Source of the DNA: Anaerolineae bacterium
GTDB lineage: Bacteria; Chloroflexota; Anaerolineae; UBA4142; SHND01
Length of the DNA: 64,000 nucleotides
Assembly: GCA_021463195.1 (NCBI GenBank)
Contig: JAJTXZ010000017.1
Location: forward strand, 1 to 64,000
Reading direction: 5' to 3'
Shown: positions 1-64,000 of the stretch, piece after piece
Position numbering within the stretch: position 1 is the stretch's first letter
Layout: every line of letters begins with the position of its first letter
Position numbers and translations under genes: made by a program
Notes under the pieces: model-generated
What the model saw: the letters and a program-made list of their open reading frames with translations, nothing else
Told to the model about the DNA's origin: nothing
Database searches by the model: none

Positions 1-449
1 TCGGGCGCAGCGCTCGCGCCCGCCAGTCCCGCCGCGCCGCGTTCAAAAATTTCCGATTCATTGTGCGAATTATTTTTCGCGTCCGTAATCGCAAAATGCG
101 CGAAATAAATTTGATTCGTCGCCCAATCCGAATCACGCGCGGCAACAACCCCCGGCTTTATCCCGCGTCGAAAAAAAGTTAATTGATACCCAAAACGTCT
201 GCCGTCCTCTGCGGTGAGATTCCCCGTGTAATACCACCATTCCGTCTGAAAATCGGGATGCGGTCCATGGTCTTGCGGAAATTGCATCTCACGCGGTTCC
301 GTCACGCGCGCAAATCCTTCCGCGCCTTGTGCCGATTGTAGCGCGATGATTTCAGTAGCCAAAGGCGCGCGCTGCTGCGATTGCCAATATAGGAATGTGG
401 CGACAGCGACAAGCACAATCGCTAAAATTCCAACAATAATGCGATTCAT
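1..449 (-). CDS. AttH/CrtC-like lipocalin-family protein, 3' part missing
   Basis: This gene runs off the left edge, so only the first 149 codons are visible. It begins ATG at 449 with a hydrophobic N-terminal segment (residues about 3-19), which is a signal anchor or signal peptide. The motif HPDFQTEWWYYTGNL near residue 65 is typical of the AttH / carotenoid 1,2-hydratase (CrtC) lipocalin-like family, and FFRRGI and YFAHFAI follow as expected. The family often sits beside LolCDE/MacB-type ABC transporters, as here, and its members are predicted to act on or carry hydrophobic substrates in the envelope. Seen: motif, hydrophobic N-terminus and operon position. Inferred: export or processing of a lipophilic molecule with the neighbouring transporter. 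Confidence 0.8.
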   Translation of the reverse strand, partial: MNRIIVGILAIVLVAVATFLYWQSQQRAPLATEIIALQSAQGAEGFARVTEPREMQFPQDHGPHPDFQTEWWYYTGNLTAEDGRRFGYQLTFFRRGIKPGVVAARDSDWATNQIYFAHFAITDAKNNSHNESEIFERGAAGLAGASAAP

Positions 450-461
450 GGTTGCACAACC

Positions 462-962
462 TTATAGCTGACCATATCCTGACTGGTAAATTTCATAGTC
501 AAACCGAAATCGCTCATATTGAGATTGGCTGAACCAACCAAATATTTTTGGGAGGTGTGGGCGCGCTTCATATGCCATTCGCTCAAGAAACGTTGCCGAT
601 TGTGGGAGCTCCATTTTCTTATCTTTTACTTTACCCATATTTGCCAATAACGTTTCAGGGTTACGTTCTAAATAAACCAAGAGTCCCAATATAGAAAACC
701 AGTTTGGATTGTTTCTCGGTATCAAGTCGTCGTTTGGACTCCAATCCAGAGCCGCAGTATGCGAACCAAGATCAATTGTTAACTCATCTTCAAAATTTAC
801 ACTCATAAACCGCATCCGACACTGGGGTGATTCGACGAACAAAACTGCAGATTCACGTTCTGCTTCTTGGCACGATAGGATTTGAAAATTGTATTCGCTA
901 AACAAGAACCCCCATGCTTGTAGTACATTCCTTTGCAAATCATGACACTTCATTGGACTCAT
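462..962 (-). CDS. Hypothetical 166-residue protein inside the ABC/AttH operon
   Basis: I do not recognise this protein. It is soluble, has no signal peptide or membrane segment, and is rich in aromatic residues (for example WFSILGLLVYLER near the middle and FGWFSQSQYERFRF near the end). Its ATG overlaps the TGA of the permease gene (ATGA at 959-962), so it is probably translated with it, and it sits just upstream of the AttH-like gene. The DNA is visibly poorer in GCGC/CGCG words than the flanking genes, which suggests later acquisition. The size and wide spread of aromatic residues recall some immunity-type or SMI1-like proteins, but no motif supports that. Function unknown. Confidence 0.6.
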   Translation of the reverse strand: MSPMKCHDLQRNVLQAWGFLFSEYNFQILSCQEAERESAVLFVESPQCRMRFMSVNFEDELTIDLGSHTAALDWSPNDDLIPRNNPNWFSILGLLVYLERNPETLLANMGKVKDKKMELPQSATFLERMAYEARPHLPKIFGWFSQSQYERFRFDYEIYQSGYGQL

Positions 963-3490
963 TCCTCTCTCAATGCCTCTACCACTTGCAATCTACTCAA
1001 CCGCACCATCGGATAAATCGCCGCGAGCAACGCCGCGCCAATCGAAACGAATAACGCCTGCGCGTACACTTCGGGAACGCTCGTGAAAAAAATCGTCCAG
1101 CCGAACGAACGCAAATTGATAACGTAAATCAAAATCGCCGCGAGAATCAAGCCAACGGGAATCGCCAAAATTCCCGCCGCCGCGCCCATCAAGCCGCTTT
1201 CCAAAAGTGTCAATCGCCACAACTGTCGCAGTGTCATGCCCGCCGCGCGCAACGTGCCAAGTTCGCGCGTGCGTTCGAGTTGCAATGCCATCAGCGCGGA
1301 CAAAATTCCGATGAACGCGACGGCGACGGCAATGACGCGCAGCGCTTGCGTAATCGCAAAGGTGCGGTCAAAAATCACGAGCGCGGCGTCGCGCAACGCG
1401 CGATTGCTCTGAACAACCACATCATTTCCACTTAACGCGACGCGCACCGCATCTTCCACTTGATTCACATCATAGTTCGGCGCGACGTACACCGAAAATC
1501 CCGAAATCGCATTGTCATTCCAAAAATTTCGGTACACATCCAGCGCCATCAAGATTGACCCTTGGTCACTCGAATAATCGTAATAGACGCCAACGATTGG
1601 AAAATTTTGCGCGCCCTTGTCTGTCAACAACGTCAGCGTATCCCCTTCCGCGACGCGATGTTTATTCGCGAACGGTTCCGTAACCGCAATCGCGCCCGCG
1701 TTCAACTGTTCGTAAATTTTGCTCGGATCGCCATTGTAACCGCGAAAAATCCGCGCCTCGCGCGCAACGCCGCCCTCTGTCGCATTCAGTCTCAAGTCCC
1801 CAGTCTCTAATCCTCTCACCGTCACCGAACGCAACACTTCGATATTTTGCACGCCCTCCACCGCGCGCGCTTTATCCACCAGCGCGGGGTCCATCGTCAC
1901 CACGCGATTCGCACCCGCGAGCGGCGCCGTAATGTAAAAATCTGCGTTCAACGTTTGCGCCAGCCAATTTTCCACCGTCGAGCGAAACGACGCAATCATC
2001 ACCGTCACGCCAATCACAACGGCGACGGCAACCATCAACGACGCAATCGCCACCGACGTGCGGCTCAATGCTTGTGTCACCGTCCGCGATGCCATGCGCG
2101 CAATCAAGCCAAAGCGTCCAAGCGTCGCGGTGGCGATTCGCATCAAAAAAATCGTGACGACAGGAACATACAGCACCAGCCCGAACAGCGCGATGAAAAT
2201 TCCGCCAAACAACAATGCCACATTGCTTTGCCCAAAAATCAAAATCGCCGCGCCGATAAAAATCAACACCGCGCCGATGATGTTCAAACGCGGTAATAAT
2301 CCGCGTATGCGGTCCTCCAAATCGGAACGCTGCAAAACCGTGGCGGCGGGAACAGCGGACGCTTCAAACGCGGGCAGCGCGGCGGCGAGCAGCGCGGAAA
2401 AAATTCCGAGCAGCAAACCTTTGAGCAAACTCAACGCGTCCACGTTCACATCGCTCACCGTCAAGGTGAAATACAAATCGTTGATCGTTTGCGTCACGAG
2501 CGCGACAGTCAAGCGTCCGAGCAAAATTCCCAAGCCCAAACCAATGAGTGAACCAATCAATCCCAACAGCGCGGCTTCGCTCATGATGAGCAAAAAAATT
2601 TCGCGCCCCGTCACGCCGACACAGCGCAGGATGCCCAACATGCGGCGCCGCTGCACCACGCTGAACATTACCGTGTTGTAAATCAGAAACATCCCCACCG
2701 CGAGCGCGAGCAAAGAAAACGCGGTGAGATTCAGTTGAAACGCCGCAGTGAGCTGCGACACTGTATCCGCTTGCTCCGACGCGCGCACAAGGCGCAAACC
2801 TTCCGGCAGCGCAGCAGCGATTTCATTCGCCTGCGCGTCTGTCGCAATCAAATCAATGCGTGTCAATTTTCCATTCAAATCAAATAATTCTTGCGCGCTT
2901 GCAATATCCGTCAGAATTAATCCTTCCAACACGCGCGACGAAACCTGATTCGGCTGCCGCATCAAACCAACAATTTGTGCCCGCTTCTCGTGGGTTCCAA
3001 TCTGGAGTGTCAAATAATCTCCCGTCTCCAGTCCCCACCTCTCCGCGCTCTCCGCGCTAATCAGCGCCGCGCCCGGCTGCGTATAAAACGCGGTGAGCGC
3101 GTCAACGGAAACATTCGTCCCCGCCGTGATGTAGGTGCGAAACGGCGGCTCGGCGAACAAATCAATGCCCAACACGCGCATCGTTTGTCCGCCTAACTCT
3201 TGCGCGCCCGCGTATCCTTCCACAATCGGCGCGGCGTTGCGAAAACCCTGTAATCTCAAATTGCGATACACCGAATCGTCAAACCCATTCGCGCCGCCGA
3301 CAATTTGATGCGTCGCTTTGCCAACAATCACCTCTGTCGAAAGTTGAAATGCGCGCGTCGCCGACGCGTTCGCCAAATCCACCGCGACGACGACGGCGAC
3401 ACCAAGCGCGACGGAAAGAATCAACAGCAGCGTGAGCCATGGACGATGCAGTTGGTCGCGGAGGATGGTTTTGAAGAGGGTGAGGTGCAT
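959..3490 (-). CDS. FtsX/MacB-type ABC transporter permease (843 aa)
   Basis: This is a large two-module permease of the LolC/FtsX type that would work with the ATPase encoded upstream. A first membrane segment lies at about residues 17-38. A periplasmic region follows, then an FtsX domain with three segments around residues 250-375. A second membrane pair and large extracytoplasmic region come next, and a C-terminal FtsX domain (about 720-835) ends in [11 protein letters not shown]. Such duplicated permeases are usually mechanotransmission or lipoprotein/lipid export type rather than channel transporters. It precedes two genes by overlap or near-overlap and is separated from the ATPase gene only by a repeat tract. 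The length fits the duplicated FtsX subfamily (about 800-850 residues). Substrate unknown. Confidence 0.9.
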
Positions 3491-3499
3491 AGTGGAGAT

Positions 3500-3757
3500 G
3501 GGAGATTAGAGATTAGGTGATTGGGTGATTGGGTGATTAGGTGATTGGGTTGATTAGGTGAATTTCGATATTTGAATTTTGAATTTCGATATTTGAATTT
3601 TGAATTTCGATTTTGAATTTCGATATTTGAATTTTGAATTTCGATTTTGAATTTCGATATTTGAATTTTGAATTTCGATTTTTGGATTTCCGGTTTCCAA
3701 TTCCCAATTCCCAATTCCCAATTCCCAATTCCCAATTCCCAACCTCCAACCTCCAAC
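3500..3757. repeat. Low-complexity tandem repeat tract between permease and ATPase genes
   Basis: On the plus strand this stretch consists of short units: GATTAGGTGATTGG-like (3505-3560), then TTTGAATTTCGATA-like (3560-3680), then repeated CCCAATT (about 3690-3740), then CTCCAGT (from about 3760, continuing into the 3' end of the ATPase gene). There are no unique spacers of constant length. It looks like a slipped-strand microsatellite cluster, and related units recur elsewhere in the window. Confidence 0.85.
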
Positions 3758-3759
3758 TT

Positions 3760-4509
3760 CTAGTCTCCAGTCTCCAGTCTCCGCTCTCCAGTCTCCAGTC
3801 CTCCAGTCTCCGGTCTCGTCAATTTCCCATCCTCCATCCGCAGCACTCGATCTGCCTGTTCGGCTATTTCGCTCGAATGAGTGACCATGACGAGAGTTTT
3901 ATTTTTTTCGCGCGCGAGGGTGGTGAGCAATTTCAAAATGTGCGCGCCTGTTTCCGCGTCGAGATTGCCTGTCGGTTCATCGGCGAGAATCAATTCCGCG
4001 TCGGCGCACAACGCGCGCGCGATGGCGACGCGCTGCTGTTCGCCGCCCGAAAGTTTGTCGGGAAAAACATTCACGCGTTCGCGCAAACCCACCGCGTCGA
4101 GCAAACGATTCGCTTGCGCGTGCGCGTCCGATTCTTTCCAGCCCGCGAGTTCCGCTGTCATCAAAATATTTTCGCGCACGGTGAGCGTGGGGATGAGATT
4201 GAAAAATTGAAAGACGAAACCGATGTGCTTGCGCCGAAACAGCGTGCGGTCATTGTCGTTTAATTTTGCGATATTCAAGTCACCGATAAAAATATCGCCG
4301 CGCGTTGGCGTGTCAAGCCCCGCGAGCAAATTCAACAGCGTGCTTTTGCCGCTGCCGCTGCGCCCGACAATCGCCACAAATTCGCCGCGCGCGATTTCGG
4401 CGTTCACGCCTTGCAATACGACGCGTTCTTGATCGCCTTCGCGAAAGGTTTTTGTGATATTTTCAAAGCGTATAAATGAATTGGCGCGCTTGCCATTTGG
4501 AGTTGCCAT
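3760..4509 (-). CDS. ABC transporter ATPase, LolD/MacB type
   Basis: This ATPase would power the FtsX-type permease encoded next to it. It shows Walker [10 protein letters not shown], the Q-loop context [14 protein letters not shown], signature LSGGEQQR, Walker [10 protein letters not shown] and the H-loop THSSE, all in LolD/FtsE order. I chose the ATG at 4509 (MATPNGK), which follows a weak AAAGAGAA; an in-frame ATG at 4539 would add ten residues. The family normally ends soon after [10 protein letters not shown]. Here about 18 more residues ([17 protein letters not shown]) are encoded by the CTCCAGT repeat tract, so the C-terminus looks repeat-extended. First gene of the operon running to the left edge. 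Confidence 0.92.
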
Positions 4510-4621
4510 GCGAATTCTCTTTGTGAAATTTTGAACCATTTTACTCTATTCTTTGTGCCAAACAATCGGCGCGCCTTACATGCCGCGCCGCGTTGCGCTT
4601 TTATATTTTTGACGCTCCCTC

Positions 4622-4627
4622 TATAAT
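4622..4627 (+). promoter_or_regulatory. TATAAT -10 box six bases before ATG (leaderless start candidate)
   Basis: A perfect TATAAT ends 6 nt before the ATG at 4634. There is no room for a ribosome binding site if transcription starts about 7 nt after the box, so the transcript is predicted to be leaderless. The same arrangement recurs before 5442 and 53211. Confidence 0.5.
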
Positions 4628-4633
4628 ATCCCT

Positions 4634-5380
4634 ATGCCATTTGTCGCTGTTTCTGATTTGCGAATGTTTTACAACGAGTGTGGTTCGCCGGACGCGCCGC
4701 CGTTACTCTTGATTCACGGTTCGGGCGGGACAGGCGCGAGTGAATGGAAACCTGTGCTTGAAGGACTCGCCAAAAATTTTCGCGTCATTGCGCCCGATTT
4801 GCGCGGACACGGCAAGACGCTTGACCCGCGCAGCGCGTATTCGTTTGAATTGTTGGCGAACGACCTGGCGGAATTGTTGCGCGCGTTAAACAGCGCGCCC
4901 GCGTTCGTCGTCGGACATTCCAACGGCGGCAACATCGCGTTGGTGTTCACCGTCGAACATCGCGCGATGGTGAAAAAAGCGGTGGTGATGGCGGGGAATG
5001 CGTATGTGAGCGGCGACCTTGAGCGATACGCGACGGGGCGTTGGTCGGACCAACTTTCGACCGCGTGGAGCGAACAGTTGGCGGAACTGCATGACCCGTC
5101 GCGTTATGTTGGATACTGGCGCGAGTTGATAGACCGCACCGGCTGGGAAATCGCGCGCGCGCCGAATTATTCGGCAAAGGATTTGCGCCAAGTCAAGACG
5201 CCGATGTTGATCATTCAAGGCGAACACGACACGGTGAACGCGCCCGCGCAGCACGCGCAATTTATGGCAGAGCATCTAGGCAACGCGCAATTATGGCTCG
5301 CGCCGAATACGGGGCACAGCGTTCACGAAGAACATCCGCAAGAGTGGGTGGAACGCGTGACGAAATTTTTTTTGGGATAA
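4634..5380 (+). CDS. Alpha/beta-fold hydrolase
   Basis: A 248-residue serine hydrolase of the alpha/beta fold. Visible elements are the oxyanion-region motif HGSGGTG near residue 28, the nucleophile elbow GHSNGG (about residue 95), an acid in QGEHDTVNAP (about 195) and the catalytic histidine in TGHSVHEEHP near the C-terminus. The length and single cap region (about 125-175) fit the small esterase / haloperoxidase / meta-cleavage hydrolase group. Substrate cannot be told from sequence. It is monocistronic, reading away from the ABC operon, with a TATAAT just upstream of the ATG and no recognisable Shine-Dalgarno. Confidence 0.88.
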   Translation: MPFVAVSDLRMFYNECGSPDAPPLLLIHGSGGTGASEWKPVLEGLAKNFRVIAPDLRGHGKTLDPRSAYSFELLANDLAELLRALNSAPAFVVGHSNGGNIALVFTVEHRAMVKKAVVMAGNAYVSGDLERYATGRWSDQLSTAWSEQLAELHDPSRYVGYWRELIDRTGWEIARAPNYSAKDLRQVKTPMLIIQGEHDTVNAPAQHAQFMAEHLGNAQLWLAPNTGHSVHEEHPQEWVERVTKFFLG

Positions 5381-5429
5381 GTGGGCATGCGCCAGACTAT
5401 CGGGCGCGGCTGTGTCCCGAAAAGCGCGT

Positions 5430-5435
5430 TATAAT
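5430..5435 (+). promoter_or_regulatory. TATAAT -10 box six bases before ATG (leaderless start candidate)
   Basis: TATAAT is followed by exactly 6 nt and the ATG at 5442 of the DUF433 antitoxin-like gene. The spacing is identical to that at 4622 and 53199. Confidence 0.5.
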
Positions 5436-5441
5436 GAAATT

Positions 5442-5732
5442 ATGAACAGTGATGCCAAGACCGTTGTTGAAGTTGTCGGCGGTGAGACATATAGTTATGT
5501 GCCGCTCGGTCAATATGTGGTCCGCGCATTCGGTGTGTGTGGCGGTCGCCCAACTTTCAAATACACGCGGATTGAAATCACAGGAACGCTCGAACGGCTC
5601 GCGGCAGGTGAAACCCTTGACGAAATCGTTATTGGTTATCAAGGACGTGTTACACGCGAGGCGGCGCTTGAGGCAATGCATCTCGTCAACAAGCAGTTCA
5701 TCCAAGCTCTCCTCCAACTCCAAGCGGCTTAA
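5442..5732 (+). CDS. DUF433 domain protein, probable antitoxin
   Basis: A small protein (96 residues from ATG 5442) with a DUF433-like core: GGRPTFKYTRIEI, then RLAAGETLDEI and a helical end EAALEAMHLVNKQF. DUF433 proteins are VapB-like antitoxins that commonly precede a PIN-like or DUF5615 toxin. The stop codon TAATG overlaps the start of the next gene, as in a toxin-antitoxin pair. An in-frame ATG at 5412 exists but lies upstream of the TATAAT box, so 5442 is preferred. Role as antitoxin is an inference from domain and pairing. Confidence 0.75.
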   Translation: MNSDAKTVVEVVGGETYSYVPLGQYVVRAFGVCGGRPTFKYTRIEITGTLERLAAGETLDEIVIGYQGRVTREAALEAMHLVNKQFIQALLQLQAA

Positions 5733-6373
5733 TGCTCGTCCTCGACGAACAACTACTGGGGCGCAATTTGCATACCGAGATAGCGCGTTGGTATCCCGGC
5801 GCGATCATCTACGTCCCGGCGCTGCGCCCAAATTCAATCATCAAGGACGATGCGCTGCCCGCGCTGTTACGCGAACAGAATCAGCCAACCTTTGTCACAA
5901 TCAACGAAACAGATTTCTGGCAGCGTATTCCGGCAAACGCAAACTATTGCGTCGTATGCTTTGCCCTCACTGACGCGCGGGTTCGAGAAATTCCCCAGCG
6001 ATTGCGCGCATTGCTCGAACACCCACTACTCAAAACAAAAGCCGCACGCATGGGAAAAATTGTTCGGGTGGCAGATCGAGAAATCGTATATTACTCTGTT
6101 CAAACCCGCGCGCTGGCGCGACTTGATAATGAGCGCGCCATAACTGCGCCTATTGCGCCAGCCTCTCCAGCGCGAATTCACTTGCTTGCGGCGTTGTCAA
6201 AATATCTCCCTCATCCCACGCCGCGCGCAAAACCGCGCGCAAATTTTCCGCCGCGTGTTCGACGGGTGGACGTGGCACGCCAAATTCTTGGCGCTGCGCC
6301 TCTGCCGCGCCATACAATTGTGCCGCGCGCACAAAATCATTTTGCGTACTTGCAAATGTGCGACGGACTCTAA
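5732..6373 (+). CDS. PIN-like (DUF5615-type) toxin partner with a read-through C-terminus
   Basis: The first 130 or so residues have the small PIN-like toxin layout: MLVLDEQLLG at the N-terminus with a conserved aspartate, FVTINETDFW in the middle (the usual acidic pair) and a C-terminal helix rich in basic residues. The gene starts at the TAATG overlap with the DUF433 gene. From about residue 137 (position 6140) onward the protein is antisense to a decayed copy of a regulator gene, so the last 75 residues are probably junk added after loss of the original stop. The toxin may be inactive. The assignment to the PIN-like class is moderate; the pairing supports it. Confidence 0.55.
   Translation: MLVLDEQLLGRNLHTEIARWYPGAIIYVPALRPNSIIKDDALPALLREQNQPTFVTINETDFWQRIPANANYCVVCFALTDARVREIPQRLRALLEHPLLKTKAARMGKIVRVADREIVYYSVQTRALARLDNERAITAPIAPASPARIHLLAALSKYLPHPTPRAKPRANFPPRVRRVDVARQILGAAPLPRHTIVPRAQNHFAYLQMCDGL
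6150..6365 (-). pseudogene. Remnant of the C-terminus of a cyclase-STAND-TPR regulator
   Basis: Translation on the minus strand gives FGVPRPPVEHAAENLRAV and neighbouring sequence that closely matches the last 70 residues of the intact gene at 8620-11601 (FGVPRPPIESAAAENLRAT). Only the C-terminal fragment is left; nothing upstream of it continues the homology. It overlaps the 3' end of the toxin gene in antisense. Confidence 0.75.
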
Positions 6374-6417
6374 CAAGGCAATCGTCGTCGCGCATCGAGC
6401 GCGGCTTTATCTGCCAA

Positions 6418-6567
6418 CGCTTCATGCAAACACTTGCACACGCGTTAAGAATCAACATCCGGACCGTCGAGCAGCACGTCACATCCATCTTGAAAAAATT
6501 GGAATTGGAGTCGCGGCACGAGGCGGGGCAGTGGACGCGGGAACAGCGCGTGGTTGAAAACTCGTGA
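6418..6567 (+). pseudogene. Remnant of the C-terminal LuxR HTH of a GAF-LuxR regulator
   Basis: The reading frame gives IRTVEQHVTSILKKLELE and ends RVVENS, nearly identical to the last 45 residues of the intact regulator at 7790-8530. The DNA identity is high and continues about 25 bases past the stop (GATAGTGGGAAATAGTGGG in both places), so the duplication looks recent. The GAF domain and the first HTH helix are missing. Confidence 0.8.
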
Positions 6568-6658
6568 GCGCGGATAGTGGGAAATAGTGGGAATCCACTA
6601 TAGACAGGATGGATGTGTCCCGTTAAAATCATTGCAAATCTACTGACAAGGAGGCAGA

Positions 6659-7291
6659 ATGAGACTTTCCATCTTGATTTTGGTGTTGTTGGCGCTCTTG
6701 GTCGTAAGCGCAACCTTGGCGCATGCTGCGCCGCCGTTCGAGCCGTCGACGCCAACGGGTATTTGGAAGACTATCAGGGCGTATCAAGTTGCGTATACGT
6801 TCGATGATCCGCCTTTGGTTCGTCATTATGGAGCATGGTTCAGCGGCTCCAACGGGACCAATCCACATTATTTGGGTCAGGACGTGATCAGGCTACTTGC
6901 AACTCGGGGTCTGGTTGTATTTCCACGTGGTCTTGGTGGGGCGCGAATCGCGCCGTGTTGCTGTTACCAAAATGCTGGCTATTTAAAGATTTCTGCCTTT
7001 CCGGACAGATCCCGGAACGCTGGAATCCCTCTAATTACAAAGCAACCATGTGGATTAACTGAACAGCATATCGGGCATTGTCCCGGAAAGGACTTGCATG
7101 AAAAACCTCAAACTCGGCGCGCTCACTTTCGTGTTCCTTCTCCTTGCGGGAGGGTTTGCCATGGCACAAGTCTCGGCGCAGCAAGAGCGCCCTTTGGCAG
7201 AGAGCGCACTCCGCAAAACCGATTTTGCGCCCGGTATAATTTTGACGCACGGACCGTTGAAGGACGAGGCGCATCCACTCAATTCGTATAA
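6659..7291 (+). CDS. Small secreted protein, probably frameshifted or truncated
   Basis: A strong AGGAGG lies before the ATG at 6659, and the product begins with a clear signal peptide (hydrophobic residues 4-17, cleavage near AHAAPP). About 75 further residues look like protein (TGIWKTIRAYQVAYTF, GAWFSGSNGTNPHYLG). After about position 6930 the sequence turns Cys- and Arg-rich, and the frame then runs through the first 190 bases of the next gene. I read this as a broken secreted-protein gene whose original 3' part is lost or out of frame. No family is recognised. Confidence 0.4.
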   Translation: MRLSILILVLLALLVVSATLAHAAPPFEPSTPTGIWKTIRAYQVAYTFDDPPLVRHYGAWFSGSNGTNPHYLGQDVIRLLATRGLVVFPRGLGGARIAPCCCYQNAGYLKISAFPDRSRNAGIPLITKQPCGLTEQHIGHCPGKDLHEKPQTRRAHFRVPSPCGRVCHGTSLGAARAPFGRERTPQNRFCARYNFDARTVEGRGASTQFV

Positions 7292-7661
7292 TGGCGCCCG
7301 CGTGCGTGAATTTCAAAGCGGCTATAGTTTTAGCGGCGTGAATGATGAATTGGAATTTGCGCACTATCTCTATCGTTTCAAGAACGCGCAAGAGGCAAGA
7401 GAGCAAGCACAGCACTTTTGGGATTCTGCCAAAAGTGAAAAAGCCAAGCCGCTGATGCCAGAGCTCTCACTCGACACGCTGCTTGCCAAAGATGATTCGG
7501 GCACGACCATCCGCGTGACGGATCCGGAAACGGGAGGATATTGTTATTGGTATGTGGCGACCCGCGGGCGCGATTTATCCCTGCTCATGATTGGCGGCGC
7601 GCCGAACGCCCAGACGCTGGCGCAGTTCAACCAGTACAAGAATATCGCCAGTCACCGTTAA
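7098..7661 (+). CDS. Secreted hypothetical protein (187 aa)
   Basis: The gene has a good ribosome site (GGAAAGGA, 8 nt before ATG) and encodes a signal peptide (residues 1-23, cleavage after a region ending GFAMAQ). The mature part is a single alpha+beta domain with RVREFQSGYSFSG and an EFAHYLYRFKNAQEAREQAQ helix, which recalls small extracytoplasmic domains that track 'reliability' or score-type beta folds. I do not recognise the family. It is followed 15 nt downstream by a strong intrinsic terminator, so it ends its transcription unit. The preceding broken secreted gene may once have been its partner. Confidence 0.75.
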   Translation: MKNLKLGALTFVFLLLAGGFAMAQVSAQQERPLAESALRKTDFAPGIILTHGPLKDEAHPLNSYNGARVREFQSGYSFSGVNDELEFAHYLYRFKNAQEAREQAQHFWDSAKSEKAKPLMPELSLDTLLAKDDSGTTIRVTDPETGGYCYWYVATRGRDLSLLMIGGAPNAQTLAQFNQYKNIASHR

Positions 7662-7676
7662 CTTGAGATGCCCGCC

Positions 7677-7713
7677 AAAGCGTGTTGGAAAATTCTTCCA
7701 ACACGCTTTTTTT
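7677..7713 (+). terminator. Rho-independent terminator
   Basis: A 14-bp stem (AAAGCGTGTTGGAA with its complement) with a 5-nt loop is followed by a run of T. It closes the secreted-protein unit ending at 7661. Confidence 0.88.
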
Positions 7714-7789
7714 GTTGCTGCAGGAATGGTAGAATTCAAATTGCCGCGTCAGAATGTTTGGCTGCTAAAACCCTTTCGGAGGAACGCCG

Positions 7790-8530
7790 ATGCCAGAATT
7801 GATACAAGATATGCGGGTGATGCGGGCGCACCTGCAGGTCTTGAGCCGAATCCTCGCCTGGAGCAACGACGAGTTTGATTCCTGTACGCTTGCCCTGCAA
7901 GCCTTAGCCGAGATTGTGCAAGAGGAGATTGGCTACGCGCAGTTTGGCATTGGCTTGGTTGGCGAAGATGGCCTGCTGCGTTTCGCGGCGGGCTATGGCA
8001 TTCCCGATGCACAGAAACCGACGTTGACCGTCGCGCCCGGGCAAGGCGTGGTGGGCTGGGCGCTGGAACATGGTGCGCCGCTCGTCGTTCCCGACGTCAC
8101 GCAAGAACCGCGCTATCGCTGTGTGATGCCGGAAACGCGCGCTGAACTGTGCGTGCCGCTGCGGACGCGCGGGCGGATTCTGGGCGTCATCAATGTCGAA
8201 AGTCCGCAATGGAATGCGTTTGGCGCGCATGACATTTTACTCTTGACCTGTTTGGCAAACGGCGCGAGCGGAGTTCTGGCGCGGCTGCTGCGACAGGAAG
8301 CGGAGCAGCGCGAGCGCGCCGCCAAGTTCGCGCTCCTCTCGCCGCGTGAAAAACAGGCGCTGGGCGAACTGGCGCAAGGCAAGAGCAATACCGAAATCGC
8401 ACACACCTTGAGAATTAAAATCCGTACCGTCGAACAGCACGTCACGTCCATCCTGAAAAAATTGGAATTGGAGTCGCGGCATGAAGCAGCAGAATGGGCG
8501 CGGGAAAATCGCGTGCTTGAAAACTCGTGA
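7790..8530 (+). CDS. GAF-domain LuxR-type transcriptional regulator
   Basis: A 246-residue one-component regulator. Residues about 20-165 form a GAF domain (VAPGQGVVGWALEHGAPLVV, then GVINVESP), a typical small-molecule sensor. Residues about 180-240 form a LuxR/FixJ helix-turn-helix: LLSPREKQALGELAQGKSN then IRTVEQHVTSILKKLELE. The start has a GGAGG site 7 nt upstream. The gene converges on the large cyclase-STAND gene at 8620. A fragment of a near-identical HTH lies 2 kb upstream. Target genes and ligand are unknown. Confidence 0.88.
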   Translation: MPELIQDMRVMRAHLQVLSRILAWSNDEFDSCTLALQALAEIVQEEIGYAQFGIGLVGEDGLLRFAAGYGIPDAQKPTLTVAPGQGVVGWALEHGAPLVVPDVTQEPRYRCVMPETRAELCVPLRTRGRILGVINVESPQWNAFGAHDILLLTCLANGASGVLARLLRQEAEQRERAAKFALLSPREKQALGELAQGKSNTEIAHTLRIKIRTVEQHVTSILKKLELESRHEAAEWARENRVLENS

Positions 8531-8619
8531 GCGCGAATAGTGGGAAATAGTGGGCACCCACTTGAAATCGCACACGCGCGTGGTCTGGAAGTGGAGCGCC
8601 CCGATGGCATCGTATCAAA

Positions 8620-11601
8620 TCACATTTCAAGCGCGAACTTGCGCGCCTCGTCCATTGTCCACGCGTATCCCTGTTCCCACAACGACGAAAAATTTTCCTC
8701 TAACGCCGCGCGCAGCGTCGCGCGCAAATTTTCCGCCGCGGCGGATTCGATGGGCGGACGTGGCACGCCGAATTTTTCGCGCTGCGCTTGCGCCGCGCCC
8801 AATAATTTTGCCGCGCGCGCGAATTCATTTTGGCGCGTCGCCAACTGCGCGGCGGTGTCGAACAGCGCAAGCGTCGTCGGCACATCGGGCGCAGTTGGCG
8901 CCTGCGTAAATGCCGCGCGCAAAAAATCTCGCGCGTTCTGTATCTTGCCTTCTGCCAGCGCGAGACGCGCCAAAACATGATTCGCCAAATGAATGCCCGA
9001 CGCCCATTGCAACACGTGCGCCGCCTGTAAGACACGCGCGCCAAGCGCGGCGGCTTGGACATTCTGCGTTGCGCGCGTCAGCAGCGCGAGTAATTCCAAA
9101 TCCGTCTCCAATGCACAGAGCCGGTCGCCCATTTCTTCAAACAACGCGCGACTCGTTTCCAATTGCGGCTGCGCGTACAAGAAATTTCCTTGCGCGCACG
9201 CAAGCGAACCCAATTCGCGCTGCGCGGTCGCAATGCCGTGTTTGTCTGACAGCGCGGTATACATTTCCAACGCTTCTTGCGCGTACGCGCGCGCGTTGGC
9301 AAAATCCCCCTGGGTGTGAACAACGCCCGCGAGATTGTTCAACGCGCCCGCAATCTCGCGCACATCGCCCACTTGCCGAAACAGAGTCAAACTGGATTTG
9401 TACAATTCCGCCGCGCGTGCGTAATCGCCTTGCATCAACGCGCGCTGCGCAAAGGGTCCTTGCGCGCGCCCCAAATCGTCTGCATCCCCCACCGCCTGAT
9501 ACAACACGAACGCTTGATTCAACCATTCATCGGCGCGCGCGGTATCGCCGGTGAGCAAATGGATGAATCCCAAATACATTGTCGCTTCCGCTTCACCGCG
9601 CGGATCGCCAATATTGCGCGCCAGCGCGCGCGCTTGTTCGCCATACGCGGTTGTCTGCGCCAAATTGCCCAAGCGCGAAATTGCGCCGCCCGCGCCGATC
9701 AACGTTTGCACGCGCGCGGAATTTTCCACCGCGCTCGCCGCCAACGCGCGTTCGCTCCAATTCAAACCTTCTTGGAAATAGCCGCGCGTATCCCAATACA
9801 TCCACAGCGCGCCCGTCAGCCGTAATGCTTGCGCCGAACGCGTCGGATTATCCGCAAGCGCCCACAGCAACGCCGCGCGCAAATTGTCGTGTTCCGCGTC
9901 CAAACGTTCGAGCCATCTGATTTGTGCGGGTCCGCGTAATTGCGCGCGCGCCGTTTCCGCGAACGCGCCAAAAAATTCAAGATGGCGGTCGCTCACCAAT
10001 TCCACCGCTTCCGCTTTGTACAAACAATAGCGCGCGAATTGGCGAATCGTTTCCAAAAAACGATAACGCGTCGCGCCGTCGTTATTTTCCGCGATAACGA
10101 GTGATTTATTCACCAACTGGGTGAGCAAATCCAAAATATCCAATTGCGCGATCCCATCGCCCGCGCAAATTTGCTCCGCTGCGTCGAGCGTCCAACCACC
10201 TGCGAACACGGACAATCTTGATAGCAGCGCGCGTTCGGGATTGGACAAGAGATTATAGCTCCACTCTATCGCGGCGGCGAGCGTTTGTTGGCGCGGCATG
10301 GCGGTGCGACTGCCACCCGTCAGCAGACGAAACACATCGTCCAACCGCGCGGCGATTTGTTCGACGGATAACGTGGTGACGCGCGCGGCAGCCAATTCGA
10401 GCGCGAGCGGAATGCCGTCGAGACGGCGGCAGATTTGCGCGATCAAAGGCGCGTTTTGTTCCGTGACGCGAAAATGATTGTTTGCCGCCGTCGCGCGTTC
10501 GGTGAACAAACGCGCCGCGTCACTTTGCGACAACTCGTCCGGTGAGAGCGACCGCTTGGTGTCGGGCAGCGGCAGCGAAGGCACATGAAAAATGTGTTCG
10601 CCTGCGAGATTGAGCGCCTCGCGGCTCGTCGCGACAATTTTTAGATTCGGCGCGGCGCGCAAAAAATTTTCCGCGTGCTGCGCGGCCGCGTCAATCAAAT
10701 GTTCGCAGTTGTCGAACACGAGCAGCAGCGTTTTGCGCTCGAGATAATTTGTCAGTGTTTGCGCGAGATTGCCCGCTTCATCGCGCACACCGAGCGCCGT
10801 CGCAATTGTTTGTGGAATCAATGCCGCGTCGCTCACGCGCGCGAGTTCGATAAACCAAACGCCGTCGGGAAAGGCGTCCAACATTTTTTCCGCGAGTTGA
10901 ATAGACAAACGCGTCTTGCCCGCGCCGCCCGCGCCGCTCAAGGTCAACAGCCGCGTGGTCCGCAAGAGAGACGCGAGTTCGTCGAGCTCGCGTTCGCGCC
11001 CGACAAAGGACGAAAGTTGCGCGGGCAAATTGTTGGGACGCGCGTCGAGAGTTTTGAGCGGCGGAAAATCGGACAACAGTTCGGGGATGACCAGTTGATA
11101 AAGGCGTTTGGGCGCGCGCAAATCTTTTAAACGATGTTCGCCCAAATCGCGCGCGGTTACATCTTGCGGTAAAGCGTTTTTGACGAGGGCATGCGTTGTT
11201 TCGGAAAGCAAAATTTGTCCGCCATATCCCGCCGCGCCGATGCGCGCCGCGCGATGAACATCAAGGCCAACATATTTGTCCTCTGCGCGCGTCGGCTCGC
11301 CGGTGTGCAAGCCCATCCGCACGCGCACGCGAATGTTTTCGTCCCACGCGTGTGTGTGCAGCGCGCGCTGCGCGTCCACTGCCGCGTTCACCGCATCCAT
11401 TGCGCGCGCAAAGCAAACAAAAAACGAATCGCCCTGTGTATCAACGATTCGTCCATGATGCTTTTCAAAACACGCGCGCAAAATTTCGTGATGCGCGGCT
11501 AAAATGCGCGCGTAGCGTTCGCCCAATTGCTGTAACAGTTTGGTCGAACCTTCAATATCGGTAAAGAGGAGCGTGACGGTCCCTGTTGGCAGCGAATTCA
11601 T
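8620..11601 (-). CDS. Nucleotide cyclase-STAND ATPase-TPR regulator (993 aa)
   Basis: This multidomain signalling protein opens with a class III adenylate/guanylate cyclase domain (residues about 5-175): FTDIEGSTKL carries the first metal-binding aspartate, and GRIVDTQGDSFFV the second. A STAND/NB-ARC-like ATPase follows (about 195-480) with P-loop GAGGAGKTRL, LLLVFDNCEHL as Walker B and GIPLALELAA as the GxP motif. The C-terminal half is helical TPR-like repeats (EQARALARNIGDPRGEAEAT and similar). AAGGAGCAAC precedes the ATG at 11601. Such AfsR/MalT-related proteins are common in Chloroflexota and actinobacteria. The repeats probably sense a ligand or partner and gate the ATPase; no DNA-binding domain is visible, so output is presumably cyclic nucleotide. 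Confidence 0.88.
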   Translation of the reverse strand: MNSLPTGTVTLLFTDIEGSTKLLQQLGERYARILAAHHEILRACFEKHHGRIVDTQGDSFFVCFARAMDAVNAAVDAQRALHTHAWDENIRVRVRMGLHTGEPTRAEDKYVGLDVHRAARIGAAGYGGQILLSETTHALVKNALPQDVTARDLGEHRLKDLRAPKRLYQLVIPELLSDFPPLKTLDARPNNLPAQLSSFVGRERELDELASLLRTTRLLTLSGAGGAGKTRLSIQLAEKMLDAFPDGVWFIELARVSDAALIPQTIATALGVRDEAGNLAQTLTNYLERKTLLLVFDNCEHLIDAAAQHAENFLRAAPNLKIVATSREALNLAGEHIFHVPSLPLPDTKRSLSPDELSQSDAARLFTERATAANNHFRVTEQNAPLIAQICRRLDGIPLALELAAARVTTLSVEQIAARLDDVFRLLTGGSRTAMPRQQTLAAAIEWSYNLLSNPERALLSRLSVFAGGWTLDAAEQICAGDGIAQLDILDLLTQLVNKSLVIAENNDGATRYRFLETIRQFARYCLYKAEAVELVSDRHLEFFGAFAETARAQLRGPAQIRWLERLDAEHDNLRAALLWALADNPTRSAQALRLTGALWMYWDTRGYFQEGLNWSERALAASAVENSARVQTLIGAGGAISRLGNLAQTTAYGEQARALARNIGDPRGEAEATMYLGFIHLLTGDTARADEWLNQAFVLYQAVGDADDLGRAQGPFAQRALMQGDYARAAELYKSSLTLFRQVGDVREIAGALNNLAGVVHTQGDFANARAYAQEALEMYTALSDKHGIATAQRELGSLACAQGNFLYAQPQLETSRALFEEMGDRLCALETDLELLALLTRATQNVQAAALGARVLQAAHVLQWASGIHLANHVLARLALAEGKIQNARDFLRAAFTQAPTAPDVPTTLALFDTAAQLATRQNEFARAAKLLGAAQAQREKFGVPRPPIESAAAENLRATLRAALEENFSSLWEQGYAWTMDEARKFALEM

Positions 11602-11736
11602 GTTGCTCCTTGTCTGCGGCGCGAAGACTCACGCATACGATTCGATGGCGAAACAAGCCGTTCAAAAAAATAAAGCGAATGCTGAACAAGATTCAACGCG
11701 CATTGTTTTTACCTATCTTGTATTTCGCCGTTGAAT

Positions 11737-12777
11737 TCAATTCTCTATTCTCAACACCGTCCGCACCGCCTCTCCTTTTCTTTCCGCCATTCGCCGCAGC
11801 GCCGCGTTAATTTCCTCTAATGGCGTCGTCTCTGTTACCGAACCGCTCACATTGATTTCACCCGCTGCCGCCATGTCAATAATTTTTTCAAGGTCCGCGC
11901 GATGAAAACCGAGCGAGCCAATGAGCGCCAACTCGCTGCCGACGAACGCTTGCAATGGCGGCAGCGTCACGCGCTCTTGTCCTACGCCGACGACGATCGC
12001 GCGCCCGCCGCGCTTTAAACATTTTAGCGCAGTCGTCACCGTCTCGGCGCGACCTACGAACTCGAACGCGCAATCCGCGCCCGCGCCGTCGGTCAACGCT
12101 CTCACCGCTTTTGGCGCGTCAGCATTAACTGGATTGAGCGTGTAATCGGCGCCCGCCTCTTGCGCTTGACGCAGCGCGCCCTCCGAAACATCTACAGCAA
12201 TGACGGGCGCCGCCCCGCGCTGTTTCGCCCACATCACGCCATGATGACCCACGCCGCCGCAGCCGATGACGACAATCGCTTCGCCGCGCTGCACGCTGCC
12301 GCGACAGACGACGGCGTGATACGCGGTCGAGACGGCATCAGTGAGAATCGCGCCAATTTCAAATGGAATTGTTTCCGGCAAACGGACGAGCATCCGCGCG
12401 GGGACGATGAGAGATTCGGCAAACGCGCCGTCGGCTTGCACGCCGAGGATGCGGCTCTTTAGGCACAATGCTTCGCGTCCGCTCACGCACGCGTAACATT
12501 CGCCGCAGGCGATATTCGGAAAAACGACGACGCGCTCCCCCACCTTCCAATCCGTCACCCCCGCGCCAATTTCGGCGACGACCCCGGCGGCTTCGTGTCC
12601 GAGCGTGATTGGTTGATACGCGGTGGGTATTGTCCCTTCAAGCGCAATGTGCAAATCGGTCCCGCACAATCCTGCCGCATGTACGGCGACCAATGCTTCG
12701 CCGGGTCCGGGTTTAGGTTGGGGAATGTCCTCGAGCTTGAGCGGTTCGTTCGCTTTATAGAATCTTGCGGCTTTCAT
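11737..12777 (-). CDS. Zinc-dependent alcohol dehydrogenase (MDR family)
   Basis: A 346-residue medium-chain dehydrogenase that would oxidise an alcohol or hydroxyacyl intermediate with NAD(P). The catalytic zinc ligands are in GLCGTDLH and GHEAAG. The structural zinc site is the four-cysteine lobe CGECYACVSGREALC, and the Rossmann motif is GCGGVGHHG with an aspartate at AVDVS. I chose the ATG at 12777 (MKAARFYKANEP) with AGAGAGG upstream; an open frame extends further 5' but through a repeat element. It is the most distal gene of the minus-strand catabolic operon that begins at 18724. Confidence 0.9.
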   Translation of the reverse strand: MKAARFYKANEPLKLEDIPQPKPGPGEALVAVHAAGLCGTDLHIALEGTIPTAYQPITLGHEAAGVVAEIGAGVTDWKVGERVVVFPNIACGECYACVSGREALCLKSRILGVQADGAFAESLIVPARMLVRLPETIPFEIGAILTDAVSTAYHAVVCRGSVQRGEAIVVIGCGGVGHHGVMWAKQRGAAPVIAVDVSEGALRQAQEAGADYTLNPVNADAPKAVRALTDGAGADCAFEFVGRAETVTTALKCLKRGGRAIVVGVGQERVTLPPLQAFVGSELALIGSLGFHRADLEKIIDMAAAGEINVSGSVTETTPLEEINAALRRMAERKGEAVRTVLRIEN

Positions 12778-12798
12778 CTTTGCCTCTCTCTTGAAAAT

Positions 12799-12894
12799 GG
12801 GACACAGATACCTGCGGTGCAGTTCATCGCCAATTACACAGATAGGGGCGACGAACTCTCGCGCAAATCTGTGGCATCTGTGGAATCTGTGTCC
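12799..12894. repeat. 96-bp element with terminal inverted repeats, copy A
   Basis: The element begins GGGACACAGAT and ends ATCTGTGTCC. Internal sequence includes GGGGCGACGAACT and repeated ATCTGTGG words. A related copy lies at 15394-15492. It fills the gap between the CoA-transferase and dehydrogenase genes. Confidence 0.7.
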
Positions 12895-12943
12895 GAGAAA
12901 TCTTTGTGCGTCGGGAACGAGTCGTTGACTCGGCGAAAACTTC

Positions 12944-14584
12944 TCAGTCGCGCCATAAATCTCCGTGTGGATCAAAACGATGCAAAGCTTGTCGCTCTAC
13001 GTGATTTGGCAGCGGCAGCACGGCGATATCGCGCGCCACTTGCAAATCCCAGCCGCACGCGTCACGCGCGTTTTGGATTGTTGATTCGCCTCCAAATACC
13101 GCCGCGAGAATTAGCTCGCCGTTTATTTTTCGATACACGCCCCACTGTGTGATGACGGTGGACACGCGCGCGCCTAGCGACGTAATATAATTCACGCGCT
13201 CGACAAAACGTTGCCGCGCTTGCCGCGCGACGACGATAACTTCCGCCGCCGTGGATGCCACATCGTTCGCGCCGCCTGAACCCATCAGAAAACCGCCGTC
13301 GGGCAAACGCGTCGTGTTGAGGTTGCCCTGCCGGTCTACTTGCGCCGCGCCCAACACGCCAAGACAGCGCGCGCGTTCGCTCCCCACAAACATCCCCAAC
13401 ACAGTCAACGTGTCGGCGAGCATCGGCGCGGTGGGCACGTTGCGGAGCGCGAACAAGAATGGGTCGCCGGGCAAAGGTTGAAAGCCCGTCGCGCCCGCTT
13501 CGGTCAACAACGTCACCGTGATTCCTTGATTCTGCAACTGTGATTCCGCCAACCACGCGGCGAGGTGCGCCGCGCCGAGACCGCAGAGAATCGCGCCGTG
13601 TCCGCGTTCTCGAACCGCGCGAACGATTTCGCGCGCGGCGCCAAGAATCATTTTTTCAGCATCCGTAATTTTTTCTGTTGGAGACAGCAAAGGCAGAGGC
13701 GCGGGCGAAAAATTTTCGAGCGCGGTGAGTCGTTCAGGTCCGAGTTGGGCGACATACGCCGCATGGTCGCGGCAGTCGAGAATCCAATGTTGAATCCATT
13801 CCGCCTGTGTCTCTTGCGCGCGGGAAGCGGCGCGAGCTTGGAGAATGAACGGACGGTCTTCGACATAGCCGCCGTCGAATCCCAAGCAGCCCAACGGATG
13901 CGCGCCAAAGGGCGCGTGACACACCGCGCGGACGGCGTGCGCCGGGATGCGCGTCATTTGCGCGTGCGCGCGAATTTCGTCTGACGAAACAATTTTTTCA
14001 ACCGTAACGATTGCGCCTTCTCGGGCTGCCAACGCGCCAAACGCATTGCTCCCTAATGGCAGCGCAAGAATCGTGTTGCCCTCCGCGTCGGCGGCGTAAC
14101 CGTGCGTCAGCGTCAAATCGGGCGCAAGCGCGGAAACGAGTCCGACGTCGTCCAGCGAACGAAATTGCGCGCCAAGTTCATGTTCGAGCGAACTCCCGAC
14201 GATAGAGCGCGTCGGCAGAAAAGGCAGATTCAGCGCAGCGGCGAGCAAGCGCAAAGTAAAAGTGAGCATCGTCCAATTTTCCACCGTGACTCTGCCGCTG
14301 TTGATGGCGCGCTGAATTGCCGGATTCGGACCCGGAGCAGGATAGCCATCGCCGAGAAAAGCGGCGACGACACGCTGCGCCAAGCCTGCGGCGAGGAATG
14401 GGGCGGCAGAGGTGGCGCCGCCGGTGGAAAGCAGCAGCGTAAAGCGCGGGTCGCGCGCCGCGAACTGGCGAATGATTTCAAACAGCGCCGCGTTGGGGAA
14501 CGCCCACGCGCCGCCAAAATACAAACTCATGCCCGGACGGACAAAGGCGCGAATGGCATCCGCCAGCGGAATCACCTTGGACAT
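12944..14584 (-). CDS. Fused alpha-beta family I CoA-transferase (GctAB/IpdAB-like)
   Basis: A 546-residue protein that joins both subunits of a family I CoA-transferase. The alpha half (about 1-290) has YFGGAWAFPNAAL, VENWTMLTFTLRLLA and LPFLPTRS. The beta half (about 300-546) has an EXG motif in LLTEAGATGFQP, QVDRQGNLNTTRLPDGGFLMG and GSGGANDVAST. These are shared with glutaconate CoA-transferase and with IpdA/IpdB, which hydrolytically open the last steroid ring as a CoA ester. The two-gene version occurs at 38822-40523. The start ATG at 14584 overlaps the crotonase stop (TAATG). Seen: fusion and motifs. Inferred: CoA transfer to, or C-C hydrolysis of, a cyclic or dicarboxylic acyl-CoA. 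Confidence 0.88.
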   Translation of the reverse strand: MSKVIPLADAIRAFVRPGMSLYFGGAWAFPNAALFEIIRQFAARDPRFTLLLSTGGATSAAPFLAAGLAQRVVAAFLGDGYPAPGPNPAIQRAINSGRVTVENWTMLTFTLRLLAAALNLPFLPTRSIVGSSLEHELGAQFRSLDDVGLVSALAPDLTLTHGYAADAEGNTILALPLGSNAFGALAAREGAIVTVEKIVSSDEIRAHAQMTRIPAHAVRAVCHAPFGAHPLGCLGFDGGYVEDRPFILQARAASRAQETQAEWIQHWILDCRDHAAYVAQLGPERLTALENFSPAPLPLLSPTEKITDAEKMILGAAREIVRAVRERGHGAILCGLGAAHLAAWLAESQLQNQGITVTLLTEAGATGFQPLPGDPFLFALRNVPTAPMLADTLTVLGMFVGSERARCLGVLGAAQVDRQGNLNTTRLPDGGFLMGSGGANDVASTAAEVIVVARQARQRFVERVNYITSLGARVSTVITQWGVYRKINGELILAAVFGGESTIQNARDACGWDLQVARDIAVLPLPNHVERQALHRFDPHGDLWRD

Positions 14585-15381
14585 TATTTTCCCTGAAACT
14601 TTGGCTTGCGTTTTTCGGCAAAGGCGGCGATGCCCTCTTGCGCGTCTTCGCTCGTACGCAGCGGTTCGCCCAACAGATTTTCCAATCGCAATCCATCCGC
14701 CAACGGCAGCTCCAATCCTTTCCACACTGCCGTCTTGGCGGTTTGCACCGCAAGCGGCGCGTTGGCGCAAATTTCGTCCGCCAGCGCGACGGCGGCGTTC
14801 ATCAATTCGGCTTGCGGCGTCACTCGATTCACAAGCCCGATGCGATACGCTTCCGCCGCGCCGATTTTTTTCGCGGTGAAAATCATTTCGAGCGCGATAC
14901 CTACTGGCACAATGCGCGGCAGTCGCTGCGTGCCGCCCGCGCCAGGGATGATGCCGCGACTCGTTTCGGTCAAACCGAATTGCGCGTTCTCGGAGCAAAG
15001 ACGAATGTCGCACGCCAACGCGAGTTCCAATCCGCCGCCGAAACAATAACCGTTCACCGCCGCGATGATTGGCTTCCACACCTCCAGATTGCGAGTCAAT
15101 CCGCCCACACCGGGCTGCGTTTCGCCGCGCTGCCGTCGCTGCAGCGGAGTCAGCGCGCGATAAAATTCGCCAAGCGCGCGCAAATCGGCGCCCGCGCTAA
15201 AAGCCTTGTCCCCGGCGCCGGTGACGATCGCAACCCACAGTTCCGGATCGTCGCGAAAGCGCGTCCACGCTTCGCCTAGTTCACGGCTCGCGTCCAAATC
15301 CAGCGCGTTGTGAACTTGAGGGCGGTCTATGGTGATGACGACAATGCGTTGTTGGGTCTCGAATCGAATGGGCATAGTCAT
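14584..15381 (-). CDS. Enoyl-CoA hydratase/isomerase (crotonase)
   Basis: A 265-residue crotonase. The oxyanion-hole motifs are AFSAGADLRAL and NGYCFGGGLELALACDIR. Both acid/base positions of classical hydratases are kept: the glutamate in FGLTETSRGIIPGAGGT and the one in IALEMIFTAKK, so hydration of an enoyl-CoA is plausible. The C-terminal EGIAAFAEKRKPKF is the usual tail. It is followed by the fused CoA-transferase with a TAATG overlap and preceded by a repeat element. An insertion of about 10 residues after the first motif (around residues 75-90, RRQRGETQPGVG) is unusual. Part of the minus-strand operon 18724 to 11737. Confidence 0.9.
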   Translation of the reverse strand: MTMPIRFETQQRIVVITIDRPQVHNALDLDASRELGEAWTRFRDDPELWVAIVTGAGDKAFSAGADLRALGEFYRALTPLQRRQRGETQPGVGGLTRNLEVWKPIIAAVNGYCFGGGLELALACDIRLCSENAQFGLTETSRGIIPGAGGTQRLPRIVPVGIALEMIFTAKKIGAAEAYRIGLVNRVTPQAELMNAAVALADEICANAPLAVQTAKTAVWKGLELPLADGLRLENLLGEPLRTSEDAQEGIAAFAEKRKPKFQGK

Positions 15382-15393
15382 GCTCTCTTAATT

Positions 15394-15492
15394 GGGACAC
15401 AGATGCCACAGAGAACGCAGATTCCGACGACATAGTTCGTCGCATTTATCTGTGGAAATGGCGACGAACTGCGTCGCAGAAATCTGTGTCCC
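15394..15492. repeat. 99-bp element with terminal inverted repeats, copy B
   Basis: It starts GGGACACAGAT and ends ATCTGTGTCCC, and contains GGCGACGAACTGCGTCGC, itself nearly palindromic. It is the counterpart of 12799-12894, and the two copies bracket the crotonase and fused CoA-transferase genes. Confidence 0.7.
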
Positions 15493-15528
15493 AAAGACAA
15501 ATCTGTGATGTATTGTGTCACGCTTCGC

Positions 15529-15551
15529 AGGGCAAGTTACAAACTTGCCCT
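15529..15551. repeat. Short palindrome supplying the DUF35 gene stop
   Basis: AGGGCAAGTT and its complement AACTTGCCCT are separated by 3 nt. The right arm runs into the TAG stop (15550-15552) of the DUF35 gene, so the element borders or provides its 3' end. Confidence 0.65.
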
Positions 15552-16506
15552 ACGCTGGTTGGAAATAAGCAAGATCGAGAATGTGTCCGCGCCGCGTTTC
15601 GGCAAAGACGGGCGCGACGCGCAGACCGATTCGCAGTTCATCGGCATTGGTCACATTGACGCGATGTACGAGCGCGGTATCCGCGCCATCGAGACGAATC
15701 AGCGCAAACGCAAGATTGTCCGTCGCGGCAAATGCGCCGAGCGTTCCGTTCGGTCCCACCTCGACCCAATCGCTCGTATCCACGAAACAACGCGGGCAAA
15801 AAGAGCGCGCGGGGACGAGCACGCGTTGACATGACGGACAGCGCGCCCCGAAAATTTTTTTCTCGTCGCGCAGCGCAATCAAGAAACGGCTCGCCGCTTT
15901 TCCCGCCGCATAATTGAACGAAAGATTTACTCCGGCGGTGATGAAAAGAGATTGGGGATTGGAGATTGGAGAATGGAGATTAGAGATTGGAGATTGGAGC
16001 TTGGAACTTGAAGCTTGCGAGCTTGCCGCTTGCGCGTCGCGTTCCGCGATTGGCGATATGCTCGCAAAGTGCGCGATGTCGTTCAACGTCCCCTTGCGTT
16101 CGGCGCGCCATACGGCTTGGACGCGCATTCCGATTTGCAATTTCGCCGGGTCGTTCTCGGCAAGATAATGATTGAGCGTCGTGTCCGCGCCGTCGAGTTG
16201 AATCAACGCCATGCCATAAGGCGTGGGGCGCGGCTGCCCGGTGGTTGGGTCAATGATTGGCGTGTGAACGATGGTAAACGCGCGCACCGTGCCGCTGTCC
16301 TTGACCTCGACCCACTCGCGCAATTCGGCGTGGCAGTTACCACAGACCGGACGCGGCGGCAGATAGACGCGCCTGCAAATGGGGCAGCGCAAGCCGAGCA
16401 AACGTTGTTCGTCACGCAGCGCGCGAATGAACTCGGCAAAATACCAACTCGCGCCATAGCGCCACGCGAGGGTCATGGTGTGCGAAATTTTCAACAGTTC
16501 AGTCAT
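15550..16506 (-). CDS. Tandem DUF35 (zinc-ribbon/OB-fold) protein, thiolase partner
   Basis: A 318-residue protein with two complete DUF35 units. Unit 1 (about 30-150) has rubredoxin-like cysteines CPIC...CGNC, then an OB-fold with VRAFTIVHTPI. Unit 2 (about 200-318) has CPSC...CPRC and GAFAATDNLAFALIRLDG. The linker (about 165-190) reads SKLQSPISNLHSPISNPQS and is encoded by the GATTGGAGATTGGA repeat. DUF35 proteins bind thiolase-like enzymes; in steroid side-chain degradation the DUF35 part of ChsH2 pairs with the Ltp2 thiolase to make a retro-aldolase. Two thiolase-like genes lie immediately upstream, and the start overlaps the first by ATGA (16503-16506). Single DUF35 proteins are about 130-150 residues, so this is a fusion. 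Confidence 0.88.
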   Translation of the reverse strand: MTELLKISHTMTLAWRYGASWYFAEFIRALRDEQRLLGLRCPICRRVYLPPRPVCGNCHAELREWVEVKDSGTVRAFTIVHTPIIDPTTGQPRPTPYGMALIQLDGADTTLNHYLAENDPAKLQIGMRVQAVWRAERKGTLNDIAHFASISPIAERDAQAASSQASSSKLQSPISNLHSPISNPQSLFITAGVNLSFNYAAGKAASRFLIALRDEKKIFGARCPSCQRVLVPARSFCPRCFVDTSDWVEVGPNGTLGAFAATDNLAFALIRLDGADTALVHRVNVTNADELRIGLRVAPVFAETRRGHILDLAYFQPA

Positions 16507-17657
16507 TTGTCTGCGCTCAAGATGATTACGTCGCTCCAGGCATAGACGCCATAGCCGGTCGCCAACGCGAGACGAACGTCGGGGATTTGATGTGCGCCCG
16601 CGCGCTCCATCACTTGCAGCGCGGCTTCCGCGACGCGAATGACTCCCGACGCGCCGACCGGATTTGTGGACAAGACACCGCCCGAAGGATTCACCGGCAG
16701 CTCGCCGCTCATCTCGGTCACGCCGTCGTCAATCAATTTTCCGGCGTCGCCCTCCGCGCAAAAACCCAGCGCTTCGTACCACGCGAGTTCCGCGTAACTC
16801 ACCGGCTCGTAAATTTCCGCGACGTCAAATTGTTTCAACGGTTCGGTGATGCCGACGCGTTGATACGCTGCGCGCGCCGCATCGCGCAGCGTCCGCATCG
16901 TAACCAAGCGTCGGTCCAAATCGCCGATGTACGGTTGGTCGTGACGCGTCACGGCGGCGCGCACCCACGCCGGGCGCGCGCACAATTTTTCCGCGACGCC
17001 TTGCGCGGCGTACACAATCGCGCACGCGCCGTCCGATTGTGGACACATGTCGAGCAGATGAACGGGGTCCGCCAACATCCGCGAATTCAGCACCTGTTCG
17101 ACGGTGAGGTCCGGCATCTGCAAATGCGCGTACGGATTTTTCGCCGCGTTGCGCCGCGCTTTGACCGCGACCTTTGCGGCTTGCGTCGGCGTGACGCCGC
17201 GTTCGGCAGCGTACTGCGAAATCGAGAGCGCGAAATTTCCCACCGCGCCCGATGCGACGCTGCGGTCCCACAGCGGGTCCACCAGCGCCATTCCCGTTTG
17301 CGTCGCGCCCTCCGAATGTTTCTCCCAGCCGACCACCAGCACAATGTCGAATAATCCTGACGCGCATTGATGATAACCCGCGATGCACGCCGACGTTCCC
17401 GACGTGCCGCCCGTCGCAATCTTGAGCGTCGGCTTGAGATAACCGCCCGCGCCTTCGCCCACCCACATTTCCGGCAGCGCGCGTCCCTCGAACAATTCCA
17501 TATTCGCCAGCACGACCGCGTCCACATCGCGCAGCGTGATGCCCGCGTCCGCCAGCGCGCGCGTCGCGGCTTGGCGCACGAGTTCGGCTTGACTCGCATC
17601 ATCGCGCGCTTTGACGTGCTTTGTCTGTCCCGCGCCAATAATGGCTGTGTTTCTCAT
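16503..17657 (-). CDS. SCP2/Ltp-type thiolase
   Basis: A 384-residue thiolase-fold enzyme of the lipid-transfer-protein/SCP2 group. GTSGTSACIAGYHQCASG contains the candidate nucleophilic cysteines. EIYEPVSYAELAWYEALGF and NPSGGVLSTNPVGASGVIR carry the C-terminal active-site loop typical of the group. Members either cleave 3-ketoacyl-CoA or, with a DUF35 partner, act as retro-aldolases on beta-hydroxyacyl-CoA. The overlap (ATGA) with the double DUF35 gene supports a physical complex. Which reaction occurs cannot be told from sequence. It lies between two related genes in the minus-strand operon. Confidence 0.88.
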   Translation of the reverse strand: MRNTAIIGAGQTKHVKARDDASQAELVRQAATRALADAGITLRDVDAVVLANMELFEGRALPEMWVGEGAGGYLKPTLKIATGGTSGTSACIAGYHQCASGLFDIVLVVGWEKHSEGATQTGMALVDPLWDRSVASGAVGNFALSISQYAAERGVTPTQAAKVAVKARRNAAKNPYAHLQMPDLTVEQVLNSRMLADPVHLLDMCPQSDGACAIVYAAQGVAEKLCARPAWVRAAVTRHDQPYIGDLDRRLVTMRTLRDAARAAYQRVGITEPLKQFDVAEIYEPVSYAELAWYEALGFCAEGDAGKLIDDGVTEMSGELPVNPSGGVLSTNPVGASGVIRVAEAALQVMERAGAHQIPDVRLALATGYGVYAWSDVIILSADK

Positions 17658-17687
17658 ATCGCGTATCGTGTATCACAAATCACAACT

Positions 17688-17772
17688 CGCCACTCGCAAC
17701 TCGCCACTATCGCACTATCTCATTATCTCACTATTGCACTATCGCACGATCTCACTATCGCACTATCCGCTA
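17688..17772. repeat. CACTATCG/CTCACTAT tandem repeat tract
   Basis: Units such as TCGCACTATC and TCTCACTATC repeat here between the two thiolase genes and run into the 3' end of the upstream one (stop at 17723). Similar CACTATCG units occur at 21025-21060. Confidence 0.8.
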
Positions 17773-18724
17773 TTACGACGGCTTGACCTTGCCCGCACGG
17801 ACCCCAACAACCGTGCGCGAGCGCGGTCCCCGGTTTTTCGCGCAAACGCAAAACAATTTCAATCAAACGGTCCAACCCAGCGACAAACGGCGGCACACCG
17901 CGCGCGAGTCCGCCCGACAAATTGAGATTTGAAAAATCGGCTAGCCCAAGCGCGCGCGCCCACAATACGCGTTGATAATCGAAATGCTCGGAAATTTCTG
18001 CCCACGCGAGTTCGCGTTTGGGGTCGTTGAGTTTCGCCATTGAAAACGCGCGGCGCGCGGCATCGCGTAACGCCGGCGCGTCGGTCAAATCTCTGTCGCC
18101 CAGATAATGTTCGTCGAGCGCCCAACCCATTCCAATCAACTGCGGATTAAGGCGGTTTACTATTTGGTTTAAGGCGAGAGACCTTTCGGGTCTCCGAAAA
18201 CCCGAAAGGTCTGTCTCGGATGCGCGCGCGAGGATGACCGCCGCTGCGCCGTCGGCGGGAGGACGTTCGAGTGGAGGGGGAAGGGAAAAGGCGGAAGCTT
18301 GTAATGCGGCAGCGGCAGCATCGTCCAGTCCAAGCGGTTGTTGATAGATAGGGTCAAAAGTCCAATTTGAGATGGCGGCGGAATCACCCATCGAACCTTT
18401 GCAGTGCGCGACAACGAGGACGACGTTGTACGCGCCCGCGAGAATGGACATTGCGCCGTGACACGCGGCGAGCAAGCCATCGCCCGCGACGCGCGCCTCG
18501 GGCTGCATGACCGCGCCGACGACTTCGGTGATGGCGATATTCGACGCGGTCAGTCCGTCCCACAAATCCACCGACGCAGTGACGCGCGCATCCACATCTT
18601 GCATCGTCAATTCGGCATCGGCGAGCGCGGCTTGCGTCGCTACGTGAACCATCTCTGGAATTGAGACGCCGGGTTTTGGAGCATAATCCGTTCGTCCAAC
18701 GCCCAAAATCGTGATTGGCTGCAT
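17723..18724 (-). CDS. Second SCP2-type thiolase-like protein
   Basis: A 333-residue thiolase-fold protein, first gene of the minus-strand operon. The N-terminus ITILGVGRTDYAPKPG is family-like, AACHGAMSILAGAYN holds the candidate active cysteine, and GCWGPCGQGQAVVI is a C-terminal cysteine motif. It is shorter than the 384-residue neighbour. Two oddities are visible. A palindromic repeat (18179-18212) is inserted in frame and encodes about ETDLSGFRRPERS. The last dozen residues (DSAIVRSCDSAIVR) come from the CACTATCG tract. The two thiolases may form a heteromer with the double DUF35 protein (inference). Activity of this insertion-bearing copy is uncertain. Confidence 0.78.
   Translation of the reverse strand: MQPITILGVGRTDYAPKPGVSIPEMVHVATQAALADAELTMQDVDARVTASVDLWDGLTASNIAITEVVGAVMQPEARVAGDGLLAACHGAMSILAGAYNVVLVVAHCKGSMGDSAAISNWTFDPIYQQPLGLDDAAAAALQASAFSLPPPLERPPADGAAAVILARASETDLSGFRRPERSLALNQIVNRLNPQLIGMGWALDEHYLGDRDLTDAPALRDAARRAFSMAKLNDPKRELAWAEISEHFDYQRVLWARALGLADFSNLNLSGGLARGVPPFVAGLDRLIEIVLRLREKPGTALAHGCWGPCGQGQAVVIADSAIVRSCDSAIVR
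18179..18212. repeat. Palindromic AGACCTTTCGGGT element inside a coding region
   Basis: A 13-bp perfect inverted repeat (AGACCTTTCGGGT / ACCCGAAAGGTCT, 8-nt loop) lies within the thiolase-like gene without breaking its frame. A second copy of the element is intergenic at 31639-31672. Confidence 0.85.
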
Positions 18725-18732
18725 TTTTTAAC

Positions 18733-18760
18733 TTGACTCTACCCAAAAATGAATTATACT
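18733..18760 (+). promoter_or_regulatory. Promoter for the plus-strand catabolic operon
   Basis: TTGACT (18733-18738) and TATACT (18755-18760) are 16 bp apart, a good sigma-70-type match. It lies upstream of the crotonase start at 18799, and its -10 box overlaps the left arm of the inverted repeat at 18746-18784. Confidence 0.6.
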
Positions 18761-18784
18761 CATATAGTGAATATAATTCATTTT
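18746..18784. promoter_or_regulatory. Perfect 13-bp inverted repeat, operator candidate between divergent operons
   Basis: AAAATGAATTATA and TATAATTCATTTT are exact complements separated by 13 nt, centred between the divergent starts at 18724 (minus) and 18799 (plus). The arms hold -10-like boxes for both directions. A dimeric regulator bound here would control both operons; the TetR gene at 30878-31546 at the end of the plus operon is the obvious candidate (inference). Confidence 0.65.
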
Positions 18785-18798
18785 ACAAATTTCCGCAA

Positions 18799-19575
18799 AT
18801 GACATTCACGACAATCACCCTCGAACGAAACAATTTTATCGCGCGCCTCACGCTCAATCGTCCCGAGACGTTGAACGCGCTCAACGGCGCGATGCTTGTC
18901 GAGATTCGCGCGGCGCTGGATGAAATCGCGCGGGATACCTCGCTGCGCGTTGTGGTGGTGGACTCGGCATCGGCGCGCGCGTTTAGCGCGGGGATTGACG
19001 TGGCGTACGTCAAAGACCTCGACGCGTGGGGCGCGCGGCAAATCGGCCAAGAACTGCACGCGACGTTTGGGGCGCTGCGCGTTTTGGAAAAACCAATCGT
19101 CGCGCAGATTGACGGCTTGTGTTTGGGCGCGGGACTCGAATTGGCGATTTCGTGCGACCTGCTCATCGCGTCGGACCGTTCGCAATTCGGACTGCCGAAT
19201 ATAAAGCGCGGGATTCCGGCGATTGTCGAAGCCGCGATTTTGCCGCAAGCGATTGGCATCGTGAACACGCGCGAACTCGCGTTCACCGGGCGCAACTGGG
19301 ACGCCGCCAAAGCGGAACGGCGCGGGTTGATTAACGCGGTTGTCCCTGCTTCTGAACTTGGCGCTGAAGTGAATCGGTGGGCGCAAGAGCTCGCGGCGTT
19401 CAGTCCGCGCGCGCTCGCGGCGCAAAAAGACATCATCCACAAATGGATGACGACCGACCTCGAAGCGGCGATTGATTTTTCAATCAACACGGTTGGGCTC
19501 AACTGGACGACGCGCGATCAACGCGAGGGGATGGCGGCGTTTTTGGAAAAGAGGAAGGCGAGATTTGGGGAGTAG
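18799..19575 (+). CDS. Enoyl-CoA hydratase/isomerase family protein
   Basis: A 258-residue crotonase-fold enzyme starting at ATG 18799 (MTFTTITLERNN). Oxyanion motifs are AFSAGIDVAYV and DGLCLGAGLELAISCDL. The first hydratase glutamate is replaced (FGLPNIKRGIPAIVEA has asparagine), while the second position is kept (TRELAFTG). That points away from simple hydration and toward isomerase, hydrolase or ring-opening chemistry (inference). It is the first gene of the plus-strand operon, downstream of a palindromic operator candidate. The ATGs upstream of 18799 lie inside the promoter palindrome and are rejected. Confidence 0.88.
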   Translation: MTFTTITLERNNFIARLTLNRPETLNALNGAMLVEIRAALDEIARDTSLRVVVVDSASARAFSAGIDVAYVKDLDAWGARQIGQELHATFGALRVLEKPIVAQIDGLCLGAGLELAISCDLLIASDRSQFGLPNIKRGIPAIVEAAILPQAIGIVNTRELAFTGRNWDAAKAERRGLINAVVPASELGAEVNRWAQELAAFSPRALAAQKDIIHKWMTTDLEAAIDFSINTVGLNWTTRDQREGMAAFLEKRKARFGE

Positions 19576-19596
19576 GGAGAGCGCGAGGAGCAAGGG

Positions 19597-20095
19597 AGCG
19601 GAGGGGCAGAGGAGAGTCAAAAGGAGGCGGGCGAGATGGATGAGCGTAAGCCGATCAGGAGTCATCGGGAGTTGGAGGTCTATCAGTTGGCGTTCGAAGC
19701 GGCGATGAAGATTTTCGATGTGACAAAGACGTTTCCAATAGAGGAGCGTTTTTCGCTGACGGATCAGATTCGGCGGTCGTCGCGGTCGGTATGCGCGAAT
19801 CTTGCGGAAGCGTGGCGGAAACGGCGGTACGAGAAATCATTCGTCAATAAACTGAACGATGCTGAGGCGGAAGCGGCAGAGACGCAAACGTGGCTGGAGT
19901 TTGCCGTAAAGTGCGGGTATCTGAAACGAGAGAGCGGAGCTGAGTTGTTTAAAATTTACGACGGCGTTCTGGGAAAACTGGTGAATATGATCGCCAAGCC
20001 AGAGCCGTGGTTGATGATACGAAAGGCGCGATGAAGTGAGTGGAGAGCAGGGGAGCGGAGAAGAATTATCGCTTCTGTTCCTCTGCCCCTCTGCT
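19597..20095. mobile_element. S23 (IVP) cassette flanked by inverted purine-rich repeats
   Basis: AGCGGAGGGGCAGAGGA at 19597-19613 recurs inverted with one mismatch at 20079-20095, on either side of a four-helix-bundle gene that interrupts the catabolic operon. The right flank can also fold on itself (GAGCAGGGGAGCGGAGAAG with a downstream pyrimidine-rich arm). No transposase is present, so movement is an inference. Confidence 0.4.
19636..20034 (+). CDS. Four-helix-bundle protein of the S23/IVP family
   Basis: A 132-residue protein of the 23S-rRNA-intervening-sequence (S23) family, recognisable from HRELEVYQLAFEAAMKIF, FSLTDQIRRSSRSVCANLAEAW and FVNKLNDAEAEAAETQTWLE. Relatives include Avd of diversity-generating retroelements, which forms a pentameric barrel and binds nucleic acid. 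No reverse transcriptase or rRNA gene is near, so the protein is a stand-alone member of unknown role. It has no metabolic link with the surrounding catabolic genes, and inverted purine-rich repeats flank it. An AAAAGGAGG site precedes the ATG. Confidence 0.85.
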   Translation: MDERKPIRSHRELEVYQLAFEAAMKIFDVTKTFPIEERFSLTDQIRRSSRSVCANLAEAWRKRRYEKSFVNKLNDAEAEAAETQTWLEFAVKCGYLKRESGAELFKIYDGVLGKLVNMIAKPEPWLMIRKAR

Positions 20096-20113
20096 CACTG
20101 TGGAGGTTATAAT

Positions 20114-20971
20114 TTGGACAAGTTGATTCTCACCGCCGCGCTGACCGGCGCGCAGCAAGGCAAAGCGGCGAATCCGCAGCTGCCCGAACAGCCGGACGAA
20201 ATTATTCAGCAGGCGCTTGAATGTTGGCGCGCGGGCGCGGCAATCGTTCATCTTCACGCGCGCGACGCGCGCGGCAAGGCGACTTCGGATGCGAAAATTT
20301 TTCGCCGCATCGTCGAAGGAATCCGCGCGGCGGGCTGCGATGTTGTCATCAATCTCACGACCGGCGGCGCGATTGCCGGACTACCGCTGACTGAACGCAT
20401 CGCGGTTGTGCCAGAGCTCAAGCCAGAGATTGCGTCGTTCAGCGTCGGCGCGGCGATGGTCGGACGATACGACGCGGCAAAGAAAAAATGGGCGCGCGAT
20501 TTTACAATGCCGATTTCTTATGCCGAGATGGAGATTATCGCGCGGACGATGTTGGAAAACGGCGTGCGCCCGGAACTCGAAGTGTACGACGCGGGGATGT
20601 TGAACAATGTCGCAATCTTGCGCGAGCAGGGGTGGTTGAGCGATCCGCTCTGGATCAATTTCGTGATGGGCATTCACGGTCAGGTGACGGCGGCGACGCC
20701 GAAAAATCTTTTGCATCTCGTCGAAAATTTGCCGGCGGACGCGTTGTGGCTCGTAAGCGCGATCGGCGGACGGGCGCACTGGGCGATGGCGGCGCTGGCG
20801 ATGGCAATGGGCGGTCACGTCCGCACCGGACTCGAAGATAATGTTTACCTCGAACGCGGCGTCTTGGCGAGCGGCAACGCGCAGTTGGTGGAAAAGATGA
20901 TTCGTTTGGCGCGCGACATCGGGCGCGAAATCGCGACGCCGAACGAGGCGCGCGCGTTGTTGAAAATCTGA
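20114..20971 (+). CDS. Beta-keto acid cleavage enzyme (BKACE, DUF849)
   Basis: A 285-residue TIM-barrel enzyme. BKACE proteins condense a beta-keto acid with acetyl-CoA and split it into acetoacetate and a new acyl-CoA. Family marks are LILTAALTGA at the N-terminus, IVHLHARDARGK (zinc-binding histidines), VVINLTTGG and ELEVYDAGML. I placed the start at TTG 20114, which has GGAGG 7 nt upstream and begins where the family begins; the open frame extends 26 codons further 5' only through low-complexity sequence. Curiously, a TATAAT (20108-20113) directly abuts this TTG. The gene fits the operon by supplying acyl-CoA from a keto acid. Confidence 0.85.
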   Translation: MDKLILTAALTGAQQGKAANPQLPEQPDEIIQQALECWRAGAAIVHLHARDARGKATSDAKIFRRIVEGIRAAGCDVVINLTTGGAIAGLPLTERIAVVPELKPEIASFSVGAAMVGRYDAAKKKWARDFTMPISYAEMEIIARTMLENGVRPELEVYDAGMLNNVAILREQGWLSDPLWINFVMGIHGQVTAATPKNLLHLVENLPADALWLVSAIGGRAHWAMAALAMAMGGHVRTGLEDNVYLERGVLASGNAQLVEKMIRLARDIGREIATPNEARALLKI

Positions 20972-21086
20972 AATTGAAGATTGGAGATTGGAAATTGGAA
21001 ATTGGAAATTGGAAATCGCCAATCGTCACTATCGCACTATCGCACTATCGCACTATCACACTGAACCGCAAATCAAAAATCAAAAA
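20972..21086. repeat. GGAGATTGGAAATT and CACTATCG tandem repeats
   Basis: The gap after the BKACE gene is filled with GATTGGAAATTGG units (about 20985-21020), then TATCGCACTA units (21025-21058), then AATCAAAAATCAAAAATC. The first ATG of the next gene follows directly, without a clear ribosome site. Confidence 0.8.
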
Positions 21087-21091
21087 TCCCC

Positions 21092-21937
21092 ATGCTCACT
21101 CCTCATCCCTCTGCGGCTCTCGAGTATTGGTTCTTTAAGGTGAACGCGGGTTCTGTCGCGCTCTTGGTGGATTGGATTGCGCGCCGCAGGCGGAACGAGC
21201 ATGTGCTGCGCGTCAGTATTCATTCGCCTCAACAGCGCGCGGTGTTGTTTGATAATTTGCCCGCGCCGATGCTCGAGCAGAATTTCATCTCCACGCGGCG
21301 CACCATCGGACATTTGGGCGATGTCGCGTGGGCGCTGGACATTGATTGCGGCGACGAACGAATCGAACCCGATATTTTTCCCGCGCGGCTCTTGCGAATG
21401 ACCGACCTGACCATTGTCAGCGCGCCGCGCGCCAAATTCAGCGGGTGGATTGAATATGGCGCGCAGCGCGTTGAACTCGACCGCGCGCCGGGCATGCTTT
21501 CGCATTATTGGGGACGACAACTATTGCCCGAATGGTGGTGGGTGTCTGCGAATCAATTTGACCGCGACGACATCGCGGTCGAATGTACAGTGTCGCGCTC
21601 GAATCTATGGGGCATCCCCGTCCGTCTGCCATTGGCGTATCTTTATCTACGTGAGGGCAATGCGCGTCAGCTCATCATTTCGCCGCCCGCAATTGCAGAG
21701 CAAAAAGGCGCGCCGGAAAATTTTGAAATTCGCTTTCGCTCCTTGACCGCTAAACCCATCACCTTGAAAGCGCAAGGGCGCGAGTATGGCGATTTGGGGA
21801 ATGGCATCGTAAATACGTTGGTGGGGGATCTGGAGATTTGGCAAGAGGGTCAACTTGTCGCGCGGGCGCAAGGCACAGCCGGGCTGGAACGTCGCGCGCC
21901 GTCATCGGTAATGTCTCGCCACGGAGAGAGATTATGA
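21092..21937 (+). CDS. Lipocalin-like beta-barrel protein (CrtC/AttH/Svf1-like, tentative)
   Basis: A 281-residue soluble protein, no signal peptide, rich in tryptophan. YWGRQLLPEWWWVSANQFD around residues 135-155 recalls the HxWG...W.W core of lipocalin-like hydratases and cyclases (AttH, CrtC, tocopherol-cyclase-like), and an early strand pattern (EYWFFKVNAGSVALLVDWI) fits a substrate-binding barrel. This is a tentative fold call without a catalytic assignment. Its stop overlaps the start of the GMC oxidoreductase by ATGA, implying a joint role, perhaps on a hydrophobic alcohol. The start at 21092 is uncertain because repeats lie directly upstream. Confidence 0.65.
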   Translation: MLTPHPSAALEYWFFKVNAGSVALLVDWIARRRRNEHVLRVSIHSPQQRAVLFDNLPAPMLEQNFISTRRTIGHLGDVAWALDIDCGDERIEPDIFPARLLRMTDLTIVSAPRAKFSGWIEYGAQRVELDRAPGMLSHYWGRQLLPEWWWVSANQFDRDDIAVECTVSRSNLWGIPVRLPLAYLYLREGNARQLIISPPAIAEQKGAPENFEIRFRSLTAKPITLKAQGREYGDLGNGIVNTLVGDLEIWQEGQLVARAQGTAGLERRAPSSVMSRHGERL

Positions 21938-23862
21938 GCGTCAGCCCTCATCAGCGAACGCTGCTCGCCGCCTTTGCTCAAGCCATTTTGCCGCCGGGCG
22001 GTCTCGTCGCGCCGGGCGCGGACGAGGCGCGCGTTGGCGAAAAACTGACGCGGGTTGTCGCCGAATTTTCGCCCTTTTCACGGCGGCTTGTCGGCGCGCT
22101 GCTCGCTGGACTCGAACTTTCGCCGCTTGCTTCGCGGCATCTGCGTCCGTTCAGTTGGCTCTCGCCCGAGGCGCAGCAGCAGCACCTCGCGGCGTGTGAG
22201 GCGAGCAGTTTTGCGCTGACGCGCGAAATGGTGTCGGGGCTCAAGGCGCTGGCGGTCATGGCGTACTGTACCGACGAGCGCGTCGCCGCGCTGCTCGGCT
22301 ATGACCGCAAGCCGTACAAACCGGTGACTGGCGAACGCGCGGCTGCCGCTGGACGGCTCGAGTGCGTGATGGGCGCGGAGGGCAATCGGGATGTAGAGGA
22401 CGCGGCGGATGTTTGCGTCGTCGGTTCGGGCGCGGGCGGCGCGGTGGTCGCCGCCGAACTGGCAGAGGGCGGGCTGTCGGTAATTATTCTCGAAGAGGGT
22501 TTGCCGGTGAGCCGCGCGGATTTTCAATCTCCGGCGATGGACCGCGTCGTGCGGCTATATCGCGACAACGGGCTGACGACGACGCTCGGCGCGCCGCCGA
22601 TTTCGCTGCCGATGGGCAAGGTGGTCGGCGGGACGACGGTGGTCAATTCTGGCACCTGCTTTCGGACGCCGGAGCGGGTGTTGTCCGAATGGCAAAAAGA
22701 GTCGGGGTTGGCGGATTTGAATCCCGAACAAATGGCGCCGCTGTTCGAGCGCGTGGAGCGCGCGTTGAACGTGACGCCGGTGAGCGACGATATTATGGGG
22801 CGCAACGGCGAGATTTTGCGTCAAGGCGCGGAGCAGCTTGGCTTGAGTCATCGTCCGATCGCGCGCCCAGTGCGCGATTGTCACGGTTCGGGCGAGTGCG
22901 CGTTCGGCTGTCCGCTGGACGCCAAGCAGGCGATGCACTTGAGTTACCTGCCGCGCGCGACGGCGGCGGGCGCGCGAATCTATGCCGGGACGCGGGCGGA
23001 AAAAATTATCACGGCGAATGGACAGGCGGTTGGCGTGCGCGCGGGTTTGCTCGACGAACGCGGCGCGCGGCGACACACGCTTACGATTCGCGCCAAACGC
23101 GTTGTGCTGGCGGCGGGCGCGATTTACACGCCGCTCTTGCTCATGCGGAGCGGAATGGGCGGCGGTCAGGTCGGACGCAATTTGCATATTCATCCCGGCA
23201 GCGGCGTCACCGCATTGTTTGATGAGGAGCTATTCGGCTGGAAAGGCGTGATGCAGTCGTATGCGGTGGACGCGCGGCTGGATGACGGCTATTTGCTGCT
23301 GGCGACGTTTCCGCCGCCGGGCGTGGGTTACAGCGCAGGCGCGGTGCCGGGCGTGGGGTCTGCGCTCAAAGAACGGTTGGGACAATACAATCGTATGGCT
23401 GCGCTCGGTTCGGTCGTTTCGGACACAACAACGGGGCGCGTGCGTGCAGTGGGCGGCAGCCCGGTAATCACGTACAACCTGAATGATGTGGACCGGCGGC
23501 GCGTGCTCGATTCGATTGCGTTGGCGGCGCGGTTGTATTTTGCCGCCGGAGCGCGCGAGGTATATCCCGGATTGCCGGGGCTTGCGGTTCTGCGTTCCGC
23601 GTCCGAAGTGGAACATGTTACGACAGGACGCTGGCGCGCGAGCGACTTGAAACTTTCCGCGTATCACCCGATGGGCGCTTGCCGCATGGGAAGCGATCCG
23701 CGCATCTCTGTGACGGATGGCGAGGGGCGCGTCCACAATGTGCCGGGCTTGTACGTCGCGGACGCGAGTTTGATGCCGGGTTCGACGGCGGTCAATCCGC
23801 AAATGACGATTATGGCGCTGGCGACGCGCGTGGCGCGCAAAATTTTGGAAACACAGGCATGA
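21934..23862 (+). CDS. GMC-family FAD-dependent alcohol oxidase/dehydrogenase
   Basis: A 642-residue flavoprotein of the glucose-methanol-choline group, closest in layout to long-chain fatty alcohol oxidases and cholesterol-oxidase-like enzymes. An N-terminal helical region (1-145) precedes the FAD motif VVGSGAGGAVVAAELAEG (about 165). Then come the glycine-rich MGKVVGGTTVVNSGTCFRTP loop, a cysteine motif CHGSGECAFGCPLDAKQ, and the C-terminal active-site region YHPMGACRMG with NPQMTIMALA. It would oxidise a primary or cyclic alcohol to the carbonyl. It overlaps the lipocalin-like gene upstream and a small membrane-protein gene downstream (both ATGA), so the three likely act together. Confidence 0.9.
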   Translation: MSVSPHQRTLLAAFAQAILPPGGLVAPGADEARVGEKLTRVVAEFSPFSRRLVGALLAGLELSPLASRHLRPFSWLSPEAQQQHLAACEASSFALTREMVSGLKALAVMAYCTDERVAALLGYDRKPYKPVTGERAAAAGRLECVMGAEGNRDVEDAADVCVVGSGAGGAVVAAELAEGGLSVIILEEGLPVSRADFQSPAMDRVVRLYRDNGLTTTLGAPPISLPMGKVVGGTTVVNSGTCFRTPERVLSEWQKESGLADLNPEQMAPLFERVERALNVTPVSDDIMGRNGEILRQGAEQLGLSHRPIARPVRDCHGSGECAFGCPLDAKQAMHLSYLPRATAAGARIYAGTRAEKIITANGQAVGVRAGLLDERGARRHTLTIRAKRVVLAAGAIYTPLLLMRSGMGGGQVGRNLHIHPGSGVTALFDEELFGWKGVMQSYAVDARLDDGYLLLATFPPPGVGYSAGAVPGVGSALKERLGQYNRMAALGSVVSDTTTGRVRAVGGSPVITYNLNDVDRRRVLDSIALAARLYFAAGAREVYPGLPGLAVLRSASEVEHVTTGRWRASDLKLSAYHPMGACRMGSDPRISVTDGEGRVHNVPGLYVADASLMPGSTAVNPQMTIMALATRVARKILETQA

Positions 23863-24275
23863 AGCAATCAGAAAAAATAATCGCATGGATCATGCGCGCG
23901 CTGGCGGTCTCGTTCGCCGTCGTCGGCTTGTTGTTCCTCTTTGCGCCGGATGCTGTGCTGGCGTTCGGAGACGCGCTCGGCGCGCGGGTGGGGACGTTCG
24001 CGCCCGCGCCGCCGACGGGCGCAAAACTGTGGCTGAGTTTGGGCGTCGCGTACATGGCGCTGGTGACCGCGCTGGCGTTTCTGGCATCGCGCGACCCGCG
24101 CAAGAATCGCGTGATGATGCTGCTCCTCGCGTTGGGCAAGGCGACGAGTTCATTGACCTCGCTGTGGTTTTTTTTGACCGACGCGGCGGTGTTTATTTAT
24201 TTGCTGAATTTTATTGTGGATGGATTGCTGACGGCGTTGGCGTTGGGGTGTTGGTGGGTGGCGGGGAAGGAGTGA
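23859..24275 (+). CDS. Small membrane protein (four predicted helices)
   Basis: A 138-residue integral membrane protein. Hydrophobic segments lie at about residues 10-32, 55-77, 83-103 and 108-132 (for example FAVVGLLFLFAPDAVLAF). No catalytic motif is visible and the family is not recognised. The ATG overlaps the GMC stop (ATGA at 23859-23862), so translation is coupled; it may anchor or supply a quinone link for the oxidase, but that is a guess. Confidence 0.75.
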   Translation: MKQSEKIIAWIMRALAVSFAVVGLLFLFAPDAVLAFGDALGARVGTFAPAPPTGAKLWLSLGVAYMALVTALAFLASRDPRKNRVMMLLLALGKATSSLTSLWFFLTDAAVFIYLLNFIVDGLLTALALGCWWVAGKE

Positions 24276-24316
24276 GCGATGAGGGATGAAGGGCATGTCC
24301 TGAACGGAGTGAAGGA

Positions 24317-24775
24317 ATGAACGATAAAGCTGGCGGCGACGCGGTGGAGACGACGAACATTATTAGCGTCACATTTCCGGTGCGTTATTCGGAATGTGAT
24401 CCGCTCGGCATCGCGCATCATTCGAGTTATGTGATTTGGTTCGAAGAGGCGCGGCACGAGTATATGCGGCGGCATCCGGCGGATTACGCGCAGTTGGCGG
24501 AGGAAGGCGTGTTCATGCCGCTTTCGGAATTGCGGGTGCGCTATCGCGCTCCGGCGCGCTTTGGCGACATTATTACGGTGCGCTCGTGGATGAGCGAAGT
24601 GAAAAGCCGCCGCGCGATTTTTTATCATCAAGTTCTGCGCGCCGACGCTCGAGAGGCGCTTGCCGAAGGCGAATCAGTGCATATCTGCTTTGACGTCAAG
24701 ACGCTGGAATTGAAAAAAATTCCGCCGCGCGTACGCGCGCTGTTGGAGCGGTATTTGCAGGAGCCGGGAAAATGA
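24317..24775 (+). CDS. Hotdog acyl-CoA thioesterase (YbgC/FcbC type)
   Basis: A 152-residue hotdog-fold thioesterase that would hydrolyse an acyl- or aryl-CoA. VRYSECDPLGIAHHSSYVIW carries the aspartate and histidine active-site pattern of the 4-hydroxybenzoyl-CoA/YbgC group, followed by the helix EEARHEYMRRHP. GAAGGA precedes the ATG. Its stop overlaps the acyl-CoA dehydrogenase start (ATGA at 24772-24775). In the operon it may release free acids or recycle CoA. Confidence 0.9.
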   Translation: MNDKAGGDAVETTNIISVTFPVRYSECDPLGIAHHSSYVIWFEEARHEYMRRHPADYAQLAEEGVFMPLSELRVRYRAPARFGDIITVRSWMSEVKSRRAIFYHQVLRADAREALAEGESVHICFDVKTLELKKIPPRVRALLERYLQEPGK

Positions 24776-25920
24776 AAATCGAGAGCGTCTATTTCGACGA
24801 GGAACATCATCTTTTTCGCGAGACCCTGCGCGCGTTTGTGGAAAAGGAATTGAAACCGCACGCGGACGAATGGGAACAAGCCGGGATGTTTCCCAACGAA
24901 CTTTTCCGCGCGTTCGGAAAATTGGGCTATCTCGGTTTGCGATTTCCGGTCGAGTACGGCGGACAAGGTCTCGACTATTGGTACACTGTGGTTCTGTGCG
25001 AGGAACTGGTGCGCTGCCAAAGTCTCGGCGTCGGCGTGGGCTTGCTCGTGCAAAGCGAAATGGCGACGTCGGTCATTAACAAATACGGAACGCCGGAACA
25101 AAAACGCGAATTTCTCGCGCCCGCGATTGCCGGAGAAAAAATCGCCGCGCTCGGCATCACCGAACCCGGACACGGCTCGAACGTGGCGAACCTTCGCACG
25201 ACCGCGCGTCGCGACGGCGACGATTGGGTCATCAATGGTTCCAAAACGTTCATCTCGAACGGCACGCGCGCGAACTTTATCACGCTGGCGGCGCGCACCG
25301 GCGGCGAAGGGGCGCGCGGCGTGAGCTTGATTCTCGTGCCGACCGACGCCAAAGGTTTCAGCGTGGGGCGCGCCTTGAAAAAAATGGGCACCCATTCTTC
25401 CGACATCGCGGAACTCTTTTTTCAAGACGTGCGCGTGCCCGTCAGCAATCTGGTCGGCGAACCAGGGCGCGGCTTTGCGTACGTGATGGAACTTTTTCAG
25501 GGCGAACGCTTGGTCCTGGCGTCATTCGCGAATGGCATCATGCAAGCGTTGTGGGAAGAAGCGCTCAACTATGGACGCGCGCGTGAGGTGTTCGGGCTGC
25601 CCATCGTGGGGCATCAAGCGTGGCGGCATCGGCTGGCGGATCTGCTGACGCAGATGGAAGCGGCGCGCCAGTTGACCTATTTCGCCTGTGACCGCTTGAA
25701 TCGCACCGCGTCCGCGCAAAAAGAAGTTTCGATGGCGAAACTGTACGCGTGCGAACTCGTCAAGCGCGTCGCGGAAACGGTTTTGCAACTGCACGGCGGT
25801 TACGGCTACATGGAAGAATATCCGGTCTGTCGCTTTTATCGCGACGTCGCGGCGTTCGGCATCGGCGCAGGCACGAGCGAGATTATGCGCGAAATTATTG
25901 CCAAAGAGGCGATTGGCTAA
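24772..25920 (+). CDS. Acyl-CoA dehydrogenase, LCAD/IVD-like
   Basis: A 382-residue flavin enzyme introducing the 2,3-double bond in an acyl-CoA. ALGITEPGHGSNV is the FAD-contact motif, WVINGSKTFISNG the middle domain, and GGYGYMEEYPVCRFYRD the C-terminal signature. The usual C-terminal catalytic glutamate (EGT) is absent (GAGTSEIM). A glutamate in helix G (LWEEALNYG, about residue 262) could take its place, as in long-chain and isovaleryl-CoA dehydrogenases. Length and domain order are normal. Translation is coupled to the thioesterase upstream. Electron-transfer flavoprotein genes are not in the window. Confidence 0.9.
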   Translation: MKIESVYFDEEHHLFRETLRAFVEKELKPHADEWEQAGMFPNELFRAFGKLGYLGLRFPVEYGGQGLDYWYTVVLCEELVRCQSLGVGVGLLVQSEMATSVINKYGTPEQKREFLAPAIAGEKIAALGITEPGHGSNVANLRTTARRDGDDWVINGSKTFISNGTRANFITLAARTGGEGARGVSLILVPTDAKGFSVGRALKKMGTHSSDIAELFFQDVRVPVSNLVGEPGRGFAYVMELFQGERLVLASFANGIMQALWEEALNYGRAREVFGLPIVGHQAWRHRLADLLTQMEAARQLTYFACDRLNRTASAQKEVSMAKLYACELVKRVAETVLQLHGGYGYMEEYPVCRFYRDVAAFGIGAGTSEIMREIIAKEAIG

Positions 25921-25999
25921 TAATCAGTAATCTCCGCTCGCAGATGAGCGGCGTGAACAATGGCCAGGTAACAACAAATGCTAGAGAGGCAATTGACAA
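25921..25999. other. Intergenic gap leading into a repeat-coded N-terminus
   Basis: Short gap after the acyl-CoA dehydrogenase gene with GAGAGGCAATTGACAA just before ATG 26000; the repeat proper (TCTACGATC, CCAATC units) begins inside the next reading frame at about 26009-26058. Confidence 0.5.
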
Positions 26000-26893
26000 A
26001 TGAGCGAATCTCCAGTCTCTGATCTACGATCTACGATCTCCAATCCCCAATCTCCAATCGGCGCGATTGACGCATGGGCATCGTGCATCACGCCAGAGGC
26101 GGCAAAACATTGGCCCCCCGAGTTCCGACACGTCTTTGACCGCTATCGCGCGCCGGCGGGGATTTTGGAGGGGATGAGCATCGAGACGATGCTGGCAGAG
26201 ATGGACGCGGCCGGCGTGGACATGGCGGTGTTGTCGGCGTTTGTTTATCAAGGCGTGCAAGTGACGAACGACATGGTGGCGGCGTGGGTGAAACAGTATC
26301 CCAAAAAATTCGTCGGCTGCGGCACGGTGGACCCGCGCGGCAAACCGATGCAAGTGTTGGACGAGATCAAGCGGATGGTGAACGAACTCGGGCTGATTGC
26401 TTTGCGGCTCGAACCTTACGCCTATGGCGACGGCGTGCGCGGGCTGCCGCCGACCGACCGCGCGTATTGGCCCATTTATGCCAAATGCTGCGAGTTGAAC
26501 ATCCCCGTCGCGCTGCAAGTGGGGCATACCGGTCCCCTGCTCCCTTCCGAAGCGGGTCGCCCGATTTATCTGGACGAAGTGGCGCTGGCATTTCCCGAAC
26601 TGAAAATCATCGGCGCGCATTTGGGGCAGCCGTGGCACGAAGAGATGATGATTCTCGCGTGGAAACATCCGAACGTCTATATTGACACATCGGCGCGTCC
26701 GGCGAAACGTTGGCCCGAATCGTTCGTGGAATTTACGCGCGGCTGGGGGCAGGACAAAGTATTGTGGGCGACGGACTATCCGCTCATCTCGTTTGAACGC
26801 TGTCTGGAGGATATAGATGAATTAGGTTTCGATCCCGCGGTAAAGCGCAAGCTGCTCCGCGACAACGCAATACAGGTGTTTGGAATCAAGTAA
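26000..26893 (+). CDS. Amidohydrolase family 2 (ACMSD-like TIM barrel)
   Basis: A 297-residue metal-dependent hydrolase or decarboxylase of the PF04909 type. ALQVGHTGPLLPSEAG and IIGAHLGQPWHEEMMILAWKHPNVYIDTS hold the conserved barrel histidines, and VLWATDYPLISFE has the late aspartate. Members decarboxylate or hydrolyse aromatic and cyclic acids. The natural family start would be near IDAWAS (residue 22). The preceding 20 residues (ESPVSDLRSTISNPQSPIG) come from a GATC/CCAATC repeat, so the N-terminus is repeat-derived. It lies between acyl-CoA dehydrogenase and acyl-CoA ligase genes. Confidence 0.85.
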   Translation: MSESPVSDLRSTISNPQSPIGAIDAWASCITPEAAKHWPPEFRHVFDRYRAPAGILEGMSIETMLAEMDAAGVDMAVLSAFVYQGVQVTNDMVAAWVKQYPKKFVGCGTVDPRGKPMQVLDEIKRMVNELGLIALRLEPYAYGDGVRGLPPTDRAYWPIYAKCCELNIPVALQVGHTGPLLPSEAGRPIYLDEVALAFPELKIIGAHLGQPWHEEMMILAWKHPNVYIDTSARPAKRWPESFVEFTRGWGQDKVLWATDYPLISFERCLEDIDELGFDPAVKRKLLRDNAIQVFGIK

Positions 26894-26914
26894 ATATCAA
26901 AAAGGAGGCGCATC

Positions 26915-28432
26915 ATGCAGACGAACATCGGCTTATTCCTAGCCAAGCGCGCGCGGCTGGAACCAAACAAACCCGGCTTGATTTTTGAGGAGCGCGAGCT
27001 CACGTATCAAGAATGGAACGATCGCGCGAACCGCGCCGCCAACGCGTTCGTGGGACTCGGCGTCAAGCCCGGCGACCGCGTGGGCTTGCTGATGATGAAC
27101 TCGCCCGAGTTCCTCGAATGTTTCTTTGGACTCGCTCGCATCGGCGCCATCGTCGTGCCGCTCAACTGGCGACTTGCGCCGCCCGAGCTTGCCTTTATCG
27201 TCAAAGATGCAGGCATGGGCACGCTCGCGTATGGACCCGAGTACGCGCAGACCGTTGCCGCTATCCGGAGCGACATTCCCGTTCGCGTCTATGTCGCCGT
27301 CGGCGGCGAGGCGCCTGCTGGCGACCACAGTTACCCCGCGCTGCTCGAAGCGGCATCCACTGACGAGCCGCCGACAGAAGGCGCGGGCGACGACCCGCTG
27401 GTCATCATGTTCACCGCCGGGACCACCGGCAGACCAAAGGGCGCGACGCTCACGCACAACAACTTGTTCTTTGATTCGTGCACCGTCTCGCACAGTCTCG
27501 ACTGGCGCACGGGCGACCGCGTGCTGGTCGCGCTGCCGCTCTTTCACATCGGCGCGCTGATTTATGTCGTGATTAATATTCATGTCGGCGCGACGACCGT
27601 GCTGATGAAAGCGTTCGACCCGGGCGGTTTTCTCAAGACCGTCCAAGAACACAAGGTCAATTCGTTCCTTGCCGTGCCGGCGATGCTCAACTTTATGCTC
27701 CAGGTGCCGACGTTCAAAGATTTCAACCTCTCATCAGTGCGCTGGGCGTTGTGCGGCACCGCGCCAGTGCCCGTGCCGTTGATTCAAGCGTGGGCGCAGC
27801 GCGGCATTGCGATTCAGCAAGTGTACGGCTTGACCGAATGTTCCGGCGGCGCGGCGGTGCTCGGACCGGAACGCGCGTTAGAGAAAGCGGGGTCAACCGG
27901 CTTGCCGATGTTTCACACCGATATTCGCGTCGTCAACGACCAGGGCGATGACGTTAGACACGGCATTGTCGGCGAAATCGTCATTCGCGGTCCGCACGTC
28001 ATGCGCGAATATTGGAATAATCCTGACGCGACCGCCGCAATGGTAAAGGATGGCTGGCTCTATACGGGCGACCTCGGACAGTACGACGAAGAAGGGTATC
28101 TTTATATCGTCGAGCGGAAAAAAGACATGATTATTTCCGGCGGCGAGAACATTTATCCGGCGGAGGTCGAGAATGTGTTAGTTTCCCTGCCGCAGATTGC
28201 CGAAGTCGCCGTCGTCGGCGCCCCTGACCCGGATTGGGGCGAGGTGGTATGCGCGGTCGCGCGACTCAAAGAAGGACAAGCGCTCACGCTCGACGAGGTG
28301 GTCGCGCACTGCACGGGCAAACTGGGAAAATATAAAATTCCAAAGAAACTCGTCGTAACCGACCAACCGCTGCCGCGCAATCCGACGGGCAAAGTGCTAA
28401 AGAGATTTTTGCGAGAAAAGATGGCGGGGTAA
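26915..28432 (+). CDS. Acyl-CoA synthetase (AMP-forming)
   Basis: A 505-residue adenylating enzyme that activates a carboxylic acid with ATP and CoA. The P-loop-like motif is FTAGTTGRPKGATLTHNN, the A5 motif QVYGLTECSGG, A7 YTGDLGQYDEEGYLYIVERK, A8 DMIISGGENIYPAEVE, and the C-terminal lysine is in NPTGKVLKRF. AAAAGGAGG precedes the ATG by 9 nt. The length matches medium/long-chain or cyclic-acid ligases; substrate is not determined. It is directly followed (0 nt) by a crotonase gene. Confidence 0.92.
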   Translation: MQTNIGLFLAKRARLEPNKPGLIFEERELTYQEWNDRANRAANAFVGLGVKPGDRVGLLMMNSPEFLECFFGLARIGAIVVPLNWRLAPPELAFIVKDAGMGTLAYGPEYAQTVAAIRSDIPVRVYVAVGGEAPAGDHSYPALLEAASTDEPPTEGAGDDPLVIMFTAGTTGRPKGATLTHNNLFFDSCTVSHSLDWRTGDRVLVALPLFHIGALIYVVINIHVGATTVLMKAFDPGGFLKTVQEHKVNSFLAVPAMLNFMLQVPTFKDFNLSSVRWALCGTAPVPVPLIQAWAQRGIAIQQVYGLTECSGGAAVLGPERALEKAGSTGLPMFHTDIRVVNDQGDDVRHGIVGEIVIRGPHVMREYWNNPDATAAMVKDGWLYTGDLGQYDEEGYLYIVERKKDMIISGGENIYPAEVENVLVSLPQIAEVAVVGAPDPDWGEVVCAVARLKEGQALTLDEVVAHCTGKLGKYKIPKKLVVTDQPLPRNPTGKVLKRFLREKMAG

Positions 28433-29224
28433 ATGGAATACAATACGCTGAAATTAGAAAGCGAGAGCGCAATCGCGCGCTTGACGTTGAATCGTCCGGA
28501 CCGCGCGAACGCGATGACGATGGAGATGGGGCGCGAACTGGCTCTGGCGATGGAGAAAATTCGCGCCGCGCCGCAGGTTCGGGCGCTGGTGGTGAGCGGC
28601 GCGGGGAAACATTTTTGCGCGGGCGCGGATATGGCGGAATTCGAACGGCTGCACGCGTCGCCGCGCGCAGAGGTCGAAGGCGCGGTGCGCGCGTTTCTGG
28701 AAGCGATTGGCGAAATGTATCGCTTGCCGATCCCGGTCATCGCGCGCATCAACGGCGACGCGTTCGGCGGCGGCGTGGGCTTGGCGTTGGCGTGCGACCT
28801 GCGCGTGATGGCGGCGAACGCGCGGATGGGCTTTGCCTTTGCGCGCGTTGGACTCACCGGCGCGGACGCGGGCGTGACCTACTTTTTGCCGCGCATTGTC
28901 GGACCGGCGCGGGCGATGGAAATTTTGTTAATGGGGACGGTGTTTGACGGCGAGACGGCGGCGCGAGAGGGTTTGGTCACGCGCGTTGCTGCGGCGGAAG
29001 AATTGGACAACGCCACCGACGAATTGGCGGCGAAACTGGCGGCGGGTCCGCCCATCGGCATCCGCTTTACCAAAGAGGGCGTGCTGGAAAGTTTAGCGCG
29101 CTCGCTCGCCGACGAATTTGATTTCGAGGCGCGGGCGCAAACGACGTGTATGATGAGCGCGGACCACAAAGAGGGCGTGCGCGCCTTTATGGAAAAACGC
29201 GCGCCAAAGTTCGAGGGCAAGTGA
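28433..29224 (+). CDS. Enoyl-CoA hydratase/isomerase family protein
   Basis: A 263-residue crotonase with oxyanion motifs HFCAGADMAEF and NGDAFGGGVGLALACDLR. The first hydratase glutamate is missing (FAFARVGLTGADAG), while the second site is kept (AMEILLMG), which suggests an isomerase or a specialised lyase rather than a standard hydratase. EGVRAFMEKRAPKFEGK is the normal C-terminus. It starts one base after the ligase stop and its own stop overlaps the GTG of the next thioesterase, so the three are tightly coupled. Confidence 0.9.
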   Translation: MEYNTLKLESESAIARLTLNRPDRANAMTMEMGRELALAMEKIRAAPQVRALVVSGAGKHFCAGADMAEFERLHASPRAEVEGAVRAFLEAIGEMYRLPIPVIARINGDAFGGGVGLALACDLRVMAANARMGFAFARVGLTGADAGVTYFLPRIVGPARAMEILLMGTVFDGETAAREGLVTRVAAAEELDNATDELAAKLAAGPPIGIRFTKEGVLESLARSLADEFDFEARAQTTCMMSADHKEGVRAFMEKRAPKFEGK

Positions 29225-29622
29225 GCGACTTTAAACCGCTCCACAAAAAGGTCCCCTTTCTCCAAGAGCTGGGGGTTCAAGTGGAAAGCGCGGCGGAAGG
29301 GCGCTGCCGTATCTCGGCGCCGGTCACGTCGCAAGTCATCAATCCCTATGGCGTGCTGCACGGCGGCGTCACCTTTACCCTCGCCGATACGGGAATGGGC
29401 ATCGCCGTCGAGACGCTGTTGGCGCCGGACGAACGCACGGCGACGGTCGAGTCTTCGATTCGCTACTTGCTGCCCGCCAAGAGCGGGCGCATCACCGCCG
29501 ACTGTCGCGTGATTCGGCGCAGCAATCGCTTTGCGGTCACCGAGGCGCAAATATTCGACGAGACGGGCCAAGTGCTGGCGGTGGCAGGCGGGTCGTTTTA
29601 CATCTCGCGGAGTAAAACCTAG
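29221..29622 (+). CDS. PaaI-type hotdog thioesterase
   Basis: A 133-residue hotdog thioesterase. NPYGVLHGGVTFTLADTGMG carries the HGG motif and the active-site aspartate region of PaaI-like enzymes, which hydrolyse dead-end aryl- and hydroxyaryl-CoA esters. The start is GTG at 29221, overlapping the crotonase stop (GTGA), which agrees with where the family begins. It may rescue CoA from stalled intermediates of this operon. Confidence 0.88.
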   Translation: MSDFKPLHKKVPFLQELGVQVESAAEGRCRISAPVTSQVINPYGVLHGGVTFTLADTGMGIAVETLLAPDERTATVESSIRYLLPAKSGRITADCRVIRRSNRFAVTEAQIFDETGQVLAVAGGSFYISRSKT

Positions 29623-29652
29623 GTCGGACAAGCCGAAACTAAAAGGCATATC

Positions 29653-29729
29653 GGACGCGGATTCACGCGGGTTTGCGCGGATAAGAAAAATCCGCGTCCA
29701 AAAATCTTTGCTTTTCGCGCAAAGATTTT
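29653..29729. repeat. Two hairpins (GGACGCGGATT and AAAATCTTTGC arms)
   Basis: GGACGCGGATT at 29653 is complementary to AATCCGCGTCC at 29689-29699. Next to it AAAATCTTTGC (29701-29711) pairs with GCAAAGATTTT (29719-29729). The unit fills the gap between the thioesterase and the second acyl-CoA dehydrogenase; it could act as an attenuator, but without a T-run after the second hairpin. Confidence 0.7.
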
Positions 29730-29744
29730 AGTGGAAAGGCACTA

Positions 29745-30878
29745 ATGGATTTTGCGCTGACTAGAGAACAAGAGGAATTTCGCCGCGCGGCGCGGGCGTT
29801 TGCGGAAAAAGAGTTCGCGCCGCTCGCCGCCGAACGCGACGAGACGAACGTGTATCCCGTCGAGTTGTTCAAGCGCATGGCGGCGGCGGGCTATCTCGGA
29901 ATCAAGTTTTCGTCAGAGTATGGCGGCGACGATGGCGGCAATCTGGACGCCGCCATTTTGTTCGAGGAACTCGCGACGGCATCGGCGGGGATTACGCTCG
30001 GCATGTACTGCCACGTGATTCTCGCGCTGACCGCGCTGGACCGCATCGGAAACGCGGAACAAAAGCGGCGCTATCTCGCGCCGGGGATTCGCGGCGCGAA
30101 AATTGGCGCGTTCGGCAGCGCCGAAGCGGGCGCGGGTTCCGACATCACCGCGATTGCGACGCGGGCGACGCGCGACGGCGACGATTACATTTTGAATGGG
30201 GCGAAACTTTTTTGCACCAACTCGCCGCTGGCGGATTTCATCGCGCTGTCCGCCGTCACGGATGCGGACAAGCGCGGCATCAGTTTGTTCATCGTCGAAC
30301 GCGGCGCGCCGGGCTTGCGCGTGAGCAAGCCCATCCGCACGCTGGGGATGCATCCGGCGCAAACGGCGGAAGTGGTATTGGATAACGTGCGCGTGCCGTC
30401 GGCGAACCGTTTGGGCGAAGAAAATCGCGGCGTGGCGAATATGTTGACGGCGTTCGCCGAGGGGCGCATCGTCGCCGCGGCGTTCGCCATCGGCATCGCG
30501 CGCGCGGCGTTCGATGCAGCGCGCCGATATGTCCTCGACCGCGTGCAGTTCGGGCAGCCGCTTGCGAAAAATCAAGTCATTCAACATCGGCTTGCGGACA
30601 TGGATACGGACATTCAAGCCGCGCGTTTGCTCACGCATCAAGCGGCGTGGCTGGCGGACAATGGGCGTCCTTTTGTCAAAGAGGCATCGCAAGCCAAAGT
30701 GTTCGCCACCGAGACGGCGGCGCGCATCGCCGCGCAAGCGATGCACTTGCAAGGCGCCTATGGCTATACGATGGAATCCACAGCGCAGAGATATTACCGC
30801 GATACGCACGTGCTAGAGATTGGCGAAGGCACGTCCGAAATTCTCCGCAATGTCATCGCCAAACAACTGGGACTGTAA
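29745..30878 (+). CDS. Acyl-CoA dehydrogenase
   Basis: A 377-residue acyl-CoA dehydrogenase of the short/medium-chain layout. GAFGSAEAGAGSDITAI is the FAD motif, YILNGAKLFCTNSPLAD the middle domain, and AYGYTMESTAQRYYRD the C-terminal signature, with the catalytic glutamate present in GEGTSEILR. In the other paralogue (24772-25920) that position is changed, so the two probably act on different acyl-CoA substrates. GGAAAGG precedes the ATG. The stop overlaps the TetR gene start (TAATG). Confidence 0.92.
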   Translation: MDFALTREQEEFRRAARAFAEKEFAPLAAERDETNVYPVELFKRMAAAGYLGIKFSSEYGGDDGGNLDAAILFEELATASAGITLGMYCHVILALTALDRIGNAEQKRRYLAPGIRGAKIGAFGSAEAGAGSDITAIATRATRDGDDYILNGAKLFCTNSPLADFIALSAVTDADKRGISLFIVERGAPGLRVSKPIRTLGMHPAQTAEVVLDNVRVPSANRLGEENRGVANMLTAFAEGRIVAAAFAIGIARAAFDAARRYVLDRVQFGQPLAKNQVIQHRLADMDTDIQAARLLTHQAAWLADNGRPFVKEASQAKVFATETAARIAAQAMHLQGAYGYTMESTAQRYYRDTHVLEIGEGTSEILRNVIAKQLGL

Positions 30879-31546
30879 TGTCAAACTCGAAACCCACCGC
30901 CGCGCGCCGCGAACGCGAACGTGACGCGCGGCGCCGCGTGATTCTCGACGCCGCGAAAGCGGTTTTTGACGAGCGCGGCTTTTTGAACGCCACGATGGAG
31001 GAAATCGCCGAGCGCAGCGAACTCGCCGTCGGCACACTGTATCGCTATTTTCAGAGCAAAGAAGAACTGTATGTTTCGTTGTTGTTCGAGGCGATGGAAA
31101 TGTTCCGTCAAGGCATCGAGGACGCGCGCGGCAGCGGCGAACCGCCGAACGAACAGCTGCGCGCGGTGTGGCGTTTTTTTTACGCCTTTTACCGCGAACA
31201 GCCCGAATATTATCGCGCGCTGATGTTCCTCCGCAACGAAGGTTTGCGCGATGTCATATCGGCGGAGGTGATCCAAGAAATCAATCAGCGGGCGGGCGAA
31301 AACTTTCGGCGCGTGGCGGAGATTGTGCAAAGTGGCGTGGACGCCGGATTGTATCGCGCCGACCTTGACGCGCGCGGCGTCGTGGATGTGTTGTGGTCGC
31401 TCTTGATGGGGTTGGCGCTGCTGATTGAAACGCGGCGCAATCTCGGCGCGCGCGCGGATACGTTGGAAATTCTGCATCGAGAAGCATTCGAGTGGCTAGA
31501 GTGTGGCTTGCAAAGTCGAGTCAACACGACACACCGCGCGAATTGA
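30878..31546 (+). CDS. TetR-family regulator at the end of the plus-strand operon
   Basis: A 222-residue TetR-type repressor. The N-terminal HTH (residues about 20-65) reads ATMEEIAERSELAVGTLYRYF, followed by the SKEELYVSLL helix; the C-terminal ligand domain is helical (FYREQPEYYRALMFLRNE). The start overlaps the acyl-CoA dehydrogenase stop (TAATG), so it is co-transcribed. A likely ligand is an acyl-CoA of the pathway and a likely operator the perfect inverted repeat at 18746-18784 (both inference, on context only). Confidence 0.9.
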   Translation: MSNSKPTAARRERERDARRRVILDAAKAVFDERGFLNATMEEIAERSELAVGTLYRYFQSKEELYVSLLFEAMEMFRQGIEDARGSGEPPNEQLRAVWRFFYAFYREQPEYYRALMFLRNEGLRDVISAEVIQEINQRAGENFRRVAEIVQSGVDAGLYRADLDARGVVDVLWSLLMGLALLIETRRNLGARADTLEILHREAFEWLECGLQSRVNTTHRAN

Positions 31547-31560
31547 ATGACTTGCAAAAA

Positions 31561-31589
31561 ACGCCGCGCGAAAATATTCCGCGCGGCGT
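31561..31589 (-). terminator. Rho-independent terminator for rph
   Basis: ACGCCGCGCG and its complement are separated by 9 nt and, on the minus strand, are followed by six T. It lies about 110 bases past the rph stop and between convergent genes. Confidence 0.7.
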
Positions 31590-31628
31590 GACAAACGCGA
31601 AATTTTCTTGAGCGAATTTCTAATTCGT

Positions 31629-31680
31629 TTGTGGGGCAAGACCTTTCGGGTTTCCGAAAATCCGAAAGGTCTACCCACAA
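31629..31680. repeat. Palindromic AGACCTTTCGG element, intergenic copy
   Basis: AGACCTTTCGG and CCGAAAGGTCT (31639-31649 / 31662-31672) are embedded in an outer stem TTGTGGG / CCCACAA. It is the sister of the in-gene copy at 18179-18212, differing at a few loop and arm-end bases. Confidence 0.85.
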
Positions 31681-31698
31681 ATCAAAGTGGAATCGGTT

Positions 31699-32406
31699 CT
31701 AATGGCGCAAAACGCTGGCTTGAATTTTCAATAATTCTTCGATGCCGCCTTTTGCCAAATCCAACAACCGATTCAGCTGCGCGCGCGAAAAAGTCGCGCC
31801 TTCGCCGGTCCCTTGCGCTTCGACGAAATTTCCCTCTGCTGTCATCACGACATTGAAATCCACTTGCGCGCGCGAATCTTCCGCGTAATTCAAATCGAGC
31901 AAGAGTTCGTCATCCACGATGCCGACGCTCACCGCGGCGACGGCGGTTTTTAGAACGCGCGGCGACGCTTCTTTTTTCTGAATCATCTTGTCGAGCGCGA
32001 TGCAAACCGCCACATACGCGCCTGTAATCGCGGCGGTGCGCGTGCCGCCGTCGGCTTGGAGGACATCGCAATCCACATTTAACGTGTGTTCGCCGATGAG
32101 ACGCAAATCCACCGCCGCGCGCAAACTGCGACCAATTAAACGCCGAATTTCTTGCGAACGCGCGCTCGGCGTTGTTTCGCGTTGTGAACGCGTGTGCGTT
32201 GCGCGGGGCAGCATCGCATATTCGGCGGTGAGCCAACCTTGATTTTTGCCCACCAGCCATTTTGGAACTTGGTTCTCGACCGAGACCGCGCACAGGACGC
32301 GCGTCTTGCCCATCTCAATCAAGACTGAACCTTCGGGATATTCGATATAACCGGGAGTGATTTTGACCGGGCGCAATTCGCCCGCCGCGCGATGATCAAG
32401 GCGCAC
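31699..32406 (-). CDS. rph: Ribonuclease PH
   Basis: A 235-residue phosphorolytic 3'-5' exoribonuclease that trims tRNA 3' ends. DHRAAGELRPVKITPGY at the N-terminus, GWLTAEYAMLPRATHTRSQRE, RLIGRSLRAAVDLRLIGE and the catalytic-core DCDVLQADGGTRTAAITGA are all characteristic, and the length is standard (about 235-240). It is a housekeeping gene lying between two catabolic blocks and transcribed toward a terminator at 31561-31589. The gene has its own start 40 bases downstream of livM's stop, so it could be read through from the importer operon, but no function links them. Confidence 0.95.
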   Translation of the reverse strand: MRLDHRAAGELRPVKITPGYIEYPEGSVLIEMGKTRVLCAVSVENQVPKWLVGKNQGWLTAEYAMLPRATHTRSQRETTPSARSQEIRRLIGRSLRAAVDLRLIGEHTLNVDCDVLQADGGTRTAAITGAYVAVCIALDKMIQKKEASPRVLKTAVAAVSVGIVDDELLLDLNYAEDSRAQVDFNVVMTAEGNFVEAQGTGEGATFSRAQLNRLLDLAKGGIEELLKIQASVLRH

Positions 32407-32447
32407 AAGTATTTCTCCAATGTGAATGTTCGATTACGGGTTGGCGA

Positions 32448-33500
32448 TTATTCGATTGACTGAATTGGCTTGGCAACTGTATTTTGTTTCGGTCCGCGCG
32501 CGCGGCGCCAAAATGAACTGATGGTCGGAAGTATTCCGCGCGGCATCCATAGAAATAGCGCAATGACGAGAATGCCATAGGCGACGTACCGCAGCTGTCC
32601 AAACTGGATTAGGGCTTCGTCAATGATGGTAAAGGTGAGCGCTCCGGCAATTGGACCAAATAGAGAGCCGATGCCGCCGAAAGCGAGCATCACCAAAACT
32701 ACGATATCCACTTCGCCAAAGCCAAAAGTCGTCGAACTCACGCGCCCTTCGGTAAAGACATAAGTTGAGCCAGCCAAACCCAACATCGCCGCCCCAATCA
32801 GCGCGGCATAGACGCGATAACGGGCAACGTCTACGCCAGCAAGTTCGGCGGCGACCTCATTGTCGCGCAGCGCGCGAAATGCCCAGCCGATGTGAGAGCG
32901 GCGCAGCAGTCCGTGAATCAAGAGAAAGCTGAGCAAAAGAGCGAGCATGAGATAGTACGGCGGAATGCGTTCTTGGAGAAATGTGTCGGCGCCGGCGCGG
33001 AGCGAGAGACCCGTATCACCGCCGGTCCACTCGCCAAGCCCCAGTGTCAATGCTTCGAACGCCAGTGAAAAGATTAGCGTGACGATTCCGGTAAAGATGA
33101 CGCCGAGAGAACGGCGCACCGCGATATAGCTGAGCAGCCCGCCGATAGTCGCGGCAGCGAGGGTCGCCAACAAGATACTTGCCCAAATAGCTAAACCCGC
33201 TGTGTCGGCGAGAATAGCGGCGCCATAACCGCCAATGCCTGCGAGCGCGCCGACGCACAAAAAGAGCTGTCCCGTGCTGCCAAAGATTACGTTAAAGCCG
33301 ATGGTGTAACAGCCATAGGTCAAGCCGAGAACCGCGACGCCCATAAGCACGCGTGAATCGCCAAGGCGCAGAGGAACAAGCGCCAGCGCGATGCCTAATA
33401 GCGCAAGCGGAATGAACAGAGCAGCCAGTGAGCGCGCGTCATGCGTTCCAACCGTTTCAAGCGGAGAGGCGTCGGAATTATTGGCGAGTTTCTCGCTCAT
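32448..33500 (-). CDS. livM: Branched-chain amino acid-type ABC permease (LivM)
   Basis: A 350-residue inner-membrane permease with about nine hydrophobic segments. FGSTGQLFLCVGALAGIGGYGA, IGWAFRALRDNEVAAELAGVDV (the ATPase-contact EAA-like loop) and VLVMLAFGGIGSLFGPIAGA are typical of LivM. The ATG overlaps the livH stop (33497-33500). An unusual extension of about 20 residues precedes the first helix (ANNSDASPLETVG). Given the ligase and CoA-transferase genes in the same block, the importer may take up an aromatic or alicyclic acid rather than an amino acid (inference). Confidence 0.9.
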   Translation of the reverse strand: MSEKLANNSDASPLETVGTHDARSLAALFIPLALLGIALALVPLRLGDSRVLMGVAVLGLTYGCYTIGFNVIFGSTGQLFLCVGALAGIGGYGAAILADTAGLAIWASILLATLAAATIGGLLSYIAVRRSLGVIFTGIVTLIFSLAFEALTLGLGEWTGGDTGLSLRAGADTFLQERIPPYYLMLALLLSFLLIHGLLRRSHIGWAFRALRDNEVAAELAGVDVARYRVYAALIGAAMLGLAGSTYVFTEGRVSSTTFGFGEVDIVVLVMLAFGGIGSLFGPIAGALTFTIIDEALIQFGQLRYVAYGILVIALFLWMPRGILPTISSFWRRARGPKQNTVAKPIQSIE

Positions 33501-34354
33501 TCTTTGACTCCCAATAATCCAGCGGGACGAATCAAAATAGTCAGCGCGGCGGCGGCGAGCAGAATAATCAACGAAATATAAGTGCCGATAAGATTGGCGG
33601 CAATGACGCTGACGATACCCAAGATAATGCCTGCTAGCAATGCCCCGGCGACGTTGCCAAGACCGCCGACTACTGTGACAATGAGCGCGAATACGGTGAT
33701 GGAAAGACCGGATTGCGCATCCACCGGCGTAACCATTGAGCGAGTGACTGCGACCAAGCCAGCCAGAACGCCGCTCAAGACAAGGATTAGACGGAGCATT
33801 CGATGCGGATAGATGCCAACCAATCTAGCGCCCTCTTGGTCTTGAATCACCGAACGCACTGCCCGACCCAATGAGGTATAGCGGAAAAAGCCAAAGAGCG
33901 CGGCAAAGGTGACGAGCGTAATTGCCGAAGCTATCAAACTGCCGCGCCGCATCGGAACGCCTAGAATCTCGACTGCTTCGCCCGGGATGCGCAGAGACAG
34001 AGTTTCGAGGGGATAGCGCCAGTTGAGAAAACCGTCAATAATAAAGGACACGCCCAGCGTGAGCAGCAGACTGAGCAAGACTCTTGGTTCGCCGCGCAAA
34101 CGGTACACCGGGCGCAGAATCGTAAGGTCGAGGATCAAGCCCGCCAAACCTCCGACGAACAATCCTAGCGCGACCGCAAGCAAGACGGGGACGCCAGCGC
34201 TTAGAGCAAGCGTTATCACTATGGCAGAGATGACCGCCATTTGTCCATACGCGAGATTGAGAACGCCGCCCAGCCCATAAACCAGCGTAAGTCCGGCGGC
34301 TAAAAGACCAAATTGAAGCCCCAGCACGATTCCATCGAGAATGTTGGCGATCAT
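33497..34354 (-). CDS. livH: Branched-chain amino acid-type ABC permease (LivH)
   Basis: A 285-residue permease with about eight membrane segments. LDGIVLGLQFGLLAAGLTLVYGLGGVLNLAYGQ at the start is diagnostic, SVIQDQEGARLVGIYPHRM is the cytoplasmic coupling loop, and VVGGLGNVAGALLAGIILGI a conserved late helix. It forms the channel with LivM. It overlaps both livF upstream and livM downstream by ATGA, so the stoichiometry is likely controlled by coupled translation. Confidence 0.92.
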   Translation of the reverse strand: MIANILDGIVLGLQFGLLAAGLTLVYGLGGVLNLAYGQMAVISAIVITLALSAGVPVLLAVALGLFVGGLAGLILDLTILRPVYRLRGEPRVLLSLLLTLGVSFIIDGFLNWRYPLETLSLRIPGEAVEILGVPMRRGSLIASAITLVTFAALFGFFRYTSLGRAVRSVIQDQEGARLVGIYPHRMLRLILVLSGVLAGLVAVTRSMVTPVDAQSGLSITVFALIVTVVGGLGNVAGALLAGIILGIVSVIAANLIGTYISLIILLAAAALTILIRPAGLLGVKE

Positions 34355-35049
34355 GTCACTCCCAAATAGGCGCGGCGGACAATGGGATTCGCTGCGAGTT
34401 CTTGAGCCGTCCCCTGTAGTTTGATATAACCATTTTCAAGAACATAGCCGCGTTCGCTAAAAGACATTGCTAGCGGAACCTGTTGTTCGGCGACCAGCAC
34501 GGTCAGTCCTTGTTTTCGCAGAGCCCCGAGCGCCTCATAAGCTGCCTGCGCTAATAAAGGAGCGAGTCCGGTGCTTGGTTCATCAAGCACAAGGAGGCGC
34601 GGTTTAGACATTAACGCGCGCCCAACGGCGAGCATCTGTTGTTCGCCGCCGCTCATCGTTCCCGCATGTTGCCGCCGTCGTTCCGCTAGACGAGGAAATA
34701 GATCGAGGATAAGCGACATGGTTTTGGGATCGGGGCGATATGGATTCGCTCCGAGAAGCAAGTTCTCGTGAACGGTCATTTGTGGAAAGAGATGACGTTC
34801 GGCGGCTACAAAGCGTAGTCCGAGCCGCGCAATGCGCTCCGCTGGCGCGCCGCTAATATCAGTTCCTTCAAAAAAAACTTGGCCTGAAGAAGGCACAAGC
34901 AATCCGCACATTGCGCGAAACAGGGTCGTCTTGCCTGCGCCATTTGAACCAATAATCATAACCGCTTCGCCAGAGCCGACCTCAAAGTCAACTTGGTGAA
35001 CGACATCGTTGCCCTGATATCCGGCTGACAAGCTCTTGACTTTGAGCAT
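34351..35049 (-). CDS. livF: ABC importer ATPase (LivF)
   Basis: A 232-residue ATPase of the branched-chain amino acid importer class. Walker A is IGSNGAGKTTLF, signature TMSGGEQQMLAVGRALM, Walker B LLVLDEPSTGL. I chose ATG 35049 (MLKVKSLSAGY), which follows GGAGCTCT and matches the family start; an upstream ATG at 35082 lies inside livG. It works with LivG to energise the LivHM channel. Confidence 0.92.
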   Translation of the reverse strand: MLKVKSLSAGYQGNDVVHQVDFEVGSGEAVMIIGSNGAGKTTLFRAMCGLLVPSSGQVFFEGTDISGAPAERIARLGLRFVAAERHLFPQMTVHENLLLGANPYRPDPKTMSLILDLFPRLAERRRQHAGTMSGGEQQMLAVGRALMSKPRLLVLDEPSTGLAPLLAQAAYEALGALRKQGLTVLVAEQQVPLAMSFSERGYVLENGYIKLQGTAQELAANPIVRRAYLGVT

Positions 35050-35050
35050 G

Positions 35051-35803
35051 TTAGAGCTCCTTGCCCAGATATGCTTTGACAACAGATGGATGACGCATTA
35101 CCTCCTGCGGCAAACCTTCGGTGAGAACTTGGCCAAAGTTCAAGACTAGCGCTCGTTCCGCCAGCTGCATCACCGCTTTCATGACATGCTCTACCCAAAG
35201 GATGGTCATGTTGAATTGGTCACGAATCGCCCGAATGATTTTGATGAATGCTTCCAACTCGGCATCATTGAGCCCTGCCATTACTTCATCCAGCGCCAAA
35301 AGGCGAGGTTGTCCGGCAATGGCGCGCGCCAGTTCGAGAAAACGCTGCTCGTGCAAATTGAGGTTACCTACCATATCGTGACGGCGATCAGCCAAACCGA
35401 CGAACGCGAGCGCTTCACTAGCGCGCGCGCGCGCTTGCGTTTCGCTGAGGCGCGGACGCTTGGACGCGCCCTGTATTTCCGCCATGCCAAAGATAGCGCC
35501 GAGCGCGGCGTTCTCAAGCGCGGTCATTGAAGCAAAGTGGCGCGGAGTCTGCTGCACGGTGGCGATTCCCAACTGACGCACGCGATGAGGCGGATAACGG
35601 GTGATGTCTTGGCCAGCAAAGCGAATAATTCCTCTCGTTGGCGTTTCCAGTCCAACGATGAGCTTGAGCAGAGTGCTCTTGCCCGCGCCGTTGGGACCGA
35701 CGATGGCGAGAATGTCGCCATCGTCAGCCCGCAGCGTCACCCCGTTGACGGCGGCAAGTCCTCCAAAATGTTTGTGAACCTGTTCCAGCTCGAGGAGTGA
35801 CAT
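35051..35803 (-). CDS. livG: ABC importer ATPase (LivG)
   Basis: A 250-residue ATPase, second nucleotide-binding subunit of the importer. Walker A is VGPNGAGKSTLLK. The LivG-type insert AALGAIFGMAEIQGASKRP lies in the helical region. The signature position reads NLNLHEQRFLELARAIA in place of LSxGxQ, an unusual LNLHEQR typical of many LivG proteins, and Walker B is LLALDEVMAGL. It ends 1 base before the livF start. Confidence 0.92.
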   Translation of the reverse strand: MSLLELEQVHKHFGGLAAVNGVTLRADDGDILAIVGPNGAGKSTLLKLIVGLETPTRGIIRFAGQDITRYPPHRVRQLGIATVQQTPRHFASMTALENAALGAIFGMAEIQGASKRPRLSETQARARASEALAFVGLADRRHDMVGNLNLHEQRFLELARAIAGQPRLLALDEVMAGLNDAELEAFIKIIRAIRDQFNMTILWVEHVMKAVMQLAERALVLNFGQVLTEGLPQEVMRHPSVVKAYLGKEL

Positions 35804-35809
35804 AAGTTG

Positions 35810-37111
35810 TTATTTTGTCGGTTCGTAAGGTTTGATTGGGGCGGAATGGGACAGTAAGGTGAACCACCAATCGCCCGCTTCATTCAAACCTGCGGGCGCC
35901 GGTCCGGCGCTGATAGTTGTAAAGATGGGTTGCGCCTTTGCCAATTCGCCCCATTCGGTCCAGCTCAATGGGTGAGCATAGCCCGGCATGTTAAATTCGT
36001 TTTCGTGGAGATATTTGGCGATAGCTACCGGGTCGTCTCCGACCTTGCCGACCGCTTGAGCGACCATTTGCACAATCGCATATCCGGCGACGGCATCGTC
36101 TGACATGAGCTTGTTGTCGGAAAACGCCAAGTAACGTTTGGCGAGGTCGGCATAACTGTCGCTAAAATAATCGGCGCAGGAAAAATCGCTAAAGCGTCCA
36201 ATCGCAACATCCTTGAGTCCGCCGACAGCCAAATCCGGCGGAACCCACGAGCCGGTGACTGGCACATTTCCTGCAAGGTCAGCCGAAAGCGCAACGATTG
36301 CGGTATTGCCCGGCGGATGTCCGGTGCCAATAATCATTTGCGCGCCAAAGTCTGCCATCTTGCGCACGAACGGGGTAAAGTCAGTGTTTGGCGGGACCGG
36401 GGCGACCTCGATGATATATTCGATGCCCGAATCTTTAAAGGTATTCTCGATCGCGGCTTTAATTGCCTTGCCCCAAGGATAGTCAGCTACGATAGCGCCG
36501 ACCTTTTTAAAGCCCTTTTCTTTGGCGTACTGTAATAACGGCGCGGCATCCATCGGGGCTGCCGGCAAACAGGTTCGGAAGGTGTAACGACTGCCACGCG
36601 TGAGAGCCGTCTCGGTGCCGGATTTTACCAAAAAGACGGGCACCTTTGCTTTTTCAGCCGCCGCGCCGACCGGCGCGCCAACGCCGCTGGAAATAATGCC
36701 GCCGACCGCGACTGCGCCATCTTCGACGAGGCGTTCAAAGCGGTCAACGCCAACGTCTGCCTTGTTTTCGTCGTCCTGTGAAATAAGCTCGAGTTTGCGC
36801 CCGTTGACGCCGCCCGCCTCATTGATTTCTTTGACGGCGAGCGTCATGCCGTCGCGAGCTTGAACGCCCCATGGGGTGAAAGAGCTGCTCAAGTCGGTCA
36901 ACATGCCAATCTTGATAGGTTCCGCAGATGCGGCGGGCGCTTGGGTGGGCGCCGTTGTCGCCGCGGCGGGCGCCTGCGTGGGCGCGGTAGTGGGCGATGC
37001 GGTTGGCGGCGGCGTTGCGCAAGCGGCAAACGCCAATGCGCCCAAGATGAATAACGCTGTCATTTTGCCTAGCCGCTGTCCAATTCTGGCGATTGAATAT
37101 CCCGTATTCAT
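35810..37111 (-). CDS. ABC importer substrate-binding lipoprotein (LivK-like)
   Basis: A 433-residue extracytoplasmic solute-binding protein of the periplasmic-binding type I fold (Leu/Ile/Val or amide/aromatic binding group). The signal sequence ends in the lipobox LAFAAC, and a Thr/Ala/Pro-rich linker (about 38-65) precedes the domain starting IKIGMLTDLSSSFTPWG. GGRNG-like VNGRKLELISQDDENKADVG and VGAIVADYPWGKAIKAA are family marks. AGGAGGAG lies 7 nt before ATG 37111. Relatives bind benzoate, phenylpropanoids or amides as well as amino acids, so an aromatic ligand is possible given the adjacent benzoate-CoA ligase-like gene. Confidence 0.9.
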   Translation of the reverse strand: MNTGYSIARIGQRLGKMTALFILGALAFAACATPPPTASPTTAPTQAPAAATTAPTQAPAASAEPIKIGMLTDLSSSFTPWGVQARDGMTLAVKEINEAGGVNGRKLELISQDDENKADVGVDRFERLVEDGAVAVGGIISSGVGAPVGAAAEKAKVPVFLVKSGTETALTRGSRYTFRTCLPAAPMDAAPLLQYAKEKGFKKVGAIVADYPWGKAIKAAIENTFKDSGIEYIIEVAPVPPNTDFTPFVRKMADFGAQMIIGTGHPPGNTAIVALSADLAGNVPVTGSWVPPDLAVGGLKDVAIGRFSDFSCADYFSDSYADLAKRYLAFSDNKLMSDDAVAGYAIVQMVAQAVGKVGDDPVAIAKYLHENEFNMPGYAHPLSWTEWGELAKAQPIFTTISAGPAPAGLNEAGDWWFTLLSHSAPIKPYEPTK

Positions 37112-37274
37112 TATGATTCTCCTCCTTGTCAGAATGCTAACGGATGGATAGAGCGCGCAGTCGAATTCACTGCATCAACTCTGCTTCGCCAAATTAACGC
37201 TGGTTATCAAGTATAGTTTGCTTGTGCCTCCCGTCTCCCTCGCGCGTTGCGTAGCTGAGGGCGTTGATTCTTGT
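37112..37274. other. Intergenic region upstream of the importer operon
   Basis: 163 bases between the ligase stop and the livK-like start. Apart from the AGGAGGAG site at the right place for the livK-like gene, I see no clear promoter, hairpin or repeat. Confidence 0.4.
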
Positions 37275-38822
37275 CTATCCGCGCAGCTTGTACCGCTGAA
37301 TCTTGCCGGTCACCGTCTTGGGTAGGTCTTGAATGAACACGATAGTGCGCGGATATTTGTACGGCGCAATGTGATTTTTGACGAACTCTTGAAGTTCCTT
37401 GACCAGTTCGGGCGATTCGACGCGCCCCTCTTTCAAAACAACGAATGCTTTGGTTTTTATCAATCCGGTCTCGTCCTTTGCGCCGACCACCGCGCTTTCC
37501 AAAACCGCCGGATGTTCAATGAGCGCGTTTTCGACTTCAATCGGCGAAACCCACGTTCCGCCCACCTTGAGCATATCGTCCGAGCGTCCATCGTACCAGA
37601 AATAACCGTCGGCGTCTATATGATATTTGTCGCCGGTGAACATCCAATCGCCGCGCATCGTGTGTTTGCTCTTGGCGTGCTTGTTCCAATAAAAAGGCGC
37701 CGCGCTGTCGCCGCTGATGAGCAAGTCGCCAATCTCGCCTGCCGGAACTTGTGTCCCATCTTCGTCGGTGAGTTTCGCCAGATAACCGGGAACGAGCTGC
37801 CCGCTCGACCCCGCTTTTACGCGCCCCGGATAATTCGAGATAAAAATATGCAGCATCTCGGTCGAGCCAATGCCGTCAAGAATCTCGACCCCAAACTTTT
37901 CTTTCCACTGTCGAAAAATCTCTGCCGGGAGCGCTTCTGCCGCCGAGACGCACAGCCGCACCGAACTCAAGTCGTATTTTTTCTCGGCATCGGGAACCGC
38001 AAGCATGGCGGCGTACATCGTCGGCACCGAAAAATAGAGCGTCGGATGAAAGCGCGTGATGACTTGAAAGAGCGCTTCGGGTGTCGGACGTCCGGGAAAC
38101 AATACCGTGCTTGCGCCGACGCCATAGGGAAAGGTCATGTTGTTGCCCAGTCCGTAAGCGTGAAACAATTTAGAACCGGAAAAGCAGAGATCGTTCTCGG
38201 TCATATTTATCACGCCGCGCGCGTAATTCTCGATTGTAAAAGCAATGTCGTGTTGGAGATGCACCGCGCCTTTGGGGAAACCAGTCGAGCCGGACGAATA
38301 GAGCCAAAAGGCGATGTCGTCCGGCGAAGTGTCTGCCGGGTCGAGCGCGGGCGACGCGGCGTTCACCCACGTCTGCCAATCAAGCGTGTCCGGCTCGCCA
38401 TCGCCGCCCACCACGATTACGTGTTTCAGATATTTGCAGTTGGCGCGGATAGGTTCGATGAGATTGTAAAGCGGCGCGCTCACTACCAGCGCTTGAGCGC
38501 GACTGTCGTTCAAAAAATATTCGTAATCGGCGGACTGCATCACCGTATTGGTCGGGATGGGCACCGCGCCAATTTTTATCGCGCCAAAAAATGTGGCGGG
38601 AAATTGCGGCGTGTCGAGGAGAAGCATCAAGACGCGCTGTTCTTGTTCTATGCCCAATTCCTTTAGCGCGTTGCCAGTCCGATTGGCAAGCTCGCCGAGC
38701 TGCTGATATGTGTAGGTCTGGTCGCCAATGTAAATCGCAACCTTGTCGCCGCGTCCTTGCGCGAGATTATGGTCGAGAACGATGCTAGCGTTATAACGGT
38801 CTGATTGGTTTGTCATATCCAT
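37275..38822 (-). CDS. Benzoate-CoA ligase family enzyme
   Basis: A 515-residue AMP-forming ligase. YSSGSTGFPKGAVHLQHD is the ATP-binding motif. ILDGIGSTEMLHIFISNYPG is the block diagnostic for benzoate/4-hydroxybenzoate-CoA ligases, and WMFTGDKYHIDADGYFWYDGRSDDMLKVGG and KTVTGKIQRYKLRG complete the set. It would convert an aromatic (or structurally similar) acid into its CoA thioester. The start at 38822 (MDMTNQ) overlaps the CoA-transferase beta stop (TGATG), so it belongs to the same transcript. Phenylacetate-CoA ligase (PaaK) belongs to a different subfamily and is not present. Confidence 0.9.
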   Translation of the reverse strand: MDMTNQSDRYNASIVLDHNLAQGRGDKVAIYIGDQTYTYQQLGELANRTGNALKELGIEQEQRVLMLLLDTPQFPATFFGAIKIGAVPIPTNTVMQSADYEYFLNDSRAQALVVSAPLYNLIEPIRANCKYLKHVIVVGGDGEPDTLDWQTWVNAASPALDPADTSPDDIAFWLYSSGSTGFPKGAVHLQHDIAFTIENYARGVINMTENDLCFSGSKLFHAYGLGNNMTFPYGVGASTVLFPGRPTPEALFQVITRFHPTLYFSVPTMYAAMLAVPDAEKKYDLSSVRLCVSAAEALPAEIFRQWKEKFGVEILDGIGSTEMLHIFISNYPGRVKAGSSGQLVPGYLAKLTDEDGTQVPAGEIGDLLISGDSAAPFYWNKHAKSKHTMRGDWMFTGDKYHIDADGYFWYDGRSDDMLKVGGTWVSPIEVENALIEHPAVLESAVVGAKDETGLIKTKAFVVLKEGRVESPELVKELQEFVKNHIAPYKYPRTIVFIQDLPKTVTGKIQRYKLRG

Positions 38823-39610
38823 CACTCTCCCGTCCAAAAACCTTGCGGGTCAAAACGACGAACAAGCGCCATCTCATCTGTCGTTGGTTCAGGCGTCTGC
38901 CGCACCTCTGGCGCGACGCGCAGCTCCCAGCCGGTGGATGCCAATACTTGGTCCACCGTCACGCCGGGATGAACAGAATCCAAAATCATTTCGCAGGTCG
39001 CTGGATCGAAACGCAATACGCCGAGCGTGGTAATGACCGCCGTAGGTCCGCCGCGCATGAGCCCGACGCGTTCGCGCCAGCCCGTTCCATCGCCATAGCC
39101 GGGCGAGGTGATGTAATCCACGCGCGGAACGAAACGGCGTTTCTCGTGCGTCATGATAATGATGTGCCGCTTGGCTAAACAGGCAAGGTCGCAAGCTCCG
39201 CCGCTGCCCGGCAAACGCGTCTCGATTTTCCCGGGCGTAATCCCGCCAATGTAACTTGTATTCAGATTGCCAAAGCGGTCCACCTGCGCCCCGCCGATAA
39301 AACTCATGTTCACATCGCCGCGCTGCAGCAAGCTCATCACGTCGAGCGTGTCGGCGAGCCACTGCGCGCGATAAAGATTCGGCAGATCGCCCATCGTGAG
39401 AATCGGTTCCGGCGCGGGCGCGTTACGAATGATGCCCAGTTCATAGACGCCGATGGCATTGGGCGCGTGGGCGCTTGCCGCCAACTGAAAACTGAGCAAC
39501 GGCAGGCGCATTCCTACAAACACCACTTCGCCATCGCGAATCTCGCGCGCCGCCGCCGTCACCATCAATTCCGCCATGGTATAGGCGCGGGTTTGGCGTT
39601 CAATACCCAT
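38822..39610 (-). CDS. Family I CoA-transferase, beta subunit (GctB/IpdB-like)
   Basis: A 262-residue beta subunit. GVYELGIIRNAP contains the EXG motif that carries the CoA-binding glutamate in true transferases, GGAQVDRFGNLNTSYIGG and LPGSGGACDLACL are family blocks, and VDYITSPGYGDG follows. The GctB group transfers CoA between dicarboxylic acids; the IpdB group with IpdA opens a ring. Overlaps the alpha gene by 11 bases and the ligase by TGATG. It is equivalent to the C-terminal half of the fused protein at 12944-14584. Confidence 0.9.
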   Translation of the reverse strand: MGIERQTRAYTMAELMVTAAAREIRDGEVVFVGMRLPLLSFQLAASAHAPNAIGVYELGIIRNAPAPEPILTMGDLPNLYRAQWLADTLDVMSLLQRGDVNMSFIGGAQVDRFGNLNTSYIGGITPGKIETRLPGSGGACDLACLAKRHIIIMTHEKRRFVPRVDYITSPGYGDGTGWRERVGLMRGGPTAVITTLGVLRFDPATCEMILDSVHPGVTVDQVLASTGWELRVAPEVRQTPEPTTDEMALVRRFDPQGFWTGE

Positions 39611-40523
39611 AATCCACCGCCTCCGCGCGCGCGTGATTCTTTAATCTCAACTCCGCGATGCGTTCTTGTCCCAACAGTTCCAAATAAGCGTCGCTCGTCT
39701 TTGCGCCGTCCACCCATTTTGCCTGCCATTTTGCGAAAACCTCTGGCGTCTGACTATCGCGTTGATAATCCAAAAACATCTGATGGTCGCGATTGTAATA
39801 GCCCGGCACGGGCGAAGGATGCGCGCCCCATGGCGCGTGAACGACTGCGCTGACGCGTAAACCGGGCGCAATGACGCGATTTGGATCGCGCTCGATGACC
39901 TCCGCCGCGACAATTTCCTCCGCGCAGATGATGATATGCCGACTGGCGAGAGCCGCTTCGCGCGCGACGCCGAAATTGCCCCACAGATGCGCGTGTCCTC
40001 CCGCGTCGGCGCGCTGAACGTGCAGGATAGTGACATCCGGAGTAATCGCGGAAACCGCCGTCAGGCGTTCGGCGGTAAAGGGACAGGTGATGGTTTTCAA
40101 ACTGGTGTTGGTGGAAAACAAATCGCTCCCCAACGCGGTGCGCGTTGGCAGAAAAGGCACGCCCATCGCGCCCGCGCGCAGCGCGAGCGCCAGCGTGAGG
40201 TTGGAGTGATCTTCTATTTGAATGTTGCCGTTCTCGACCGCGCGCCGAAAGTTATAGCCCGAGCCGGTGATGACGTTGCCGACCCACGCCGCGCGGACCG
40301 CGCGCGCGCAGCCCGCGCCAATCAACTGGTCAAAGAGCATGTCGGAAATTGGACCCACGAGCGTGAGGTCGCGCTTGCGCTGACGAATGATTTCATGTCC
40401 CGCCGCGAACGGAATGCACGACTCGAGTCCGACGCCGAGAACGACAGTAGCGCCATCCGGCACAAATTGGGTGATCGCTTGAGAGAGGGAAATTAGTTTG
40501 GTTGTCGGCATCGGATCCATCAT
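39600..40523 (-). CDS. Family I CoA-transferase, alpha subunit (GctA/IpdA-like)
   Basis: A 307-residue alpha subunit. VLGVGLESCIPFAAGHEIIRQ, GNIQIEDHSNLTLALALRAGAMG and VPFLPTRTALGSD are conserved, and the glutamate in IQIEDHSN is at the place of a catalytic residue proposed for IpdA-type hydrolases. The start could be ATG 40523 or ATG 40511 (MPTTK); the family would fit the latter slightly better. It is the first gene after the inserted toxin-antitoxin pair in the minus-strand block, and overlaps the beta gene. Confidence 0.88.
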   Translation of the reverse strand: MMDPMPTTKLISLSQAITQFVPDGATVVLGVGLESCIPFAAGHEIIRQRKRDLTLVGPISDMLFDQLIGAGCARAVRAAWVGNVITGSGYNFRRAVENGNIQIEDHSNLTLALALRAGAMGVPFLPTRTALGSDLFSTNTSLKTITCPFTAERLTAVSAITPDVTILHVQRADAGGHAHLWGNFGVAREAALASRHIIICAEEIVAAEVIERDPNRVIAPGLRVSAVVHAPWGAHPSPVPGYYNRDHQMFLDYQRDSQTPEVFAKWQAKWVDGAKTSDAYLELLGQERIAELRLKNHARAEAVDYGY

Positions 40524-40668
40524 TTCTTCGGGACAAGGATTCAGCGTCGAATCAATGGCGGTGTGCAGTGGTTTGGCAACATTCCTTTTCTAAATATTCG
40601 CTACCATCGACTTGGAGTATAATGTCAGACGATAAGAGTGATCGCTAAGCGGAACGGAGAAGTGAGCG
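40524..40668. other. Divergent intergenic region with a TATAAT box
   Basis: Between the CoA-transferase alpha gene and the toxin-antitoxin pair. TATAAT at 40618-40623 reads toward the antitoxin, with only a weak -35 around 40595. No inverted repeat longer than 6 bp is obvious. Confidence 0.4.
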
Positions 40669-40911
40669 ATGGAAGCGACGATGACTGCGATAGAATTAAC
40701 AGGAACGGTTGACGAACGGCGCCAACTACAATTAGACGACTTGCTCCCGATTCCCGGGCCCAAGCGGGTGCGAGTCATTGTTTTATATTCACCCGTTGAT
40801 GAATGGAGTGAGATGGAATGGCTGCAAGCCGCAGCCCGCAATCCTGCATTTGACTTTTTCAAAGACCCCGAAGAGGACATTTACTCGCTGGCTGATGGCA
40901 AACCATTATGA
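40669..40911 (+). CDS. Antitoxin-like protein of a MazEF/PemIK-type pair
   Basis: An 80-residue acidic protein. The N-terminal strand pair (AIELTGTVDERRQLQLDDLLP, then KRVRVIVLYS) resembles the beta-strand half of small antitoxins, and the acidic C-terminus (DFFKDPEEDIYSLADGKPL) would wrap the toxin. Its stop overlaps the toxin ATG (ATGA at 40908-40911). The start may be ATG 40669 or ATG 40681. The DNA is less GC-rich than its neighbours and the pair reads against the catabolic operon. Confidence 0.72.
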   Translation: MEATMTAIELTGTVDERRQLQLDDLLPIPGPKRVRVIVLYSPVDEWSEMEWLQAAARNPAFDFFKDPEEDIYSLADGKPL

Positions 40912-41252
40912 TAAAGCACAAAGTCGTTCTCGTTCCATTTCCCTTTGATGACTTTTCCAGTAGCAAGGTTCGTCCAGCGGTTTGCCTCACTGACCCAATC
41001 GGGCCGCACGATCATATCATTTTGACTTTTATAACCAGCCGCATTCCAGATCGCCCATTGGAAACTGATTTGATCATTGATTCAGGCGATCCTGACTTTG
41101 CCTCAACGGGATTGCGCGTTTCATCTACCCTTCAGTTGCATCGGCTGATGACGGTCACAAAATCGCTGCTTCGACGTGAACTTGGCACATTGTCACCCGC
41201 AATGCAGACGCAGATCAACGACCGGCTTGGCAAACTATTCGATTTGAAATAA
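40908..41252 (+). CDS. MazF/PemK-type endoribonuclease toxin
   Basis: A 114-residue PemK/MazF-like protein. VLVPFPFDDFSSSKVRPAVCL is the family hallmark, with the buried arginine in KVRPA and ILTFITSRIP as the next strand, and the length is typical. MazF enzymes cut mRNA at short sites; the antitoxin lies directly upstream. The module splits the catabolic block between the PaaABC-like genes and the CoA-transferase genes and is on the other strand, as in a recent insertion. Confidence 0.88.
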   Translation: MIKHKVVLVPFPFDDFSSSKVRPAVCLTDPIGPHDHIILTFITSRIPDRPLETDLIIDSGDPDFASTGLRVSSTLQLHRLMTVTKSLLRRELGTLSPAMQTQINDRLGKLFDLK

Positions 41253-41281
41253 TCCGAGCGAGCCAAATGTCCCAGCCGATT

Positions 41282-42064
41282 TTACTTGCCGCGAAACTGC
41301 GGTTTTCTTTTTTCGCGGAACGCGCGCAATCCCTCTTGATGGTCCTCTGTCCGCAGCAAGATGCTTTGGGCGAGACCTTCCATCATGATGGCGGTCGTCT
41401 GGTCCGCGTTGGTCGCAAGATTGAGAATTTTCTTTGCCAACCCCAATGACTGCGGCGCGCGCTTGAGGAGCAATTCCGCATACGCGCGCGCTTCATCGAG
41501 CAGCTTGTCATCTGGCGCGACACGATTCACCAAGCCAATCGCCGCCGCGTCATTCGCCGCAAGCATCGTCCCCGCAAAAATCAATTCTTTGGCGCGCGCC
41601 ACGCCAATCAAGCGCGCGAACCGCGCGCAGCCGCCAATGCCGGGAATCAAGCCGATATAGTTTTCGCGAAAGCCGAGCGTGGCGCTCTCCGCCGCAAAGC
41701 GGACATCGCAGGCGAGCGCGAGCTCCAAACCGCCGCCGGTGGCGGCTCCGTTGATCGCGGCAATCACAGGTTTTTCGAGCATTTCTAAATCGTCAAAGAA
41801 CTTGACGAGGCGGCGACTGTGCGCGCGAAAAGTCGGCGTGAGCCAACCCTGCTCAAAGTGCGCGATGTCGCCGCCGGCAGAGAACGCGCGTCCCGCGCCG
41901 GTAAAGAGCGCGACGCGCACCTCGTCGTTAAAATAAAGCTCTTCTGTCAGCGCCGTCAGGTCGCGGCGCATCTCCATATTGATCGCGTTGAGATGGTCTG
42001 GACGATTCAGTGTGACCAGCGCGATACCATCTTGGAGCTCATATTGTAGGGTTTGGAATTCCAT
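41282..42064 (-). CDS. Enoyl-CoA hydratase (crotonase), last gene of the Paa-like operon
   Basis: A 260-residue crotonase from ATG 42064, with AAAAGGAACTTG just upstream. Oxyanion motifs are AFSAGGDIAHFEQ and NGAATGGGLELALACDVR. Both hydratase glutamates are conserved (FRENYIGLIPG and AKELIFAG). EDHQEGLRAFREKRKPQF is the C-terminus. It overlaps the small zinc-ribbon gene by 26 bases. In phenylacetate degradation, crotonases act as epoxide isomerase (PaaG) or oxepin-ring hydrolase and hydratase (PaaF, ECH), so it likely serves ring opening or beta-oxidation after the oxygenase step. Confidence 0.9.
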   Translation of the reverse strand: MEFQTLQYELQDGIALVTLNRPDHLNAINMEMRRDLTALTEELYFNDEVRVALFTGAGRAFSAGGDIAHFEQGWLTPTFRAHSRRLVKFFDDLEMLEKPVIAAINGAATGGGLELALACDVRFAAESATLGFRENYIGLIPGIGGCARFARLIGVARAKELIFAGTMLAANDAAAIGLVNRVAPDDKLLDEARAYAELLLKRAPQSLGLAKKILNLATNADQTTAIMMEGLAQSILLRTEDHQEGLRAFREKRKPQFRGK

Positions 42065-42281
42065 CAAGTTCCTTTTGTGGCGGTTCTTGCCACCGCACCA
42101 CATCAAACACCGTCTTGCAGCTGCGGCAGTAATATTGCGAGCAAAGCAAAAATTGGCTAAACAGCGAAAATAACTCGGTTTCGCGCGAAGCGCAGAACGG
42201 GCAAACAATTTCCGCGTTGACTTGGCTCGCGTCGCCTCTCGTCCGTCGTCCGTCGCCCGTCGTCCGTTGTTTGTCATTCAT
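42039..42281 (-). CDS. PaaD C-terminal zinc-ribbon as a separate small protein
   Basis: An 80-residue protein. Residues about 28-68 read CPFCASRETELFS...CSQYYCRSC...FDVVRW, which matches the C-terminal zinc-ribbon of PaaD (CPxCxSxxTxLxSxFxxxxCxxxYxCxxCxxxFD). PaaD is the Suf/MIP18-type assembly factor of the phenylacetyl-CoA epoxidase. Its DUF59 half is encoded separately at 43346-43693. The N-terminus (KQRTTGDGRRTRGD) is coded by a CGTCCGTCG repeat. The ATG overlaps the PaaC-like stop. Seen: cysteine pattern. Inferred: that the two pieces function together. Confidence 0.8.
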   Translation of the reverse strand: MNDKQRTTGDGRRTRGDASQVNAEIVCPFCASRETELFSLFSQFLLCSQYYCRSCKTVFDVVRWQEPPQKELDGIPNPTI

Positions 42282-42916
42282 GGCGTGGTCAATCCGCATT
42301 GAGTCAGCAATGTTTTGGTTTCATCGCTCCAACGTTGGCGCAGAATTTGATTTCCAGTCAGCGCGCCATCGGCGAAAGCGGCTTGCTCCATCGCGGCGAG
42401 CCAATCGGATGTTGGCTGCCAAAAGCGTTTTACCGCGTCTTGCATTGCGTCGCGCGTTTTTGTTTGCGCCGCAAGTTGGCGCAGCCAGCCCGCGCCATAT
42501 TGGCGATGAAACCATTCTTCTTGCGCGATTTTGGCGGCGCGTTGGCGCAAGGGGTCAGACCAAGCCGTTGTTGGGGGATTGGCATCGAGCAGCGCTTCGA
42601 ACGTTAATGTCATCGCGCGGTCAAACAATCCCACCGCGGCGATAAATTCCATCCAATTTCGAAAGGGCTGCTCGAGAATCGGCGCGCCCGATAATTGCGC
42701 GCGGCGCTCTTGCTCCAGATACGCTTCCGGCGCGTCCGGCGCGTTCTGCAGCATGGCATAAAGCCCGCGCGCATGTCCGAATTCGTCTTGCGTCATCGCG
42801 GCGGCGGCGACGGCTGCTTCCAACGCGGGCGCGCGATTCGTCCATTCTGAAAAACGACGCCCCAGCAGATATTTGCTGTCCGCGAGTTGCACAATCCAAG
42901 TGGGTTGAGTAATCAC
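42278..42916 (-). CDS. paaC: PaaC-like subunit of a phenylacetyl-CoA epoxidase-type oxygenase
   Basis: A 212-residue ferritin-like helical protein. YLLGRRFSEWTNRAPALE and the block around MTQDEFGHARGLYAML, then WMEFIAAVGLFDRAM and AQEEWFHRQYGAGWL, match PaaC. In classical PaaC the metal-ligand positions are lost (for example DLLGQ instead of DEFGH and EARYH for EEWFH, from memory of E. coli PaaC), and the subunit is structural. Here both E..H motifs are intact. The protein is shorter than E. coli PaaC (about 248). The ATG overlaps the second PaaB-like stop. Whether it binds iron is open. Confidence 0.85.
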   Translation of the reverse strand: MITQPTWIVQLADSKYLLGRRFSEWTNRAPALEAAVAAAAMTQDEFGHARGLYAMLQNAPDAPEAYLEQERRAQLSGAPILEQPFRNWMEFIAAVGLFDRAMTLTFEALLDANPPTTAWSDPLRQRAAKIAQEEWFHRQYGAGWLRQLAAQTKTRDAMQDAVKRFWQPTSDWLAAMEQAAFADGALTGNQILRQRWSDETKTLLTQCGLTTP

Positions 42917-43134
42917 AGCGCGCGCTCCGTCGAATCCGATATGGGAATGACTTGGGTGAGCGCCGCCGACGGAATCGCAATCATTTCAATCCAATCTGTT
43001 TCGTTAAATTGAGCGCGCGCTTGTTCGCTCAAGCGCGTCGAATCGGACGCGGCATCGTCCTCGACGCGCAGCGCGCCGAGGAACTCTAAAGGACGCTCGT
43101 ACAATTTACGGGCAAATACGAGATATTCAATCAT
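42913..43134 (-). CDS. paaB: PaaB-like small subunit, second copy
   Basis: A 73-residue protein, IEYLVFARKLYERPLEFLG at the start and IEMIAIPSAALTQVIPI near the end, matching the PaaB pattern EVFVR...RHVGS...WVVKASEI. PaaB (about 95 residues in E. coli) is a non-catalytic subunit that joins the PaaA/PaaC heterodimers. This copy has the core only. Start ATG at 43134 overlaps the stop of the first PaaB-like gene (43131). The two copies share only a general pattern, so the duplication is old and they may form a heteromer. Confidence 0.8.
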   Translation of the reverse strand: MIEYLVFARKLYERPLEFLGALRVEDDAASDSTRLSEQARAQFNETDWIEMIAIPSAALTQVIPISDSTERAL

Positions 43135-43349
43135 ACGATTGGAATGACAGATACAATGGCGCGGCGCGGCGCGATCATCATCTCTGACCACGTAAATTCT
43201 TGAAATGTCGCAAAGGCATAGACGCGCGCCAGCTCCACGCTGGGCGCGCTGACATTGCCAATGTGACGCAAGGTGTCTTCCGGCTTTACTTTGGCGAACA
43301 CTTCGTACACCTCATCCATCGCCGCGTCAGTCAAATGATTCGTGTTCAT
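43131..43349 (-). CDS. paaB: PaaB-like small subunit, first copy
   Basis: A 72-residue protein with DEVYEVFAKVKPEDTLRHIGNVSAPSVELARV, the recognisable EVFxR...HVG motif of PaaB, and a WSEMMIAPRRAIVSVIPI end. Its ATG at 43349 overlaps the DUF59 gene stop, and its stop overlaps the next PaaB-like gene, both by ATGA. Predicted to bridge the PaaA and PaaC subunits. Confidence 0.82.
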   Translation of the reverse strand: MNTNHLTDAAMDEVYEVFAKVKPEDTLRHIGNVSAPSVELARVYAFATFQEFTWSEMMIAPRRAIVSVIPIV

Positions 43350-43693
43350 ACAACCATCCCCAAACGCTGCAAACGTTCGCGCCCCTTGGCGGTCAAACGA
43401 TTTTTCGTCCACGGCGGATCCCACACGATTTCCATTTGCACGTTCGCGACGCCCGGCTCTTGGAGCAAGCGCGCGCGAATGTCGTCCACGATAAAGTGCA
43501 TGCACGGGCAGCCCATTGCCGTAAAGGTGAGCTGCACGCAAACGGTTTCGCCCTCGCGCTGCAAGCCGTAAATTAATCCCATATCCACCACGCTCAACGG
43601 AAATTCGGGGTCGGTTACGTCTTGGAGCGCCGTCCACAAGGATTGCGTTTCAGGAGATTGGAGATTGGAGATTGGGGACTGGAGATTGGTCAT
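43346..43693 (-). CDS. PaaD N-terminal DUF59 (MIP18) domain protein
   Basis: A 115-residue DUF59 protein. DPEFPLSVVDMGLIYGL, TAMGCPCMHFIVDDIR (with the conserved cysteine motif GCPC) and VWDPPWTKNRLTAKGRERL match the first two-thirds of PaaD (DPEIP...SGCPA...W...). It ends at RLQRLGMVV, where PaaD would continue into the zinc ribbon; that ribbon is found as the separate gene at 42039-42281. The first 12 residues (NLQSPISNLQSPET) are coded by the GATTGGAGATTGG repeat. ATGA overlaps with PaaA upstream and PaaB downstream. It probably helps mature the oxygenase cluster. Confidence 0.85.
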   Translation of the reverse strand: MTNLQSPISNLQSPETQSLWTALQDVTDPEFPLSVVDMGLIYGLQREGETVCVQLTFTAMGCPCMHFIVDDIRARLLQEPGVANVQMEIVWDPPWTKNRLTAKGRERLQRLGMVV

Positions 43694-44628
43694 GTTTGAT
43701 TTCCAATCTCGAAATGCAGCTCGCGGTAGCCGCGCTGCAAATCGTCAACAAACTCTTTGTTTTTTGGCCCGCGCGCCTTCCAGCGTTCCAGCACGGCGTC
43801 CCACGAAATCGGTCCGTTCTCAAAGCGCCAGCGTTTTTCCGCCGCATCGAATTCGGAGGGAAAAGGAAAATCAAGCACGTACTTGCTTTGCTGCGCGTCG
43901 TAATGCGCGGGAACATTCAAACCCAATTCTTGACACAACGGAATGGCGGTGCTCATCCAGATTTGGCGCAGGGTGTCGTTGCTGCTCCCCTTGAAACCGT
44001 AACCGAGCTGCTCGCCGTGCTTTTTCAAATCGTCGGGCAAGCCGAACCACTCGATGGTGAGCGGAAACATCCAATCCACCGCGCGCTGCAATTTTTCGCG
44101 TCCCCCGGGCTGCTCGATAATTTTCCGCATCCACGTCTCGCCGTGCCGCAAATGAAAATTCTCCTCGCGGTCCACTTTGAGTAGCGCGCGTTTCCACGGT
44201 CCGAACGTCGTATGTTTGTACACGTCGCCCAACAAAACATAGCCGGCGCGATCATAGAATGCGTTGGCGACAACCAGCTCGGTCCACGAATCGAGCGGCA
44301 CGTCAAAGGCATAGGGATATTTGAACGCTTCGGGTTTGCGCTCATAGACGAGCTGCTCTTTGTCTATGCCCAAATCTTGGAGCAAGCGATAAGCGATTTG
44401 CGCGTGCCCCAATTCATCTTGAATAATGCCGGTAGCGGAGATATACGCGTTGAGCGACGGCGCGTCTTGGGCGGCATGATAATATGCGGGCGCGCTGACG
44501 AGTTCCGTATCGGCGGAAACGGTGAGGATGCGTCGAATCCCTTCTAGATAGATGGGACTCATCTGCTCGACGGTCTCGACCATCTTGCCTTCGCGAATGC
44601 GCGTTTGTACCGCTTGTTCAGAAATCAT
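43690..44628 (-). CDS. paaA: PaaA-like catalytic subunit of a diiron acyl-CoA epoxidase
   Basis: A 312-residue ferritin-like protein, start ATG 44628 (MISEQAVQ). Metal ligands look complete: glutamate in SADTELVSAPAY, the ExxH pair in IQDELGHAQ, an aspartate/glutamate in the helix WTELVVANAFYDRAG, and the second pair in VDREENFHLRHGE. The C-terminal half (NDTLRQIWMSTAIPLCQELGL) matches PaaA. PaaA in E. coli converts phenylacetyl-CoA to the 1,2-epoxide with PaaB, C and E. The first gene of the tight ATGA-linked cluster; a crotonase gene ends 2 bases upstream. The PaaE reductase is not in the window. Confidence 0.88.
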   Translation of the reverse strand: MISEQAVQTRIREGKMVETVEQMSPIYLEGIRRILTVSADTELVSAPAYYHAAQDAPSLNAYISATGIIQDELGHAQIAYRLLQDLGIDKEQLVYERKPEAFKYPYAFDVPLDSWTELVVANAFYDRAGYVLLGDVYKHTTFGPWKRALLKVDREENFHLRHGETWMRKIIEQPGGREKLQRAVDWMFPLTIEWFGLPDDLKKHGEQLGYGFKGSSNDTLRQIWMSTAIPLCQELGLNVPAHYDAQQSKYVLDFPFPSEFDAAEKRWRFENGPISWDAVLERWKARGPKNKEFVDDLQRGYRELHFEIGNQT

Positions 44629-44629
44629 T

Positions 44630-45412
44630 TCATTTGCCCTTGAAACTTGCCTGCCGCTTTTCCACAAATGCCGCGATGCCCTCTTGCGCGTCCGCTGTAT
44701 AAAAGAGCGGTTCAACCAATTTGCGTTCAAACGCCAGCGCGTCGTGCAGCGAAAGCGCAATGCCTTCGTACACCGCTTTTTTGATTTCGCCAATCGCGAG
44801 ACTCGCGCCCGCTGCCACTTTGCGCGCGTACGCTTCCGTTTCCGCGTAAAGTTTCTCTGCTGGGAAAAGCTTGTTGACCAGCCCCAAACGCTGCGCCTCT
44901 TCCGGGCCGACAGTTTCGCCGGTGAGCATCAGCTCTAACGCTTTGCTTACACCAACGAGACGCGGCAAACGCTGCGTGCCGCCGTTGCCGGGCAGCAAGC
45001 CCAGAGTCACTTCGGGCAAACCCAGACGATAATTGCCTTGCGCGGCAAAACGCAAATCGCACGCCAGCGCCATCTCCAATCCGCCGCCGAGCGCGTGCGC
45101 GTTAATCGCGGCGACATACACTTTTGGACTGCGCGCCATCTTTTCCAGCGCGCGGTGCGCGGTGCGAATCATCTCCATATTCTCTTCCGCGCTGCTCGCT
45201 TGGAATGTCTTGATATCGGCGCCAGCGGAAAAAAATTTTTCGGACGCGCTTTTGAGAATAACCGCTTTCACCTGCGAGTCGTTATCCGCCGCATCAATCG
45301 CCGCGTCCAACTGCTGCATGAAATAAATGTCATAGCTGTTCGCGGGCGGGCGGTTTAGCGTAATCGTTCCAATACTTTCAGATTTTGTAAAAGTGACGAC
45401 TGTTTCACTCAT
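44630..45412 (-). CDS. Enoyl-CoA hydratase/isomerase upstream of paaA
   Basis: A 260-residue crotonase. Oxyanion motifs are FFSAGADIKTFQ and NAHALGGGLEMALACDLR, and the hydratase glutamates are present (LGLPEVTLGLLPGNGGT and ALELMLTG). EGIAAFVEKRQASFKGK is the C-terminus. Its stop lies 2 bases from the PaaA start, so it is translated with the oxygenase. In organisms with a stand-alone PaaN-type aldehyde dehydrogenase, a crotonase (ECH) does the oxepin-CoA ring hydrolysis; the same pair, ALDH plus crotonase, is found here. Confidence 0.9.
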   Translation of the reverse strand: MSETVVTFTKSESIGTITLNRPPANSYDIYFMQQLDAAIDAADNDSQVKAVILKSASEKFFSAGADIKTFQASSAEENMEMIRTAHRALEKMARSPKVYVAAINAHALGGGLEMALACDLRFAAQGNYRLGLPEVTLGLLPGNGGTQRLPRLVGVSKALELMLTGETVGPEEAQRLGLVNKLFPAEKLYAETEAYARKVAAGASLAIGEIKKAVYEGIALSLHDALAFERKLVEPLFYTADAQEGIAAFVEKRQASFKGK

Positions 45413-45500
45413 GTAGAGTTCTCCTGATGAGAGATGAGACTAGAGACGAGAGATTTCTCACTCCGTTCGAAATGACAATCTCCAACCTCCAATCTCTATC
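45413..45500. repeat. GAGAGATGAGAC / CCTCCAATCTC repeat tract
   Basis: The gap between the aldehyde dehydrogenase and crotonase genes is filled with purine-rich units (GATGAGAGATGAGACTAGAG) followed by CCAACCTCCAATCTC. Type is the same as at 3500-3757 and 15955-16010. Confidence 0.7.
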
Positions 45501-45501
45501 T

Positions 45502-46968
45502 TTACTCCCAATCCAATCCGCCAAACACCGCGCCCTTGTGTTCCACGTAATATTCGACCGCTTCGGGACCGTGTTCTTGTCCGATGCCCGATGCTTTGAC
45601 GCCGCCGAAAGGCAATTCGTCATAGCCGTAGTGAATCTGATTCACCCACGTTACGCCCGCGTCAATTTCGCGGATGGCGCGATTCGCCCAGCTCATGTTC
45701 TGCGTCCAAATCGAAGAGCCGAGTCCCCACGGACTGCGATTCGCTTTTTCAATCGCTTCGTCGAGCGTCTTGACCTTCCAAACGGGCAGCACGGGACCGA
45801 ATACTTCTTCTGTCGCCAGACGACTGTCTTCCGGCGCATTCACCACCACTGCCGGTTCGAAATAGTGACCGTCTTGGAGCGCCGGGTCATCCGGACGTTT
45901 GCCGCCGACCAACACTTGGGCGCCTTTATTCACCGCGTCGGCGAGTTGGCTTTCAATTTCTTCGCGCTGATACGCGGTGTGCAGGGGCCCCATGCGAATA
46001 AACGGTTTTTCGGGACGCGTCGCGCCGTCGCCCACGCGATAGTTGGCGACTTTATCAACGAGCCCTTGAACAAATTCGTCGTACACCTCTTCAAACACGT
46101 ACAAACGTTTGATGGCAAGACACTGCTGTCCCGCGTTCCAATAACGCCCCACCGCCACGCCGCTGAGCGCGCGCTTGATGTTCGCGTCGGGACAGATGAT
46201 GCACGGGTCAGAGCCGCCCAGTTCGAGCGTGATGCGTTTGAAATCCGCGCCCGCCAACTGCATTACGCGCCGCCCCGTTTCAGAGGAACCGGTCAGCGCC
46301 ACGCGCCGCACTGCCGGATGCGTGATTAAACTTTCGCCCACTGTACTCCCCGAACCGGTGAGACACTGCAAAACGCCCGGCGGCAGACCCGCTTCGTTCA
46401 ACAAGCCAATGATTTTTAGCGCGGCAAGCGGTGTCGTGCGCGCGGGTTTGATGATGATGGGATTGCCTGCAATCAACGCGGGTCCGATTTTGGTGCCCAT
46501 CAGAGTGAGCGGAAAATTCCAGGGGATGATTCCGACAGATATTCCTACCGGACGTTTGAGGACCAGCCCGTACGCATGTTTGCCGAGCGCGGGCGGGAGG
46601 GGAACTTGGGCGCCGCGCAGTTTGCTGGCTAACCCCGCGTAAAATTCCATGCCGTGTAAAAAGTGATGCAGCTCGCCTTGCGCTTCGAACAACGGTTTGC
46701 CTTGTTCGGCGGTAAGCAATTCGGCGAGCTCTTTTGCTTGCGCTTCCACGCGCTGCAAACCTTTGCGAATGAGCGCGGCGCGGTCATCCGGCGAAATTTC
46801 AGCCCACGCGGCGAGCGCGGCTTGCGCGTGCTTGACAGCCAACTCAACGTCCGCGCGATTCGCCGATGGGACAGTATCCACAATTTTGCCGTTAGCGGGA
46901 TTAATGACCGGATACGTTTCGCCGCTTTGCGCGTCCGCCCACTGCCCATTGATAAACATCTTTGCCAT
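45502..46968 (-). CDS. NAD(P)-dependent aldehyde dehydrogenase
   Basis: A 488-residue aldehyde dehydrogenase. IPWNFPLTLMGTKIGPALI (Rossmann entry), VALTGSSETGRRVMQ, the catalytic glutamate in ITLELGGSDPC, and the catalytic cysteine in NAGQQCLAIKRLYV are all present. The length fits the succinate-semialdehyde/aryl aldehyde dehydrogenase group. It is the first structural gene downstream of the TetR gene, followed by a crotonase and the PaaA-like gene, which suggests it oxidises an acyl-CoA semialdehyde released on ring opening (the job of the PaaZ ALDH domain or PaaN). A MaoC hydratase domain, fused in PaaZ, is absent. Confidence 0.9.
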   Translation of the reverse strand: MAKMFINGQWADAQSGETYPVINPANGKIVDTVPSANRADVELAVKHAQAALAAWAEISPDDRAALIRKGLQRVEAQAKELAELLTAEQGKPLFEAQGELHHFLHGMEFYAGLASKLRGAQVPLPPALGKHAYGLVLKRPVGISVGIIPWNFPLTLMGTKIGPALIAGNPIIIKPARTTPLAALKIIGLLNEAGLPPGVLQCLTGSGSTVGESLITHPAVRRVALTGSSETGRRVMQLAGADFKRITLELGGSDPCIICPDANIKRALSGVAVGRYWNAGQQCLAIKRLYVFEEVYDEFVQGLVDKVANYRVGDGATRPEKPFIRMGPLHTAYQREEIESQLADAVNKGAQVLVGGKRPDDPALQDGHYFEPAVVVNAPEDSRLATEEVFGPVLPVWKVKTLDEAIEKANRSPWGLGSSIWTQNMSWANRAIREIDAGVTWVNQIHYGYDELPFGGVKASGIGQEHGPEAVEYYVEHKGAVFGGLDWE

Positions 46969-46996
46969 TTAAACTGTTATAGAAACAAAGCATTTG

Positions 46997-47614
46997 TTAC
47001 GCGGTCACGCGCTTGCGCGTTCCGCGCGGCAAATGCTTTATCCCTGCTCCATTAAAAAATATTCGAGTAACGAATTCCAACATCGCGTCCTGATTTTCAA
47101 AGACGCGCTCGGCATAGCCGGTGAGCATCACTTCGACAATCGCCGCATAGGTCCACGAGAGCAAGCGCGGGTCGCCTGTCAACAAGCCATCCCGAATGCC
47201 GTCCGTGACAATAACTTGAATCTGTTCCGGCAAAGCGGATTGGTACGCCCGCACCAGTTGACTGCGAACGGGGTCTTTGAAATTATTGATGTCGCGGCGC
47301 ACCAATTTCATCACATCCCGTTTTTCGCGCCCCAGTTCCAAAAAGACGCGTGTCAAGCGCGTCAAACGCTCTCGACACGTCCCGGAACTTTCCGCCGCTT
47401 TTTGAAAGAGCTCTTTTTTTTCTTGCAGAGCCGATTCTAACATCGCGATATAGAGCGCCTCTTTGTTGGCAAAGTGATGATACGCCGCGCCCTTGGTCAC
47501 GCCCGCGTTCGCCGCAATCTCTGTCATCGTCACATCAGCGTAATTTTTGCTCAAGAACAAAGCTTCGGCGGAGAAAAGCAGCTTGGCGATAGTGGCGAGA
47601 GATTTGGAATGCAT
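46997..47614 (-). CDS. TetR-family regulator at the head of the Paa-like operon
   Basis: A 205-residue TetR protein from ATG 47614 (MHSKSLATIAKLLF). The HTH reads VTMTEIAANAGVTKGAAYHHF, followed by NKEALYIAML. An upstream frame continues to 47767 but has no family homology. It lies 28 bases upstream of the aldehyde dehydrogenase gene on the same strand. TetR-type PaaR proteins control phenylacetate genes in Thermus and Burkholderia and release DNA on binding the aryl-CoA, so the same role is plausible. A palindromic site precedes its start. Confidence 0.88.
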   Translation of the reverse strand: MHSKSLATIAKLLFSAEALFLSKNYADVTMTEIAANAGVTKGAAYHHFANKEALYIAMLESALQEKKELFQKAAESSGTCRERLTRLTRVFLELGREKRDVMKLVRRDINNFKDPVRSQLVRAYQSALPEQIQVIVTDGIRDGLLTGDPRLLSWTYAAIVEVMLTGYAERVFENQDAMLEFVTRIFFNGAGIKHLPRGTRKRVTA

Positions 47615-47630
47615 GTGCGGATAAAAAAAA

Positions 47631-47646
47631 TACGTACTGGTCGGTA
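47631..47646. promoter_or_regulatory. Palindrome upstream of the TetR gene (operator candidate)
   Basis: TACGTACTGGTCGGTA has symmetric TACnnAC and GTnnGTA halves (10 of 16 positions symmetric) and lies 17 nt before the TetR ATG. This is a usual place for autoregulation, though the sequence is only an imperfect palindrome. Confidence 0.4.
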
Positions 47647-47837
47647 TCTTTTGTGGCAATTTAACATAGCCAAGAGGCAAAGTCAATAGGTTTTTTCTGA
47701 ATTTTTGTTTTGGGACAGATTGACACGGCGCATAGTGAATGTTAAAATACCGATAAATAGCGCGCAACGCGCAATAATTTATTTAGAACGCGTATTTTCT
47801 GATAAAGCGCGTTATTCTTGGCGCAGACGAGCGTATT

Positions 47838-48188
47838 ATGGCGATTCAACGCGAATATCTTTCACCCAATGAGATTGCTGAATATCTTGGCATTTCTCCT
47901 TTCACCATTCGCCGTTATATCAAATTAGGTGAATTAAAAGCGGTCAAACTATTGGGCAGTTTTCGCGTCCACAAAAACGACCTTGCGGCGTTTCTCAAAG
48001 CCCATGAGGTGAATCCCGCCGAAGAAAATTTGCCAGAGGATGACCACGCGAATCTTGGCGTGCCGCCGCAACTTGCGCCTCTGCCCGCGTCCCCCCCTGT
48101 CGTCGTCGGCGCGCCCGATATCTCGATGCCGCAAAATCCCGCGCGCCGCCCGCGCGGCAGACCGCGCAAAAATCCGCTGCCAATGTAA
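47838..48188 (+). CDS. HTH_17 (excisionase-type) DNA-binding protein with AT-hook tail
   Basis: A 116-residue protein. Residues 6-55 form a MerR-like winged helix (LSPNEIAEYLGISPFTIRRYIKLGELKAVKL), the DNA-binding fold of excisionases and BldC. A Pro/Ala-rich linker (about 65-95) follows, then an AT-hook core (RRPRGRPRKNP) near the C-terminus. That is an unusual pairing in bacteria, giving two DNA contacts. It reads divergently from the TetR gene and convergently with a hydrolase gene. No ribosome site is strong; the ATG 47838 is the first in frame. Targets unknown; chromosome or gene regulation is plausible. Confidence 0.85.
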   Translation: MAIQREYLSPNEIAEYLGISPFTIRRYIKLGELKAVKLLGSFRVHKNDLAAFLKAHEVNPAEENLPEDDHANLGVPPQLAPLPASPPVVVGAPDISMPQNPARRPRGRPRKNPLPM

Positions 48189-48240
48189 TAACTTGTGACG
48201 CGGCGGCGCGAATTTTTAGCTCCTGCTTCGCGCAAAAATT

Positions 48241-49044
48241 TTACGATTGGGATGCCACCCGCCGCAAAAATCTAGCCACCGCGCGATTGAACGCTTCCGG
48301 CTGTTCCATTGGCGTCAAATGCCCCGCGTGCGGAATCGTCACGAGCGCGCTGTCGCGCGCGGCGCGTTTCATCTTTTCCGCGTCCGCCGCGCTCATCAAT
48401 TGGTCCGCCGCGCCCGCGATAATCAATGTCGGTCGCTCAAATTTCAAAAGCGTTGGAATGGAATCGGGTCGCTCGCGCATCGCGCCCAGCGCGGCGACGA
48501 TGCCCGGAACCGTCGCGCGCCGCATTATGCGCCGCGCTCGCGCGACCAGCGCGGGATTCGACGCGTACGTTTGCGGCGCGAGCAACTTGGGCAGCATCTC
48601 TTTGACAATCGCGTCCGCGCCGCTTGCTTGCGCGAGCGCGATACTTTTAGCGCGGTTCGCTTTGCTTTCAAGCGTGTCCGCCGTCGCCTTTGTGTTTGCC
48701 AAAATCAAACCCGCGACTTGGTCCGGATATTGGCGCAAGTACGCCAACGCGACATAGCCGCCCATCGAAAGTCCGCCGAGGACCAGACGTCCGCGCACGC
48801 CGCGCGCGACCAAAAACGCGCGCACATCATCGGCAAAAGTCGAAATTTCCGCCGCCGCATTCACCGCGTCCGATTCGCCAAAGCCGCGCAGATCGAGCGC
48901 AATGACGCGCGCGACGTCCGCCAAACCTTCCCACTGCGCGCGCCAAATCATGCGATTCAACGGATAGCCGTGAATCAATACGCATGGGATGCCGCTGCCG
49001 CGTTCAATGTATCCAACGGTTCGCCCGTTAATTGTCGCGCGCAT
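48241..49044 (-). CDS. Alpha/beta hydrolase
   Basis: A 267-residue alpha/beta-fold hydrolase with oxyanion-region motif LIHGYPLNRMIW, the nucleophile elbow GLSMGG (about residue 95), an acid in IAGAADQLMS and the histidine in PHAGHLTPMEQPEAF. The architecture matches 3-oxoadipate enol-lactonase and small esterases, but no specific marker decides between them. Single gene, divergent from the sugar kinase at 49230 and convergent with the HTH/AT-hook gene. Confidence 0.88.
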   Translation of the reverse strand: MRATINGRTVGYIERGSGIPCVLIHGYPLNRMIWRAQWEGLADVARVIALDLRGFGESDAVNAAAEISTFADDVRAFLVARGVRGRLVLGGLSMGGYVALAYLRQYPDQVAGLILANTKATADTLESKANRAKSIALAQASGADAIVKEMLPKLLAPQTYASNPALVARARRIMRRATVPGIVAALGAMRERPDSIPTLLKFERPTLIIAGAADQLMSAADAEKMKRAARDSALVTIPHAGHLTPMEQPEAFNRAVARFLRRVASQS

Positions 49045-49229
49045 TTTCTCTCCGCCGCCAAAATTTTTTCGTCGCGAGCAATAGATCGTTCGCGCGAATG
49101 ATTTGGCGTCAGTGTATCACAAAATTTATACGCGCGGTCAGTCGAAAAATTTTCGCGTTAGCCGCGCGTTCCGCGAAAATCGCGCCCGCGTATAAAATAA
49201 AAACGCGCGCGCCATGAAAGGAAGCTGCG

Positions 49230-50195
49230 ATGGATTTTGTTACGCTCGGCGAATTATTGATTGATATGTTTCCCGCTGAAACGGGGCGCCGCTTTAGCAA
49301 AGTTACGGCGTTTATGCCCAAGCCCGGCGGCGCGCCCGCGAATGTCGCCGTCGCGGGCGCGCGCCTCGGCGCCCGAACCGCGTTCATTGGCAAAGTGGGC
49401 CAAGATTTTTTTGGCGAATCATTGGCGGACACGCTCCGTCGCCAAGGCGTCGAAACGCGCGGCATTCGTTTTGACGCCGACGCGCGCACAACGCTCGCTC
49501 TGATTGCCCAGCCGTCCGCGCAGCTCAACGAATATATTTTTTATCGCAATCCCGGCGCGGACCAACGTCTGCGCGCCGATGAACTCGACCGCGAATTATT
49601 GACGACGACGCGCGCGCTGCACGTCGGTTCGCTTGCATTGAGCGCTGAACCGAGTCGCAGCGCGACGTTTGAAGCGGTTCGTCTCGCCAAACAAAATCGC
49701 GCGCTCATTTCTTTTGATGTGAATTATCGGCCCGCGCTGTGGCGCTCTGCACACGATGCGCGCGCGCAGAGTATGGCGCTATTGCCCGAGGTAGATTTGC
49801 TCAAAGTCAATGAGACTGAATTGGAGTTGCTGACGAACGTCGCAGAGGTTGAAAAGGGCAGCGCCATGTTGCGCGCGCGCGGCCCAAAACTCGTTATTGT
49901 CACACTCGGCGCGGCGGGCAGCTATTTTCGCGCGGCGCAAGCGAGCGGTTTTGTGAAAGCGTTCGCGGTGAATGCGGTGGATTCGACCGGCTGCGGCGAT
50001 GCGTTCGTCGGCGCGCTGCTGACCCAAGTCATCAAATTTGGCATGGCACAGCTTGACGCGCGCATTTGGGATGCGCTGCGCTTTGCCAATGCCGCCGGCG
50101 CGCTCACCTCCACGCGGCGCGGCGCGATTCCCGCGCTGCCGACGCTGCAAGAAGTGAATGATTTTCTGCGCCAAGCGCCGCCCGCGACGGGCTGA
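49230..50195 (+). CDS. PfkB-family sugar kinase (fructokinase-like)
   Basis: A 321-residue ribokinase-fold kinase phosphorylating a sugar with ATP. The N-terminal glycine motif is GGAPANVAVAGARLG (about residue 33), and the C-terminal signature DSTGCGDAFVGALL contains the catalytic aspartate near residue 255. SFDVNYRPALWRS is typical of fructokinases and 2-keto-3-deoxygluconate kinases. GAAAGGAAG precedes the ATG. No sugar transporter or other carbohydrate gene is near, so the substrate remains open. Confidence 0.9.
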   Translation: MDFVTLGELLIDMFPAETGRRFSKVTAFMPKPGGAPANVAVAGARLGARTAFIGKVGQDFFGESLADTLRRQGVETRGIRFDADARTTLALIAQPSAQLNEYIFYRNPGADQRLRADELDRELLTTTRALHVGSLALSAEPSRSATFEAVRLAKQNRALISFDVNYRPALWRSAHDARAQSMALLPEVDLLKVNETELELLTNVAEVEKGSAMLRARGPKLVIVTLGAAGSYFRAAQASGFVKAFAVNAVDSTGCGDAFVGALLTQVIKFGMAQLDARIWDALRFANAAGALTSTRRGAIPALPTLQEVNDFLRQAPPATG

Positions 50196-50230
50196 CGAAA
50201 TGACAGAGCGCGCATAACGCTCGATTGTTT

Positions 50231-51367
50231 TTACGCGAAAATTTTTCCCAGCGCGGCGTCGAGCGCGTCTATGTCCGCGCGCGTATTGTATGCTTGGGCG
50301 GATACGCGAAGAAATTGACGATCGTTCCATTCGATCAAAGGGACCTCGATGCGAAATTCGTCGTACAAGCGCGTTTTGATTTCGCGCGCGCACGGTGGAA
50401 GTGGAAGCGTCACCATTTGCGCGAACCATGCGGGCGTGGATAATGCCGCCAAACCAAAGCGCGCGCGAATTTTTGTTTGCGCGTATCGCGCCAACGCGTG
50501 ACATTCCGCGCGAACAGTATTCCAATCGTTTTCTTGCAAAAACTGAATCGCGCGCGGGGTCGCCAAGTGCGCCGCGATATCGCGCGTGCCTTGCCATTCC
50601 TGCGCTTGAACAAAACTCGAGCGCGCGGGCTGTTCGGGATGCCAACCCCAACTCACCACCAACGGCTCAATTTGACTTTGCAATGCGCGACGCACGTACA
50701 AAAACGCGCTGCCCTTGGGCGCGCAGAGCCATTTGTGACAATTACTCGAATATACGTCCGCGTCAATGGCGCGCAAATCGAGCGGGATTTGACCCACTGC
50801 GTGCGCGCCGTCAATGATGGAAAGAATTCCCGCCGCGCGCGCGCGACGGCACAATTCTTGAAGCGGAAAAATCAGCGCGGTGGGCGATGTGATGTGCGAC
50901 AAAAATAAAACGCGCGTGCGCGGCGTCACCGCCGACCAAATGCGTTCGATAAAATCTTCGGCAGTTGTTACCGGAATGGGGATCTCGACGCGTTTGTACA
51001 CCGCGCCGCTTTTTTCGCGCAAAAATTCCCATGTACGGTCGAGCGCGCCGTATTCGTGGTCGGTCGTCACAATTTCATCGCCCGCGTTCAATTTCAACGA
51101 ACGCGCGACGATATTCAACCCCGTCGTCGCGTTTGACACATAGACCAAATCGTCGGCGTCGCAATTCACATACGCGGCGAGCGGTTCACGCGCGGCGCGC
51201 ATCAAATCATCAAAACGACGCCCGAGAAATTCGACGGGTTGACGTTCGAGCTCTAATTGCCAGCGTTGATATTCATCAAACACCGGACGCGGGCACGCGC
51301 CGAACGAACCATGATTGAGAAAGATGATGTCGGGACGTAACAGAAATTGCTCGGTGAGATTCCGCAT
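50231..51367 (-). CDS. Class V aminotransferase (isopenicillin-N-epimerase-like)
   Basis: A 378-residue PLP enzyme. FLNHGSFGACPRPV at the start, VYVSNATTGLNIVAR, DHEYGALDRTWEF, and the lysine in the block SSNCHKWLCAPKGSAFLYV (Schiff-base lysine) are class V marks. The epimerase/cysteine-desulfurase-like group catalyses epimerisation, elimination or desulfuration; the sequence alone does not decide. I chose ATG 51367 (MRNLTEQFLLR), with an upstream ATG at 51391 possible. The gene ends 35 bases from the convergent kinase gene. Confidence 0.88.
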   Translation of the reverse strand: MRNLTEQFLLRPDIIFLNHGSFGACPRPVFDEYQRWQLELERQPVEFLGRRFDDLMRAAREPLAAYVNCDADDLVYVSNATTGLNIVARSLKLNAGDEIVTTDHEYGALDRTWEFLREKSGAVYKRVEIPIPVTTAEDFIERIWSAVTPRTRVLFLSHITSPTALIFPLQELCRRARAAGILSIIDGAHAVGQIPLDLRAIDADVYSSNCHKWLCAPKGSAFLYVRRALQSQIEPLVVSWGWHPEQPARSSFVQAQEWQGTRDIAAHLATPRAIQFLQENDWNTVRAECHALARYAQTKIRARFGLAALSTPAWFAQMVTLPLPPCAREIKTRLYDEFRIEVPLIEWNDRQFLRVSAQAYNTRADIDALDAALGKIFA

Positions 51368-51391
51368 AAGGATTATCCGAACGACAGGCAT

Positions 51392-51623
51392 ATTCGCGCT
51401 AACGCCGCGGTCGTTTTTTTATGATACATTGGCGAAACGAATTTATGGCGCCGCGCAAAAATGTCTTGATTGAAACAGGACATTTTGCCCATGACGCGCG
51501 CGGCAAAAATCGAGATAATTATCGCATCGTCGAGTTGCGATGCAGCTTGCCGCTACGCGAGTTCGCGACGGCATAACCGTTTGAGGATAACTTGCGCGAA
51601 CCGCGCGAAAAAAAAGAGCGCCT
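51392..51623. other. Divergent intergenic region
   Basis: About 230 bases between the aminotransferase start and the PCYCGC-type lipoprotein start. It contains a short AT-rich tract and GC-rich words; no clear promoter or hairpin is recognised. Confidence 0.3.
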
Positions 51624-52076
51624 ATGAAACAATTCATGTCATTTGTGTTATTAATCATCCTGTGCGCGCCGCTGCTTTTGTCCGCCACCGCGTGCGCGCC
51701 GTCCAAAGGCGGCGGTTCGACCGAACATACTGCGCATCTGGCTGAAATGTCAGAGCTGCCGCCGACGATGCAAACCGCGTCAAAAACGGTCAGCGACGCG
51801 TATCGTTTTGCGATTGCCAATCCCGAAGCGACCCAAAATGTGCCGTGCTTTTGCGGCTGCGGCCCGTTGGGGCATGCTAACAATTATGATTGCTATGTCC
51901 GTGCTGTGTCAAATGACGGCAAAATTATTTTTGACGAACACGCGCTTGGTTGCGTCATTTGCATAGATATTACGCAAGATGTGATGCGCATGACCGACGA
52001 GGGACGCGCGCCGCCGCAAATTCGTCAGACAATAATCAATACCTACACGCATTATGGTCCGTCGAATCAGCCCTGA
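51624..52076 (+). CDS. Lipoprotein with a PCYCGC-type motif
   Basis: A 150-residue lipoprotein: signal sequence with lipobox SATAC (Cys24), a linker, then VPCFCGCGPLGHANNYDCYV, the PCYCGC-type cysteine motif of a family seen in Bacillus-like and other Gram-positive bacteria, and later CVICIDITQDVMRM with two more cysteines. The cysteines suggest metal binding, probably copper or a heme-like cofactor (inference). A perfect terminator palindrome follows. The gene is single, with AAGAGCGCCT before the ATG and no classic Shine-Dalgarno. Confidence 0.85.
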   Translation: MKQFMSFVLLIILCAPLLLSATACAPSKGGGSTEHTAHLAEMSELPPTMQTASKTVSDAYRFAIANPEATQNVPCFCGCGPLGHANNYDCYVRAVSNDGKIIFDEHALGCVICIDITQDVMRMTDEGRAPPQIRQTIINTYTHYGPSNQP

Positions 52077-52098
52077 AAGCGCGCTGTAAGCCGCGCAG

Positions 52099-52140
52099 CT
52101 CAAAAAAATCGCCGCGCGCGCGCGCGGCGATTTTTTTGAG
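52099..52140. terminator. 42-bp perfect palindrome, bidirectional terminator
   Basis: CTCAAAAAAATCGCCGCGCG... is an exact 21+21-bp palindrome with A-run and T-run at the ends, between the convergent lipoprotein and Tat-protein genes. Its core is alternating CG. Confidence 0.92.
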
Positions 52141-52171
52141 CGTTCTGATATCGCCGTAACGGCTGAATCCG

Positions 52172-53104
52172 CTAGACGTTATTTTGCGCGCGAAATTCCA
52201 CGATTTGTTTTTGCACCACCGCGCGCTGCGACAAGGTATGATTCACCGGTTTCGCCACTTGCGTTTCCCAGTCGTTCAATGTCGCGTCCACCTGTTCTAA
52301 AAATTTTCGCAGCGGCTCCAACAAACCATTGACAATCGGCTGCGTCAAGGTCGTTTCGATGGCGCGCGCATTATCGTCGCTGAACCAACCTTCGCGCAGC
52401 ACGCGAAACAATCCGCTTTCGATTTCCGTCAACGCGGTTGGCACACCCGCAATCAAACCGACAATGCCATTGAGCGTTTGGCGCGCGGGTTCGCCCGCGC
52501 CAAATGGAATCTTGCCGAGCAAGTCGTCGAAAAATTTACGCGTTTGGTCCGCTAATGCCAATAACGGCGAGGTCGCTTGCGCGACCAAATCCTGTACATT
52601 TTTTAGCAGCGCGCCCACGTTTGCCAACGCGTTTTCGGCGGCGGTCAGCGCGTCGCGAATAGACGCAAACGTTTTTTCTAAATTGTTCAGCGCGTTTTCG
52701 GTATTGACAATGCCCGCGTGGAGTATGTCCACCCCCGCTTCGAGCGCTGTCAACGTCGCGGCGTACGTTGACAGCGCTCCGCCGACAACGGCATCTATGC
52801 CGAGTTTATCGAGCGTGTCGAATAATCCAACCAACCCTTTATAGATTTCGATTTGGACATTCGCCGCGGTCAGCTGCCGCTGCGCGTCGGCGAGTTGCTG
52901 TCGCGTCTGTTCGTTCTGTTGACGCAATTCATTCAACTGCGTTTCTAAATCTTGCGCGGTGAGCGCGGCATCCTGTTTTGCCCAATTCGCCGCTTCGGCG
53001 CCCGCTAGCGCCGCCGCGCCGCCCGCGACCAAAACTCCCGCGCCCAATGCGGCCACCGCTTGCCGCCGCGATAATTGAATTTCTTTGGATGATTTCTCGG
53101 TCAT
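52172..53104 (-). CDS. Tat-secreted coiled-coil protein (310 aa)
   Basis: The N-terminus has a twin-arginine motif (LSRRQAVAALGAG) followed by a hydrophobic stretch, a Tat-type signal. After cleavage near residue 40 the protein is helical: a coiled coil (about 45-90, LETQLNELRQQNEQTRQQL), then amphipathic helices with heptads (TALEAGVDILHAGIVNTENALNNLEKTF) and a C-terminal helix ending RAQNNV. No catalytic motif or family was recognised. It could be a surface spacer or pore-associated protein. AGGTGACG precedes the ATG. Confidence 0.75.
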   Translation of the reverse strand: MTEKSSKEIQLSRRQAVAALGAGVLVAGGAAALAGAEAANWAKQDAALTAQDLETQLNELRQQNEQTRQQLADAQRQLTAANVQIEIYKGLVGLFDTLDKLGIDAVVGGALSTYAATLTALEAGVDILHAGIVNTENALNNLEKTFASIRDALTAAENALANVGALLKNVQDLVAQATSPLLALADQTRKFFDDLLGKIPFGAGEPARQTLNGIVGLIAGVPTALTEIESGLFRVLREGWFSDDNARAIETTLTQPIVNGLLEPLRKFLEQVDATLNDWETQVAKPVNHTLSQRAVVQKQIVEFRAQNNV

Positions 53105-53198
53105 ACGTCACCTCTGCGTTTTTATACGTATCCTGCGCCATTATGTTTCGCGTGGCGCGTAGGAAAAATAGCCGATACCGCGCGCGGCGATGCGATGT

Positions 53199-53204
53199 TA
53201 TAAT
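53199..53204 (+). promoter_or_regulatory. TATAAT -10 box six bases before ATG (leaderless start candidate)
   Basis: TATAAT is followed by GCGCGT and the ATG at 53211, the same 6-nt spacing as at 4622 and 5430, with no ribosome site. Confidence 0.5.
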
Positions 53205-53210
53205 GCGCGT

Positions 53211-53858
53211 ATGTCAAAAACAGCTGCCGCGCCTCCGCTCTTGTCCCAAGCCCACGCCGCGTTGGAACGACACGCGGTTGACGAAGCGCAAGGCATTCTC
53301 ATCAGTCTGGTTGTGGCAGAGTCGCGCAACGAAGAAGCGTGGCTCTTGTTGGCGCGCACTTTTGACGATTTGGAACGGCGCATGGAATGTATGCAGCGCG
53401 CGCGTCAAAGCAATCCCAATAGCGCGACGATTGCGTTGGCGATTCAAGAATTAAAAGCGCAAATTTCCAATTCCGCGTTCGGGCAGCCGCTGCCCGCCAC
53501 CGAGACCGCAAGCATTTCAACTCCCAACGAAAATTTTTCCAAATCATCCGCGTCTGACGCCGACCCGGAATTAGCGCAAATTTTTTTGGATGCCGCCGCG
53601 ATTCTCGCGCAGGCGACCATTATGACCACCGAACCGCTGCGCACGCGCGTGGTGGGCGCGGAGCTGGTGCGCTTGCTAGAACGCGCGCAACAATACGACG
53701 CGATTCTCGCGCGTCGCTGGGCGAGCTCCGCGGGCCGCGCGGCGCTCGTCAAACACGAAAAGGCGCTCACGCAGCTTTTGATTAACATGCCCCAACAAGA
53801 CCCGCAAATAAGTTACTTGCGTGAACAGCGTCAGCGCGCGTTAGATTTGTTTAAATAA
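53211..53858 (+). CDS. TPR-like hypothetical protein (215 aa)
   Basis: A soluble, mostly helical protein. Two helical hairpins (about 10-75) look TPR-like: ALERHAVDEAQGILISLVVA and NEEAWLLLARTFDDLERRMECMQRA, and a second helical region (about 110-210) ends LREQRQRALDLFK. No catalytic residues are apparent. Start ATG 53211 is supported by the TATAAT six bases upstream; an in-frame ATG at 53190 lies before that box. The gene is followed by a terminator shared with the GNAT gene. Confidence 0.72.
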   Translation: MSKTAAAPPLLSQAHAALERHAVDEAQGILISLVVAESRNEEAWLLLARTFDDLERRMECMQRARQSNPNSATIALAIQELKAQISNSAFGQPLPATETASISTPNENFSKSSASDADPELAQIFLDAAAILAQATIMTTEPLRTRVVGAELVRLLERAQQYDAILARRWASSAGRAALVKHEKALTQLLINMPQQDPQISYLREQRQRALDLFK

Positions 53859-53876
53859 ACGCGTTCTCGCGCTAAC

Positions 53877-53908
53877 AAAACTCGCGTCTATTTGGACGCG
53901 AGTTTTTA
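53877..53908. terminator. Bidirectional terminator between convergent genes
   Basis: AAAACTCGCGTC and GACGCGAGTTTTT with a 6-nt loop, T-run to the right and A-run to the left. It serves the plus gene ending 53858; the GNAT gene's stop lies at its right end. Confidence 0.85.
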
Positions 53909-54394
53909 TTTTTCAGCCGTGTCGAGCGCTTTGAAATAAATTAGCTTGCCATCGCCTACGTCATAATAATCGCGAAAATGCGCGGCGCGCGCATAGCCGC
54001 GTCGTTCATAAAACGCGCGCGTCGGCGCATATTGCGGTTTGTCCGAAGTCTCGATATAAATTTGTCGCGCGCCGCGCCGCGTCAAATCCGCTTCCATGCC
54101 GTGCAGCAGCGCGCTGCCGATTTTTTGGGCTTGATATTGGCGGTCTACCGCAATCCAGTACAAATCGTACGTGCCAAACGTCAACGATGCCGGACCGTAA
54201 CAGATATAGCCGCGCGGCGGCGCGTCCGCGCGCGCGCGATAGACCAACCAACTGTACTCGTCGCTGCGCGGATTTTCAAAATACGCGCCCAACATTTCGC
54301 CTACGATTTTAATTTCGGCGACATTAAAAAAGCCCGTCGCCTCGGTCAAGGCGACGAGCAGAACTTGTTCGGCAGCTTGTGGCGCGTCCAACAT
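53906..54394 (-). CDS. GNAT-family N-acetyltransferase
   Basis: A 162-residue acetyltransferase of the GNAT fold using acetyl-CoA. The substrate-side strand DLYWIAVDRQYQAQKIGSALL contains the acetyl-CoA pyrophosphate loop (QAQKIG), and YIETSDKPQYAPTRAFYERRGYARA is the C-terminal motif. It lies 18 bases downstream of an ATP-grasp ligase gene on the same strand. The pair ATP-grasp ligase plus GNAT suggests joint modification of an amino acid or peptide (inference). Confidence 0.88.
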   Translation of the reverse strand: MLDAPQAAEQVLLVALTEATGFFNVAEIKIVGEMLGAYFENPRSDEYSWLVYRARADAPPRGYICYGPASLTFGTYDLYWIAVDRQYQAQKIGSALLHGMEADLTRRGARQIYIETSDKPQYAPTRAFYERRGYARAAHFRDYYDVGDGKLIYFKALDTAEK

Positions 54395-54412
54395 TTGTGT
54401 TTTCCCAAACGT

Positions 54413-55567
54413 TTACGCGGCGGCGACTGCCGCCGTTTCCGCGCCGTTGCGCGTCGTAACCGGCTCGACACGCGGCGCTTCTTGTTTGAATGCGCTCGCC
54501 GGAATGGCGCGCACGCCATCCGCGCCGGCGCTGCGCGCTTTTAAACGCAGCGAGATAATGCGCGGACGCGGCTCTTTTAAACGATAGCGATGCGCCGCGA
54601 GACGAATGATTTCATCCGCCAACATCGCGTAACTCATGCCCGCCACGCGCGCCGAACGCGCGATGCCGGCATCGGGCGAAAGGTCCGCATTCGGATTCAC
54701 TTCCAACACATACGGCACGCCGTTCATCACGCGCAAATCCACGCGTCCGTAATCGCGCACGCCCAACGCGCGATACGCGCCCACCGCGACTTCGGCGATG
54801 CGATTGCGCAGCGTCTCGCTGACTTTGGCGGGCGAAATCACCGACGTATATTTATAATCGTCGGAATCTTCAATCCATTTGCCTTTAAAGGTCACGATGC
54901 GTTTCTTGGGGTCTTGGATTTGAGCGAAGTTGATTTCCGAGAGGGGCAGCACGCGCGGATTTTCATTGCCCAACACAGTGACATTGAATTCGCGCCCTTC
55001 GATAAATTGTTCCACCAACGCGGGTTGGCGATATGTCTGCCAAATGAAACGCAGCTGTTGCCGCAGTTCGCGTTCATTGTTCACGACAGAATCCCACGTA
55101 ATGCCGAGCGAAGCGTCTTCGGCGACCGGTTTTACAAACAACGGAAATTCTAATTTGCGACGCACGGTGCCGGGCGCGATTACTTGAAACGGCGCGGTGG
55201 GAATATTGTGCGCCTTGAGCATTTCTTTAGCGCGCGCTTTGTTCAAACACGTCGCCAGCGTCAACCGATTCGAGCCGGTGTAGCGAAAATGCAAATACTC
55301 ATAGACCGAAATCACATACGGTTCGAGATATGTTTTGTCGCGAATGCTTTCGCACAGATTAAAGATGAGCCATTCGTTCGGGTCGAATTCGCGCAGCGGT
55401 TCCCACAGCTCATGCCGAATCGGGACTGAAACAACCTGATGTCCGAATGAACGCAACGAATATGCCACCGCGTCTTCGACGATTTTAGTTTCTTGTTCGG
55501 CGAGCAAATCGTCGGTTTGGCCCTTGTCCAATAAATCTACTACGTTATAAACGATGAGAACTTTCAA
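54413..55567 (-). CDS. D-Ala-D-Ala-ligase-like ATP-grasp protein
   Basis: A 384-residue ATP-grasp enzyme of the Ddl-like group, joining a carboxylate to an amine through an acyl-phosphate. PLFVKPVAEDASLGI is the ATP-binding strand, RQPALVEQFIEGREFNVTVLG the adenine-side motif, and DYGRVDLRVMNGVPYVLEVNPNADLSP the Mg2+-binding C-terminal block. I chose TTG 55567 because it is 5 nt after GAGG and begins LKVLIVYNVVDLL as in the family; no ATG is near. The C-terminus (about 330-384) is Ala/Arg-rich and variable. Ligand unknown; it is not a canonical Ddl by context. Confidence 0.85.
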   Translation of the reverse strand: MKVLIVYNVVDLLDKGQTDDLLAEQETKIVEDAVAYSLRSFGHQVVSVPIRHELWEPLREFDPNEWLIFNLCESIRDKTYLEPYVISVYEYLHFRYTGSNRLTLATCLNKARAKEMLKAHNIPTAPFQVIAPGTVRRKLEFPLFVKPVAEDASLGITWDSVVNNERELRQQLRFIWQTYRQPALVEQFIEGREFNVTVLGNENPRVLPLSEINFAQIQDPKKRIVTFKGKWIEDSDDYKYTSVISPAKVSETLRNRIAEVAVGAYRALGVRDYGRVDLRVMNGVPYVLEVNPNADLSPDAGIARSARVAGMSYAMLADEIIRLAAHRYRLKEPRPRIISLRLKARSAGADGVRAIPASAFKQEAPRVEPVTTRNGAETAAVAAA

Positions 55568-56099
55568 AATTTCCTCGCGCCTTTTTCGCCGCGCGATTTT
55601 TGGCGCGCCTTGCGAAAAAACTTTCAGCGCGCCGCATTCACGCAAAAAAATTATTGGTGGATTGCGCGCGCGAATTTTTTTTGTTTCGCTTTGCATTATA
55701 ACGTATGGCTTGAAAATTGCATCCTTAAAATTTTTTCGCGCTTGATTTTTTTCGCGCGCGCAAAAGATTTTTCACGGCTGCGCGTTCGAAAAATCAACGC
55801 GTGATTTTTCGCGCGGGTTGAAAAAATTTTTTTCACGCGGGCTCGCTTGGTTATTCCGACGCGTCCCAAAGGTCCTGTCGCGCGACGCGAGCTTTTGCGG
55901 ACGGCATAGAGTTTTGACGCGCGGTTTGGATGACCAAAATTCATTTGCGACCGCGCGTCGAAACGCGCGCGCCAACTTTAAGCGCGTGTGCGTGAATTCG
56001 GAAGATGCCTTATCTGATGATATAATCTCGGCGTTTTGTAATAGGGCAGGTCGTACGGCGCGGCATCCGCCGCGCCGTTTTTGATGCAGGAGCAAAAGA
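55568..56099. other. 532-bp non-coding region with promoter and leader hairpin
   Basis: Runs of A and T alternate with GCGCG words and no reading frame looks real. Toward the right end come a TATAAT (56021-56026) and a terminator-like hairpin (56055-56082) before the protease gene. The minus-strand ATP-grasp gene starts at the left end. Confidence 0.5.
56021..56082 (+). promoter_or_regulatory. TATAAT box plus terminator-like hairpin in the leader of the M50 protease operon
   Basis: TATAAT at 56021-56026 is followed by ACGGCGCGG / CCGCGCCGT (56055-56078, loop 6 nt) and TTTTT, then the ribosome site and GTG 56100. A hairpin plus T-run directly inside a leader suggests an attenuator; no leader peptide or antiterminator has been identified. 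Confidence 0.45.
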
Positions 56100-56783
56100 G
56101 TGATTCAGATTTTATTGCAGGGTTTGCGCTCGGGCGACATTCAATCTACCGTTATTGTGCTGGTGGGCTATATTCTCGCGCTGCTCGTGGGTATCGCGCT
56201 GCACGAATTCGCTCATGCTTGGGTCGCCTATCGTTTGGGGGATATGTCTCCGGTGCGCGACGGACGACTTACCATCAATCCGATGGCGCATCTTGACCCG
56301 TTCGGCACGCTGTTGATTGTGCTGGTCGGTTTCGGTTATGGACGCCCGGTCATGGTGAATCCGTACGCGTTTCGCATTGACCGCCGCACGGGCATGGCGT
56401 TGGTGGCGATTGCGGGCCCGATTACGAATATCATCATCGCCGTCGCGTTCGGCATTAGCATGCGCTTTTTGCTGCCCCTGTGGACGCCGAATGCGCCGCA
56501 AGCGTTCGAGTGGGTTATTCAAATTTTTTACATTATGGTCTCTTTGAATGTCGGCCTTGCCTTGTTCAACATGATTCCCTTTCCGCCGCTCGACGGCTCC
56601 AAAGTGCTGTTGGCGTTATTGCCGGGCAATATGGCATACAGCGTCGAACGTTTTTATATACAAACACAGCAGTACGGCATGATTGTGTTGCTGCTATTGA
56701 TGTGGTTTGGCGGAAGTTTTATCGGCGCGTTATTATCGGGCCCGCAAACCGCGCTGGTGGATCTGATTATTGGCTCGCATTGA
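56100..56783 (+). CDS. Site-2 protease family (M50) membrane metallopeptidase
   Basis: A 227-residue intramembrane zinc protease. The zinc-binding HEFAH is at about residue 40 with upstream membrane helices, and a second motif NMIPFPPLDGSK (LDG type, about 163-174) gives the third ligand. Six or so hydrophobic segments. The start is GTG 56100, with AGGAG 7-10 nt upstream; no ATG lies in the region. It is the first gene of the operon continuing through HD, lipoprotein, TyrA and glycosyltransferase genes, and a hairpin in its leader may regulate it. Substrate unknown. Confidence 0.88.
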   Translation: MIQILLQGLRSGDIQSTVIVLVGYILALLVGIALHEFAHAWVAYRLGDMSPVRDGRLTINPMAHLDPFGTLLIVLVGFGYGRPVMVNPYAFRIDRRTGMALVAIAGPITNIIIAVAFGISMRFLLPLWTPNAPQAFEWVIQIFYIMVSLNVGLALFNMIPFPPLDGSKVLLALLPGNMAYSVERFYIQTQQYGMIVLLLLMWFGGSFIGALLSGPQTALVDLIIGSH

Positions 56784-57301
56784 TGGCGGGTTTGAAATAT
56801 CGCGCGCGGCAATTTTGGCTTGCCGTCCGCACAGCGCCGCTGGCAGCAAGCGAGAACGCGCGCGTGCGCGCTTGTCTAGGCGAACGCGCGTTTGCCCTTT
56901 ACCAAACGATGCCGCGTGGCGACCAGCGGCATGCGCTGGCGATTTTTGATGGCTTGGTCGCGCAGGGTCACTGCGCTCCGCCGTTGCTTCAAGCCGCTTT
57001 GTTGCACGATGTCGCCAAGCGTGAACTCGGTTTGGGCTATCGCGCCGCCGTCGTGCTATTGACCAAGTTTTCGGCGGATGGTCTAGCGCGCGCCGCGCGC
57101 GCGCAGCCGAACGATTGGCGTTATCCATTTTATATTTCGCTGCATCATCCGCGCTTGGGCGCGCAGTTGGCGGCGCAAGCCGACATTGTAGAACCGACGT
57201 TGACTTTGATACGCGCGCATCAGGACGCGCTGCCGCACTTTGCGGACGCGCAGCTTGTCGAATGGCATCGCGCGCTCAAAGTATTGGATGACTTGAATTG
57301 A
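56783..57301 (+). CDS. HD-domain protein
   Basis: A 172-residue HD-type phosphohydrolase-like protein. GDQRHALAIFDGLVAQGH gives an early histidine and LLQAALLHDVAK the HD motif; a later DWRYPFYISLHHPRLGAQ and LIRAHQDALPHF give further histidines. Short HD proteins of this type act on nucleotides or phosphorylated metabolites, though not all are active. The ATG overlaps the protease stop (TGATG at 56781-56785), so the two are coupled. Confidence 0.82.
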   Translation: MAGLKYRARQFWLAVRTAPLAASENARVRACLGERAFALYQTMPRGDQRHALAIFDGLVAQGHCAPPLLQAALLHDVAKRELGLGYRAAVVLLTKFSADGLARAARAQPNDWRYPFYISLHHPRLGAQLAAQADIVEPTLTLIRAHQDALPHFADAQLVEWHRALKVLDDLN

Positions 57302-58653
57302 GGATGTTTATCGTTCGCTGGTTATTGTTTTTGTTTGGCAGCGGCGTTTTGCTTGCGGCTTGTCAACCGAGCGCGACCGCAACGCCAACCCTATCGCCTT
57401 TGTCGCAAATCACTGTCACCGTCACCGTCGCGCCGACGAGTACGCGCGCGCCTAGCGCCACGGTCCCCGCGACGACGACCGCCGCGCCGCCGACCGCTAC
57501 ATCCGCGCCGCCGACGGCAACGCCGCCGCCTCCGATTGCGACAACGAAAATTATTGTGAATGTGCGCGCGGGCCCAGGCGCCGCGTTCGCTATTTTAGGC
57601 AAACTGCCGCGCGGCGCTGTCCAAGCAATTTTGGGCAAAAGCGCGGATAGTCAATGGTGGAAAATTGATTTTAAAGGCAACGTCGGATGGATTGCGGCGG
57701 ATTTTACCGATGTGCGCGGCGGCACTAGCAATGTGCCGGTGATTGCGATCGCGAAACCGCCCACTGCCACGCCGTTATTGACTCAAATTGCCGTGCCGCG
57801 TTTGCGCCCGACATTTACGCCCACTGCCGATATTCCTTTGAGCGGAGGCCGCATTTATTTTGTCGTCAAGCAAGCGGATGCAAGTTATACCACCGCCTGG
57901 GTTCGCCCGAACAATAAAGAAGAAATTTTTTCGGACGTTACGCTCGGCACCGCGCCCGGCGATTTGAATAACTTGCTCAGCACCAATGCCACGCCGTTGG
58001 ATTGGTCCGCGCGCGCGCGGAAATTGGCGTACGTCATTGGCAGCGACACGCAAAATAAATTACAGACGATTGATCAGAATCAAAATGTCACGGATGTTGC
58101 CTCGCACGGCGCGATTGTGACGCCGCGTTGGTTTGGCGATGGAACGCAATTAGCGTACATTGGTTATGACAATAATTTTCAAAATCAAAAAATTTATCTA
58201 GTCGGCGCCGACGGGTTGAATCAACGCGAATGTTTTGGCGCGCGCAGCGGCGAAACATTGCGTGGGCTAGCGGTTTCGCCCGTGACCAGTGAAATTATTT
58301 TTGTGTCCAATTACAGCGGCGGTTCTGAATTGTGGAAATTGGATGCGGCGTGCGGCGCGCCCTTGCAGCTGACCTTTTTGAATGTGGACACCACCGCGCC
58401 CGCGTTTGCGCCTGACGGTAAAACGGTGGCGTTTGTATCCAATCAAGACGGCCCCAGTCAATTCGCGATTTATTTGATGCAGCCGGATGGCGCTAATGCG
58501 CGCCGTTTGATTGAGGGATTCAGTCCGGTTTTTTCGCCCGACGGCAACTGGCTCGCGTTTTCGGCAAACGGCGAAGTGTATATCATGGATATTACCGGCA
58601 ATCGTATCCAAACCGTCGCGCCGGGGTTCAAGCCGACATGGGCGGGAGAATAA
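57298..58653 (+). CDS. Lipoprotein with SH3b domain and TolB-like beta-propeller
   Basis: A 451-residue exported protein. The signal sequence has a lipobox LLAAC, followed by a long Pro/Thr/Ala-rich linker (about 28-80). A bacterial SH3 domain (about 84-145; VNVRAGPGAAFAILG, WWKIDFKGNVGWI) comes next, then WD40-like TolB repeats with the typical PxFAPDGKTVAFVSNQDG and SPDGNWLAFSANG strands. It probably binds envelope components or peptidoglycan. The start is TTG 57298 or ATG 57304; TTGA overlaps the HD stop. Membership in the protease operon suggests an envelope role (inference). Confidence 0.85.
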   Translation: MRMFIVRWLLFLFGSGVLLAACQPSATATPTLSPLSQITVTVTVAPTSTRAPSATVPATTTAAPPTATSAPPTATPPPPIATTKIIVNVRAGPGAAFAILGKLPRGAVQAILGKSADSQWWKIDFKGNVGWIAADFTDVRGGTSNVPVIAIAKPPTATPLLTQIAVPRLRPTFTPTADIPLSGGRIYFVVKQADASYTTAWVRPNNKEEIFSDVTLGTAPGDLNNLLSTNATPLDWSARARKLAYVIGSDTQNKLQTIDQNQNVTDVASHGAIVTPRWFGDGTQLAYIGYDNNFQNQKIYLVGADGLNQRECFGARSGETLRGLAVSPVTSEIIFVSNYSGGSELWKLDAACGAPLQLTFLNVDTTAPAFAPDGKTVAFVSNQDGPSQFAIYLMQPDGANARRLIEGFSPVFSPDGNWLAFSANGEVYIMDITGNRIQTVAPGFKPTWAGE

Positions 58654-58661
58654 CAAGCAAT

Positions 58662-59639
58662 ATGAAACCACGCATTACGATCATCGGTTTGGGGCGGCTT
58701 GGCGCGTCCATCGGCTTGGCTCTCAAAAAAAGCGGCGTGGAATTGGAAATCGTCGGCCATGACAAGGAGCGCAGCGCGGGCAACGCGGCGCGCCAAAACG
58801 GCGCGATTGACAAACACGAATGGAATTTGTACAACGCGTGCGAAGACGCGGGATTGATTGTATTGGCGCTGCCGTTCGCCGGAGTTTTGGAAACAATCGC
58901 GCTGCTTCAAGCGGATGTCGCTCCCGGCGTGATTGTGACCGATACGGCATCGCTGAAACAACCGGTGGTCCAAGCCGCGCGCGGTTTTAAAGCGGGCGTT
59001 CATTTCATCGGCGGACATCCGATTTTTCGTCCGACGTTCGAGGACGCGGCGCCGCGCGCGCAAGCGAGCGCCGATTTATTTCGCGGCGCGCAATATTGTT
59101 TGACGCCGACGCCTGACGCGGATGCGGACGCGGTCAATACGCTCATGGGTTTGATTGCTTTGTTAGGCGCGAAACCATTGTTTATGGACGCCGTCGAACA
59201 TGATGGCTTGGCGGCGGGCGCGCAGCATGTAGCTATCGCGCTGCAAGCGATTTATCTCCAAACCACTACCGCGAGCTCGGGTTGGCGTGAATTGAATAAA
59301 TTCGCGGGCGCTGATTTTTTTCAAGCGACGCAGTTGGCGGCAACGGATGCCAAGTCTATCGCGCAGCTGCTGCGCGCGCAGCAAGAGCCGCTGCGCTTGT
59401 GGTTGACGCAGACGATGCAAACCGCGCGCGAATTGCAGACGCTGCTTGCGCAAGCGGACGTCGCCGCCTTGGAAAAATGGCTGGCGTCCGCGCAAACCGC
59501 GCGGACGCAGTGGCTCGAAAATAAAGTGGGCGCGCCGACGCAAAACGCGGAGCTTGACCAAGCGAGCTCTGGCGCCGCGCGCTTATTCTTGGGGGGCTTG
59601 GCGACACGTTTGGGAGGCGACAAAAAAAACAAGCGATGA
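58662..59639 (+). CDS. Prephenate dehydrogenase-like (TyrA) protein
   Basis: A 325-residue NAD(P)-dependent dehydrogenase. IIGLGRLGASIGLALKKSG is the Rossmann nucleotide-binding motif at the very N-terminus, LVLALPFAG and TDTASLK follow as in TyrA, and FIGGHPIF carries the active-site histidine. It would convert prephenate or arogenate to the aromatic precursor (tyrosine). No other shikimate gene is nearby, so its context is unusual and the exact substrate is uncertain. ATG 58662 lies 8 nt after the lipoprotein stop. The C-terminal part (about 240-325) is a helical domain of normal type. Confidence 0.85.
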   Translation: MKPRITIIGLGRLGASIGLALKKSGVELEIVGHDKERSAGNAARQNGAIDKHEWNLYNACEDAGLIVLALPFAGVLETIALLQADVAPGVIVTDTASLKQPVVQAARGFKAGVHFIGGHPIFRPTFEDAAPRAQASADLFRGAQYCLTPTPDADADAVNTLMGLIALLGAKPLFMDAVEHDGLAAGAQHVAIALQAIYLQTTTASSGWRELNKFAGADFFQATQLAATDAKSIAQLLRAQQEPLRLWLTQTMQTARELQTLLAQADVAALEKWLASAQTARTQWLENKVGAPTQNAELDQASSGAARLFLGGLATRLGGDKKNKR

Positions 59640-60376
59640 ATTCTCTTTCCTTTGTGATTCCCGCTTTTAACGAAGAAGCGAATGTCGCCGAAGCGCTGCG
59701 GCGCGCGTCGGCGGTTTGTCAAACGCTGAATTTGGCGTATGAAATTATTTTGGTTAATGACGGCAGCCGCGACCGCACCGGCGAAATCGCCAAGAGTATG
59801 CTCGGCGAAATCCCCAATTTGCGCGTGGTCGAAAATAATCCGAATCGCGGCTATGGCGGCGCGCTCAAAGCGGGTTTTTACGCGGCGGTCAATGAATGGA
59901 TTGCGTTCGCGCCGAGCGACAATCAATTCGAATTCAAGCAAGTGCGCGATTTGATGGCGCACGCGCCGCACGCGGATATTATCACCGGCTATCGCGCGAA
60001 CGATGCCGACTCATTTATGCGCCGCGTGAATCGTTGGGGTTGGAATTGGCTCGTGCGGATTTTGTTCGGCTACATGACGCGCGATATTGATTGCGGTTTC
60101 AAACTCTTTCGCCGCGAGATTTTGCAGCGCGTCACGCTCTTGTCTGACGGCGCGATGGTGGACACCGAATTGCTCGCGGGCGCGCGCGCGCGCGGTTATA
60201 AAATTGTCGAAGCGCCGCTGAAACACTTGCCGCGCACAGCGGGTTCGTCTACCGGGGCGAATGTCAAAGTCATCTTGCGCGCCTTTCGCGATCTGGTGCG
60301 CTTTCGTTTCCGCCTGTGGGATGAATTGGACGACGAGAAAAAAAAAGGGAGCAAGCCCGCGACGACTGAGCGCTAA
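59636..60376 (+). CDS. Glycosyltransferase family 2 (dolichol-phosphate-mannose-synthase-like)
   Basis: A 246-residue GT-A-type glycosyltransferase. FVIPAFNEEANVAEAL begins the domain, IILVNDGSRDRTGEIA carries the DxD-like nucleotide site, YGGALKAGFYAAVNEWIAF the next strand, and YMTRDIDCGFKLFRREILQ and DTELLAGARARGYKIVEAPL the acceptor region. It has no membrane segment, so it resembles polyprenyl-phosphate sugar transferases without an anchor. ATGA overlaps the TyrA stop. It probably builds envelope glycolipids with the neighbouring glycosyltransferases. Confidence 0.9.
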   Translation: MNSLSFVIPAFNEEANVAEALRRASAVCQTLNLAYEIILVNDGSRDRTGEIAKSMLGEIPNLRVVENNPNRGYGGALKAGFYAAVNEWIAFAPSDNQFEFKQVRDLMAHAPHADIITGYRANDADSFMRRVNRWGWNWLVRILFGYMTRDIDCGFKLFRREILQRVTLLSDGAMVDTELLAGARARGYKIVEAPLKHLPRTAGSSTGANVKVILRAFRDLVRFRFRLWDELDDEKKKGSKPATTER

Positions 60377-60524
60377 CGCTCGAACGAGATGAAATGGCAT
60401 AACGCGCCTTGGCGCGGCAATCGCAAAACGTTTGCCGCGCGCTACGCAGACAGTCCCGCGACACAAGTTAACGCGCTGATGGCAACGCGGGCGCGGACGC
60501 GGGTTTTAGATTGTTTTCGTAAAA
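60377..60524. other. Intergenic gap between glycosyltransferase genes
   Basis: 148 bases with no promoter, hairpin or repeat that I can support; only the TAGATT at about 60508 could be a weak -10 for the next gene. Confidence 0.3.
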
Positions 60525-61772
60525 ATGTCTTATCGTATCCTCATGATTGCGCCGACATCGTTTTTTGGCGATTACGGCTGCCACGTTCGCATCCTCGAAG
60601 AAACCCTCGCGCTGCAAAATTTGGGACACCGCGTCCGCATCGTCACCTACAATCGCGGGCGCGATATTCAGGACGTTGACATTGAGCGCACGATGCCGAT
60701 TCCGTGGCGCGTTAATTATGAAGTAGGTTCCTCGCGACACAAATTGGGCTTGGATGTTTTGCTCACTTCGCGCGTGTTGCGCGCGGCGCGGCGTTTCAAG
60801 CCCGACATTATTCACGGACATTTGCACGAAGGCGCGTTGATGGGTTGGCTTGCCGCAAAAATTTTTCGCAAACCGCTCGTCTTTGATTTTCAAGGCTCAC
60901 TCACCGGCGAAATGGTGGACCATCAATTTTTGAATCCGCGCGGCGCGTTTTACAAACCGCTGCGCGCGTTAGAAGAATGGATTGATCATCAACCGGCGCG
61001 CGTTTTCACCAGCGCGGCGTATCAACATCATCTGCTGGCGAACGAATATCACGTTCCCGCCCAAAAAATTCTCCACATACCCGACGCGGTCAATCCCGAA
61101 TGGTTTCGTCCGTGGAGCGACGACGAACGCGCGGAATTTCGCGCGCGCAAATTTCAACTGAAATGTCAGACGCTGGGAATTCCGATTGAACGGCCCGTGA
61201 TTGTGTATCTCGGTTTGCTCGCGGAATATCAAGGCGTCGGACATTTGCTCCAAGCCGCGCAAAAAGTTTTGCAGCGCGGCGCCGACGCGCATTTTGTCAT
61301 CATGGGCTATCCGGGCGCGGATAAATATATCGAACGCGCGCGCGCGCTGGGCCTCGCGACGCGCGTCGAATTTCCGGGACGCATCCCGTACGAAGAAATC
61401 GCGCAATGGCTCGCGGTGGGCGATATCGCCGTCGCGCCGAAATTGAGCCAGAGCGAGGGCAACGGAAAAATTTTGAACTATATGGCAAGCGGTTTGCCCG
61501 TCGTTGCCTTTGACAATCCCGTCGCGCGCGATTATTTGGGCGCTGAGGGAGTGTATGCGCCGCCGGGCGATGCGGACGCGCTCGCGCGCGGCATCGAAAG
61601 GTTGCTGGCGGACCGCGCCGCAGCCAAAGTCATCGGAAAAAATCTGCGCGCACGCGCCATTGAAAAATTTTCGTGGGACGCGTCCGCGCGTAAAATTGAA
61701 GCGGCGTATCGTGCGCTGCTCGAAACGACCAAGCAGTCCGCGCCCGAAATGGAAAAACATCGCGCCGCGTAA
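60525..61772 (+). CDS. Glycosyltransferase family 4 (GT-B)
   Basis: A 415-residue GT-B-fold enzyme. The N-terminal domain has ILMIAPTSFFGDYGCHVRILEE (glycine-rich start), DIIHGHLHEGALMGWLA and YHVPAQKILHIPDAVNPEW. The C-terminal donor domain has VIVYLGLLAEYQGVGHLLQAA and the EX7E motif in APKLSQSEGNGKILNYMASGLPVVAF. The length is standard. It may elongate an exported glycan. A strong bidirectional terminator lies 16 bases past the stop. Confidence 0.9.
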   Translation: MSYRILMIAPTSFFGDYGCHVRILEETLALQNLGHRVRIVTYNRGRDIQDVDIERTMPIPWRVNYEVGSSRHKLGLDVLLTSRVLRAARRFKPDIIHGHLHEGALMGWLAAKIFRKPLVFDFQGSLTGEMVDHQFLNPRGAFYKPLRALEEWIDHQPARVFTSAAYQHHLLANEYHVPAQKILHIPDAVNPEWFRPWSDDERAEFRARKFQLKCQTLGIPIERPVIVYLGLLAEYQGVGHLLQAAQKVLQRGADAHFVIMGYPGADKYIERARALGLATRVEFPGRIPYEEIAQWLAVGDIAVAPKLSQSEGNGKILNYMASGLPVVAFDNPVARDYLGAEGVYAPPGDADALARGIERLLADRAAAKVIGKNLRARAIEKFSWDASARKIEAAYRALLETTKQSAPEMEKHRAA

Positions 61773-61788
61773 AGAATAATTGGAAACA

Positions 61789-61816
61789 AAAAAAACCGCG
61801 CCGCCGCGGTTTTTTT
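61789..61816. terminator. Bidirectional terminator
   Basis: AAAAAAACCGCG, a 4-nt CCGC loop and its complement form a 12-bp stem with A- and T-runs on the two sides, between convergent glycosyltransferase genes. Confidence 0.9.
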
Positions 61817-62648
61817 ATTTGGATTCCGCGCGTTTGGCCTGCGGCGCAGGCGCCGCAGGCGTTGTGTGGTACAACCCGCGCGCGTCATTCCAGCGCACCA
61901 TCACGACATCGCGAAAATTGCGATACGAATCTTTGAGCGGATTCACTTTGGTTTCCGTGCCATAACGCCAATGCACCGGCACTTCTTTGATGCGATAACC
62001 CATTTTATGCCCGATGAATAAAACTTCGACATCGAACGCGGTGACCATGCCGCCGCGAATCGTTTTGGCGCTGTCGCCGTACAATTGCATGCGCGTAAAC
62101 ACTTCGCGCGCCGCGTCGTCGCGAAACGCTTTAAAGCCGCACTGGGTGTCCTGAATGCCGCGCACGGTCAATAACTGCACAATGGCATTGAACACGCGCC
62201 CCATAAAGTGGCGATAGAACGGCTCCTGGATGCGCCGCGCGCCCATCCCTTCGCGGGAACCGATGACAATCTCATAGCCGTGTTCGAACCACGGCAATAG
62301 TTTTTCAATGTCTTGAATCGGCGTCGAAAGGTCGGCGTCGGAAAATAGAATAATGTGTCCGCGCGCCGCCAACATGCCTGTACGGACGGTGTACCCTTTG
62401 CCGCGATGGTCGTTTTGAATGAGCCGCACGCGCGGATGCGTTTGCGCGAACGCTTCGACGAGCTGCGCGGTCTCGTCGCTCGAACCGTCATCCACGACCA
62501 GAATTTCGGTGGTGTACGTTTGGGCTTGAAAGTAACTGTCCACGCGCGCCAAAGTTTGCGGCAAGCGGCGCGCTTCGTTATACGCGGGAATGACAACCGA
62601 GACGAGAGGTTGAGAAAATTCGCCAGAATCGGAAAGGATATTTTTCAT
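61815..62648 (-). CDS. Glycosyltransferase family 2 (ALG5/polyisoprenyl-phosphate type)
   Basis: A 277-residue GT-A-type glycosyltransferase. VSVVIPAYNEARRLPQTL, VVDDGSSDETAQLVE, GKGYTVRTGMLAARGHIILFSDADLSTP and GFKAFRDDAAREVFTRM match the polyisoprenyl-phosphate-glucose or -mannose transferase group. The N-terminus has about 15 extra residues (NILSDSGEFSQPL). It is convergent with the GT4 gene. Confidence 0.9.
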   Translation of the reverse strand: MKNILSDSGEFSQPLVSVVIPAYNEARRLPQTLARVDSYFQAQTYTTEILVVDDGSSDETAQLVEAFAQTHPRVRLIQNDHRGKGYTVRTGMLAARGHIILFSDADLSTPIQDIEKLLPWFEHGYEIVIGSREGMGARRIQEPFYRHFMGRVFNAIVQLLTVRGIQDTQCGFKAFRDDAAREVFTRMQLYGDSAKTIRGGMVTAFDVEVLFIGHKMGYRIKEVPVHWRYGTETKVNPLKDSYRNFRDVVMVRWNDARGLYHTTPAAPAPQAKRAESK

Positions 62649-62707
62649 GCAAACACAAGGATTCTAATGGAAAAAAAGGGGAATGCAAAATGCGGAAAAC
62701 GCGCGGT

Positions 62708-63685
62708 TCATCGCGCCAGCAGTTTTTCGATTTCGGCGTCGCTCACGCGTTTTAACGCCTGCGTCGCTTGGCGTTTTCGCAAATAGCGCGGCAGCGCCAA
62801 GCTTCCCGCCAGCTGTCCGCGCAAACGCGCCCGCGCCGCTTTGCCGCGCCAATGTTTTAACGCGTCGCGCGTGATGCTAAACTGCGCCGCGAGAATTTCG
62901 CGCCAATATTTTTTCCACAAGCCGCGCGGATAATTTTTCGCCGCCACCGCGATAAAATTGCGCCCGGTGTAATAACTCGCGAACGCGCCGCCGCCCGACG
63001 CGCTGAGCATGTGATAGACAATGGCGCGCGGCGCCAAGACGCATGTATAGCCCGCCAACCGCGCGCGCCAATTTAAATCCACGTCTTCGCAGTTGAATTC
63101 TAAATCCTCGTCGAACAAGCCGATTTCGTCCAGCAGCGCGCGCCGATACGCGCACGCGCCGCCGCATCCGCCAAAGAGGGGGGGGGCGACGCGCGCATCG
63201 TCGTATTGTCCGTGGTCGGTTTCCCACACGCCGCGATTGCCCGGCACGCCGTCAATGCGATAAAAATCGCCCGCGCTGTGCAATTTCGCGCGTTCGTCAA
63301 AGAGACGCAATTTTGTCGCCGCCATGCCCGCGTTCGGATTTTCATCCAGCGCGCTGACCAATTCCGCCAACCACGTCGGTTCCGCTTCTGTATCGTTATT
63401 GAGCAGCGCGACGATTTCGCTTTGCGTGGCGCGAATGCCGCGATTGACCGCGCCCGCGAAAAAATAATTCGCGTCGAGCGCGATGACGCGCGCCTGCGGA
63501 AAATCGCGCGCGAGCAGCGCGCGCGATTCATCGCTCGACGCATTGTCCACAATGACGATTTCAAAATCGCGAAACGTTTGCGCTTGCAGCGCGCGCAAAC
63601 AGGTAGGCAAAAGGCGCGCGCCATTCCAGTTGGGAATGATGACCGAAACGCGCGGCGCTGGCTGCGTCCAAGAAGCTGCGTTCAT
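62708..63685 (-). CDS. Glycosyltransferase family 2 (rhamnosyl/N-acetylglucosaminyl type)
   Basis: A 325-residue GT-A-type enzyme from ATG 63685 (MNAASWTQPAPRVSV). VSVIIPNWNGARLLPTCL, IVIVDNASSDESRALLA, LLNNDTEAEPTWLAEL with the DxD-like NDTE, and FNCEDVDLNWRARLAGYTC are characteristic. An upstream ATG at 63703 adds six residues. The C-terminal region (about 260-325) is basic and helical. It lies downstream of a partial gene at the right edge and is probably an envelope glycan transferase. Confidence 0.88.
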   Translation of the reverse strand: MNAASWTQPAPRVSVIIPNWNGARLLPTCLRALQAQTFRDFEIVIVDNASSDESRALLARDFPQARVIALDANYFFAGAVNRGIRATQSEIVALLNNDTEAEPTWLAELVSALDENPNAGMAATKLRLFDERAKLHSAGDFYRIDGVPGNRGVWETDHGQYDDARVAPPLFGGCGGACAYRRALLDEIGLFDEDLEFNCEDVDLNWRARLAGYTCVLAPRAIVYHMLSASGGGAFASYYTGRNFIAVAAKNYPRGLWKKYWREILAAQFSITRDALKHWRGKAARARLRGQLAGSLALPRYLRKRQATQALKRVSDAEIEKLLAR

Positions 63686-63725
63686 GCCGATTACATTCAA
63701 CATTGCGCGCGCAAGCGCTTTGCCG

Positions 63726-64000
63726 CTACGCGGCGCGATATTTTTTCCAATAGCGATATACGCCATCGGCGGACATGGCCGAGCCGGCGGCGGCTTCAAA
63801 CACCGCGGTTTGCGCGCGCGTATAACCGTCCGCGCGCGCTAGCGTTTCAAATAGCGCGGCAAAATCGGCGCGAAAAGTTTCGGTGGTCGGCGCGTTGGGC
63901 ATTTCGGCTTGCAGCCATGTCTCTAGCGCGTCGAGGTTGCGCGCCAGTTGGTCGAGCTGCGTCGCGGGATCGTCGTACAAGCCAAAGTGCGCGGGCGCGA
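63726..64000 (-). CDS. Partial gene at the right edge, unknown
   Basis: The frame on the minus strand is open to the end of the window and gives APAHFGLYDDPATQLDQL at the left of the visible part and SMSADGVYRYWKKYRAA at the end. The helical, acidic and aromatic composition (LETWLQAEMPNAP, FAALFETLARADG) does not match a family I know. It ends 22-40 bases before the glycosyltransferase start. The 5' part is missing, so no function is proposed. Confidence 0.55.
   Translation of the reverse strand, partial: APAHFGLYDDPATQLDQLARNLDALETWLQAEMPNAPTTETFRADFAALFETLARADGYTRAQTAVFEAAAGSAMSADGVYRYWKKYRAA

Follow-up and report, generated by a model that had tools for sequence, protein, structure and literature searches.

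A heptanucleotide repeat tract at the junction of two DUF35 units in an Anaerolineae bacterium, and its probable role in their fusion

A double DUF35 reading frame with a repeat-coded linker

On the minus strand of the window, the stretch of 64,000 nucleotides analyzed here, an open reading frame (ORF) of 318 aa runs from an ATG start without an internal stop. It follows, in the same operon, the genes for two thiolase-like proteins, Thl2 and Thl1, and its ATG overlaps the stop codon of Thl1 (ATGA). The ORF comprises the following features.

15550..16506, minus strand: double-DUF35 fused ORF, 318 aa
16054..16506, minus strand: DUF35 unit A, residues 1-151, zinc ribbon and OB fold (Pfam; 73-86% identity to separate A genes of the same genus)
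15946..16053, minus strand: lineage-specific linker, residues 152-187, in place of the A stop and B start (DNA alignment against three relatives; pLDDT)
15948..16025, minus strand: degenerate heptamer array, AATCTCC on the coding strand and GGAGATT on the plus strand (TRF and repeat search)
15550..15945, minus strand: DUF35 unit B, residues 188-318 and stop, zinc ribbon and OB fold (58-70% identity to separate B genes; no in-frame ATG)

The preliminary description of this DNA had proposed two complete DUF35 units, each with its own zinc ribbon, and this is borne out by Pfam, cysteine positions, homologues, and structural models. Pfam detects zf-ChsH2 twice in the ORF, and four zinc-ribbon cysteines are present in each unit (C41/C44/C55/C58 in A and C223/C226/C237/C240 in B). 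OB_ChsH2_C is matched once, in the first half, at 76.8 bits; the OB fold of unit B has no separate Pfam match and is evident from the 58-70% identical single-unit homologues and from OB strands in AlphaFold models. Two separate AlphaFold models were used, neither with full alignment depth on both halves, because MAFFT with unmodified sequences aligned B homologues onto the A half. The models contain two DUF35 folds, with pLDDT below 50 for linker residues 165-202, which predicts that the linker is disordered. The Foldseek matches in the PDB are DUF35 subunits from complexes of thiolase type, namely, those of Ltp2-ChsH2, archaeal thiolase/HMGCS, PhlABC, BbsAB, and Sal-Shy.

The core of the heptamer array (15948-16005) holds 8.3 copies with 86% matches according to TRF, and more divergent copies continue to 16025, for a total of about 78 bp. 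The same or a closely similar unit recurs in the window at 20970-21016, 26007-26059, and 43653-43689. Tracts of at least four units were found three times in the window versus never in 20 simulated sequences of 64 kb (first-order Markov model of the window); the tract is therefore not a product of chance. These results confirm the earlier proposal of a linker coded by a repeat that also occurs elsewhere, but the extent originally quoted for it does not hold. Relatives likewise lack a lineage-specific ISPIAERDAQAASSQASSS that precedes the repeat-coded part; counted with it, the new linker is the longer stretch of about residues 152-187.

The A/B junction in relatives and the fate of unit B

In relatives of the same genus, A and B are separate, slightly overlapping genes that follow the same two thiolase-like genes. 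Single DUF35 genes, which the preliminary description had suggested looking for at this position, are thus present in two paralogous locus copies of the groundwater Chloroflexota MAG G001 (JACQWQ01) and in a second genome, G002, and the linker is absent from these homologues. In G002, A ends with ..HFTELTDE and a stop, B starts with MNDDFVTAGVNL, and the two genes share an 8-bp stop/start overlap, ATGAATGA, in different frames. The tract in the window lies exactly where relatives have the A stop and the B ATG. Both G001 copies are likewise unfused, with A and B in different frames: the junction of copy C273 contains a local expansion of another heptamer, of the AACAATG type, and in copy C177 repeat-like DNA lengthens the N terminus of B without fusion, B keeping its own ATG. 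Three of the four same-genus copies thus have repeats at this junction, which makes it a hot spot, and the frames are joined only in the window allele. In the DUF35-B gene of C177 (L025, 7868-8482), moreover, a short segment, ADTALVHFIGE, is present in four tandem copies, and another loop contains an insert.

Beyond the genus, four separate genes keep the order Thl2-Thl1-DUF35A-DUF35B in 11 additional genomes of the class and one alphaproteobacterial MAG; a twelfth class locus (G053), near a contig end, has one DUF35 gene. Gene order on both sides is alike in relatives. Could the double protein nevertheless be the old and conserved form, and the separate genes its fission products? We found no point in support of this idea and consider it extremely improbable, given that A and B are separate genes in 15 of 15 other modules examined, the alphaproteobacterial one included, and that a search of 400 sampled genomes of the phylum (match over both units, E <= 1e-20) returned no stop-free double DUF35 other than that of the window. 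The same search yielded no instance of the fused layout with an unrelated linker, the finding that would have counted against a repeat-made junction. The alphaproteobacterial genome, Arabian10_MAG_43 (L029), has the same module with a Thl1 that is 73% identical, which suggests horizontal transfer.

The fused allele is known from one assembly, and in it the former start of B, an ATG just before FITAGVNL in relatives, is gone. Unit B has no in-frame ATG and none near the former start; the nearest candidate start codons are TTG141, which lies in A, and TTG209, from which translation would omit the first 20 conserved residues of B. If B is functional, it must therefore be made from the start of A, with re-initiation at TTG209 as a possible additional route. 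Such a loss could also mean that the fusion was accidental, the tract having destroyed the B start and left B to decay as a passenger or an early pseudogene. We estimated dN/dS from Nei-Gojobori counts against a parsimony ancestor and obtained 0.145 for A and 0.254 for B on the window branch, compared with 0.12-0.13 for A and 0.18-0.22 for B on the G001 branches. The faster rate of B than of A on the window branch is what decay would predict, as is the occurrence of the fused form in a single genome. However, B is free of stops across 131 codons, retains all four zinc cysteines, and has a dN/dS well under 1 and close to the values of the unfused branches; we therefore regard decay as unlikely. 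Both halves are under purifying selection on the window branch, which covers all time since the split from G001, including the time before fusion, and thus is no proof of constraint after it.

A stop-free heptamer as a probable frame-neutral bridge

Since 7 is not divisible by 3, a tandem tract of 7-bp units leaves either all three frames of a strand open or none of them. An AATCTCC tract encodes the same cyclic heptapeptide, NLQSPIS, in all three frames, and its complement encodes GDWRLEI; AATCTCC belongs to the 592 of 1,172 heptamer classes that are open on both strands. Such a stop-free heptamer is therefore able to bridge the frames of A and B.

We propose that the ancestor had an operon in which two thiolase-like genes were followed by DUF35 genes A and B with overlapping stop and start codons. 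In the line leading to this genome, an AATCTCC-family tract would have been inserted or expanded at the A/B junction, replacing the A stop and the B ATG. Being stop free, the tract would bridge two frames, with a one-in-three chance that B lands in the frame of A. The product would be one protein, in which a flexible linker of about 36 residues, rich in Ser, Pro, Gln, and Asn, tethers two DUF35 units and the A:B stoichiometry is fixed at 1:1; it most likely takes over from both former subunits, providing a scaffold and the acyl-CoA site to the neighboring pair of thiolase-fold proteins. The repeat-mediated gene fusion that the preliminary description had raised as a possibility is well supported by the unfused same-genus homologues, the absence of the linker there, and the position of the tract at the stop/start overlap. 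We assign a probability of roughly 0.8 to a repeat-tract fusion of ancestral A and B into one protein with tethered units; its expression, age, and role in a thiolase complex are what we infer from this arrangement.

The joined frame could instead be an artifact of assembly or consensus calling, the true number of heptamer copies putting A and B out of frame as in G001 copy C177. Tandem repeats are a known cause of assembly errors (PMC6868369), the genome is a draft of 143 contigs, and an error of one unit in copy number would shift the frame. On the other hand, the array consists of degenerate units and, at only about 78 bp, could be spanned by single reads. Moreover, no B ATG occurs near the former start even in another frame, unlike in C177, and the heptamer is in frame within many unrelated genes of the same genome. 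We judge an artifact to be quite unlikely, somewhat more so than decay of unit B.

The AATCTCC family extends far beyond this junction. Allowing up to 2 mismatches, a 21-mer of the unit matches the genome 335 times (175 + 160) versus 0 times for the reversed control. The family is also dense in G001, G003, and G005, and it is rare in G002 (3 matches), where the junction stays clean. Using a 464-kb sample and a home-made gene finder, we located 21 tracts, of which 9 are intergenic although intergenic DNA makes up 11% of the sequence (p = 2e-4). Predicted genes hold the remaining 12, and 10 of these read in the NLQSPIS sense (p = 0.04). In-frame tracts occur in PurH, UvrC, MutL, an E2 acyltransferase, a RecQ-phosphoribosyltransferase, a hybrid histidine kinase, and an FAD/GcvT protein (L056, L044, L094, L102, L103, L049, and L057, respectively). 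The tract of the E2 acyltransferase sits between the lipoyl and E3-binding domains, and alignments of same-genus UvrC and PurH proteins contain hypervariable linkers in which heptamer tracts are gained and lost between species. We considered the RecQ-phosphoribosyltransferase, with its heptamer linker, as a second repeat-made fusion and rejected it: because relatives carry the same two-part protein (G001, G003, G004, and G005; the linker reads continuously in G001, G004, and G005 and is not resolved in G003), it is an older fusion with a repeat-expanded linker. An amidohydrolase ORF (window 26000-26059) starts inside an AATCTCC tract (MSESPVSDLRSTISNPQSPIG..); its N terminus may therefore be repeat made, or its start misplaced.

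Taken more broadly, stop-free heptamer tracts might be a general, frame-neutral source of protein linkers in this genus: they would insert or expand time and again at domain borders and gene junctions, lengthening the linkers of core proteins in a lineage-specific manner and occasionally fusing genes. Slippage by a single unit, which moves the frame by one, might then switch the A-B fusion on or off. We offer this extension tentatively, as a possibility that is less likely to be right than wrong.

Parts of this arrangement have precedents. In Mycobacterium tuberculosis and M. bovis, ORF fusion and fission are driven by microsatellites (PMC1501019); as here, adjacent and often overlapping genes become one ORF when a short tandem repeat changes and thereby eliminates a stop or alters the frame. 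Those tracts are short, have very short units, change by one or a few, and leave no linker, whereas here the junction has given way to about 78 bp of a 7-bp unit that itself encodes the linker. Borg elements (PMC9879509) similarly contain genome-wide tandem repeats, both intergenic and within ORFs, that give disordered amino-acid repeats. However, Borg repeats are perfect amino-acid repeats in archaeal extrachromosomal elements, in contrast to the degenerate heptamers of a bacterial genome described here, one of which fuses two genes. Relative to these two precedents, the new element is a heptamer tract that joins genes and also provides the linker between them. Abundant, dispersed heptamer arrays favoring gene borders are known from Beggiatoaceae and Cyanobacteria (TAACTGA; PMC4679880) and from Xanthomonas and Nostoc (GGGAATC; PMC4692102). 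TAACTGA has stops in all three frames of one orientation and thus ends ORFs (PMC4679880), whereas AATCTCC is stop free on both strands and lies in frame within genes in about half of the sampled cases. We found no report of AATCTCC heptamers in Chloroflexota in the open-licence part of PubMed Central.

Gene fusions are mostly inferred long after the event; at this locus, the unfused neighbors, the junction repeat, and the resulting linker are all visible inside one genus. The underlying rule is that a tandem unit with a length not divisible by 3 leaves either every frame of a strand open or no frame, which makes stop-free heptamers ready-made linkers; it could be tested in repeat-rich genomes.

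The putative thiolase-like partners

The two genes upstream of the fused ORF, and the repeats within them, are as follows.

16503..17657, minus strand: Thl1, thiolase fold, Gly at the position of the nucleophilic Cys, Tyr-Glu-Pro-Val at the HDCF/YDHF position
17723..18724, minus strand: Thl2, divergent thiolase-fold partner with a SEHF motif and without the catalytic Tyr; its C terminus and one internal stretch are altered by repeats
17705..17767: octamer tandem array (CACTATCG) coding the C-terminal tail of Thl2, SAIVRSCDSAIVR; relatives end earlier
18176..18215: palindromic repeat with 16-nt arms (AGACCTTTCGGGT), in frame in Thl2 (..ETDLSGFRRPERSLALNQ..) and absent from homologues

With motif roles (YDHF/YDCY and nucleophile) assigned as in PMC12329534, Thl1 has Gly for the nucleophilic Cys and keeps the Tyr at the first YDHF/YDCY position, like the retro-aldolases Ltp2 and Sal; an equivalent of the second catalytic acid (Tyr344 or Cys304) is not evident in it. 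GGTSG in place of ACASG, together with YEPV at the motif, is found in all Thl1 proteins of the genus and in that of the alphaproteobacterial MAG, and YDPF occurs in distant modules. Thl2 lacks both the motif Tyr and the nucleophilic Cys and has no relative in the PDB by sequence. Thl1 and Thl2, conserved as a pair (window 16503-18724; modules L024-L026, L029, and L060-L070), may together form a retro-aldolase-like heteromer in which one partner is degenerate.

Thiolase-fold dimers are bound by DUF35 proteins, which can also affect the shape of the active sites in these dimers (PMC12329534), and genes for subunits of heteromeric complexes are overrepresented among neighboring genes with short overlaps (PMC10666635). 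The A and B genes overlapped ancestrally, and the DUF35-thiolase neighborhood is conserved across modules in gene order. As in Ltp2-ChsH2, Sal-Shy, BbsAB, PhlACB, and archaeal thiolase/HMGCS/DUF35, a zinc ribbon plus OB fold is encoded beside thiolase-fold proteins; here, however, there are two DUF35 units per chain, whereas those complexes have a single DUF35 subunit or a DUF35 domain on a hydratase subunit. The arrangement that we consider likeliest is a complex of Thl1 and Thl2 in which A and B, now in one chain, supply the two DUF35 parts, a pairing that we infer. The original suggestion that each DUF35 unit would serve one of the thiolase-like proteins is plausible and fits both the conserved four-gene module and the known DUF35-thiolase complexes.

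Elsewhere in the window, at 12944-14587, two CoA-transferase domains lie in one ORF of 547 aa, which adjoins an EchA19-like hydratase. The CoA-transferase and the hydratase suggest an acyl-CoA degradation cluster, possibly for steroid-like or alicyclic substrates. The palindrome within Thl2 resembles palindromic elements that insert in coding genes; its arm is present in 70 copies in this genome and 68 in G001, compared with 0 for the reversed control.
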